IMG/VR virus record: IMGVR_UViG_3300032287_002524
Span: 1 to 31,166 of that record
Origin: a virus
Reading direction: 5' to 3' (one strand)
Length of the DNA stretch: 31,166 bases
In this document: piece by piece, positions 1-31,166 of the stretch
Layout of the letters: each line of letters begins with the position of its first letter
How positions within the stretch are numbered: position 1 is the stretch's first letter
Translations under genes and position numbers: made by a program
Notes under the pieces: model-generated
The model's input: only the letters and a program-made list of their open reading frames with translations
The model's database searches: none
What the model was told of the DNA's origin: nothing

Positions 1-2
1 CG

Positions 3-98
3 ATCAGCACGGACACTATGCCCTGCCGTATCGATGTTCTGTACGGCTACAAGACGATCCGCGCACAGCTGGCCGCGCGTATCCACGCTGACGGCTGA
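3..98 (+). CDS. Major capsid protein, C-terminal end (partial)
   Basis: Open from the window edge to a TGA at 96-98, giving 31 residues of C-terminus. The text (TMPCRIDVLYGYKTIRAQLA and onward) resembles the end of P22-type coat proteins, where a 'DxLYGxKTxRPELAxR' ending is common. It lies immediately before the head-tail adaptor gene, which is where the coat protein sits in such phages. The identification rests on a short segment plus context, so it is moderate. The rest of the gene would lie past the other end of the window if the genome is circular. Confidence 0.55.
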   Translation: MSTDTMPCRIDVLYGYKTIRAQLAARIHADG

Positions 99-121
99 TC
101 GGTCTAAGCGTTAAGCAGTAA

Positions 122-146
122 GGGGCCGGCTCACAAGGCTGGCCCC
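122..146 (+). terminator. GC-rich stem-loop after the capsid gene
   Basis: A 9-bp inverted repeat (GGGGCCGGC at 122-130, GCTGGCCCC at 138-146, one G-U pair) encloses a 7-nt loop between the capsid stop and the adaptor start. No T-run follows, so it may be a weak or factor-dependent attenuator, or a transcript-stabilising hairpin that favours coat-protein mRNA, rather than a full intrinsic terminator. Confidence 0.45.
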
Positions 147-165
147 ACCATCACCAGAGGGAACT

Positions 166-798
166 ATGGCGCTCACGACATACGCGGGACTGAAGACCGA
201 GGTGGCCGCATGGCTGCATCGCAACGATCTGACAGACAGGATTCCGACGTTTATCGAGTTTGCTACCAACCGACTTGCTCGCACCATTACGTCGCCACGG
301 ATGGAAGCATCCACAACGCTGAGCGTGGTTAATGGCGTTGCGTCGATCCCCAGCAATTTTCGCTCAGCCATTGCCATGACGCTGGGCACGGTTGAGTACA
401 AGGCCATCACCGCCGCAGACATGCGGGCTATGGATCAAGGCGGCATCCGGCCCACTTACCCGGTGTATTCGATCGTTAACAACCAAATTAAGGTCTACCC
501 GGCTGAGAGTTCGTCGCCCACCTTTATCTACTCGGTTCAGCTAACAAACTTGGTAGCAGATAGCGACACCAACTGGGTGTTGCAGGACTACCCAGATGTG
601 TATCTCATGGCATCGCTTGCTGAAGCGCGCAAGTTTGTGCTGGATGACACGCGCCTGGTGCAGTACGAACAGATGACCATTGCGCGCATTGCGGAGCTGA
701 ACCGCAACGAGCTGCGCAACGTCGAGAATTCGGCCACCTGGTACAAGCAGCGCGAACTGCCGGTGCATCTGCCGGCCTACGACATCAGGTTCGGCTGA
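166..798 (+). CDS. Head-tail adaptor protein
   Basis: 210 residues. The N-terminus (TTYAGLKTEVAAWLHR, then IPTFIEFATNRLARTI) matches the phage adaptor family typified by the SU10/P22-gp4-like adaptors: a helical protein that forms the ring under the portal and links it to the tail. A helix-rich segment (residues about 140-185, YLMASLAEARKFVLDDTRLV) is followed by the W-Y-K ending usual in this group. The start is preceded by AGAGGGA at a good distance. It stands directly before the tail hub gene, one base from its start, as expected for connector genes. Family assignment is by remembered motif pattern. Confidence 0.7.
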   Translation: MALTTYAGLKTEVAAWLHRNDLTDRIPTFIEFATNRLARTITSPRMEASTTLSVVNGVASIPSNFRSAIAMTLGTVEYKAITAADMRAMDQGGIRPTYPVYSIVNNQIKVYPAESSSPTFIYSVQLTNLVADSDTNWVLQDYPDVYLMASLAEARKFVLDDTRLVQYEQMTIARIAELNRNELRNVENSATWYKQRELPVHLPAYDIRFG

Positions 799-799
799 C

Positions 800-2269
800 A
801 TGCTGGTGCCGCTGACGCAATTCGCACCGGACTCCGATCCCGGTGTGGCCGGCGCACTGGTAGACGCTACCGGCGTCATGCCCATCGAGCGCTCTATCAA
901 ATCCGCTCCAGAGGCGCTAGACACCGGTATCGCTACCGCCGCATCCGAAATCTACGGCGCGGCCACTGTGGAGCGCGTAGACAGCAGCAAGACGCTATAC
1001 ATGGGCACAGCCACGAAGCTGTATTCGGCAAGCGGCTCAACATGGACAGACGTTACCCGCTCTGCAAGCAACTACTCAGCGCCCGCGTCCAGTAGCTGGT
1101 ACTTCACCACCTTCGGCAACCAAGTGCTGGCGGCCAACAACGGCACGGTGATGCAGGTATCCACTGGCGGCTTGTTTGCTGACATCAGCGGCGCACCGCG
1201 TGCCGAGATTGTCGAAACGGTCGGCTTGTTTGTTATGGCGTTTAACGCATCCGATGGCTTGAGCTGGGACTACGACGACGGCTGGTGGAGCAGCGCGCAG
1301 GCCAACGCCACCGACTGGACGCCTGCCATTGCAAGCGGCTCTGTGCGTGGACGGCTATACGCCACCCCTGGCCCCATTCGTGCCGCCAAGCCATTAGGCG
1401 AGCAGATGGTGGTGTACAAGAACTCGGGCGTGTACCTGGGCACCAACTCAGGCCCGCCGCTGTGGTGGACGTGGCAGCTTGTGCCAGGTGATGGCGGCTG
1501 CGTTGGCCGCTATGCGGTGGCGCAGATTGTGGTGAATGGTGCGCCCGCACATTTTGTTGTCGGCCCGCGCGGTATGTATGTGTTCGACGGCTCGCGCCCT
1601 GTTAAAATTGGCGACGGGATAGTACGTCGGTGGTTTTATCAGCGACTGAATCCAACCTACCGCGAGAAAACCTCTTGCGTCGTAGACCGCGCAGAAGGCG
1701 TCGTCTACATCCTGTTTGCCAATAGCGAGTCAACGGGCAGCCTGAATGACTGCCTGATCTATTCGTATCTCACCGGCAAGTGGGGCAGGGGGCGCAACTA
1801 CGCAGCCCGCTTTGGCCTGCAGTACCTGGCCCCGTCCAGTACGTTCGATACCGTGCCGCCAGTTGGTGTGACGTACGAAGCCATCGACGCACCGAGCTAT
1901 GACGACCTGTTCCGCGACGCGGACATGGAAGCGGCGGCAATCGTTACCACTGGCGACCGCATCGCAACGCTGAACGGTTCGGCCAACAGCAGCAGCTTTC
2001 GCACAACCTACTTCGGCACTGACGGCAACTTGTCGCTGATGCGCCGGGTGCGTCCGCGCTTCATTGCCAACCCCACCGCTGCCAGCATGAACTTGCTGGT
2101 GGGTGATGCGCTGGGCGATGTGCCATCCACATACCAGTCGGCCACCTATATCGACAAGAGATTCGATGTATTGGCAGAGGCGCGCTGGCATCAGGTGGAT
2201 ATGACGGTGACGGGCGGGTTTGAGATTACCGCGCTGGACGTGGATCTGTCGGGAGTCAGCGAAGAGTGA
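800..2269 (+). CDS. Tail hub / nozzle-like structural protein
   Basis: 489 residues, beginning one base after the adaptor stop. The protein is rich in Gly, Ser, Thr and aromatic residues and has repeating short beta-strand segments (for example VVYKNSGVYLGT, PAHFVVGPRGMYVFDGS, GVVYILFANSES). This resembles the beta-propeller tail proteins that follow the adaptor in many podoviruses and that replace P22 gp10/T7 gp12. It would form the tail tube hub through which DNA is ejected. No catalytic motif is visible. The assignment depends on size, composition and position; a specific family name is not certain. Confidence 0.55.
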   Translation: MLVPLTQFAPDSDPGVAGALVDATGVMPIERSIKSAPEALDTGIATAASEIYGAATVERVDSSKTLYMGTATKLYSASGSTWTDVTRSASNYSAPASSSWYFTTFGNQVLAANNGTVMQVSTGGLFADISGAPRAEIVETVGLFVMAFNASDGLSWDYDDGWWSSAQANATDWTPAIASGSVRGRLYATPGPIRAAKPLGEQMVVYKNSGVYLGTNSGPPLWWTWQLVPGDGGCVGRYAVAQIVVNGAPAHFVVGPRGMYVFDGSRPVKIGDGIVRRWFYQRLNPTYREKTSCVVDRAEGVVYILFANSESTGSLNDCLIYSYLTGKWGRGRNYAARFGLQYLAPSSTFDTVPPVGVTYEAIDAPSYDDLFRDADMEAAAIVTTGDRIATLNGSANSSSFRTTYFGTDGNLSLMRRVRPRFIANPTAASMNLLVGDALGDVPSTYQSATYIDKRFDVLAEARWHQVDMTVTGGFEITALDVDLSGVSEE

Positions 2270-2282
2270 AGCTGAAAAACAA

Positions 2283-2591
2283 ATGAAGCTCAACGAAGAC
2301 CCGGTGCTGCCGTCGCTGACGGGGCCAACCTTCCTGCCATTTCTAAAGTACCTGCTGGCCAGCCTTGCTCGCCAAGTGAATGGGGCAACAGAGGGCCGCA
2401 TTGCCTCCATCCACGCTGCCAATACCTCGTTCCCGACGACGGGCGATTGGATGCAGGGCGATGTGGTGCGCAACAGCACGCCGACGGAGCTGGGCACGGC
2501 TGGCAGCAAGTATGTGATTACAGAGTGGGTGTGCGTTGCGAGCGGCACGCCTGGCACTTGGGTAGCCGCTCGATCATTGACGGGGAACTGA
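2283..2591 (+). CDS. Small structural protein
   Basis: 102 residues from the ATG at 2283. This start is preferred over in-frame codons inside the previous gene because it leaves a normal 13-base gap. The N-terminus is Pro/Leu-rich. The C-terminal half (GDWMQGDVVRNSTPTELG, then WVCVASGTPGTWVA) resembles the short 'GDVVxN...GWVCxxxGTPGTW' module that ends many phage tail and receptor-binding proteins. It is probably a virion protein lying between the hub and the ejection proteins. No further function can be read. Confidence 0.55.
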   Translation: MKLNEDPVLPSLTGPTFLPFLKYLLASLARQVNGATEGRIASIHAANTSFPTTGDWMQGDVVRNSTPTELGTAGSKYVITEWVCVASGTPGTWVAARSLTGN

Positions 2592-2592
2592 T

Positions 2593-3645
2593 ATGGCTGA
2601 TTCTAGTGGATTGCTTGGCCTGCTTGGCACGATAGGCGGCAGCGCTGTTGGCATGCCGTGGCTTGGCGCTGCATTGGGTGGTGTAGGCGCTGCATTGGGT
2701 GGGGCTTCGTCCAAAAACAGCGGCAGGCAAACAACCACCACAGAGTTACCGAGCTACCTGCAGCCTTATGGGCCCGAATACGCCCAGCGTGTGCAGGACA
2801 CAGCCAACTTGCCGTATCCCGACTACCAGTACAACCGCGTTGCCCCGTTCACCGAGGACACGCTGGCCGGCATGGACATGGCGCGCAATGCCGCCAACTA
2901 CAACCAGCCGCTGTTCGATCAGGCGCAAGGCGAACTGTCCAAAACGATGTCTGGCGCGTACCTGTCGCCGGATAGCAACCCGTACCTGCGTGGCACCTAC
3001 GACGCCGCTGCGGGCCGTATGGCCGATGCGTACAAGAACGGTACTGGCGCGCAGACCAATGCCGCTGCGGGATTCGGTGGTGCATTTGGCGGCAGCGCGC
3101 AGTCAGAGCTGCAAGGCCAGCAGAGCCGCGCATTCGGCGACTCGCTGGGCCAGCTTGGGCTTGGGCTGTACGGGCAGAACTTCCAAGCAGAGCGTGGTCG
3201 CCAACTCGGTGCGGCGCAATTCGCCCCAACTTTTGCTGGCTCACGGCAAGCGTTTGATTTCGGCAATGCCAACGCACTGAACAGCATCGGCCAGCAGCAG
3301 CAAGCGCTCGGCCAGAACTATCTCAACGCCGACTACGCGCAGTTCCAAGACGCTAACAACTACCCGTACAAACAGCTTGATGTGTACGCATCCATGTTCA
3401 ATCCCAACCTGGGACGCACTGCCTCGCAGTCGCAGTCGATGAACCCGGCGCTAGGTGCGTTGGGTGGCGCTGCAGGCGGGCTGGGTATGGCGAGAAGTTT
3501 TGGGCTGCTGGGCGGCGGCAACCCGTTTGCTTCACAAGCCGGATCAGCACTGAGCAACGAAGTTGGCAGGATGGGCAGCAGCACCTGGAATCCTTTCAGC
3601 GACTACAACACTGGCCGCAATGGCTGGGGCAGCTACGGCGAATAA
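2593..3645 (+). CDS. Internal virion / DNA ejection protein (Gly-rich)
   Basis: 350 residues. It starts with a glycine-zipper hydrophobic segment (residues about 5-40, with repeated G-x3-G spacing) that could insert in a membrane. A long Gln/Asn/Ala/Tyr-rich helical region follows (QLGAAQFAPTFAGSRQAFDF, YLNADYAQFQDANNYPYKQL). The same vocabulary is found in podovirus proteins encoded between tail hub and lytic ejection protein and thought to leave the virion with the DNA. A second Gly-rich stretch lies near residues 285-320. RBS GGGGA lies upstream. It is the first of a run of ejection-type genes. Confidence 0.55.
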   Translation: MADSSGLLGLLGTIGGSAVGMPWLGAALGGVGAALGGASSKNSGRQTTTTELPSYLQPYGPEYAQRVQDTANLPYPDYQYNRVAPFTEDTLAGMDMARNAANYNQPLFDQAQGELSKTMSGAYLSPDSNPYLRGTYDAAAGRMADAYKNGTGAQTNAAAGFGGAFGGSAQSELQGQQSRAFGDSLGQLGLGLYGQNFQAERGRQLGAAQFAPTFAGSRQAFDFGNANALNSIGQQQQALGQNYLNADYAQFQDANNYPYKQLDVYASMFNPNLGRTASQSQSMNPALGALGGAAGGLGMARSFGLLGGGNPFASQAGSALSNEVGRMGSSTWNPFSDYNTGRNGWGSYGE

Positions 3646-3654
3646 GGAAAAATC

Positions 3655-3996
3655 ATGAACTGGTCGGATATCACTAGCGGCTACGGGTCGCAGATGGGCG
3701 GGCTGCTGGGCGGTTCGCCGCAGTTCCAAGGCATGTTCGGGCAGAGCATGCCCGCACGGTTTGGGCAACTGTTCGCCAATGGCAGCATGGGCTTTCAATC
3801 ACCGTTCCCGCAATACGGCGGCAACACCCGCAGCGCGCAGATGATGAACAACTACATGGGCGGGCTGCTGTCGCGCAGACAGGGCTACCAGCCGCCTCCC
3901 ATGCCAATGCGTGCCCCAGTCGCTGCGCCTGCTGCGCCGAGCTACGGCGGCGGCGGTACGGGCTACGACTCCTACTCTCCCACGACGGGAGGCTGA
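3655..3996 (+). CDS. Small Gly/Met/Gln-rich virion protein
   Basis: 113 residues of low-complexity sequence, with many Met-Gly-Gly and Phe-Gly-Gln steps, a Pro-rich stretch near residues 80-95 and a Gly-rich tail. RBS AAGGA is 6 bases before the ATG. No known domain is visible. Its composition and place between two ejection-type proteins, with a one-base gap to the next start, suggest a small injected or scaffold-like virion component. Function is not assigned. Confidence 0.5.
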   Translation: MNWSDITSGYGSQMGGLLGGSPQFQGMFGQSMPARFGQLFANGSMGFQSPFPQYGGNTRSAQMMNNYMGGLLSRRQGYQPPPMPMRAPVAAPAAPSYGGGGTGYDSYSPTTGG

Positions 3997-3997
3997 C

Positions 3998-5620
3998 ATG
4001 CCGGGATTGCTCGATGCACGCGGCGGGTTCAATGACCCGATCACCATGGGCCTGCTGGGTGCGTCGCAGGCATTGCTGACGCCCATGTCGCAGGGTGGCG
4101 GGCTGGGCGCTGCGTTTGGCGCGTTTCCGGCTGCACAGCAGGCTGCGGAAGCCAACCGCTACAAGCAGATGCTGCAGGCGTATCAAATGCGCAAAATGCA
4201 GCAGGAAGACGAAGACAGGCAGGCCGCGCGCGATATGGATGCGCAGATCAAGGCCGCTGCACGCAATTCGTTTGTCCAACCCTCGCCGGGTTCACTTGGC
4301 GGCGGTATTGCGCCTGGCTCACAACAAGGCCGCATGTTGCTTGAATCTATGTCAGGCGATCCAGAGTTCGACCGAGCCAACTTGGGCGCAATCAACAGCG
4401 CGGCGAATACTGTTGGGCCAAAAGAAGCGGTTTCGTTGCCGACGCAGGGCGGGTTTGACCAGAACAACTTTATCAATGAACTGATAAAAGTCAGCCCGCT
4501 GAAAGCATTGGAGCTGCGCAAGTCGCTGCAAGGCGAATCGCCGTGGGCAAAAGTCTCTCCCAAAGACTACACATCACAGTCTGTTGCGCGGTTTGCTGCC
4601 ACTGGCAATCCAGCCGATCTGGTCGCTACAACGGAAGACAGTTTTCAGTACGTTCAAGGAGTTCCAGGCAACGATTACGCGCCGAGCATGCCAGCGGGCG
4701 TGTTTGACAGAAGGACTGCAACATTCAGGCCGTATGGGCAAGCCACGTCATCTGGGCCAAATGCCTCGTTTGCCCCAAACAGTCCGACGTCGCCCACTGG
4801 TCAGGCCACGCCAAGTGCGGCCCTAGGTCAGCAACCAGCCGGCACGCTAGAGCCCGCAGACCCGCTTGCGCCATGGAGCGGGTTGCCGCCAAGAAAAGCC
4901 GACGAAGTAAAGATTCGTGAAGGCGAGCGAATCAGAAAGCAGCTTGACGAAGAGCGTCAAGGTCTCCGCCAGGAAGCCGGGACAATTTCCAAGATGAACC
5001 AATTCGGGGCGCTGAATAGGCGTACTGCAACTGGTGACGCGCTGTCGAAAACTCTGCCGTCCGTGTCGTCATTCTTCTCGGATGATGCCGCCAACATGAA
5101 AGCGTTGACTGCATCGCTTGCCCCAAGAGAACGCACCCCGGGTTCCGGCACAACTTCTGACAAGGATTTGGCGCTGTTCATTCAGGCCGTTCCGTCGATT
5201 GATAAGCCTGGCCCAGTCAACCAAGCCATTCGACTTGCCCGTCAAGCGATGTACAACAGGGACGCGGATTATCTAAACGCTAAGGAAGCCTACTTCGCTC
5301 GGCGAGGCCACGTTACCGGCTTTGACGCTGAGTGGGATAAATACGCAAACGAAATGCCACTGTTTTCAAACGACGCCACGCCCGATGATTTCAAACTCAA
5401 TCGCGGTGTCGTCACCTTTGAGAAGTGGCAAAAAGGCGGGGCAAAGCAACCGCAAAGCGGGTCAACTCAAACCGGTATCGGCACGCAGACAGTCAGCGGG
5501 CAGGTTTTGGGGCCAAAGGTTGCTAACTGGGCCAGCGTGCTGCTAACCGCGGAAAAGAACAACAAGACGCCCGAGCAGGTTAGGCAGGATTTGATCAACG
5601 ACGGCTGGACAATTCGTTAA
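3998..5620 (+). CDS. Internal virion / DNA ejection protein
   Basis: 540 residues from the ATG at 3998; an upstream in-frame codon would overlap the previous gene by 86 bases and has no RBS, while 3998 follows GGGAGG. A Gly/Ala-rich hydrophobic N-terminus (residues 18-50) is followed by a charged helix (KQMLQAYQMRKMQQEDEDRQ). Next come a Pro/Ser/Gln linker (about 260-320) and a C-terminal helical domain (about 335-470) containing SDKDLALFIQAVPSIDKPGP, a stretch I recognise from large ejection proteins of podoviruses. It probably forms part of the periplasm-spanning conduit with its neighbours. Confidence 0.6.
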   Translation: MPGLLDARGGFNDPITMGLLGASQALLTPMSQGGGLGAAFGAFPAAQQAAEANRYKQMLQAYQMRKMQQEDEDRQAARDMDAQIKAAARNSFVQPSPGSLGGGIAPGSQQGRMLLESMSGDPEFDRANLGAINSAANTVGPKEAVSLPTQGGFDQNNFINELIKVSPLKALELRKSLQGESPWAKVSPKDYTSQSVARFAATGNPADLVATTEDSFQYVQGVPGNDYAPSMPAGVFDRRTATFRPYGQATSSGPNASFAPNSPTSPTGQATPSAALGQQPAGTLEPADPLAPWSGLPPRKADEVKIREGERIRKQLDEERQGLRQEAGTISKMNQFGALNRRTATGDALSKTLPSVSSFFSDDAANMKALTASLAPRERTPGSGTTSDKDLALFIQAVPSIDKPGPVNQAIRLARQAMYNRDADYLNAKEAYFARRGHVTGFDAEWDKYANEMPLFSNDATPDDFKLNRGVVTFEKWQKGGAKQPQSGSTQTGIGTQTVSGQVLGPKVANWASVLLTAEKNNKTPEQVRQDLINDGWTIR

Positions 5621-5627
5621 GGCAATC

Positions 5628-7727
5628 ATGGCAAACCCTATCGCATCGTTTGTCGAAGCGCTGTTGCCGCAAGCCAAAGCAGCTGAAGCAGAAACCGGTA
5701 TCCCGGCGCATATCCTGCTAGGCCAGGCCGGGTTAGAAACCGGGTGGGGCAAGTCACTGCCAAAGAACGCAGACGGCACATCATCAAACAACTACTTTGG
5801 TATCAAAGCCGGCGGCAATTGGCAGGGTAAGTCTGCAAGGACGGCAACCAACGAAGAGGTTGGCGGCCGTATGGTGCGCATACAAGACGATTTTCGCGCC
5901 TACGATAACCCATCGCAATCAATGGCCGACTGGGCAAAGCTGCTAGGCGACAACCGCTATGCAAACGCACGGGCGGCGGCAATGAAGGGTGATCCGTCAG
6001 AGTTTGGCGCGCAAATCTACAAAGCCGGCTACGCAACGGACTCGCGCTATCCGCAGAAAGTATCGGCGGCTATCAGCGCAGTGCAGCGCGAAATGGGCGG
6101 CAGTGATGCCCAAGACTTGTCTGCGCAGTTGTATGGGCAAAAGCCAGCCCAAGATGCGCAAGACTTGTCATCGCAGCTCTACAACAAGCAAACAAAAGTG
6201 CCGACAGCGCAGGAGCGTCCCGGCGCGTTCATGCGTGGGGCGCAAGGCATAGCCCAAGGCATTGCAGACCCTATTAACGCGCTGGGCCAGTTGTTCACGC
6301 AGGCAGGGGCTTCCGTTGGCCTACCTGGTGCTGCAAACAAGGCCGCCGAGTTCAATAAGTACGTTACCCAGCAGGACGCGCAATACAAGCGCGACGTGCG
6401 TGGCGGGCAAGATGACTTTGACTTTGGGCGCATGACTGGCAACGCAGTTGGCACGCTGCCGTTGACTATGGCCGCTCCTGTTGGCGCATCTATGGCAAGT
6501 GCGGCAGGTTTGGGCGCCGGCGCTGGGCTGCTGTCTGGCGCATTGCAGCCAGTGACGCAGGGCGACTTTTGGGATGAGAAGCGCAAGCAGGCTATGGCGG
6601 GTGCCGCAGGTGGCGCGGCGTTTGGCGCTGGTGGCAAGCTGTTGTCGGGGATGATTTCCCCCACCGTCAACCCGCAGGTTGCGATGCTGCGGCGAGAGGG
6701 CGTTACGCCAACCATCGGACAGATCATGGGCGGCGGCTTTAAGTCTGCAGAAGAAAAGCTGACTTCGTTGCCGTTCGTAGGCAGCGCCATCCGATCTGGA
6801 CAACAACGTGCTGCCGGAGAGCTAAACGAGGCGGCGTTCAATCGCGCATTAGCACCGATTGGCCAAAAGCTGCCGGCGGGCCAGATTGGCAATGACGCGG
6901 TGCTGTTTACCACTCAGAAGCTAAAGTCCGCCTACGATAACGCGCTGAACGCTGTTGGCCCAATTGGAGTAGATAACCAATTGATGGGCAGCCTAAACCA
7001 GCTTCGCGCAGGGCTGGCTGTGTTGCCTAAAGATAAAGACGATCAATTCGTTAGGATTTTGCAGAAAGAAATTCTTGACCGCACGCAAAACGGCAGATTG
7101 ACTCCAGAAGCGATGAAGGCCGCAGAAAGTAATCTTGGCTTTCAAGCTAAAGGCTATTTGAGTAGTCCTGATTTTGATATTCGTCAGCTTGGCGAAGCAA
7201 TTGAGGCTGCGCAAGACGCGCTTAGGCAATCCGTAGAGCGCCAAGCGCCACCCGGCGCGGCCAACATGGTTCAAGCTGCAAACGCTGGTTGGGCAAACTT
7301 TAAACGGGTGCAGCGAGCTGCTTCTTACGTTGGAACCGATGAAGGCATATTTACGCCAGCGCAGCTGCAGTCAGCCGTTCGCGCAACAGACAGAAGCAAA
7401 GACAAGGCGCGCTTTGCAGAAGGCACCGCGTTAATGCAGGACTTGTCGTCTGCCGGCAGGTCTGTCGTCGGAACAAGAACGCCAAACAGTGGCACTGCTG
7501 ATCGGTTGAACGCATCCAACTTTCTGAACCCGATGATGTGGGCGCAGGTCGCTGCTGCTATTCCTGCGTCGCTGATGTACACACCGACAGGCCAGCGACT
7601 TGCCGCTAGCGCGCTCACCGGACGCCAAGGCGCAGGCTACGGACTGCTATCTGACGCGGCTCGCAGGCTTGCTGTGCCGGGTGGCGTTGCGCTCAGCCCT
7701 GCGCTGCAAGGCCTGCTGAATCAGTGA
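5628..7727 (+). CDS. Ejection protein with glucosaminidase (FlgJ-like) domain
   Basis: 699 residues. Residues 1-155 are a glucosaminidase/GH73-like peptidoglycan hydrolase domain: HILLGQAGLETGWGKS with candidate catalytic Glu37, then SSNNYFGIKAGGNW and the DDFRAYDNPSQSMADW motif. This would cut the cell wall during DNA entry. A short duplicated linker (QDLSAQLYGQ and QDLSSQLYNK, residues about 160-185) joins it to a Gly/Ala-rich membrane-active region (about 265-350) and a long helical tail. This architecture of an N-terminal hydrolase on an internal virion protein parallels T7 gp16. RBS AAGG precedes the ATG. It ends the first late gene block, ahead of a terminator. Confidence 0.75.
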   Translation: MANPIASFVEALLPQAKAAEAETGIPAHILLGQAGLETGWGKSLPKNADGTSSNNYFGIKAGGNWQGKSARTATNEEVGGRMVRIQDDFRAYDNPSQSMADWAKLLGDNRYANARAAAMKGDPSEFGAQIYKAGYATDSRYPQKVSAAISAVQREMGGSDAQDLSAQLYGQKPAQDAQDLSSQLYNKQTKVPTAQERPGAFMRGAQGIAQGIADPINALGQLFTQAGASVGLPGAANKAAEFNKYVTQQDAQYKRDVRGGQDDFDFGRMTGNAVGTLPLTMAAPVGASMASAAGLGAGAGLLSGALQPVTQGDFWDEKRKQAMAGAAGGAAFGAGGKLLSGMISPTVNPQVAMLRREGVTPTIGQIMGGGFKSAEEKLTSLPFVGSAIRSGQQRAAGELNEAAFNRALAPIGQKLPAGQIGNDAVLFTTQKLKSAYDNALNAVGPIGVDNQLMGSLNQLRAGLAVLPKDKDDQFVRILQKEILDRTQNGRLTPEAMKAAESNLGFQAKGYLSSPDFDIRQLGEAIEAAQDALRQSVERQAPPGAANMVQAANAGWANFKRVQRAASYVGTDEGIFTPAQLQSAVRATDRSKDKARFAEGTALMQDLSSAGRSVVGTRTPNSGTADRLNASNFLNPMMWAQVAAAIPASLMYTPTGQRLAASALTGRQGAGYGLLSDAARRLAVPGGVALSPALQGLLNQ

Positions 7728-7796
7728 CACAACGGTCGGCACAACCGCAGAGATGGCCGCCACCGCCAGGATTCTGTAGTACTGCTCGCTATCCAT
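7647..7796 (-). CDS. Possible small membrane protein on the opposite strand
   Basis: 49 residues, starting at the ATG at 7796 (minus strand) and running into the 3' end of the ejection-protein gene. The start is preceded by AGAAAGG with a 6-base spacer. Residues about 8-30 (RILAVAAISAVVPTVVSLIQ) form one hydrophobic membrane segment, followed by a basic tail rich in Arg. A promoter-like pair is just upstream (GTGACG, 17 bp, TATAGA). The placement against the late operon, next to a terminator, is that of a lysogen-expressed 'moron', for example a superinfection-exclusion peptide. No family is recognised and the frame could be fortuitous. Confidence 0.35.
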   Translation of the reverse strand: MDSEQYYRILAVAAISAVVPTVVSLIQQALQRRAERNATRHSKPASRVR

Positions 7797-7806
7797 CAGA
7801 CGCCTT

Positions 7807-7835
7807 TCTATAACCGCCACATCCTGCCACGTCAC
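7807..7835 (-). promoter_or_regulatory. Candidate promoter reading left
   Basis: On the minus strand GTGACG (7830-7835) is separated by 17 bp from TATAGA (7807-7812), the same -10 hexamer found at the left early promoter. It would read into the small minus-strand membrane protein that begins at 7796. The expected RNA start falls very near the Shine-Dalgarno-like AGAAAGG, so either the RBS or the promoter assignment may be wrong. Confidence 0.3.
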
Positions 7836-7837
7836 CC

Positions 7838-7880
7838 AGCGCCACGCTGTCGGAGAACTCCGATACGGCGCTATTTTTTT
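7838..7880 (+). terminator. Intrinsic terminator upstream of the tail spike
   Basis: An outer stem AGCGCC/GGCGCT (7838-7843 with 7867-7872) and an inner stem TCGGAG/CTCCGA (7850-7855 with 7858-7863) are followed by A and seven T residues (7874-7880). This is a good rho-independent terminator for plus-strand transcription. It sits only 13 bases before the tail-spike start codon, so it would end the head/ejection transcript unless antiterminated. Confidence 0.75.
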
Positions 7881-7893
7881 GCCTGGATGAACC

Positions 7894-8886
7894 ATGCCCG
7901 TACCATCGCTAATCACCGACCTGTCCACCACGGCGGCGTCCAACTCACCAGCCGGGGCCGAGTCGGCCAGGGGGACGATAGACGACTACCTGCGCGCCCA
8001 TGCGTCGTTCATCGCCCAGACGCGAGCCGGCACATCGGCCACCACGTATACGTATAGCGCAACAGGCGCGCGGATACAAGGCGACTTTAGCAACGCTACG
8101 CTGGCAAATCGGACTGCGTTTCAGGACAAGACAACAAACAATTCAACCTTAGTTCAAGTTATCCCAAACGGAGCAAGCACCACATCTGGGGTTGCAGTTT
8201 TTGGATCATCCAGCCCAGACAATTCATCCTACGGATCTCTTACGGTTGACTCTGCGCAACTGCAACTAGCAGCAGATAAAACGGGCTCAGGGGCGTACGT
8301 CCCGCTTGTGTTTAGAGTTAGTGGATCGGAGGTGGCTCGGTTTGATACGAGCAACAGGTTCATGGTTGGGAGAACCTCATACAGCCTTTTGTCTGGAGTG
8401 TCCGGGCTTACTGTTTTAAACACCGGCCAAACACTTATTGAAAACGCTTACGCAAGCGGCGCCAGCTACTACAGCAATATATTTAGCTGCGGCGCCAACG
8501 CCTGCAACCACGTTCAGTTTTATCGGGAAGGTGTTGCGGCAGGTGTAATAGTTACAAACTCAAGTGCACAAACGTCTTACGCCGCGTCGTCTGACTACAG
8601 ACTAAAGTCCAATGCGCAGCCGCTCGCCAACAGCGGTGCATTTATTGACGCCCTGCAGCCTAAGTCATGGACATGGGCAACAAGCGGACAGCCTGGTGCT
8701 GGCTTTATTGCGCACGAAGTAGCCGCCGTGTCGCCGTCTAGCGTGTTCGGCGAGAAAGACGCGGTAAACGACGACGGCTCGCCTAAGTACCAAAGCATGG
8801 AGTACGGGTCGCCAGAGTTCATCGCCAATATTGTTGCCGAGCTGCAGTCGCTGCGTGCCCGCGTTGCCGCGCTGGAAGCAGCATGA
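7894..8886 (+). CDS. Tail spike/fibre with Peptidase_S74 chaperone domain
   Basis: 330 residues, RBS GGATGA. The N-terminus (ITDLSTTAASNSPAGAES, then DDYLRAHASFIAQ) is the virion-attachment segment common to podovirus tail fibres. The centre (about 45-225) is Ser/Thr/Asn/Gly-rich beta structure and noticeably AT-richer, as expected for a receptor-binding part. Residues from about 233 form an intramolecular chaperone of the S74 family: SSDYRLKSN gives the Ser233/Lys238 self-cleavage dyad, followed by GAGFIAHEVAAVSPS and a C-terminal coiled coil (LQSLRARVAALEAA). The chaperone trimerises the fibre and is then cut off. Only about 230 residues would remain in the mature spike, so it is short. Confidence 0.8.
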   Translation: MPVPSLITDLSTTAASNSPAGAESARGTIDDYLRAHASFIAQTRAGTSATTYTYSATGARIQGDFSNATLANRTAFQDKTTNNSTLVQVIPNGASTTSGVAVFGSSSPDNSSYGSLTVDSAQLQLAADKTGSGAYVPLVFRVSGSEVARFDTSNRFMVGRTSYSLLSGVSGLTVLNTGQTLIENAYASGASYYSNIFSCGANACNHVQFYREGVAAGVIVTNSSAQTSYAASSDYRLKSNAQPLANSGAFIDALQPKSWTWATSGQPGAGFIAHEVAAVSPSSVFGEKDAVNDDGSPKYQSMEYGSPEFIANIVAELQSLRARVAALEAA

Positions 8887-9149
8887 CAACCGATTCCGAC
8901 TTCCAGCGGCTGGAAAACAAAGTCGACAAGCTTACCGACGCGGTGATGCGCCTGGTGCTGATCGAGGAGCGCCAGACCACACAAGGCGAGCGAATCGGCG
9001 CCTGCGAATCCAAGATTGCGGTGAACGAGTCGGCCATTGCCAAGACCGAGCGCAAGGTTGACCAGTGGGTGAACCGCGGCATCGGTGTGTGGCTTGCCGT
9101 TGCTGGGCTGTTCACGCTAATTCAGTTGGGCGCCCGGTTTCTAAAGTAG
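8883..9149 (+). CDS. Coiled-coil plus one-TM protein, holin-like (XhlA-type)
   Basis: 88 residues overlapping the spike stop as ATGA. Residues about 5-60 are a charged heptad-type helix (RLENKVDKLTDAVMRL). One membrane segment follows at about 67-85 (RGIGVWLAVAGLFTLIQLG) and the last residues are basic. This layout matches XhlA-type hemolysin/holin-associated proteins that often precede endolysin genes. It lies directly before the lysozyme, whose start follows the stop without a gap, so a role in lysis (holin or holin partner) is likely. Which of the membrane proteins here is the true holin is open. Confidence 0.5.
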   Translation: MTTDSDFQRLENKVDKLTDAVMRLVLIEERQTTQGERIGACESKIAVNESAIAKTERKVDQWVNRGIGVWLAVAGLFTLIQLGARFLK

Positions 9150-10211
9150 ATGTTCACCAACCAGGCTGGCGTCGAACTCATAAAAGAGTTCGAAGGGCTG
9201 CGGCTGCGCGCGTATCTGTGCCCTGCGGGTGTCGCCACCATTGGCTACGGCACCACCGTGTACCCCACGGGCTACAAGGTGCAGATGGGCGACCAGTGCA
9301 CCGCAGAGCAGGCCGAGGAGTATCTGCGCAGCGACTTGCGGGATTTTGAGCGCGATGTTGAGCGCATGGTGCTGGTGCCGCTCAACACCAACCAGTTTGC
9401 CGCACTGGTCAGCTTTGCCTACAACTTGGGCGCGGAAGCCTTACGCAAGTCCACGTTGCTGCGTTTGCTAAACGCCCACAACTACGCGGGCGCTGCTGAC
9501 CAATTCGCTCGCTGGACGTATGCCGCTGGCAAGCAACTGCCAGGCTTAGTGCGCAGACGTGCTGCAGAGCGTGCGCTGTTCCTGCGAGCCGATGTATTGC
9601 TTAGCGATACGCCTGTCGGCGACTTCCCAACCATGCAGCCCGTCGCTGCGCTCCACGTGGAACAAACTATGGCCCCAATCGTCGCGGCGCTCATGCCGAG
9701 CCTCATCTCTGCCATCCCCGAGATTGCCAAGCTGTTTGGATCTGGGCCGCGAACAGATAAGACGGCGGCCATTGCGCAGAAGGTTGCCGAGACAGTGATT
9801 GCGGCCACCAACACGACAAACCTGCAAGCTGCCGTCGAGACGGTGCAAGCCGATCCGCAGATGCGCCAGCAGGCCACAGAAGCCGTGCAGGCCATCTGGT
9901 ACGAGCTGCAAGAGATCGGTGGCGGCATCAGTGCGGCGCGCGAGTTCTCCGCAAAGACTGCGGCGGACGGGGCCAGCTTTATCCGCATGCCGGCCTTCTG
10001 GATCAGCCTTGCCCTGCTGCCGCTCTTGTACGGCACCGTGTACGCGGTACTGACGGGCGGTGACGGGTTCACCAGCGAACTGCGCGCAGCCATTGCCAGC
10101 AGTGTGGTGACGGGCGTCCTGGGCGCTGTGGCGGGCTTTTGGCTTGGCTCCTCGTTCACTACAAGCCGCTCCAGAGGGCTGGGCGCAACGCCCGCCACCG
10201 ATCAGCCATGA
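9150..10211 (+). CDS. Endolysin: GH24 lysozyme fused to a holin-like membrane domain
   Basis: 353 residues in one uninterrupted frame. Residues 1-150 are a T4/P22-type lysozyme: Glu15, then eight residues to Cys24, then five to Thr30, the E-x8-(D/C)-x5-T catalytic pattern, with IKEFEGLRLRAY and VATIGYGTT around it and NQFAALVSFAYNLGA further on. A typical phage lysozyme ends near residue 150. Here about 200 more follow: a hydrophobic stretch (175-195), a helical linker rich in Ala/Gln, and two clear membrane segments (about 281-302 and 314-335) with a basic end. The tail resembles 3TM gene-transfer-agent holins. No signal peptide is seen, so the tail may anchor or export the enzyme. Confidence 0.8.
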   Translation: MFTNQAGVELIKEFEGLRLRAYLCPAGVATIGYGTTVYPTGYKVQMGDQCTAEQAEEYLRSDLRDFERDVERMVLVPLNTNQFAALVSFAYNLGAEALRKSTLLRLLNAHNYAGAADQFARWTYAAGKQLPGLVRRRAAERALFLRADVLLSDTPVGDFPTMQPVAALHVEQTMAPIVAALMPSLISAIPEIAKLFGSGPRTDKTAAIAQKVAETVIAATNTTNLQAAVETVQADPQMRQQATEAVQAIWYELQEIGGGISAAREFSAKTAADGASFIRMPAFWISLALLPLLYGTVYAVLTGGDGFTSELRAAIASSVVTGVLGAVAGFWLGSSFTTSRSRGLGATPATDQP

Positions 10212-10414
10212 AAACTGCCCTGGCGTTTGTGGCCGTGATGGTTCCGGCCCAAGCGCAGGGGCCGACGTTCGACATTCAGGTGGCCTGTGATGGCCCGGTG
10301 CCGCTAGGCATGCGCATCAACGCGCTGCGAGCTGGCTCTGCCTTTGTTCGGATTTCTGATCTTCTGGAGTTTTGTGCGCGTGAGTACGAGCAAGAAGAAA
10401 AGAAGCGAAGCTAA
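10208..10414 (+). CDS. Small exported protein in the lysis region
   Basis: 68 residues beginning at the ATG at 10208, overlapping the lysozyme stop as ATGA. The N-terminus (MKTALAFVAVMVPAQAQG) looks like a cleavable signal peptide with an Ala-x-Ala site near residue 16; there is no lipobox Cys. The mature part is about 50 residues with two Cys and a charged C-terminal helix. Its place after the endolysin is that of spanin genes, but neither an inner-membrane Rz nor a lipoprotein Rz1 pattern is seen. Function is unassigned. Confidence 0.5.
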   Translation: MKTALAFVAVMVPAQAQGPTFDIQVACDGPVPLGMRINALRAGSAFVRISDLLEFCAREYEQEEKKRS

Positions 10415-10679
10415 GCCTGCGGCGATGGTTCGGGTGAAGTGGACGGACGCAGCAATGTCTACATCCCCGCATTGGCAGGAAGGTGCGCAACCCAAGCCGC
10501 CCAAAGGCAAAAGTATGCACGCCTGCCTCACTGTGGGCTGGCTGGTGCATCTCGATGAGCGCTGGTGCCAGGTGGTGGCCACGCTTACCGATGGCGGCCA
10601 CGCGCATGTCACCGAGATCCCTGTTGGCATGATCGAGAAGATTGAAGTGCTAGAGCCCACGGGCGAGATAGGTGCCTGA
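10380..10679 (+). CDS. Conserved phage protein of unknown function
   Basis: 99 residues if started at the GTG at 10380 (CTGGAG about 10 bases upstream). An ATG at 10425 (MVRVKW) is the alternative I find nearly as likely, and an ATG at 10344 would add a short hydrophobic leader. The core, VRVKWTDAA, then CLTVGWLVHLDERWCQVVAT and EIPVGMIEKIEVL, matches a small family seen in many Proteobacterial phages with the pattern 'W.DA...TVGW...IP.GMI..I'. It is compact, probably beta-rich and cytoplasmic. It overlaps the next start by one base (TGATG). Confidence 0.55.
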   Translation: MSTSKKKRSEAKPAAMVRVKWTDAAMSTSPHWQEGAQPKPPKGKSMHACLTVGWLVHLDERWCQVVATLTDGGHAHVTEIPVGMIEKIEVLEPTGEIGA

Positions 10680-11635
10680 TGGCTGTCCGAAAGTTTACAG
10701 ATGAGCAGCTACTGGCCGCTCTGTCAGAGACACGCAGCACTTCTGCGCTGGCAAAGAAGTTCGATGTGTCAGCCCGCGCTGTGGTAACTCGCCTGCGCAA
10801 GCTGAATGTGCCGCCTGCCAAGCACGCAAAGGAAGCGCAGGGGTTGCCCACCAGGGCAGAGATAGAGCGCAGTATTGGCCGCATCAGCACAACCATCACC
10901 GATGGCCGTGCGGTGATCTTCAGCGATGCCCACTTCCAACCCGACTGCATCTCCACTGCCAACCGTGCCCTGCTGAAGTTGCTGCCCGAGCTGCGCCCCG
11001 CACTGGTGGTGTGCAATGGCGATGCGTTCGATGGGTCAGCCGTCAGTCGGCATTCGCCGATGTTCGGCGACAAGCCACATACGCCTGCAGCGGAACTGCG
11101 TGCGTGCCAGGAGCGGCTGACGGAGATTGCAGAGTTGTCGCGGGGCGCATTGCGCATCTGGACGCTAGGCAACCACGACGTGCGCTTGCACACCTATCTC
11201 GCAACCCAAGCCCCGCAGTTGGCAGACATGCCCGGGTTGGATCTGCGCGCCTTGTTCCCAGAGTGGAAATTCTGCTGGTCGCTAAGAGTGAACGACGACA
11301 CGGTAATTAAGCACCGATACCGGGGCGGCATGTATGCGCCCGCGAATAACGTCAGGGGCGCATTGGGCATGTCGTTTGTTACCGGCCACCTGCACAGCCT
11401 AAAAGTTATGCCTTTATCGGCATACGCGAACAAGCCAACCGCCTATGGCGTGGACACCGGGATGCTGGCCGAGCCGGAATGGTCAGCGTTCAACTACCGG
11501 GAAGATTCGCCAGCGGATTGGCGCTCGGGGTTTGTGGTGATGACGTGGCGCGGTGGTCGCCTGCTGTGGCCCGAGGTGGTCAACGTGGTGAGCGAGGGTG
11601 TGGTTGAGTTTCGCGGCGAGCTAATGGAGGTTTAG
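10679..11635 (+). CDS. Calcineurin-like metallophosphoesterase with N-terminal HTH
   Basis: 318 residues. Residues about 6-45 look like a small helix-turn-helix (TDEQLLAALSETRSTSALAK, then VSARAVVTRLRKL). The rest is a metallophosphoesterase with all metal-binding motifs in order: D-x-H (Asp83, His85), G-D-x2-D (114-118), GNHD (164-167) and GHLH (236-239). Such enzymes cut phosphodiesters using two metal ions; the substrate cannot be inferred. Combination with a DNA-binding-like N-terminus suggests a nucleic acid target. It overlaps its upstream neighbour by one base and is followed at once by the ART-like gene. Confidence 0.75.
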   Translation: MAVRKFTDEQLLAALSETRSTSALAKKFDVSARAVVTRLRKLNVPPAKHAKEAQGLPTRAEIERSIGRISTTITDGRAVIFSDAHFQPDCISTANRALLKLLPELRPALVVCNGDAFDGSAVSRHSPMFGDKPHTPAAELRACQERLTEIAELSRGALRIWTLGNHDVRLHTYLATQAPQLADMPGLDLRALFPEWKFCWSLRVNDDTVIKHRYRGGMYAPANNVRGALGMSFVTGHLHSLKVMPLSAYANKPTAYGVDTGMLAEPEWSAFNYREDSPADWRSGFVVMTWRGGRLLWPEVVNVVSEGVVEFRGELMEV

Positions 11636-12559
11636 ATGGCAGATAGGCGTGGCGTTGGGCTGTTGGATGCGTACAGGCAATACGTTGGCGACCCGTTTGC
11701 ATCAATGGTCGGTGGCGCTGCGCGTGGCTACCTTGGGTTGGATAAGCCAACCTATGCCAACGATGAGGCGTATCGAACTGCGCAGGCCCTGGGCAACATG
11801 CCAGGCTTCGGCGCGCCCGCTGGAATCTTTAAGGCTGCGGCCAATGCGCCGGAGGTAATTGCAGCGCTGGGCGGGTTGTTGGGGAAAACGGGCGTAGGGA
11901 AACTGGCGCAGTCAGCGCCCAAGCTGAAAGCCTCACAAGATGAAGCGCTGGAAATTGCACGCAAGAATGCAGTGAAGATGCTGGGATTGCCGGAGAGCAA
12001 CACGGCAATTGATCGTGCGCGGGCGATGGGGTTTGAAGAAGGTATTTATCACGGCGCAACAAACGATTTCCCGGCGTTTAAGGTTTCAGACAGGTCAAAT
12101 GTTTATGCAACTGGAGAGCCTCGTATTGCTGACATTTACGCTAACGCAATTGGAAGGCATCGTGGATTGCGTGAGGTAAACGCGGGGCCAAACGTTATGC
12201 CGTTGATGTATCGCGGGAAACTTATAGAGGTCAGCGATCAAGGCTTAAGCGGCGGCGGCTGGGTCAATGACAATTTAGCTGCTGCTTTAGGTACAGAACG
12301 AAAGCGCAACCTTTACAAAGAAGTTCCAAGCAAAGGATATTCTGGCGTAAAAATTACTGAGATGGATGACCTTGGCGGCCGCCAGTCCCAATATGTTTTC
12401 CCTGATCCGTCTGTTTTGCGCTCCCGCTTTGCCGCCTTTGATCCTGCGCGCGTAAACGAGAATGATCTACTCGGTCAAGCAGACCCGCGACTGCTGGCGT
12501 TAATTGCTGCCGGCACAGGCGGCGGCCTGCTGGGCTACAACTACTTGCAAGACCGATGA
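11636..12559 (+). CDS. ART-like (ADP-ribosyltransferase, polyvalent-protein type) protein
   Basis: 307 residues, starting immediately after the previous stop. The N-terminal third is Gly/Ala-rich and resembles the start of injected virion proteins (YRQYVGDPFASMVGGAARGY). Residues about 120-270 look like an ART-PolyVal domain: YHGA with His139, a Tyr at 157 before an Ala-Asp-Ile-Tyr helix, VMPLMYRGKLIEV, and the closing SQYVFPDPSVLRSRFAAFDP. The third catalytic position appears to be Gln252 rather than Glu, so activity is uncertain. A hydrophobic stretch lies near the C-terminus (about 288-303). The ART segment is AT-richer than its surroundings. It may be an effector delivered with, or after, the DNA. 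Confidence 0.5.
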   Translation: MADRRGVGLLDAYRQYVGDPFASMVGGAARGYLGLDKPTYANDEAYRTAQALGNMPGFGAPAGIFKAAANAPEVIAALGGLLGKTGVGKLAQSAPKLKASQDEALEIARKNAVKMLGLPESNTAIDRARAMGFEEGIYHGATNDFPAFKVSDRSNVYATGEPRIADIYANAIGRHRGLREVNAGPNVMPLMYRGKLIEVSDQGLSGGGWVNDNLAAALGTERKRNLYKEVPSKGYSGVKITEMDDLGGRQSQYVFPDPSVLRSRFAAFDPARVNENDLLGQADPRLLALIAAGTGGGLLGYNYLQDR

Positions 12560-12699
12560 GCGCCGCCCTGATTGCCGCTGTCGGCGTCGTCTACGCCGTC
12601 ATCGCCGCCGACCTGTACCGCTCCGGCCAGCCCGGTTTGGCACTGGCGTTTGCCGGGTATGCGCTGGCCAATGTTGGGCTGTGGATCGAGGCCCGCTAA
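12556..12699 (+). CDS. Small two-segment membrane protein
   Basis: 47 residues overlapping the previous stop as ATGA. Two hydrophobic helices are visible (residues about 2-19, AALIAAVGVVYAVIAADL, and 27-43, LALAFAGYALANVGLW) joined by RSGQPG. It is the last gene of the rightward late block. It could be a holin-like or envelope protein; no family is recognised. Confidence 0.55.
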   Translation: MSAALIAAVGVVYAVIAADLYRSGQPGLALAFAGYALANVGLWIEAR

Positions 12700-12724
12700 A
12701 GCGGCGCAGGCGGCGGGTCAGCAG

Positions 12725-12766
12725 GACAGTCGCTAGCTACTGCACGACAGTCGCTAGGTACTGTGC
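12725..12766. repeat. Tandem 21-bp direct repeat
   Basis: Two adjacent 21-bp units, 12725-12745 and 12746-12766, share 18 of 21 bases (GACAGTCGCTAG.TACTG core). A 21-bp spacing is two helical turns, so both copies face the same side of the DNA. The repeat lies in the convergent gap between the late operon and the leftward accessory genes (12700-12826), which otherwise holds only an AACTCA/TGAGTT inverted repeat (12783-12810) and no T-run terminator. Confidence 0.5.
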
Positions 12767-12826
12767 GGCAAAGTCTCTGGAAAACTCAACCGCAATTTTT
12801 CTTCTGAGTTGTCCTTGACGCAGACG

Positions 12827-12931
12827 CTAGAACTTCGCCGGCGGCATGTCACTCGGGTAGCGCTTCTTCCGCTTCTGCTTTACCGGCTTGCGCATCCGGC
12901 CGAACGGCCAGGCTGGGTTGTCTTTGAACAT
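12827..12931 (-). CDS. Possible very small basic protein
   Basis: 34 residues (MFKDNPAWPFGRMRKPVKQK and onward), strongly basic, from the ATG at 12931 with AGGGA about 11 bases upstream. It overlaps the 3' half of the MazE-like gene in another frame. The composition reads like a real peptide rather than a random frame. The alternative is that a frameshift has split one gene. No homologue is recognised. Confidence 0.3.
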   Translation of the reverse strand: MFKDNPAWPFGRMRKPVKQKRKKRYPSDMPPAKF

Positions 12932-13064
12932 TGGTAGCAAAGTCCCTGATGGCTTGATGGTGCTCTGGGTACGCCCAGACTTCGATCGGGCGCAGGCCCT
13001 GTTCGCGCAGCCGCGCGCGGTGGGCTGCGACGCGGGCCTTTGAGTCGCGGGTGTCCTTTTTCAT
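12849..13064 (-). CDS. MazE/DUF3018-like small protein
   Basis: 71 residues. The N-terminal 45 residues (KARVAAHRARLREQGLRPIE, then VWAYPEHHQAIRDFA) match the pattern of the antitoxin MazE-like (DUF3018) family, 'RV..HR..LR..GLRP..IWVPD'. The C-terminal 25 residues are not typical. No toxin partner with a MazF/PemK pattern is seen beside it, so here it is probably a stand-alone DNA-binding protein. It lies four bases after the upstream gene and in the same leftward unit. Confidence 0.5.
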   Translation of the reverse strand: MKKDTRDSKARVAAHRARLREQGLRPIEVWAYPEHHQAIRDFATNVQRQPSLAVRPDAQAGKAEAEEALPE

Positions 13065-13067
13065 GGG

Positions 13068-13313
13068 TCAGTCTGCAAGCGTCGCGCCGTTGGCAACGTA
13101 GTACTCGACTTCATCGAGCGGGACGGACACGAAGCGAAAGCCCATGCCATATGCCGCCGTGCCTTCAGGGATGGTCACTGCGCGGTGCGGCGTGCCTGTC
13201 AGGTCGCTGATGTATTTGACGTAAGCCTGCACCGGCTGCAGGTTGGCGTGGATCGGTTCCACGGCGGCGGTGGCGCGCTGGCGCTTCAGGGTCTTGGTCA
13301 ATTCTTTGTTCAT
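13068..13313 (-). CDS. Hypothetical protein
   Basis: 81 residues with a strong RBS (AAGGAGAG). A basic N-terminus (KELTKTLKRQRATAA) is followed by a mixed helix/strand region with no recognised motif. It is the middle gene of the three leftward accessory genes served by the promoter at 13640-13666. Function unknown. Confidence 0.55.
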   Translation of the reverse strand: MNKELTKTLKRQRATAAVEPIHANLQPVQAYVKYISDLTGTPHRAVTIPEGTAAYGMGFRFVSVPLDEVEYYVANGATLAD

Positions 13314-13358
13314 GGTTTCTCTCCTTGCGATGCCCGGCCGGAGCCGGGCGGGTTGGGG

Positions 13359-13589
13359 TCAGTAACGTGATTCGCGTTCTGCTGCGCGTGCTTCAGCCAA
13401 GAAGATGCTGGCCTCTTGTTTCGCGTGGTAGTGGATGTAATCCCATCCAGCTTCGATGCCGCGCTTTGCTGCTTCATCGTTAGCCCAGCGTGCGTGATCG
13501 ACGAACGCGCAGGGGAACGCACGAATGCCGTGCTTGATGAAAACCTTGCACACATCTAACGCGGTGAATGTCTGACCGTTGTTTCTCAT
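13359..13589 (-). CDS. Hypothetical protein
   Basis: 76 residues from the ATG at 13589, chosen because CAGGAG lies 9-12 bases upstream; a farther in-frame ATG at 13631 has no RBS. The text (FTALDVCKVFIKHGIRAFPC, WANDEAAKRGIEAGWDYIHY) gives a compact helical protein with two Cys, not recognised. It is the first gene behind the palindromic-operator promoter and so is likely to be tightly regulated. Confidence 0.55.
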   Translation of the reverse strand: MRNNGQTFTALDVCKVFIKHGIRAFPCAFVDHARWANDEAAKRGIEAGWDYIHYHAKQEASIFLAEARAAERESRY

Positions 13590-13639
13590 GTCCGCTTGCT
13601 CCTGAGTTGCGCGCCGCGTCGTGCAGCGCATGAGTGAAC

Positions 13640-13666
13640 TTTATATGGTTACTAGTAACCAGTCAA
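13640..13666 (-). promoter_or_regulatory. Leftward promoter with palindromic operator
   Basis: On the minus strand TTGACT (-35, 13661-13666) and TATAAA (-10, 13640-13645) enclose a 15-bp spacer; a TAAAGT overlapping the -10 gives 17 bp. The spacer together with one base of the -35 is the perfect 16-bp palindrome TGGTTACTAGTAACCA (13646-13661). A dimeric regulator bound here would block RNA polymerase. It would control the accessory genes at 12827-13589. Confidence 0.65.
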
Positions 13667-13700
13667 GGGGGTAGGCAAAAAAGTTTTCGGGCGCTCAAAC

Positions 13701-13905
13701 CTGTCCAATACTCGCAAAACCGCATCCGTTTTTGCCGGGTTTCGCTACAGCCAAGCTTGCCCCACATATTGGACAGATTTGCCTGAAGATCCGCATGGGC
13801 AGGGCGATTTAGGCACTTTTTAGAAATAAAACGACGGTAGTTCTATCGCCCGCAAAGCCGCTCTGGGCCTAGCGCCCGTCCAATACTTTGCGCTTCTGTC
13901 CAATA
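13701..13905. other. attP: Probable attP region with integrase-site repeats
   Basis: Four copies of a 10-bp motif CTGTCCAATA surround the integrase 3' end: 13701-13710 (+), 13767-13776 (inverted), 13876-13885 (+, CCGTCCAATA) and 13896-13905 (+). Two copies extend to CTGTCCAATACTCG. The last two lie inside the integrase coding end. An AT-rich stretch (about 13815-13832) and a 7-bp inverted repeat GGGCGAT/ATCGCCC (13802-13808 and 13845-13851) lie between them. This is the layout of arm- or core-type integrase sites around a phage attachment site. The exact crossover core cannot be fixed without attL/attR. Confidence 0.6.
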
Positions 13906-14855
13906 CTCGGCCCCTGCGCAACCTTTAACTCGCGGTCGCGCAGGTAGCGCTCGGTCATCTTTTCGGACGTGTGGCCAAGTAGCGTTTGCGCGTTCAAGCC
14001 CTGCTGTCGCGCGTCGGATGCGGACATGGCTCGCAGGTCATGGATCGTCACGTTCTCCACGCCCGCCTTCTTGCACGCTGCCCGCCAGTCCCGCCAGATG
14101 GGCTGATACGCCCGCTTGTGCGAGCCGATGCCCTTGACTAGCCACATGCTTGCCACAGGGCCGTGCGCGGCCTTTGCTGCCTCAACCGCTGCAGTAAGCG
14201 CAGGGTTCCACTCGATCAGCACTTCGGTGCCCGTCTTGGCTTGACGGAAATAGATACCGCCTTCGCGCAGATGCTCACGCCTGATCGCCAGCACATCGCC
14301 AATCCGCTGCCCGGTTGCGTGGCACAGGCTCATCACTATGCGCAGCCGCTCCGATCCGGCGTCCAGTACGGCAGCAAACTCCTGATCCGTTACACGCCTT
14401 GTGCGGGCCTTTTGCGGCAGACGCTTTGCGCCCACCACTGGATTGCTATCCACCAGGCCAAGTTCCAGCGCGTAGTCAAACACCTGCTTCATCGTTGCCT
14501 GCACTTGGTTTGCCATGGCCGGCGTGGCTGCCAACCCCCTGCGCATCTGCGCAATCGCGGCAGGGGTCACCTGATACGGCGTGTAGTTTTTAAATATCTC
14601 CTGCGCCTTGCGAGCCGACAGGGCGTATAGCTTTTTGGTGGCCGGCGCTTTGCCCGCGGTCATGCTGGGCAGGGCTTCCTCAATCAACTGGGCCATGCCA
14701 CCTAGCTGCTGGGCGTGCAGCCGGGCGTACTCCGCGAGCGCGTCAGGCAGATTGTTTGCGAGTCGATTCCACTTGCCCCGCTTTACCAGGTAATACGCGC
14801 CGTGGCGCAGGAAAACACAGGGCGGGAGGTGTCGGTTGTGTTTGCGTGGGCGCAT
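13869..14855 (-). CDS. int: Tyrosine-family phage integrase
   Basis: 328 residues. Catalytic residues of tyrosine recombinases are all present: Arg184 (ATGQRIGDVLAIR), Lys207 (QAKTGTEV), His272 and Arg275 (IHDLRAMSASDA), His295 (LLGHTSEKM) and the nucleophile Tyr304 (TERYLRDREL). The N-terminal 60 residues carry the arm-binding type sequence (HLPPCVFLRHGAYYLV) and residues about 65-145 the core-binding SAM-like domain. AGAAGGGA precedes the ATG. It catalyses integration and, with an excisionase, excision. The final 12 residues are encoded by two of the attP-type repeats. It overlaps the DUF4224 gene by 113 bases. Confidence 0.9.
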   Translation of the reverse strand: MRPRKHNRHLPPCVFLRHGAYYLVKRGKWNRLANNLPDALAEYARLHAQQLGGMAQLIEEALPSMTAGKAPATKKLYALSARKAQEIFKNYTPYQVTPAAIAQMRRGLAATPAMANQVQATMKQVFDYALELGLVDSNPVVGAKRLPQKARTRRVTDQEFAAVLDAGSERLRIVMSLCHATGQRIGDVLAIRREHLREGGIYFRQAKTGTEVLIEWNPALTAAVEAAKAAHGPVASMWLVKGIGSHKRAYQPIWRDWRAACKKAGVENVTIHDLRAMSASDARQQGLNAQTLLGHTSEKMTERYLRDRELKVAQGPSIGQKRKVLDGR

Positions 14856-14997
14856 GTTCTACGTCCCTTCTAAAGACCACAATGGTTCCGTCTGTGCGCT
14901 TGCGAAACGGCACACCCAGAGCACGCAACTCGCGGGCCTGCGCGCTGTTCATCTTGCGCTTTGTCAGCGTCTGCAGCTCTTCTACGCTCAAAATCAT
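14743..14997 (-). CDS. DUF4224 protein, candidate excisionase
   Basis: 84 residues from the ATG at 14997. The first 50 residues (MILSVEELQTLTKRKMNSAQ, then RELRALGVPFRKRTDGTIVV) match DUF4224, a short helix-turn-helix-like domain that is almost always encoded directly upstream of phage integrases. By context it is the recombination directionality factor, though this is not proven for the family. The Pro-rich C-terminal 35 residues run inside the integrase gene in another frame; a stop earlier would be expected, so this tail is an overlap peculiarity. Confidence 0.65.
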   Translation of the reverse strand: MILSVEELQTLTKRKMNSAQARELRALGVPFRKRTDGTIVVFRRDVEHAPTQTQPTPPALCFPAPRRVLPGKAGQVESTRKQSA

Positions 14998-15326
14998 CGG
15001 GCACGATCCTGCCCAGCTTGGGCATGCCAACCGCGCAGCTTGGCTATCTCATTGCATGCGCACAAGTAATGCGCCGGCCCCCAGCTCCAACAGCCTAACC
15101 CGTGCATGTGTTGCACCGTCTCTTTGTCCAGTGCGTCGTATATCGCGTCAATTGATTCGTCGCACAGTGTGCGGACGTAAGCCTGCCTTCCAGACCATCT
15201 ACCGCCGTGTCTGATGGCTTGCATGTTTCGCAAGGCTTTAACGGCTGCGGCCCTCATTAGGTTGCTCATAGGAGAGTTAGGCGAATTATCTTTAGCTGAT
15301 AAATCCGAGTAATTCGTATCGCTCAT
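14994..15326 (-). CDS. Hypothetical protein
   Basis: 110 residues from the ATG at 15326, which overlaps the upstream stop as ATGA; an internal ATG at 15269 is an alternative. The first 20 residues are Ser/Asn/Asp-rich. The remainder is helical (SNLMRAAAVKALRNMQAIRH, ESIDAIYDALDKETVQHMHG) and ends with a Trp/Cys-rich stretch. No domain recognised. It overlaps the DUF4224 start, so it is translationally coupled in the left operon. Confidence 0.5.
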   Translation of the reverse strand: MSDTNYSDLSAKDNSPNSPMSNLMRAAAVKALRNMQAIRHGGRWSGRQAYVRTLCDESIDAIYDALDKETVQHMHGLGCWSWGPAHYLCACNEIAKLRGWHAQAGQDRAR

Positions 15327-15658
15327 GCCGCCAGCCTCCCCGCCATCATGTGCAGCATCTCCGCCTGGGCCTTGCGCGCCCGAGCTATGCGCATCCTTGT
15401 CCGTCCCAGCGGCGCCGGTTTCTTCGCATCCTTTGCCTCGCCAAACCCCCACACCTTTGCACTGGCGCACCCGCGAGCGTCTTTGCGCCACTCACACACA
15501 TGGATCACCTTGTGCTTGTGTAGCTCGCGCATGAATCGCGCCACAGTCAGGTAGTGCAACCCCACATGGTCGGCCAGCTCCTGGTACGTCATGTCAGTGT
15601 CCATCAGCGCCTTCATTAGCCGCGCGTTAGACGACGCATTGATTCGCTTAAATCTCAT
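15323..15658 (-). CDS. Winged-helix DNA-binding protein
   Basis: 111 residues from the ATG at 15658, which overlaps the methyltransferase stop as ATGA. Residues about 20-55 (MTYQELADHVGLHYLTVARF, then RELHKHKVIHV) form a helix-turn-helix with a following strand pair, as in winged-helix regulators. The C-terminus is strongly basic and helical. This may be a transcription regulator of the left operon or an accessory DNA-binding protein. No specific family name can be given. Confidence 0.55.
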   Translation of the reverse strand: MRFKRINASSNARLMKALMDTDMTYQELADHVGLHYLTVARFMRELHKHKVIHVCEWRKDARGCASAKVWGFGEAKDAKKPAPLGRTRMRIARARKAQAEMLHMMAGRLAA

Positions 15659-16583
15659 TCTGTAAGCAGTCTCCATGCTGCTGCGGCGCAGGCTGGCACT
15701 TGTCCATTTCCAAGGCTTTTAAGTCTGTCCACCCGAGCGGCCACCCCATCAGCCACTCGACCCACATCGGGTTCAGACGCATACCAGTCTGGTACTCCAC
15801 CACCCAGTCGAGCATGTCTGAACGACTCTTCCCATCCTTGCGTATCATGGAATTCCCCCCCCCCTTGTGAATCCGCGCCGTCGGCGTCGGCCGGCGATTG
15901 ACTGCTACGGTCAGCGATTGCTGCAGATTGATGCCCTGCGCCGCCTTGTCGACCTGACGCCGCTCCCAGTTCGCCACGTTGCCCGTTTGCTTGGAGTCCC
16001 CGGCGTTCGGCGTCGGCCATTTCTGCACAGCAGTCGCCAACCCGTCGCCACTGGTCGCTGACGCTCCCTTGCGGTTGTAGTTCCCGCACACCGTTGGCGT
16101 AGGCCACAAGCCAAAATCTGTCGCGCTGGTGCGGCGCCCCAACGTCGGCAGCTCCCAGCACTGTCCATCGACAGTCATACCCGAGCGCGGCCAAGTCACC
16201 GAGCACGACTCCGAGTCCTCGAGTAATGAGTGCTGGACTGTTTTCCACAAAGACGTACTTGGGTCGAACCTCGCCAATGATCCGCGCCATGTGTCGCCAC
16301 ATTCCGCTGCGCTCGCCTGTGATGCCTGCGCCTTTTCCTGCAACGCTGATGTCTTGGCACGGAAAGCCGCCAGATACGACATCAACAACCCCCGCCCACG
16401 GTCTGCCGTCAAAGGTCTGAACGTCATCCCAAACCGGGAAAGGCGGGAGAAGGCCGTCATTCTGTCGGGCGGCAAGTACGCAAGCTGCGTATGGCTCCCA
16501 TTCGACTGCGCAGACTGTTCGCCATCCGAGCAACTTTCCGGCAAGTATTCCGCCACCAGCGCCCGCGAATAGAGATAGCTCAT
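15648..16583 (-). CDS. Overlapping second frame inside the methyltransferase locus
   Basis: 311 residues in another frame of the same strand, from the ATG at 16583 (9 bases after the AGGAG that also serves the methyltransferase GTG) to a stop 7 bases past the methyltransferase stop. The text is not random. FGMTFRPLTADRGRGLL, FDPSTSLWKTVQHSLL, TWPRSGMTVDGQ, two WPTP blocks and LNPMWVEWLMGWPLGWTDL recur, to my memory, in phage proteins labelled hypothetical or methyltransferase-like. Either this is a true dual-coded product, perhaps a partner of the methylase, or the family is itself a shadow of conserved methylase genes. Role unknown. Confidence 0.5.
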   Translation of the reverse strand: MSYLYSRALVAEYLPESCSDGEQSAQSNGSHTQLAYLPPDRMTAFSRLSRFGMTFRPLTADRGRGLLMSYLAAFRAKTSALQEKAQASQASAAECGDTWRGSLARFDPSTSLWKTVQHSLLEDSESCSVTWPRSGMTVDGQCWELPTLGRRTSATDFGLWPTPTVCGNYNRKGASATSGDGLATAVQKWPTPNAGDSKQTGNVANWERRQVDKAAQGINLQQSLTVAVNRRPTPTARIHKGGGNSMIRKDGKSRSDMLDWVVEYQTGMRLNPMWVEWLMGWPLGWTDLKALEMDKCQPAPQQHGDCLQNEI

Positions 16584-16587
16584 TCAC
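15655..16587 (-). CDS. C5-cytosine DNA methyltransferase
   Basis: 310 residues with a GTG start at 16587 that overlaps the previous stop as GTGA; AGGAG lies 5 bases upstream. Conserved motifs run in order: I (ELSLFAGAGGG, 3-13), IV with catalytic Cys77 (GGFPCQDIS), VI (FVENSPAL, 113-120, Ser in place of the usual Val), VIII (HQRDRFWLVA, 153-162) and X (LGNGQVPACAA, 292-302). The target-recognition region (about 165-275) is variable. It would methylate phage DNA, probably against host restriction; no partner restriction enzyme is seen. A G10 run (15855-15864) lies in the coding sequence. A second long frame covers nearly the whole gene. Confidence 0.85.
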   Translation of the reverse strand: MNELSLFAGAGGGILAGKLLGWRTVCAVEWEPYAACVLAARQNDGLLPPFPVWDDVQTFDGRPWAGVVDVVSGGFPCQDISVAGKGAGITGERSGMWRHMARIIGEVRPKYVFVENSPALITRGLGVVLGDLAALGYDCRWTVLGAADVGAPHQRDRFWLVAYANGVRELQPQGSVSDQWRRVGDCCAEMADAERRGLQANGQRGELGAASGRQGGAGHQSAAIADRSSQSPADADGADSQGGGEFHDTQGWEESFRHARLGGGVPDWYASEPDVGRVADGVAARVDRLKSLGNGQVPACAAAAWRLLTE

Positions 16588-16757
16588 CGAGGCTCCTGCA
16601 CCACATATCCATGATTTCGCAGCAGTCGCGCAGCGGCACGCAACTTAGGCGTGAGCTTGTCGCGCTTTTTCTTTGGCCTGCCTGCATGCGGCACCCACTG
16701 CTGTCCGAATGTCTCTTTCATCTGCGGCAAGTGCTTTGTGTCAAAAGGGCTTGTCAC
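16584..16757 (-). CDS. Small basic protein
   Basis: 57 residues from a GTG at 16757 overlapping the previous stop as GTGA. The centre and C-terminus are basic and helical (HAGRPKKKRDKLTPKLRAAA, then RLLRNHGYVVQEPR). The text QQWVPHAGRPKKK suggests a short nucleic-acid-binding peptide. Its stop overlaps the methyltransferase start, so the two are coupled. Not recognised. Confidence 0.5.
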   Translation of the reverse strand: MTSPFDTKHLPQMKETFGQQWVPHAGRPKKKRDKLTPKLRAAARLLRNHGYVVQEPR

Positions 16758-17002
16758 AGCTCCATCTCCATTTGCTGCCGCACTGCGTTTACCCGCGCCC
16801 ACGCATCGATGTCGAGAGCAAGTTCGTCGTGACTGGGCCGCCAGGGCGTTAACGGCTTTTCTTCCGTGACGCGGAACACGTCGTCTCGTTGCGTGACAAC
16901 CATGCGCACCTGGCCATCCGAGCGCACGCGCATTTCGTAGCGGGTTGTGGCGCTGCTGTTCATGCTGTCCAGCAGTGCGCGGGGTGATTGCTTGGCTGGC
17001 AT
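16754..17002 (-). CDS. Hypothetical protein
   Basis: 82 residues from the ATG at 17002; a TTG at 17011 that overlaps the previous stop as TTGA is the alternative start. The middle is beta-rich (TTRYEMRVRSDGQVRMVVTQ) and the C-terminus is an acidic helix with two Trp. It lies between the SSB-like gene and the small basic protein with overlaps at both ends. No domain recognised. Confidence 0.5.
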   Translation of the reverse strand: MPAKQSPRALLDSMNSSATTRYEMRVRSDGQVRMVVTQRDDVFRVTEEKPLTPWRPSHDELALDIDAWARVNAVRQQMEMEL

Positions 17003-17007
17003 GGCGG

Positions 17008-17271
17008 TCAAAACGGGATATCGCTGTCCATGTCTGACATCGACGGCGCGGGTTTCTGTGCGGGCTTGGGCTGCGCAGCCGGCGCATCCTTTGGCTTAAC
17101 CGTCAGCGAGTAAAAACTTCCGGTTCCGTCGTTGCGCTGTTTGAGCCAGCCATCAACCCAATACTCAATGCCGGCAACATTCAGTTGCCCTTTGATGTCG
17201 GGGTGCTTCTCTGTTTCCTTACGCAGATTCTTGGAGATGATTCCGCGATTCGTGTCGTCGTATTGCGTCAT
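17008..17271 (-). CDS. SSB-like protein with acidic tail
   Basis: 87 residues, strong RBS (AAGGAG). The N-terminal 60 residues (NRGIISKNLRKETEKHPDIK, then GIEYWVDGWLKQ and FYSLTVKPKD) match a small phage family that looks like a minimal OB-fold. After an Ala/Pro/Lys linker the protein ends DMDSDIPF, the acidic tail typical of single-strand DNA-binding proteins that recruit partners. Encoded with Erf and a YqaJ nuclease, it fits a role in protecting or handing over single strands during recombination or replication. DNA binding is inferred. Confidence 0.6.
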   Translation of the reverse strand: MTQYDDTNRGIISKNLRKETEKHPDIKGQLNVAGIEYWVDGWLKQRNDGTGSFYSLTVKPKDAPAAQPKPAQKPAPSMSDMDSDIPF

Positions 17272-17298
17272 TTGTTGCTCCTTAAATTGCCAAGAAAG

Positions 17299-17775
17299 TT
17301 ACTGCTGACTGCCGCTAAATACGGCAACACTCAACTTCGTTTCTGAAAGCCTGCCGATTGCTTCCAATGCAGTCGCCATACGCTCGGCGTTTGCAATTGC
17401 GCGCTCAAACTCTGGCGAGGTCAGCAAGTCACGCGCTGCCAAATACTTATCGGCCATTGACTGAGTTTCCGTTTGCACTCGCTGGCTTGCGGCTTTAATC
17501 GAAGTCAAGTCGTTATTGACGCGGGAGCGGAATGACGCAAGATGCTGGTCAAGCCTTTCTGAGGCAGCCAAGGCTCGCTGCGCAGCTTCTTCTGATGCAA
17601 GTTCAATCATTTTTGAGTTTTTCCAAACACTGAGTTGACGAGCTATTGGTTGTGCTTCTCGTATTGCGTCCGTTTTCCATGCAACGCCTTCGCGGAATTT
17701 GCCCGTTTTAACGGTGGCAGCGCTAAAAAATTTACTGAAGTCAAGTGACGGCGGAATGGTCTTGTCAATGGCCAT
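17299..17775 (-). CDS. Hypothetical coiled-coil protein
   Basis: 158 residues from the ATG at 17775, chosen because GGGAGG lies 8 bases upstream; a GTG at 17823 overlapping the previous gene is possible. Residues about 50-130 are long amphipathic helices (SEEAAQRALAASERLDQHLA and onward). It is more AT-rich than the surrounding recombination genes. With its upstream neighbour it looks like a two-gene insertion between SSB-like and nuclease genes. No family recognised. Confidence 0.5.
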   Translation of the reverse strand: MAIDKTIPPSLDFSKFFSAATVKTGKFREGVAWKTDAIREAQPIARQLSVWKNSKMIELASEEAAQRALAASERLDQHLASFRSRVNNDLTSIKAASQRVQTETQSMADKYLAARDLLTSPEFERAIANAERMATALEAIGRLSETKLSVAVFSGSQQ

Positions 17776-17809
17776 TTCCCAGGCCTCCCACTTGCCATTC
17801 CACCAAGCC

Positions 17810-18094
17810 TCACCGGCCCGCACTTGAAACTACTTCGCATGAGTTTGGTGAGACGGCTCCGCATACAAGTGTTCTTTGCTCGGACACCGATTCAGCCTTG
17901 TAGCCCGACAACTTAAAAGCAATTGGCATTGAATTTTTTAGAATGCCCATTGCAGCGAGCCCGCCGTCATCAAAAGTTGATGTAGCTTTGTGCAAGGCCT
18001 CCGCTAGCTCGCTGATAAACGTATCGGTGTCTGTGGCGGTCGTCTGAACAACAAACTCTCCACTTCCGCGTGCGTCCGAAAAAATTCTGACCAT
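17810..18094 (-). CDS. Hypothetical protein
   Basis: 94 residues, strong RBS (AAGGAAGG). The sequence (FVVQTTATDTDTFISELAEA, then KNSMPIAFKLSGYKAESV) suggests a small alpha/beta protein with two Cys near the C-terminus. It is AT-richer than neighbours and pairs with the coiled-coil gene. Unknown function; it could be a host-takeover or anti-defence cargo gene, but nothing in the sequence proves that. Confidence 0.5.
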   Translation of the reverse strand: MVRIFSDARGSGEFVVQTTATDTDTFISELAEALHKATSTFDDGGLAAMGILKNSMPIAFKLSGYKAESVSEQRTLVCGAVSPNSCEVVSSAGR

Positions 18095-18103
18095 CTGCCT
18101 TCC

Positions 18104-18718
18104 TTACTGGTGAATTGCGTCCCAAAGCGCGTCCACTTCCGACAGGAAGTCTTGCGCAGCCTTCTCAATTGCTTCAATTTCCTCTTGCTCCGGCGTCCAG
18201 CAGACGATGTGCATCTGCTTGCTGTGGTTCCTGATGCGCGGGTCAAAGCTCGCAAACCACACCGTTTTGCGCCCCGTGCAGGCCAACTGCGCTAGCACCT
18301 GGGGCCGGTAACGGTCGGGCACTACGTCGCCGGCCAGCATGTAGTCGACATGCGTTGACGTATCCGGCGCTTTCATTTCAAACACCGCATCGCCGCCAAT
18401 CAACGCATCGGGCGTGCAGCCAAACAAGTCGATGTCGGGGTGGTCATAGAACCCGCAGTCGGTCAACATCTGCCCGGTGCGTAGCTCAAACTCAGCTTTG
18501 CCTGCGGGCTCTAGTTCCAGCCCGCGCAACATTCTTTCTGAGACAAAGTTTGGGGCCGCATCGCCCGTCAGCCGCTCAGCCAATACCGTCTTTAGCAATG
18601 CGGTGCGTTTCGCCCCAGGTTTGCCGGCCTTGGTCACATCCATTGCGTCGGCCATGCGCGAAGCTGTCAGCTTTCCGACCCGCTGATTCAGCCACGCCCC
18701 TTTGTCGTCCGGACTCAC
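18104..18718 (-). CDS. YqaJ-type recombination exonuclease
   Basis: 204 residues from a GTG at 18718 overlapping the previous stop as GTGA. It carries the lambda-exonuclease (YqaJ) motifs: the LTASRMADAM start, MLRGLELEPAGKAEFELRTG (residues 63-82, with conserved Glu68 and Glu70), GCTPDALIG (Asp104) and AVFEMKAP (Glu114, Lys116), then RYRPQVLAQLACTG with the conserved Gln residues. Such enzymes resect 5' strands of double-stranded ends with magnesium and pass 3' tails to an annealing protein. The Erf gene close upstream is the expected partner. Confidence 0.8.
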   Translation of the reverse strand: MSPDDKGAWLNQRVGKLTASRMADAMDVTKAGKPGAKRTALLKTVLAERLTGDAAPNFVSERMLRGLELEPAGKAEFELRTGQMLTDCGFYDHPDIDLFGCTPDALIGGDAVFEMKAPDTSTHVDYMLAGDVVPDRYRPQVLAQLACTGRKTVWFASFDPRIRNHSKQMHIVCWTPEQEEIEAIEKAAQDFLSEVDALWDAIHQ

Positions 18719-18930
18719 AGGCGACCGTCCAGTTCGTCTAGGGCGTCTTCCGCACGGCACAGTGCGATGCCAAATTCGTCATCCGTCGTCTGCGGCACAC
18801 CGTGCGCTGCCAAGTAATCGGGATCCATGCGCCGCACGATGTCCACCAGCTGGCGCAGCGCGCCGACCAGATCATTGGTCGGCATGTCACCGCGTCGGCG
18901 CATGGGCTTTGGGTAGGTTTGCGTGTTCAT
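18715..18930 (-). CDS. Hypothetical protein between Erf and exonuclease
   Basis: 71 residues overlapping Erf (ATGA) and the exonuclease (GTGA). The first 15 residues are basic, the rest is acidic helix (NDLVGALRQLVDIVRRMDPD, ALCRAEDALDELDGRL). No motif recognised. The tight coupling to both recombination genes suggests a role with them, but this is only context. Confidence 0.5.
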   Translation of the reverse strand: MNTQTYPKPMRRRGDMPTNDLVGALRQLVDIVRRMDPDYLAAHGVPQTTDDEFGIALCRAEDALDELDGRL

Positions 18931-19502
18931 GCGGCCACCTTTTCTGCGGCTGATTTCAGTGATGCCTGGTGCTGCGTCCAGACGCTGGTCTTTGTGGGTG
19001 AGTTGGGGATCGACTTAAACCTAGCCTGCAGGGCTTCCAAGCCGTCTACAGCCGCTTCGCGCAGGCTGTCCAAGATCAGCGCCGCTTCCTGATCGTTGGC
19101 GCGTTCTGCGGGCTTTTGCGTGGGCTTGCTAGCCGCCGCTGCGTTGCCGTCGTCGTCTTCTGCAGGCACACCGAAAGCCGCCATCAGCGAGTAGCGCCGC
19201 GCATACGTCATCGCACTGCCAAACCCCTGCGCGTCCTGCTTTGATGCCGGCACGAACAACGGCCCGCAGGCCAGCGATTCGCCGGATGCGTGATGAATCA
19301 CCGTCTCAATGCACACACCGCCATCAGCCGGGTGCGTGATCTGCCTAAAGAACAGGCCATGCTCAGCCAAGGCGGGCTTGATTGCGTCCACTACGGCGGC
19401 CAAATCTGCGTACTTGCTACGGAATGCGGGATTGGTCTTGCCTTTCACCGCGCCTTCGATCTGGCTGAATGCTTTCGCCATTGCTTCGCTAATGTTCTTC
19501 AC
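18927..19502 (-). CDS. erf: Erf-family single-strand annealing protein
   Basis: 191 residues from a GTG at 19502 overlapping the previous stop as GTGA. The Erf signature is clear: GKTNPAFRSKYADLAAVVDA (21-40) followed by IKPALAEHGL, and QDAQGFGSAMTYARRYSLMA (89-108) followed by AFGVPAEDDDGNAAA. These proteins form rings on single-stranded DNA and anneal complementary strands during phage recombination or genome circularisation. The C-terminal 50 residues form a separate helical segment. It works with the YqaJ nuclease and probably the SSB-like protein of this operon. Confidence 0.9.
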   Translation of the reverse strand: MKNISEAMAKAFSQIEGAVKGKTNPAFRSKYADLAAVVDAIKPALAEHGLFFRQITHPADGGVCIETVIHHASGESLACGPLFVPASKQDAQGFGSAMTYARRYSLMAAFGVPAEDDDGNAAAASKPTQKPAERANDQEAALILDSLREAAVDGLEALQARFKSIPNSPTKTSVWTQHQASLKSAAEKVAA

Positions 19503-19666
19503 AGCATCACTCCCCACAAAGTGGCCACCAGAAGGCCCAAAATTGCCCAAACCACCGCGCCTGCCACCACCGCAAACAGAATCCCTTCAAAGGCATCGTG
19601 CTGCCGCTTTTGCTGCTGGCACTCGCGCCAGCCCTGTCCATACCGCGTTGAATGCGCTGCACTCAT
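19499..19666 (-). CDS. Small membrane protein
   Basis: 55 residues from the ATG at 19666, RBS AGGAG and ATGA overlap with the upstream stop. The N-terminal half is charged (STRYGQGWRECQQQKRQHDA). The C-terminal half is one strong membrane segment (ILFAVVAGAVVWAILGLLVA). Its role in the early operon is unknown; small early membrane proteins of temperate phages often affect host envelope or exclusion. Confidence 0.55.
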   Translation of the reverse strand: MSAAHSTRYGQGWRECQQQKRQHDAFEGILFAVVAGAVVWAILGLLVATLWGVML

Positions 19667-19815
19667 TTCTGTTTCTCCTGAACTTTCTGGACGGCTTGCC
19701 ATGTCTTTCGGATGTCGGTCTTGCGCAGGTTTACGGGAAACCCTTTGATGCGCTGGTCGCACCAGCCCAAGACGGGCGCGCGGCCCGCCTGCTCAAGTTG
19801 TTGGCGTGCATTCAT
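19663..19815 (-). CDS. Small basic protein
   Basis: 50 residues from the ATG at 19815, which overlaps the upstream stop as TGATG. The text (MNARQQLEQAGRAPVLGWCD, then KGFPVNLRKTDIRKTWQ) is basic and helix-rich with a single Cys. Not recognised. It is coupled to genes on both sides. Confidence 0.45.
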   Translation of the reverse strand: MNARQQLEQAGRAPVLGWCDQRIKGFPVNLRKTDIRKTWQAVQKVQEKQK

Positions 19816-20165
19816 CAGGCACCCCACCGCAGCGCAGGAAACGCGGGTTGAGCGCACACATCTCTAAAGGCGTCAAACGCCAGTTCTTCGTCATCGCGCC
19901 ACTGTCGGCGCAACTGACGTGCGCGGCGGTCGGCCCAGTCGCGTGCGAACTCCAGAAACCAGGGCTGCAAGCTGCCGGCCTGAACGGCGCGGGCGAGCTG
20001 GAAGGGGTCAACTTCGCGCTCAGTGACCAGCCACTGGCACAGATCAACCAGGGCGGGCACTTCCGTGCCGAGTGCGTAGAGCGCGGGGATGTAGTCGTTG
20101 TGCTGGAGCGCGTCCCACACTTGATCGTGGGCGGCGCTGTGTGCTGCGTCGAAGTCGAAGGTCAT
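19815..20165 (-). CDS. Hypothetical protein, first gene of the left operon
   Basis: 116 residues from the ATG at 20165 with GGAGAG upstream. It is acidic and helical with many Trp/Phe/Leu (VWDALQHNDYIPALYALGTE, PWFLEFARDWADRRARQLRR). No domain is recognised. As the first gene behind the left early promoter it holds the position of N or other early regulators in lambdoid phages, but it does not look like an arginine-rich antiterminator. Confidence 0.5.
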   Translation of the reverse strand: MTFDFDAAHSAAHDQVWDALQHNDYIPALYALGTEVPALVDLCQWLVTEREVDPFQLARAVQAGSLQPWFLEFARDWADRRARQLRRQWRDDEELAFDAFRDVCAQPAFPALRWGA

Positions 20166-20206
20166 GTCCGTCTCTCCATGCCGCTGTCTTTGCGGTGTGG
20201 AAAGAA

Positions 20207-20247
20207 GTCTACGGGACAAGGACGCTACTGTCTATAGCGCAAGGACG
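20207..20247. promoter_or_regulatory. Left operators (two 18-bp sites)
   Basis: Two related 18-bp sites lie 23 bp apart, 20207-20224 and 20230-20247. Read on the minus strand they are CGTCCTTGTCCCGTAGAC and CGTCCTTGCGCTATAGAC. A third copy with the same ends (CGTCCT, six variable bases, GTAGAC) lies at 20719-20736 on the plus strand over the cro promoter. The outer GTC/GAC symmetry suggests 17-bp dimer sites, as for lambdoid repressors. Confidence 0.65.
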
Positions 20248-20258
20248 AAAAGTTTAAA
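20231..20258 (-). promoter_or_regulatory. Left early promoter (PL-like)
   Basis: On the minus strand TTTAAA (-35, 20253-20258) is separated by 16 bp from TATAGA (-10, 20231-20236). The -10 lies inside the second left operator, so repressor binding would block it. It reads into the recombination operon that starts at 20165. Confidence 0.55.
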
Positions 20259-20284
20259 AAATTTTTGCTGCGTCGCAAAGACTG

Positions 20285-20302
20285 GCGCTACCAGCGCTTT
20301 TT
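20285..20302 (+). terminator. Short hairpin with T-run at the repressor gene end
   Basis: GCGCT (20285-20289), a 3-nt loop and AGCGC (20293-20297) are followed by five T residues. It would stop plus-strand RNA running against the repressor gene. It overlaps the end of the repressor coding sequence, so it may partly be chance. Confidence 0.3.
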
Positions 20303-20716
20303 GTCTAAACGCGGAGCCGACGCGGCGGCGCCGGCGGCAGCGGCGTAGGTTTGCTGAAAGGCGCGCATTGCGGCTTTGCCCGCTTCGTCCAGGCTTGCGT
20401 AGTCACGCAAGAATTGTTCTTCGGCGCTTAAAGGTGCGGTGCTCCCGGGTAGCAACTGTTCCGGAGGAATTCGGTACAAGCCGGCCAATTTCAGTAAATC
20501 TACTACTGAAATCGCGTTTACCCCAGTCTCCCAGTTTCCAATTGCGGATTTTGCGCAGCCGACTTGCTTAGCGACATCCGCCAATGACATTTCGGCGCGA
20601 ACTCGCGCGGCTCGCAGCAGCGCGCCGAGCTGGGCGTTGAACTTTGGGTCTTTCTCAAGCACCAAATCAGCGTACATCAACCAGCGGATGCAAACGGCCT
20701 CAAGCTGTGGACACAT
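20288..20716 (-). CDS. CI-like phage repressor (short, HTH only)
   Basis: 142 residues from the ATG at 20716 (GAGGA just upstream); starts at 20677 or 20746 cannot be excluded. Residues about 29-89 are a helix-turn-helix of the XRE/Cro-CI family (LGALLRAARVRAEMSLADVA, then KQVGCAKSAIGNWETGVNAI and IPPEQLL). There is no S24/LexA-type cleavage domain: the remaining 50 residues are helical and Ala-rich. Divergent from cro with operators at both PL and PR, it is the immunity repressor by context. Without the protease fold it should not be inactivated by RecA-stimulated self-cleavage. Confidence 0.75.
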   Translation of the reverse strand: MCPQLEAVCIRWLMYADLVLEKDPKFNAQLGALLRAARVRAEMSLADVAKQVGCAKSAIGNWETGVNAISVVDLLKLAGLYRIPPEQLLPGSTAPLSAEEQFLRDYASLDEAGKAAMRAFQQTYAAAAGAAASAPRLDKKRW

Positions 20717-20737
20717 GCCGTCCTCACGGTGTAGACT
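20708..20737 (+). promoter_or_regulatory. Right early promoter (PR-like) with operator
   Basis: TGGACA (20708-20713) is followed after 16 bp by TGTAGA (20730-20735) or after 18 bp by TAGACT (20732-20737). The operator CGTCCTCACGGTGTAGAC (20719-20736) covers the -10. The geometry matches the left promoter. The expected RNA start is about 20742-20744, at the cro start codon. Confidence 0.55.
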
Positions 20738-20744
20738 GCTATTC

Positions 20745-20954
20745 ATGACGTCAGACAACTCCTCAATCGCAAAAGCAGTTCAAGCCGCAGGCGGTCTCAC
20801 CGCCCTCGCAAACTTGGTTGGCACAACCAAGGGCGTTGTGTGGGCGTGGGTGGATCGCGGCCGATGCCCGCCGCAGTACGCAAAAAAGATTGAACTGGCA
20901 GTCGGCGGACTTGTGACGGCCCGCGAATTGCGACCCGACGTGTTCGCTGAATAA
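20745..20954 (+). CDS. Cro/YdaS-like regulator
   Basis: 69 residues. The text (SIAKAVQAAGGLTALANLVG, then VVWAWVDRGRCPPQYAKKIE and VTARELRPDVFAE) matches the small Cro/YdaS-type DNA-binding family, 'A...GG...LA..LG....V..W..RG.P......IE...G.VT..ELRPD'. It is divergent from the repressor and would bind the shared operators to favour lytic growth. No Shine-Dalgarno sequence precedes the ATG, and the promoter predicts an RNA starting at or next to it, so translation may be leaderless. Confidence 0.75.
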   Translation: MTSDNSSIAKAVQAAGGLTALANLVGTTKGVVWAWVDRGRCPPQYAKKIELAVGGLVTARELRPDVFAE

Positions 20955-20987
20955 CTGTATGCATACCCAGCAGTCTGATCTGTCGGT

Positions 20988-21004
20988 GGCTCATGAAATG
21001 AGCC
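20988..21004 (+). other. Perfect 7-bp hairpin after cro
   Basis: GGCTCAT (20988-20994), loop GAA, ATGAGCC (20998-21004). No T-run follows. In lambda this position holds nutR and tR1, so an RNA-borne regulatory hairpin is possible. The rest of the 188-base gap 20955-21142 holds a G10 run (21049-21058) and the RBS of the replication gene; I see nothing else in it. Confidence 0.4.
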
Positions 21005-21142
21005 TGCACGCGCGCTGTGGATGTCGGTGCTTTGTCCCTAGCCCAGTCGGGGGGGGGGCTGCTGTTGGCATGTCTTTGTCTCCTACAGCGAATTTACCGG
21101 CACGCGAAATGATTAGGCAATTGCTCTAAAGGATTAGTTCTT

Positions 21143-21916
21143 TTGAATTACTACGCGTTCCATCTCGGCGACTACGCGGCACACACATCGCACCTCGATC
21201 CGCTGGAGGACATTGCTTATCGCCGGCTGATCGACCTGCACATGCTGCTGGAGCGCCCGCTGCCGCTTGATGTCGATGAGCTGGCTCGCAAGATTCGGAT
21301 GCGTGACCACGCCGCAATTGTGCGCGACGTGCTGAACGAGTTTTTCATCCGCGCCGACGACGGTTGGACGAACGACCGTTGCATGAAAGAAATCACCAAG
21401 TACCAGTCGAACAAGGACGCTGCCAAACGCGCAGGACAGGCGTCTGCTGAACGTCGCACACAGAAAAAAGCAACGCCCGTTGAACGACCGTTGAACGACC
21501 GTTCAACGCAACACGACGAGCACGTTCAACCAACCAAGAACCATAAACCAAGAACCAATAACCAAGAACCAGAACAAAGAGTAGGCCAGCGCGCGGAGTC
21601 GATGCCGCACGAATTCCCTGGCCCTACTGAGCTGGACTGGTGTGAATCGGAGCGACCAGACCTGTCGGCAGGGGCCGTAGCGCTGCAGTTTCGGGATTAC
21701 CACCTTGCCCACGGCACGGCGATGAAGTCCTGGCCTGCTGCGTGGCGAACGTGGGTTCGCAAGGAGCGACAGCACGCCGCTGCACGCGCATCGCCCGCAC
21801 TGACCGCGCTGGATCGGCAGGCAGAAGTCATCGCCAGGATCACGGGCACTGCGAATCGAATCGTTGACATCGAGGGCGAAATTGAGCGACCAAAACTTAC
21901 CGCTGCACGCAATTGA
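21143..21916 (+). CDS. DUF1376 replication initiation protein
   Basis: 257 residues from a TTG at 21143 (AAAGGA about 9 bases upstream). The N-terminal 90 residues (YYAFHLGDYAAHTSHLDPLE, then IAYRRLIDLHMLLERPLP) are DUF1376, a winged-helix-like domain found in phage replication initiators. The middle (about 105-150) is a low-complexity Asn/Gln/Lys/Pro linker encoded by direct repeats that look like origin iterons. The C-terminal part (SWPAAWRTWVRKERQHA) resembles the end of DnaT/replication-O-like proteins. It probably binds the origin inside its own gene and brings in the helicase loader encoded next. Confidence 0.75.
   Translation: MNYYAFHLGDYAAHTSHLDPLEDIAYRRLIDLHMLLERPLPLDVDELARKIRMRDHAAIVRDVLNEFFIRADDGWTNDRCMKEITKYQSNKDAAKRAGQASAERRTQKKATPVERPLNDRSTQHDEHVQPTKNHKPRTNNQEPEQRVGQRAESMPHEFPGPTELDWCESERPDLSAGAVALQFRDYHLAHGTAMKSWPAAWRTWVRKERQHAAARASPALTALDRQAEVIARITGTANRIVDIEGEIERPKLTAARN
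21479..21571. repeat. Iteron cluster, candidate replication origin
   Basis: Two tandem 11-bp copies of GTTGAACGACC (21479-21489 and 21490-21500) are followed by inverted GTTCAAC at 21501 and 21524. Three exact copies of AACCAAGAACCA follow at 21532-21543, 21546-21557 and 21560-21571, with a 14-bp period. All lie inside the replication-protein gene, as the lambda origin lies inside O. The second block is A-rich on this strand. Confidence 0.6.
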
Positions 21917-22370
21917 CCGGCTCTTTGCGCGCTTTCTGTCGATCTACGGCGCACAGAAAGTCGCCACCGCGTGGGGCAACGTTGCGGCAGACGAGCGAAA
22001 CGTGGTGTGGGCAGAGGCGCTAGGCCGCTTTCCCCTGCAAGCCATTGGTGATGCGGTGCGCAAGCTAGCCGAGCACGGCACCGGGTGGCCTCCCACGCTG
22101 CCCGAGTTTGTGCAGATGGTGCGCGAGCAGATGCCGAAGCCAGAGCACCGCCCAGCACTGCCAGTACCAGACCGCAGGCAGGACGACATCGTGGCAGGTG
22201 CGGAAAAGATGGCCGCACTGAAGGCCGCAGTGTCAACGCGAAAAGACCCGCGCGCCTGGGCGCACAAGATCCTCCAGCGTCATGCCGACGGCGACAGCAG
22301 CCTTGCGCCGATCACGATCCAGTTTGCGCGCGAGGCGTTGAACAAGCCGGCATTTGGCGGTGAGGCTTGA
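21882..22370 (+). CDS. Replication protein, P-like helicase loader
   Basis: 162 residues from a TTG at 21882 (GAGGG 5 bases upstream), overlapping the previous gene by 35 bases. HAIDRLFARFLSIYGAQKVA, then EALGRFPLQAIGDAVRKLAE and WPPTLPEFVQMVREQ, match phage replication proteins of the lambda-P/'helicase loader-like' type, in which a 'WPP.LPEF' motif closes the helical domain. The C-terminus is charged helix. It follows the DUF1376 initiator, as P follows O in lambda, and should bring host DnaB to the origin. Confidence 0.6.
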   Translation: MSDQNLPLHAIDRLFARFLSIYGAQKVATAWGNVAADERNVVWAEALGRFPLQAIGDAVRKLAEHGTGWPPTLPEFVQMVREQMPKPEHRPALPVPDRRQDDIVAGAEKMAALKAAVSTRKDPRAWAHKILQRHADGDSSLAPITIQFAREALNKPAFGGEA

Positions 22371-22378
22371 TAGCGACG

Positions 22379-22861
22379 ATGGAGAAACCGGCAGACCTGC
22401 AAGACAAGGCCGCCTGGTGCCAGTTTGGCGACGAGCAAGAGCTGTCGTTCTTGGCCAGCACTTGGGCAAGCAACATCTCCGTATTTCGCAACCCGGCAAA
22501 ACTGACTGACCCCTACGCGCACGATATGTACGCGGTCTTCCCTGCAGACCTGAAGTCCATCCGCACGCCGTTCAATACGGCTGACCGATATGGGATTGAC
22601 CCGCGCTTTGCGATCACGCTGAACGATAAAGACGTGCAGCGTTACTCGAAAAAAGTGCCAAGCATGATGGTGCTGCTCGACGTTCGATTCCCGTGGCATC
22701 AAGCCATCCATGTGGCACAGATCGGCCACTTGCAAGCAGCTACCCGCAATGGCCGCGCGAAGTTGCATCGCTACCAGCAGCGAGTGGACGACAAGCAAGG
22801 CAACGCCAAGGCGTCTTGGGTTTACGACTGCCGATGGTTCCCTGCGCTGGGGGCCGCATGA
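22379..22861 (+). CDS. Hypothetical protein, possible PD-(D/E)XK nuclease fold
   Basis: 160 residues from the ATG at 22379; a TTG at 22367 that overlaps the previous stop is the alternative. YAHDMYAVFPADLKSIRTPF shows an Asp followed by D-L-K, spaced as in PD-(D/E)XK nucleases. YGIDPRFAITLNDKDVQRYS and MMVLLDVRF follow, as I recall from phage proteins of this kind. A Tyr/Trp-rich basic C-terminus ends the protein. It could be a nuclease or DNA-binding derivative in the replication operon. Catalysis is not established. Confidence 0.45.
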   Translation: MEKPADLQDKAAWCQFGDEQELSFLASTWASNISVFRNPAKLTDPYAHDMYAVFPADLKSIRTPFNTADRYGIDPRFAITLNDKDVQRYSKKVPSMMVLLDVRFPWHQAIHVAQIGHLQAATRNGRAKLHRYQQRVDDKQGNAKASWVYDCRWFPALGAA

Positions 22862-22980
22862 CGTGCCGCTCCTGCCTGCACTCAGCCTGGGCGCGGGTGG
22901 GCGTGTGGTGCAGCAAGTGGAAGACCGTGCCGCAGCGGGTCTGCGGTGACTTTACATACGAACCTGGGACAGACGAATGA
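22858..22980 (+). CDS. Small Cys-rich (zinc-ribbon-like) protein
   Basis: 40 residues overlapping both neighbours (ATGA). Four cysteines (C3, C6, C18, C29) in a Trp/Arg-rich sequence (MTCRSCLHSAWARVGVWCSK) suggest a minimal zinc-binding knuckle. Such peptides are common in early phage operons. The role is unknown. Confidence 0.5.
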   Translation: MTCRSCLHSAWARVGVWCSKWKTVPQRVCGDFTYEPGTDE

Positions 22981-23255
22981 TTGAACAATTGATGATCCAG
23001 CGCGCCGAAATCGACGCCGCAATCGAAGCCGAGCGCAAAGCAATGTCGGCAGTTGCTATCGCGCGCGTGCGCGATCTGGTGGCCACGCATGGCCTGCGCA
23101 TGCAGGACGTTTTCCCTGGTAGCTCGGGGATGAAGTCGGCAGCAAAAAAAGTGGCCGCCAAATACCGCGATCCTGCGTCGGGCAAGACGTGGACTGGCAG
23201 AGGCATCTCGCCGCGTTGGTTCGACAAGAGCCGCCCGCAGGACTTTGCGCTGTGA
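22977..23255 (+). CDS. Phage-encoded H-NS-like nucleoid protein
   Basis: 92 residues overlapping the upstream stop as ATGA. Residues 1-35 are an oligomerisation-type helix (IEQLMIQRAEIDAAIEAERK). Residues 60-82 contain the H-NS DNA-binding core: YRDP (63-66), GKTWTGRG (69-76) and the following P-x-W. Full H-NS proteins are about 130 residues; this one keeps both ends but is shortened. It could compete with, replace or poison host H-NS, or silence phage genes on AT-rich DNA. The motif is convincing; the biological effect is inference. Confidence 0.75.
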   Translation: MIEQLMIQRAEIDAAIEAERKAMSAVAIARVRDLVATHGLRMQDVFPGSSGMKSAAKKVAAKYRDPASGKTWTGRGISPRWFDKSRPQDFAL

Positions 23256-23353
23256 TTGACGTGCTACTGCTGGACTTGCTGTACAGCGCAGCCGGCGCTG
23301 CGTTGGGTGCGCTTGTGCTGTTTGGGCTGATGTGGCTCGCAGACTGGCCGTAG
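23252..23353 (+). CDS. Tiny membrane protein
   Basis: 33 residues from a GTG at 23252 overlapping the previous stop as GTGA. Nearly the whole peptide is one hydrophobic helix (LLYSAAGAALGALVLFGLMW). It overlaps the next gene by 22 bases. Too short for any family call; translational coupling supports it being real. Confidence 0.45.
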   Translation: MIDVLLLDLLYSAAGAALGALVLFGLMWLADWP

Positions 23354-23541
23354 ACGACAAGCCGCCGTGTCAACAATGTCTACACGCACGCCAGCACAAG
23401 CCCGAGTTCTTGAGCGAGCGCGCGCCTTATGCGTGGGTGTGCTCGCATCCCAGTGCGCTGCGGATCAACGAGGGCTCGGTGTGGTCGGTAACTATTGCCA
23501 GGCCAATCTGCAAGGGCAGACGGTTTGAACATCGGCGCTGA
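23332..23541 (+). CDS. Small Cys-rich protein
   Basis: 69 residues from a GTG at 23332; the start is not certain because it lies inside the previous gene and no strong RBS is visible. Cysteines at 13, 16, 37 and 60 (PPCQQCLHA, AWVCSHP, PICKGRRFE) form a likely zinc-binding set. The C-terminus is basic. Similar short zinc-finger-like proteins occur in early regions of many phages; function unknown. Confidence 0.5.
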   Translation: MARRLAVDDKPPCQQCLHARQHKPEFLSERAPYAWVCSHPSALRINEGSVWSVTIARPICKGRRFEHRR

Positions 23542-23707
23542 TTTGCAGAAGGTGCTGGAACTGCTGGCTCAAGGTGCGGTGGATGCGGAAGCCATCGGCG
23601 CGGTGTCCTGCGAGCTGACAATCATTGACCCGCATGGAGCCGGAATGCTGTACCGCTACACGGGACAGGCCGCCGAATTCAAGCCTGCGGAGCCCGAATG
23701 GCATTGA
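23525..23707 (+). CDS. Hypothetical protein
   Basis: 60 residues from a TTG at 23525, with AAGGG 8 bases upstream. It is acidic with a helical N-terminus (GADLQKVLELLAQGAVDAEA) and a short beta-like C-terminus (CELTIIDPHGAGMLYRYTGQ). It overlaps the next gene by 10 bases. No family recognised. Confidence 0.45.
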   Translation: MNIGADLQKVLELLAQGAVDAEAIGAVSCELTIIDPHGAGMLYRYTGQAAEFKPAEPEWH

Positions 23708-24021
23708 CACCGACACAGCGCAGCACAAAGCACTTGCAGGCCGAGGGCTACCACGTCGAGCTGGTTGAGCAGACGAAGCGCGTCGGCCAGCCAGGGGCGA
23801 TGAAGGTGTGGAAGACGGACTTGTTCGGATTCTTGGATCTGCTTTGCATCCGTCGTGGCGAAGTGCTGGGTGTGCAAGTAACGTCGGCAAGCAACGTGCC
23901 CGCCCGTGTGCGCAAGATTACCGACAGCCCGTTGTTGCCGCTGGTGCGCGAAGCAGGCGTGCGCATCGTCGTCCACGGCTGGCATCCAGATGGCCGGCTG
24001 AGATTGGTGGACTTGTCATGA
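23698..24021 (+). CDS. PD-(D/E)XK nuclease-like (Holliday-resolvase-type) protein
   Basis: 107 residues. A helix with TKHLQAEGYHVELVEQ is followed by WKTDLFGFLDLLCI, then a strand GEVLGVQVTSASN. This is the pattern of small phage proteins with the restriction-endonuclease/resolvase fold (D-x3-F-x-D ... Q-x-T). The usual E-x-K of the active site appears as Q-V-T, so activity may be altered. It sits between small early genes and could cut branched DNA before packaging. It overlaps the next gene as ATGA. Confidence 0.5.
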   Translation: MALTPTQRSTKHLQAEGYHVELVEQTKRVGQPGAMKVWKTDLFGFLDLLCIRRGEVLGVQVTSASNVPARVRKITDSPLLPLVREAGVRIVVHGWHPDGRLRLVDLS

Positions 24022-24197
24022 AGGAACGCTTGCGAGACTTGATGCCATTGATTCCGCCGATGGAGTTCAGGGCGGTGAGAGCGGCAATAAAAGAAGCGAT
24101 CACCTACATCGCTCGGCTGGAAGAACGCCTTGCAGAGCAAGAGAGGCACCTTGCAACGCTGCGCGCGCAGTTGCTGAAGAAGCAAAGCAATGACTGA
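24018..24197 (+). CDS. Small coiled-coil protein
   Basis: 59 residues with ATGA overlap. The C-terminal 35 residues are a heptad-rich helix (YIARLEERLAEQERHLATLR and onward). The N-terminus contains RLRDLMPLIPPMEFRAVRAA. No domain is recognised. It directly precedes the Q-like regulator with an 8-base overlap. Confidence 0.5.
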   Translation: MKERLRDLMPLIPPMEFRAVRAAIKEAITYIARLEERLAEQERHLATLRAQLLKKQSND

Positions 24198-24519
24198 CGA
24201 CAGGTTGTCCTGGCTGCTGGACTTGTGGCGGGATTGGATGCGTCGGTCAGACCACCGTCACGAGCTGGGCTATCCAAGCACCGCATCGGGCATACGGTTT
24301 CGGGCTGGCAGCGACTTCGACAGCATGGTGGACAACGTAGACAACACCCAGGCGTTGGCAGTTGATGCGGCCATTGACAGTCTTCCGCACTTAGAGCGCG
24401 TTGCTGTGCATCACGTTCTGATTGCCAGCGTGTACCGCGCACGGGAGCCACTGCAAGACGTTTACGAGCGCGCCCGAGAGCATCTAAAGATCAGCCTACA
24501 CGCAAGGAACATCGAATGA
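24190..24519 (+). CDS. Q-like late antiterminator candidate
   Basis: 109 residues. The sequence (SWLLDLWRDWMRRSDHRHEL, then GYPSTASGIRF, SDFDSMVDNVDN, and DSLPHLERVAVHHVLIASVY) follows the layout of phage antitermination Q/late regulator proteins: 'W..W......LGYP', then 'ID.L...ER.A....Y'. Position supports this, as it is near the end of the early operon, just before a promoter and leader terminator that precede the terminase genes. If correct, it modifies RNA polymerase so that it passes 24836-24855. Sequence evidence alone is moderate. Confidence 0.5.
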   Translation: MTDDRLSWLLDLWRDWMRRSDHRHELGYPSTASGIRFRAGSDFDSMVDNVDNTQALAVDAAIDSLPHLERVAVHHVLIASVYRAREPLQDVYERAREHLKISLHARNIE

Positions 24520-24719
24520 GCGACGAATACCTGAGCACCGCCGACTTTGCCGATGCGATTGGCGTTGAGCACCGCACGATCCATGACGCCCGTACGAAGG
24601 TTGGCCACTTCCACAATTTTGAGCCTGTTGAGTTGCCCAACGGACGACTTGCATGGCCACGAACGTTTGTCGATGTTTGGTATGGCCGTCAAACTGACAA
24701 AACCAACGAAACTAAGTGA
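24516..24719 (+). CDS. AlpA/MerR-like small HTH protein
   Basis: 67 residues, ATGA overlap with the upstream gene. EYLSTADFADAIGVEHRTIH is a MerR/AlpA-type helix-turn-helix start, and ELPNGRLAWPRTFVDVW matches the wing-like end of excisionase/AlpA-type proteins. It is the last early gene before the late leader. It could regulate the late promoter or act in excision; which one cannot be told. Confidence 0.55.
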   Translation: MSDEYLSTADFADAIGVEHRTIHDARTKVGHFHNFEPVELPNGRLAWPRTFVDVWYGRQTDKTNETK

Positions 24720-24754
24720 CACGGTTTCGCACGGTTACTTTGCAGACTTAGCCG

Positions 24755-24763
24755 TGATGTAAT
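24755..24763 (+). promoter_or_regulatory. Candidate late promoter (extended -10)
   Basis: TG-A-TGTAAT is an extended -10 element with no good -35 box. RNA would start near 24770 and run through hairpins (24772-24793; GTGG/CCAC at 24811-24826) to the terminator at 24836-24855. This layout resembles the lambda late promoter PR' and its leader. It lies in the 164-base gap 24720-24883. Confidence 0.4.
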
Positions 24764-24835
24764 TCTCGCGGGGAAGTGTCTTCGGAACTTTCCTATCTGT
24801 CTCCTCCTTAGTGGCCTGACGACCACTTTCAGCCG

Positions 24836-24855
24836 CCGCCTTGGCGGTTTTTTTT
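24836..24855 (+). terminator. Intrinsic terminator before the terminase genes
   Basis: CCGCC (24836-24840), loop TT, GGCGG (24843-24847), then eight T residues (24848-24855). It separates the early right operon from the late genes by 28 bases and would need antitermination for late expression. Confidence 0.75.
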
Positions 24856-24883
24856 CGCGGAATAATCCGACAGGAACTCCGAA

Positions 24884-25129
24884 ATGGCAGCACGCTTGCG
24901 ATCCCGGCATCAAGACGAAATCCGGGAAAAGATTAAGACAAGTCAGCTCATAAATCGGCTTACCGATTGCGGACTTGGCGATCTGGAATTGACTGCTCAG
25001 CAGTTAAAGGCAATCGAGATTCTATTGCGCAAGTCGCTGCCTGATTTATCTGCCGTCAGTATTGAAGGCACGGGCGAAAACGGCGACATACCGATTACGT
25101 TTACATGGGCGAATCAGCCCGCGTCGTAA
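24884..25129 (+). CDS. Terminase small subunit
   Basis: 81 residues, RBS AGGAA. REKIKTSQLINRLTDCGLGD, then LELTAQQLKAIEILLRKSLP and DLSAVSIEG, match the short podovirus-type small terminase family, which recognises phage DNA and hands it to the large subunit. It is shorter than P22 gp3 (about 160 residues) but of normal length for this group. It overlaps the large subunit by 25 bases. Confidence 0.75.
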   Translation: MAARLRSRHQDEIREKIKTSQLINRLTDCGLGDLELTAQQLKAIEILLRKSLPDLSAVSIEGTGENGDIPITFTWANQPAS

Positions 25130-26373
25130 TACCTTACTCGCCTAGAGCGGCATTTCTGCCGTTCCACCAGCGCACCACGCGCTGGAGTGCCATGGTCTGC
25201 CATAGGCGCGCGGGTAAGACAGTCGCTTGCATCAATGACCTGTTGCGCTCTGCGCTCACCACTCAGCGCGAAGACTGGCGCGGTGCGTACATCGCCCCGT
25301 ATTTTGGCCAGGCCAAAGACGTTGCTTGGGCGTATCTCAAGAAGTTCGCAGCGGTAGTGCCAGGCGTGCAGTTCAGCGAAGTTGAGTTGCGAGCCGACTT
25401 CCCCAATGGTGCGCGGATTCGGCTTTATGGCGCTGATAACGCAGATGTGCGACTGCGCGGCATTTATCTCGACGATGTGGTGCTGGACGAATATGCCGAC
25501 TTTGCGCCGAATGTATGGGGCGAAGTAATTCGGCCATTGCTGGCAGACAGGCAAGGGCGCGCGGTATTTATTGGCACGCCTAAAGGCCACAACAGTTTCT
25601 ATCGCATCTTCAGCGAGGCAGAAGGCAAGCAGGACTGGTTTCGCTTAATGCTGCGCGCCAGCGAGACGGGGATTCTTCCCAGGGAAGAGTTGGAAGCCGC
25701 TGCCAGCCAGATGACCGCGGATCAGTTTGCGCAAGAGTTTGAATGCAGCTTTGAGGCCGCGATTTCGGGCGCGTACTACGCCAAAGACCTGCAAGCCGCT
25801 GAGACGGATGGGCGCATCACCGATGTGCCGATTGATCCGGCAACGCCCGTGCATACCGCTTGGGATTTGGGTGTGGCGGATAGCACCACCATCGTGTTCT
25901 TCCAGGCACCGCGTGGTGGCTCTGTGCGCATCGTGGATGCCTACGAAGCCTCTGGCTTTGGACTGGATCACTACGTTCGCGTGGTGAAGGATCGCGGCTA
26001 CAACTACGGCGACCACTGGGCACCGCATGACATTGAGGTGCGCGAGCTGGGCAGCGGTCGTAGCCGACTGGAAACCGCTGCATCACTTGGCATCAAGTTT
26101 CGCGTGGCACCTAACCTGCCCGTTGCTGACGGCATCAACGCCGTGCGGATGCTGCTGCCACGCACCTGGTTCGATAAGCGCCGATGCGCTGGCCTGCTGG
26201 ATGCGTTGCGTCAGTACCGCGAAAAGATTGATGACAAGCGGCAGATATCACTCGGCCCGCTGCACGACTGGACAAGCCATTACGCCGATGCGTTCAGGTA
26301 TTTGGCGGTGGCACTGAAGGAACAACAACCTGCGCGCAAACCTGCGGACGCAGAAATTCATTGGATGTCGTAA
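25105..26373 (+). CDS. terL: Terminase large subunit
   Basis: 422 residues. ATPase motor: Walker A HRRAGKT (33-39), Walker B VVLDE (125-129), coupling motif FIGTPKG (155-161). Nuclease domain of the RNase H fold: Asp254 (AWDLGVADSTT), Asp309 (APHDIEVRE) and Asp395 (HYADAFRYL). It pumps DNA into the capsid and cuts it to length. The gene starts inside the small subunit gene without its own RBS, so it is probably coupled, and its TAA overlaps the portal ATG by one base. Confidence 0.9.
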   Translation: MGESARVVIPYSPRAAFLPFHQRTTRWSAMVCHRRAGKTVACINDLLRSALTTQREDWRGAYIAPYFGQAKDVAWAYLKKFAAVVPGVQFSEVELRADFPNGARIRLYGADNADVRLRGIYLDDVVLDEYADFAPNVWGEVIRPLLADRQGRAVFIGTPKGHNSFYRIFSEAEGKQDWFRLMLRASETGILPREELEAAASQMTADQFAQEFECSFEAAISGAYYAKDLQAAETDGRITDVPIDPATPVHTAWDLGVADSTTIVFFQAPRGGSVRIVDAYEASGFGLDHYVRVVKDRGYNYGDHWAPHDIEVRELGSGRSRLETAASLGIKFRVAPNLPVADGINAVRMLLPRTWFDKRRCAGLLDALRQYREKIDDKRQISLGPLHDWTSHYADAFRYLAVALKEQQPARKPADAEIHWMS

Positions 26374-28820
26374 TGGCTGATAAAGACGTTTTGGCGGATG
26401 CGAAGGAGCGGTTTCGACTGGCTCACGACGCGGAAGCTGAGAACCGTAAATGGGCCATCGATGATCTGATGTTCGCGCGCATGGGCGAGCAGTGGCCGCT
26501 GCATGTGCGCAAACAGCGCGAGCTGGAAGGCCGCCCGTGCCTGACCATCAACCGCATGCCGGCGTTTGCCCGCCAGGTGGTGAACGATGCGCGGCAGAAC
26601 AAGCCCGCCATTCGCGTGCGTCCTGCTGACAGCGAAGCCGATCCGGATACGGCCAACATTTACAACGGCCTGATCCGCAACATCGAGCAGTCGTCTAATG
26701 CCGATGTGGCCTATGACACCGCGCTGGAAAGCGCCGTCTACACGGGCTTCGGCTACTTCCGGCTGTCCACTGACTACGCGCACGAAGATACTTTCGATCT
26801 GGACATCAAGATCGAGCGCATTGCCAACCCACTGACCGTTTACGCCGACCCAACTAGCACGGCACCGGATGCCAGCGACTGGCGCTTCGGGTTCGTCACC
26901 GACCTGATGCCGCTCACAGAGTTTGAGAGCAAATACGGCAAGAACACACTGGCCAGCAACTGGAGCGCGGACGGCGATGACCGCGACAGCCTGTGGCGCA
27001 ACGAGGATTCGGTGCGCATTGCCGAATACTGGACGCGCGATGAGTACATGAAGGCCATCGTCCAGTTGAGCAACGGCCAGGTGCTGGATGCCAAGCTGTA
27101 CGAAGCCAACAAGCCGCTGTGGGATGCGCAGCAACTGACGGTGATCGGCGAGCGTGAGACTCGCTGCTATCGAGTCAAGCAGCACATCATGACCGGCGCA
27201 GAAGTGCTGGAAACGGTGGACTGGCCGGGTAAGTACATTCCGATCATCCCCGTCTATGGCGACGAAGTGAACGTCCAAGGCAAGCGCTATTTCCGCAGCC
27301 TGGTGCGTGACGCGCGCGACTCGCAGATGATGTTCAACTTCTGGCGCACTGCAAGCACCGAGCTCGTGGCACTGGCTCCAAAGGCTCCGTTCATTGGCCC
27401 CAGGGGAGCTTTCGATGGCGACCCCAAGTGGCAGTCGGCCAACGTGAAAAGCCACCCGTTCTTAGAGTACGAAGGCAGCATCCCGCCGCAGCGTCAGCCC
27501 TTCGCTGGCGTGCCTGCTGGAGCACTGCAAGAGGCGCTGAATAGCTCGGATGACATGAAGGCGATCCTGGGGATCTACGACGCATCCCTGGGCGCACGCA
27601 GCAATGAAACCAGTGGCCGCGCCATCCTTGCACGCCAGCGCGAAGGCGATGTCAGCACCTTCCACTTCATTGATAACTTGAGTCGCGCCATCAAGTACGC
27701 GGGGCGTTGCCTAATCGACTTGATCCCAGCGGTTTACAACACCGAGCGCATGGTGCGCGTGTTGGGCGAAGACGGCGACGTAAAGAACGTGCTGGTCAAC
27801 CCCAAGCAAGCCGCCGAGTACGGGAAAGTCTACGAACTCGCCCGCGGCAAGTACGACCTGGTTGTCGAGGCCGGCCCGTCGTTCAGCACCAAGCGCGATG
27901 AAACGCAGAACTTCCTGCTGGAAACCATGCGCGCCAATCCCAGCACCGCACCGTTGCTGATGGATGTGTTGGCTCGCAATATGGATTTCCCAGAAGCCGA
28001 GAAGATCGCCGCGCGGTTCAAAACCATGCTGCCGCCTGCCATCCAAAAGATGGAAGAGCAGGGCGAGGATGTCACCGAGCAGACGCTGATGGCTCAGCTC
28101 TCGCAGGCGCAAATGCAGATGCAGCAGATGCAGCAGGCACTGCAGTCTGCCGAGATGCAGAAGGCGCAACTGGAGTCGCAAAAGGTGCAGCAGGACGGCC
28201 AGATCGAAGCGCAGAAGCTGCAGCTGCAGAAATCGATAGAAGACCAGCGCGCGGAACTGGAGCGCTACAAGGCGAATCTAGACGCACAGGTTCGTGTGTA
28301 CGTTGAGCAGCTGAAGGCCGGCACGCAGGAAAGTTCTCAGCAGCGGCAGTTTGATGTTGAGAACAAGCGCCTAGTGGCCCACCAACTCGGCACCAACTTG
28401 GGCACGGTGGACGCGCTCATACAGACAACACAAGACATCACCGCAGGCATGCAGGCCATGCAGTCTGCGCTGTCTCAGCAAGTCAGCGGGTTGGCCAGTG
28501 TGGCGACAGCGCCCAAGCGCGTGGTGCGCGATCAGAACGACAAGGTGGTGGGCGTGGAATCTGTCATGCCGCCGATTCCAGAGATGGTGCCCGCTGAGTC
28601 CATGCAGCCGCCTGTCATAGCCGATGCAAGCCCAGGCGGGTTGGTGCAGTCCATGGCTGACGTTGCTAGCGGGATGCGAGAGATGCAGTCGTCTATGTCG
28701 GAAATGATGGCCGGACTAGCCGCAGCAATGGCAGCGCCCAAGCGGGTGGTGCGTGATCCCAAAACGAACAAAGTAGCCGGCGTTGAGCCTGTGCTGCCGG
28801 CTTCGCAACAACTTCAGTGA
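26373..28820 (+). CDS. P22-type portal protein
   Basis: 815 residues from the ATG at 26373 (TAATG overlap with the terminase). The text (RRKW-like start AENRKWAIDDLMFARMGEQW, then CLTINRMPAFARQVVNDARQ and YTGFGYFRLSTDYA) is characteristic of the P22-type portal family, the dodecameric ring at the capsid vertex. Residues about 560-650 are a long Gln/Met/Glu-rich coiled coil, the barrel-like helix. The C-terminus carries two copies of a segment with APKRVVRD (713-720 and 788-795) followed by K-V-x-G-V-E. It is close to typical length for this family. Confidence 0.85.
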   Translation: MADKDVLADAKERFRLAHDAEAENRKWAIDDLMFARMGEQWPLHVRKQRELEGRPCLTINRMPAFARQVVNDARQNKPAIRVRPADSEADPDTANIYNGLIRNIEQSSNADVAYDTALESAVYTGFGYFRLSTDYAHEDTFDLDIKIERIANPLTVYADPTSTAPDASDWRFGFVTDLMPLTEFESKYGKNTLASNWSADGDDRDSLWRNEDSVRIAEYWTRDEYMKAIVQLSNGQVLDAKLYEANKPLWDAQQLTVIGERETRCYRVKQHIMTGAEVLETVDWPGKYIPIIPVYGDEVNVQGKRYFRSLVRDARDSQMMFNFWRTASTELVALAPKAPFIGPRGAFDGDPKWQSANVKSHPFLEYEGSIPPQRQPFAGVPAGALQEALNSSDDMKAILGIYDASLGARSNETSGRAILARQREGDVSTFHFIDNLSRAIKYAGRCLIDLIPAVYNTERMVRVLGEDGDVKNVLVNPKQAAEYGKVYELARGKYDLVVEAGPSFSTKRDETQNFLLETMRANPSTAPLLMDVLARNMDFPEAEKIAARFKTMLPPAIQKMEEQGEDVTEQTLMAQLSQAQMQMQQMQQALQSAEMQKAQLESQKVQQDGQIEAQKLQLQKSIEDQRAELERYKANLDAQVRVYVEQLKAGTQESSQQRQFDVENKRLVAHQLGTNLGTVDALIQTTQDITAGMQAMQSALSQQVSGLASVATAPKRVVRDQNDKVVGVESVMPPIPEMVPAESMQPPVIADASPGGLVQSMADVASGMREMQSSMSEMMAGLAAAMAAPKRVVRDPKTNKVAGVEPVLPASQQLQ

Positions 28821-28828
28821 GGTAAAAA

Positions 28829-29293
28829 ATGGCAGTTGGGGATATCAAGTGGTTCGGCCAGGGTCTGCATGACTTAGGCAAAAAGCTCCACGACCTGAGC
28901 GCTGATTCACTCAAGCTCGGGCTCATTACGTCGGCGACTACGCCCACTGTGGCAACCGCTGTTCCGCATTTCGGGGGCACGGGCACGACCAACATGGCCA
29001 CAAACCAAGTAGCTGCCGGCACGTCGTACAGTGCAGGCGGGCCTGCTCTGTCGTCGGTGACGTGGACGGTTGTGAGCGGCGTGCCGACATTGCGTGCGGC
29101 CAACGTCGTCGTTAACCAAGATGCCACTGGGTTTACCGCTGCGCGGTGGGGGATCATTTACAACGCTACCAACGCCGCAAAGCAGTGCCTGGCATACGTT
29201 GACCTTGGCTCGGATCGATCCATTGTTGCGGGTTCGCTGACGCTCGATTGGAGCGGTGCTGACAACGACATCCTAACCATCACGCAGTCCTAA
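28829..29293 (+). CDS. Phage structural protein (decoration/tail-accessory type)
   Basis: 154 residues, RBS GAGGT. WFGQGLHDLGKKLHDLSADS, then LKLGLITSATTPTV, AGGPALSSVTWTVV, and AKQCLAYVDLGSDRSIVAGS with ending DNDILTITQS, match a common phage beta-sandwich family in which 'D.IKVALLTS.YTP' begins and 'ICYIDFG..QS...G...I.W...GI' ends the protein. It is found beside portals and tail genes and is probably on the virion surface. No enzymatic motif is visible. Confidence 0.6.
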   Translation: MAVGDIKWFGQGLHDLGKKLHDLSADSLKLGLITSATTPTVATAVPHFGGTGTTNMATNQVAAGTSYSAGGPALSSVTWTVVSGVPTLRAANVVVNQDATGFTAARWGIIYNATNAAKQCLAYVDLGSDRSIVAGSLTLDWSGADNDILTITQS

Positions 29294-29295
29294 AC

Positions 29296-31166
29296 ATGCC
29301 AGGCCAAGTCAACGTAGCGCTGCGCTGGACAAGGGCAGGCTCCGCGCCTGTCAGTGGGCCAGCGCTAGTAACGGCTCCGAGTATTACTACGTTTTTTGCC
29401 GGAACTGCAAATAGCGTTGAAGTGCTTGGCGCTAATGCTGGGACTTATCAGAACGAAGAAGGGATACTTTTTACTGGCACAACAAGCGCAGGGGATTTCG
29501 TCAGGACTGACTTAAATCAAGGCACGTTTTATATTGGTTCCAATGCGAGCGTCAGCGCAAACAACAATGAATACCAATATTGGTATCTGTTTGCTGATGG
29601 GGTTAGCTCGTATGGCGGAAACACTTATCCGTGGTATTGCGGAATATTTTCTTATGATGGCGCAACAAAAAGGGTAACCGTAAATTGGGGTAGCGCCAAT
29701 AACGTTACTGGGATTTCTCCAACGGTCGGAGGAACATGGCGGCTTGTTAGAGATTATCCGATTATCAGAAAAAGTCAGTGGAAACGCAATGGAGTGGCAA
29801 TCGCTAGTGAAAACACTAGAACGTATGCAGTAAGACCGGTGGACTCTGGGCAATCAATTACCTACGAAGAAACAGTAGGTTTTGCAGATTGGACATGGCG
29901 TCAAACAGGAACACTTGTTGCCCCAGCACCAACGATTTCACTAAGCACAACTTCTGCCGCGTATGTCCCATCAACGTCGCTAAGCTCGTCCACAAAGATT
30001 GTCAACCAAACAGATTTTGCTTATATCGGGTCTTTCCGAATAACTCAGAATACAAGCGGATCAAAACTTTCTGTTGTTCCAGCAAGCCAAAGCCAAAATG
30101 GTTCGGTTAGTTTGCTTCTGTCTACATATGACGCCCCTGCAAATCTTACTTATACAAGGGAAATGGATATTCCCGCGTTGTCAACAAACGCTAATCCGAC
30201 ATTGTTGAGCCCTTCAACAATGACAAGAAGTTCAACAGACATTTATGACGGCTGGTGTACGCCAGCAAAAACAGGGCTTGCTAATGGCCCAATTGTATCG
30301 GGTCAAGTTGGGCTTAGCGGAACATCTAATTTAATTGCCGGAAATATTGGTTATTACACAGGACAATTGTCTAACTATTTTGTAAAAAGACCGGCAGACA
30401 TTACAACGTCAGCCACATTAAATCCATTTTGCATATACCCAACAAATACAGGTAAAGGAAGATGGGCTGGCGGCTCGATTGTTGAGATTCCAACCGCACT
30501 TCAAAGTTCTTTGGGTGGAGACTTGTTGGTAGGAAGTGGACTTGGAGCAATTGCCGGGTCTAATTCTCAAACGCCAGCCGGTATGGTGTTTAGCTCATCA
30601 GATATTGACGGTGCAATTGCTAAATACGAAACAGGCACTACGGCATCAGCTGGGTCAGCAACCACTGCGTTTTTGGCGGCAACGGCAAGCTCAACCCCGG
30701 ATTATTATTTAAATTGGCAAGTTGTATTTAATATATCTGGTTCAACATCTGGAAATACTGGATACGTTACCTCGTATAACCACACAACAAAACAGATTAC
30801 TTTTGTCTCAATTGGGACTTCCGTTCCGTCAGGCGCGACGTATAGTCTGATCGCACCAGTGTATGCAAAACAGTTGTACGGCAACGCCACCCCGTACGAA
30901 CTAGATAGCAAAAGATACCCGTATATGTGGAACACCGCTGGCGGGTCTTTCAACTTTTCAACTTTTATTCCTAAGGGCACAACGTCTTTTGTAAATGTAA
31001 CAAACGTCCAAACCGGAAGAGTGTCATACGGTTTATGGACTACATTTTATGACGGAGTTATCAATAGGTATTGGGGTGGACTAAACGTTGATGAAGGCCC
31101 GCGTATGTACACCAATGGGCCTGCGTTTGATACGTCACCTGGGCCTAGATTGGCGTCAGAGTGGCC
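29296..31166 (+). CDS. Large tail/receptor-binding protein with Ig-like domain (partial)
   Basis: At least 623 residues, open to the window edge. The first 30 residues (VNVALRWTRAGSAP) are followed by Thr/Ser/Asn/Gly/Tyr-rich beta structure. Residues about 155-200 (QWKRNGVAIASENTRTYAVR, then DSGQSITYEETV) form a bacterial Ig-like domain of the 'W..NG..I.....TY...D.G..I' kind. The remainder has many G-S-T-N turns. The gene is much AT-richer than the portal before it, with AAA/ACA/TTT codons frequent, as in acquired receptor-binding genes. No RBS stronger than coupling (2-base gap) is seen. The C-terminal end is beyond the window. Confidence 0.6.
   Translation, partial: MPGQVNVALRWTRAGSAPVSGPALVTAPSITTFFAGTANSVEVLGANAGTYQNEEGILFTGTTSAGDFVRTDLNQGTFYIGSNASVSANNNEYQYWYLFADGVSSYGGNTYPWYCGIFSYDGATKRVTVNWGSANNVTGISPTVGGTWRLVRDYPIIRKSQWKRNGVAIASENTRTYAVRPVDSGQSITYEETVGFADWTWRQTGTLVAPAPTISLSTTSAAYVPSTSLSSSTKIVNQTDFAYIGSFRITQNTSGSKLSVVPASQSQNGSVSLLLSTYDAPANLTYTREMDIPALSTNANPTLLSPSTMTRSSTDIYDGWCTPAKTGLANGPIVSGQVGLSGTSNLIAGNIGYYTGQLSNYFVKRPADITTSATLNPFCIYPTNTGKGRWAGGSIVEIPTALQSSLGGDLLVGSGLGAIAGSNSQTPAGMVFSSSDIDGAIAKYETGTTASAGSATTAFLAATASSTPDYYLNWQVVFNISGSTSGNTGYVTSYNHTTKQITFVSIGTSVPSGATYSLIAPVYAKQLYGNATPYELDSKRYPYMWNTAGGSFNFSTFIPKGTTSFVNVTNVQTGRVSYGLWTTFYDGVINRYWGGLNVDEGPRMYTNGPAFDTSPGPRLASEW

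Follow-up and report, generated by a model that had tools for sequence, protein, structure and literature searches.

Both reading frames of the phage methylase locus described here are open and under purifying selection, and together they probably (with a probability of roughly 0.8) encode the two subunits of a C5 methylase, both read from one DNA segment: an alpha subunit (frame A) carrying motifs I-VIII and X, and a beta subunit (frame B) carrying the target-recognition domain (TRD) and motif IX. Ribosomes would start both chains at an overlapping GTGAATG, B being started from its own ATG. The alpha chain would then comprise motifs I-VIII for catalysis and AdoMet binding, a poorly conserved linker, and the C-terminal motif X, and the beta chain would supply a TRD made of exchangeable PTP modules plus motif IX; once assembled, the pair would recognise the sequence determined by beta. 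On this reading, B would be translated and would bind A, the A/B pair would methylate DNA, and its specificity would be set by beta.

The locus and its two predicted proteins

The window, i.e., the whole 31 kb IMG/VR virus record that was analysed, is, by its gene content, that of a temperate phage. Genes for an integrase, an exonuclease, a single-strand binding protein, and a repressor lie close to the methylase locus, and the terminase, portal, and virion genes are located elsewhere in the window. Within 15648-16587 on the minus strand, two near-fully overlapping ORFs share ~930 nt of one strand (Table 1), with B codon positions 1, 2, and 3 corresponding to A positions 2, 3, and 1, respectively. 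Both ORFs lie where the initial annotation had placed two full-length genes over one methylase locus, and all of the peptide motifs that it quoted are found in them.

Table 1. Features of the methylase locus in window coordinates, with the observations on which each assignment is based.
Feature	Position	Strand	Observations
Frame A, proposed alpha subunit with C5 methylase motifs I-VIII and X	15655..16587	-	ORF, 310 aa, GTG start; PF00145 7.8e-34 over residues 2-168 only; phrog_363 1.2e-69
Frame B, proposed beta subunit, +1 frame, fully overlapping	15648..16583	-	ORF, 311 aa, ATG 4 nt downstream of A start; phrog_1008 3.5e-34
Shared start GTGAATG (GTG, A start; TGA, frame-B stop; ATG, B start)	16581..16587	-	
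Catalytic half of A (motifs I-VIII); overlapping B residues 1-165 also conserved	16090..16587	-	Substitutions A3>A1>A2; AF2 fold 1-168; four-fold divergence reduced where B is conserved
Putative TRD region: PTP-type modules (frame B), passenger linker (frame A)	15780..16112	-	Differences mostly at B position 3; A pLDDT <50 over 169-293
Motif IX-like segment LNPMWVEWLMGWPLGWTDL, frame B	15720..15776	-	Nearly invariant in 72 sequences
Motif X (GNGQVP), frame A; B end overlaps	15691..15720	-	Dual constraint
Poly-G tract, G10 on the coding strand, within the TRD region	15855..15864	-	Length varies in relatives

The start of B is an ATG in all 154 loci, and the A codons beneath it are almost frozen (AAT in 128/130 and GAG in 123/130). 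Immediately upstream, a 167-codon ORF of the window (16584-17087, minus strand) shares the frame of B, and its TGA adjoins the ATG of B. Of 125 relatives, 55 likewise have 60 or more open codons in this frame that run up to the start point of B; the other two frames give 4 and 36. Such stretches make it possible that B is started by re-initiation after the upstream gene.

According to the initial annotation, frame A encodes a complete C5 methyltransferase. Motifs I, IV, VI, VIII, and X are indeed present, the first four being those of the catalytic half of PF00145. The protein is not complete, however, since PF00145 is aligned only over profile positions 2-166 of 324, and A has no recognisable TRD and motif IX between motifs VIII and X, as a single-chain member of that family would. 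Comparison with 21 ordinary C5 methylases gives the same picture, with alignments over residues 3-168 only. Beyond residue 168, where neither PF00145 nor the ordinary enzymes align, no motif IX or TRD could be recognised in A. In the AF2 model, residues 1-168 are folded, residues 169-293 have pLDDT <50, and the motif X helix reaches ~88.

As for frame B, its match to PHROG 1008 covers profile positions 35-282 of 329 (6.5e-35 at the DNA level). The Pfam search with B gave nothing above the cut-off, NCBIfam has no model for it, and no solved structure was found by sequence search of the PDB; Pfam also gave nothing for B proteins of the split type described below. Lacking a Pfam or NCBIfam model, beta is overlooked in annotation or labelled as hypothetical or as a methylase. 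Labelling is erratic: both frames are annotated as methyltransferase in Paenibacillus phage Leyra, B alone is annotated (as hypothetical) in Pseudomonas phage phPA-G, and A alone is annotated in Acinetobacter phage ABMM1. The labels of PHROG 1008 and PHROG 363, the family of A ('DNA methyltransferase'), mention neither that the two are read from two frames of one DNA nor the probable TRD in PHROG 1008.

The ~150 N-terminal residues of B, which lie under motifs I-VIII, are conserved and have no known homology. They are followed by several PTP modules (e.g., PTVCGNYNRKGxSxxSGDGLATAV) and by a C-terminal motif, LNPxWVEWLMGWPxGWTDL, that is nearly invariant in the 72 sequences compared. In nearly all loci, motif X is situated 44 nt downstream of this WLMG motif; in ordinary C5 methylases, motif IX (LTPREcARlqGFPd) precedes motif X by ~20 residues. 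Profile comparison places the B motif of the split type in register with motif IX (E 0.001, probability 21%), and the motif of the window type alone falls in the same register without being significant. The designation of the WLMG motif as motif IX-like leans mainly on where it lies and on the split relatives. For B by itself, the AF2 model has no confident fold (mean pLDDT 56, pTM 0.26); this would be expected of a subunit whose folding depends on its partner, but equally of a non-protein.

Selection on the two frames

The window gene contains no frame-B stop, compared with a mean of 5.5 and a minimum of 1 in 200 synonymous shuffles of A, and its third frame has 13 stops. A separate stop count that gave 0 in both-open genes does so partly by construction, the genes having been picked as open in both frames. 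The set of 80 IMG/VR relatives, however, was retrieved by protein A only and is thus free of selection for B; it has 4 frame-B stops in total vs 444 expected from synonymous shuffling of A. Zero frame-B stops are found in 77 of 81 genes, the window included, while the third frame has ~17 stops per gene in these relatives. As a control, 26 ordinary C5 methylases from gammaproteobacterial genomes were shuffled in the same way and show 336 stops vs 350 expected; C5 methylases in general thus do not keep their +1 frame open. Changes that are silent in A therefore do not bring stops into B; the opposite outcome had been named in the initial annotation as evidence against a dual-coded pair, so its own test speaks for the pair. 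The synonymous-site comparison that it proposed also reveals extra constraint. In the I-VIII region, 0.40 of the four-fold sites of A differ vs 0.68 in ordinary C5 methylases of equal protein identity, a ratio that is approximate owing to the unequal base composition of the two sets, and the conservation of these sites peaks where that of B does. Part of the conservation of B across motifs I-VIII is, in turn, imposed by A.

Which frame carries which region was assessed by comparing differences per codon position in locally homologous stretches with 70-80% DNA identity; these local matches replaced a global alignment, which was uninformative in the TRD region because the modules differ. In the I-VIII region, the fractions of differences are.19,.11, and.40 at A1, A2, and A3, respectively, so A is the main frame there. 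In the TRD region the values are.48,.15, and.12, which corresponds to.15,.12, and.48 at B1, B2, and B3, and B is thus the coding frame; amino acid identity in this region is 81% for B vs 44% for A. The C-terminal part (A1 0.29, A2 0.13, A3 0.28) shows constraint in either frame: over its last ~30 codons, motif X is kept in A and the motif-IX-like segment in B. Even so, most loci retrieved by B have no stop in frame A across the TRD region, although ~3.5 frame-A stops would be expected there in a gene coding for B only. A is thus selected to reach motif X, with its sequence in the TRD region mattering little, and its reading of this region is mainly a passenger linker.

The initial annotation itself had cautioned that the second family may be a shadow of conserved methylase genes, i.e., that methylase codon usage keeps the +1 frame open and a false family has spread in databases. 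Such an explanation would account for the lack of a confident AF2 fold for B and for the fact that B has always been found over a C5 methylase. It does not account for the deficit of stops, which ordinary C5 methylases do not share, or for a TRD region that evolves as a coding frame in B and drifts in A. In the split type, moreover, B is conserved over parts in which many stops interrupt frame A, and a shadow is extremely improbable.

Matches to B were found in 88 phage records and five plasmids, and sequences with these patterns amount to 559 related stretches in IMG/VR and 370 in GTDB genomes. In a sample of 321 gammaproteobacterial genomes, 10 contain B and 96 have any PF00145 match. All 10 genomes with a phrog_1008 match, very diverged ones included, have an overlapping C5 methylase, and the same holds for every B inspected. 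No stand-alone B was encountered among 80 genome loci, the 321 gammaproteobacterial genomes, and phages, or in a search started from an actinophage B. Five candidates (L283, L300, L303, L305, and L306) were rejected, as in each of them B is overlapped by a methylase that had escaped the motif patterns. Double coding is conserved across phages and prophages of many bacterial phyla. In the literature on overlapping frames and on two-subunit or named methylases, no account of this arrangement in phages was found. Full-length same-strand dual coding under selection has rarely been demonstrated outside small viruses; the present case has the backing of a codon-position test with a control set, and it occurs widely among dsDNA phages.

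Split relatives and known two-chain methylases

In one group of relatives the division between the frames is different. This split type comprises L196 (Spirochaetia MAG), L230 (Paraburkholderia), and L237 (Kiritimatiellae MAG), as well as a group of actinophages and actinobacterial prophages to which Streptomyces phage Heather belongs (L083, L256-L275). Here A stops directly past motif VIII, and B holds the PTP modules (up to about six repeated modules in L230), the WLMG motif, and, in nearly all cases, motif X (GNG). Split-type and window-type B proteins align over their full length (E 2e-62). Across the TRD/IX/X part of B, frame A is broken and full of stops in the split type, so the conservation of B there is no by-product of A.

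The split relatives also bear on the role of B. The initial annotation had suggested a methylase and its partner or regulator; the partner agrees with selection on both frames, but B most likely carries the TRD and motif IX, which makes it a specificity subunit and not a regulator. If B did have a separate role (as a regulator, an anti-restriction protein, or a methylase inhibitor), A would have to be active alone with a novel TRD. The ~150 conserved N-terminal residues of B, with neither known homology nor a sequence match to a solved structure, might be taken to hint at such a role. The protein encoded by the TRD region, however, is conserved in B and not in A, the corresponding part of A is unstructured in the AF2 model and has no motif IX, and motif X itself sits in B in the split relatives, all of which makes a separate role very unlikely.

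M.AquI and M.EcoHK31I are known examples of C5 methylases that naturally consist of two polypeptides, and fragment complementation is established, also for M.SssI fragments (PMC3404938). In M.EcoHK31I (YGGCCR), the large chain carries motifs I-VIII and X and the small chain motif IX, both chains are required, and the TRD is assigned by prediction to the large subunit (PMC3404938). M.AquI (CYCGRG) is naturally split into alpha and beta, of which the second holds the distal TRD together with motifs IX-X (PMC3404938). The layout of M.AquI resembles that of the split relatives L196, L230, and L237. The variable region of M.AquI is divided between the chains; the window type keeps motif X in alpha. 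For the window type, the proposed motif layout is that of M.EcoHK31I except for the TRD: I-VIII and X are clear in A, and B has a putative IX-like motif (E 0.001 for the split type only, the window type being not significant). The beta chain of M.EcoHK31I was reportedly described in 1995 as read in an alternative frame within the alpha gene, and in the A/B pair, too, the second chain is encoded in an overlapping frame of the first. In contrast to the predicted alpha location in M.EcoHK31I, the TRD here lies in the overlapping frame according to the codon positions. Furthermore, B (311 aa) is about as long as A, while the second polypeptide of M.EcoHK31I is smaller, and the two layouts are compared at the level of motif descriptions. 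Multispecific phage C5 methylases of the SPR and phi3T type have tandem exchangeable TRD modules in frame with their catalytic motifs. The repeated PTP modules suggest a likeness to this type, but here they are located in the other frame.

A programmed +1 frameshift from A to B just past motif VIII, the foremost alternative as to mechanism, would instead give a single chain with the TRD and motif IX in cis, leaving the start of B unused. In the split relatives such a shift would restore the canonical order I-VIII, TRD-IX-X, and their alpha stops, right past motif VIII, are mostly TGA, often with C next. A cis fusion should also work, given that M.AquI-like fragments complement in trans (PMC3404938). 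However, no conserved slippery heptamer was found at the split-type alpha stops, and window-type motif X is in frame A only, so that the shifted chain would be without it. The ATG of B found at every locus, together with a B frame that is open and constrained upstream of motif VIII, would also be unneeded by a shifted product. A frameshift is therefore unlikely, and two separately started chains are the preferred reading.

Further arrangements were observed among the relatives. L278, L281, and L284 were considered as ordinary single-frame enzymes and rejected, as their +1 frame still has PTP modules; they represent a third arrangement, with PTP modules in +1, but with frame A holding both the WLMG motif and motif X. 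In L203 (Gallionella MAG), an indel in the I-VIII region shifts the later catalytic motifs and motif X to the B frame, and the part of B with the TRD to the third frame. Frame A of L306 is split by an apparent intein with a homing-type insert inside the PCQ motif, and frame B begins after the insert. In L083 (Streptomyces phage Heather), gp36 probably begins upstream of its annotated start (1768), as conservation of the B frame extends up to an ATG overlapping motif IV codons (ISNAG in A).

Possible module exchange and the poly-G tract

In the window and nine near relatives, the length of the G tract at 15855-15864 lies between G9 and G12. Among these relatives it is G10 in L001, L002, L003, and L005, G9 in L015, G11 in L006, L007, and L008, and G12 with a one-base deletion in L004. 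Lengths other than 10 shift both frames. With G11, A ends just past the tract, B is fused to the motif X frame of A, and motif IX ends up in the third frame. A tract of variable length might thus be a phase switch, disabling the two subunits together. It is also possible that the variation reflects homopolymer assembly errors, contigs being its sole source. Titles and abstracts of the literature on phase variation yielded nothing bearing on this arrangement. A different TRD module, with a constant G9 tract (GTGCGGGGGGGGGCAAGAATG or GTTCGGGGGGGGGCAAGAATG), is present in 7/7 loci (L013, L017, L018, L026, L033, L102, and L104).

More tentatively, the locus may represent a large and old class of C5 methylases from phages and prophages, spread over many phyla, in which specificity is encoded in an unannotated +1 frame and TRD modules are swapped as DNA cassettes open in both frames, with the poly-G tract of the window lineage serving as a phase switch that turns off both subunits. 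The chances of this broader picture holding as a whole are put at well under even. If the two-subunit reading is right, predicting specificity or cloning from the annotated frame alone takes the wrong half of the enzyme, and a codon-optimised frame A would show no activity when tested, since frame B is lost on optimisation. It would also mean that an entire protein family is without a Pfam or NCBIfam model. The evolution of a modular specificity subunit locked to another reading frame becomes testable in such a system.

A second G10 tract of the window, at 21049-21058 on the plus strand, is flanked by a repressor-like ORF (20439-20954) on one side and a primosomal-protein-like ORF (21143-21916) on the other.

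Follow-up and report, generated by a model that had tools for sequence, protein, structure and literature searches.

A predicted lambda-like immunity switch with related tandem operators at both early promoters of a temperate phage

Closely similar 18-bp sites at the two early promoters of a viral genome raise the question of whether they are the operators of a lambda-like switch and, if so, which protein binds to them. We addressed this question in a stretch of 31,166 nt (one strand; positions 1 to 31,166 of IMG/VR record IMGVR_UViG_3300032287_002524), here referred to as the window. A sequence-only reading of this DNA had described three matching operators, two at the left early promoter (PL) and one at the cro promoter (PR), and had proposed that they define a lambda-like switch. 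Judged from its sequence, the window very probably carries the immunity region of a lambdoid temperate phage with a P22-type portal, in which CI and/or Cro would act on four sites to block PL and PR.

The three sites described previously, OL1 (20207-20224, minus strand; CGTCCTTGTCCCGTAGAC), OL2 (20230-20247, minus strand; CGTCCTTGCGCTATAGAC), and OR1 (20719-20736, plus strand; CGTCCTCACGGTGTAGAC), were confirmed in position and strand, and 11 of their 18 columns are identical. A fourth site, OR2 (20695-20712, plus strand; CGGCCTCAAGCTGTGGAC), had been overlooked; 9 of 18 columns are identical across all four sites, so that the operator set is 2+2, perhaps 3+2, and not three. A promoter scan of positions 20100 to 21150 returned two sites where 0.3 was expected, namely, PL (20206-20234, minus strand; TAGACA-17-TAGACT) and PR (20708-20737, plus strand; TGGACA-18-TAGACT). 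In all four operators, the final five bases are the first five bases of a promoter hexamer. The downstream operators run into the -10 hexamer (OL1 with the next T gives TAGACT at 20211-20206, and OR1 with the next T gives TAGACT at 20732-20737), and the upstream operators run into the -35 hexamer (OL2 with the next A gives TAGACA at 20234-20229, and OR2 with the next A gives TGGACA at 20708-20713). Both -10 sites have the same geometry, with CGTCCT-N6-GTAGAC running into TAGACT, as had been claimed. The tandem spacing is 23 bp between OL1 and OL2 and 24 bp at PR, where OR2 lies upstream of OR1 on the same strand, and the additional base at PR matches the promoter spacers of 18 and 17 bp. The sites are imperfect 17-bp dyads with the half-site GTCYWYRN, in which 4 to 6 of the 8 dyad pairs are kept. 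A weaker site, OL3 (minus strand, with its 17-mer core at 20186-20202), may be the third on the left; it lies 21 bp from OL1 and ranked 5 of 31,150 with a symmetric matrix. However, it is only tentative, since a leader hairpin that is also present in L005, a related locus with a different CI, uses this stretch for its 5' arm and its loop. No third right site was seen in the matrix ranking of window positions.

The genes surrounding these sites are those expected of a lambdoid phage. Divergent genes for a CI-type repressor (20288-20716, minus strand) and for Cro (20745-20954, plus strand) are present, the left operon contains the genes for Erf, YqaJ, and an integrase, and the right operon contains genes for a DUF1376/primosomal protein and a P-like loader, with terminase and P22-type portal genes following these replication genes. 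The first gene of the left operon (19815-20165, minus strand) encodes a 116-aa protein with no assigned function. CI is an XRE helix-turn-helix protein that matches HTH_31/HTH_3 and phage repressor PHROGs. No C-terminal S24 autopeptidase domain was detected, with only HTH families matching at E values up to 0.1, and one of its two PDB matches, a weak one, was to the P22 C2 repressor (1adr, E 0.005). A structure model of CI built from the single sequence was poor (mean pLDDT of 55.7) and was set aside. The putative CI length of 142 aa depends on which of two start codons is used: the ATG at 20716 has GAGGA just upstream and places OR2 inside cI, whereas the ATG at 20677 lacks a clear ribosome site, yields a protein of 129 aa, and leaves both right operators intergenic. 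In the alignment, the CI proteins of relatives start near residue 28 of the 142-aa form. The 69-aa Cro belongs to the YdaS/Xfaso1-Cro family (PF15943; E 1.3e-15, 57.4 bits with a cutoff of 30) and matches PDB entry 3bd1 (E 8.5e-8), which is annotated as "Cro protein" and which we take to be Xfaso1 Cro. An Rfam DnaX match inside cro was rejected, as it fell below the gathering score (21.4 versus 35). Elsewhere in the left operon, a second small protein with weak matches to repressor families (PHROG 2328, E 3e-4) is encoded at 15323-15676 (minus strand). A C5 cytosine methylase gene lies at 15655-16587 (minus strand) and is overlapped, in a different frame on the same strand, by an open frame of 311 aa.

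The earlier statement that the sites directly link the repressor to both early promoters goes further than the sequence allows, which does not tell whether CI, Cro, or both proteins bind. In a narrower form of our explanation, these sites would be read by just one of the two proteins, Cro or CI, and the other would have sites of its own. In favor of such a division, the helix-turn-helix families of CI and Cro differ, and in the portion of PMC3991615 that was available, neither of the phi11 repressors bound all three of its operators. However, in the closest studied system, the footprints of PaaR2 and YdaS overlap, according to the available part of PMC8630535. We consider the restriction to one protein unlikely, although it is the most serious of the alternatives, and continue to favor four sites that would be open to CI and/or Cro.

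Among the triples of 18-mers that can be drawn from the regions of the two promoters, the best has 11 of 18 identical columns, against at most 9 in dinucleotide shuffles (n = 400) and at most 10 in random pairs of other real window regions, a value attained by 12 of 400 pairs. None of the 400 shuffles and none of the 400 real region pairs reached 11. A weight matrix built from OL1, OL2, and OR1 only placed 20695-20712 at the top among all other window positions on both strands (13.8 bits, with the next at 12.1). The wider pattern SGKCCTN6RTRGAC matched the four sites and no other position in the 31,166-base record, and it had no match when read backwards; since this pattern was fitted to the four sites, the matrix made without OR2 provides the independent support. 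A genome-wide scan had been proposed; in the window, the wider pattern is confined to the four sites, and a loose pattern that tolerates up to three mismatches shows only mild enrichment (26 matches versus 16.4 expected). With training on one side only, the left-pair matrix ranked the right sites 3 and 15 and the right-pair matrix ranked the left sites 7 and 31 (of 31,150), so the operators were not always at the top.

These comparisons bear on a second alternative, in which the likeness of the sites is a mere resemblance of two early promoters with shared -35 and -10 hexamers and spacer and no repressor reads them. The right-hand TAGAC of each site belongs to a promoter hexamer and is thus partly constrained by this role, and a single PL/PR pair is by itself weak, being identical at 13 of 17 positions, which 9 of 200 shuffles equaled. 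As such a pair is unremarkable, the support comes from the whole set and its placement. Against mere resemblance, the CGTCCT part lies outside the hexamers, either within the spacer or ahead of the -35, and is nevertheless kept at 6/6 in three sites and 5/6 in the fourth. Six sigma70-like promoter sites were found by the same rule in the whole window, and CGTCCT lies 13 bp before the -10 only in PL and PR (6/6 in both); the other four do not have even 4/6 of it at that place. In addition, the sites show dyad symmetry. We therefore regard promoter resemblance as improbable and binding by CI and/or Cro as the better account.

Related genomes give a further view of the switch. The terminase search kept 80 loci, five of which have a terminase 81 to 91% identical to that of the window. 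A switch with a divergent CI/Cro gene pair was identified in two of the five, L005 and L006; L007 gave no match to CI or Cro at E 1e-3, and none was found in L008 or L009, both of which extend upstream of the terminase gene by just about 3 kb. Erf is kept in L005 (92%) and L006 (76%), while their CI proteins are 19 to 20% and their Cro proteins 44% identical to those of the window. In 87 other loci, a set that included the neighborhoods L085 to L089 from the Cro searches, 8 of 956,133 positions scored at least as high as the weakest window candidate. None of these lies in L005 or L006, and three come from L090, a locus that had been retrieved by the operator pattern itself. In L006, a different motif is common to the -10 regions of PL and PR (15/17; 0 of 200 shuffles), and in L005 the shared PL/PR motif was not significant (17 of 200 shuffles). 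When the window is aligned with L005, close similarity in the PL flank is limited to the part that begins near the -10 and lies downstream. A host regulator governing both early promoters is highly improbable, as nothing was found in its favor and the motif is missing from relatives whose Erf and terminase genes are similar but whose CI and Cro differ. The differences from the window, seen in two relatives only, suggest that CI, Cro, and operators are likely exchanged as a unit, and these two relatives, with other repressors on a similar genome, are a likely example of such swapping of an immunity module.

The collections searched (viral_contigs, genome_contigs, and phage records) yielded no relative in which the repressor and the operators are the same. 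With CI as the query, no relative was confirmed in viral_contigs or genome_contigs, and phage records gave 41 weak partial matches at <60% identity; the Cro search gave 3 distant loci in viral_contigs and 66 matches at <60% in phage records, a degree of divergence at which common operators would not be expected. A strict tandem-operator pattern had no match in viral_contigs, and a looser one had a single match each in viral_contigs (L090) and genome_contigs (L091). Both were rejected as chance matches, as they lie in tandem or inverted repeats, and inspection of the L090 open reading frames by eye revealed no recognizable repressor. The operator code and the repressor are therefore new to the collections searched, which does not prove their absence elsewhere.

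Two noncoding elements were noticed next to the switch. The leader of the left operon contains a hairpin (20173-20202, minus strand; z score of -3.65 against shuffles) that pairs with the Shine-Dalgarno region of the first gene; a similar hairpin is present in L005 (2945-2990; z score of -3.29), and a weak one is present in L006 (z score of -1.43). A noncoding block after cro (20955-21142, plus strand) is well conserved in L005 (3742-3940) and partly conserved in L006, despite the differing cro and cI genes. It contains a perfect hairpin, GGCTCAT-GAA-ATGAGCC (20988-21004), 10 consecutive G residues (21049-21058), and GCTCTAAAGGATTA (21123-21136); its overall folding is no better than that of shuffled sequences, and it is possibly an antitermination or leader element.

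Taken together, the anatomy, the statistics, and the gene identities support well a lambda-like switch with operators common to both early promoters, so that this part of the earlier proposal stands, although with a larger operator set. In the mechanism that we propose, the two tandem operators of each early promoter themselves supply, with their right-hand ends, its -35 and -10 hexamers. A CI and/or Cro dimer on these operators would exclude RNA polymerase from both early operons, possibly with pairing of dimers over the two-turn operator spacing, and lysogeny would be held by CI. The -10 of PR ends only 7 bp ahead of the cro ATG, and the cro message is therefore probably leaderless, as far as this spacing can tell. 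No convincing cI promoter was found in the promoter search of the window, the best candidate scoring 7/12. Since several weak candidates overlap OR1, binding at this site would probably repress cI as well; Cro made from PR would then damp both early promoters and, via OR1, probably cI. It is conceivable, although doubtful, that this is a compact switch with two sites per promoter, operators that supply both hexamers, and a repressor without a peptidase, in which there is neither SOS cleavage nor a CI-activated cI promoter. CI would in that case only repress, itself included via OR1, and induction would need an antirepressor or dilution. The locus opens no new question on phage switches, whose design in this form is already known, but it makes available a precise and testable 17-bp GTCYWYRN dyad operator code for an uncharacterized phage group.

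In phage lambda, the operators over PL and PR are tandem 17-bp imperfect dyads spaced by about two helical turns, with cI to the left and cro to the right. The window shares this arrangement, with tandem 17-bp imperfect dyads about two turns apart overlapping PL and PR and the same gene order. In contrast to lambda, no peptidase domain was detected in CI, no site was found placed to activate a cI promoter, and there are two strong sites on each side rather than three, the third left site being tentative and a right one not being seen; three operators a side are a feature of lambda that is not demanded of every lambdoid member. At the level of protein sequence, 3bd1 and XPH1 (5w8y) match the Cro of the window over nearly its full length. 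The Rac prophage, as described in the available part of PMC5700373, likewise has a repressor, RacR, divergent from ydaS with repeats between the genes; however, its repeat is GCCTAA, and three copies lie in a 123-bp intergenic region. The closest studied system, as far as the available text of PMC8630535 goes, is the cryptic prophage CP-933P of Escherichia coli O157:H7, with PaaR2 as the CI analogue and YdaS as the Cro analogue. According to that text, CP-933P differs from the window, with its four clear sites, in its operator set, with four inverted repeats and three operators on the right side, three on the left side, and another consensus, and also carries YdaT, a CII analogue, and toxin-antitoxin genes, neither of which was identified among the window proteins scanned. 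The same text describes overlapping footprints for the two CP-933P proteins. Similar to the window, this prophage has a YdaS-type Cro divergent from the CI analogue, related operators at both PL and PR, and, as a further likeness, identical -35 and -10 hexamers in the two promoters (PMC8630535, available part).
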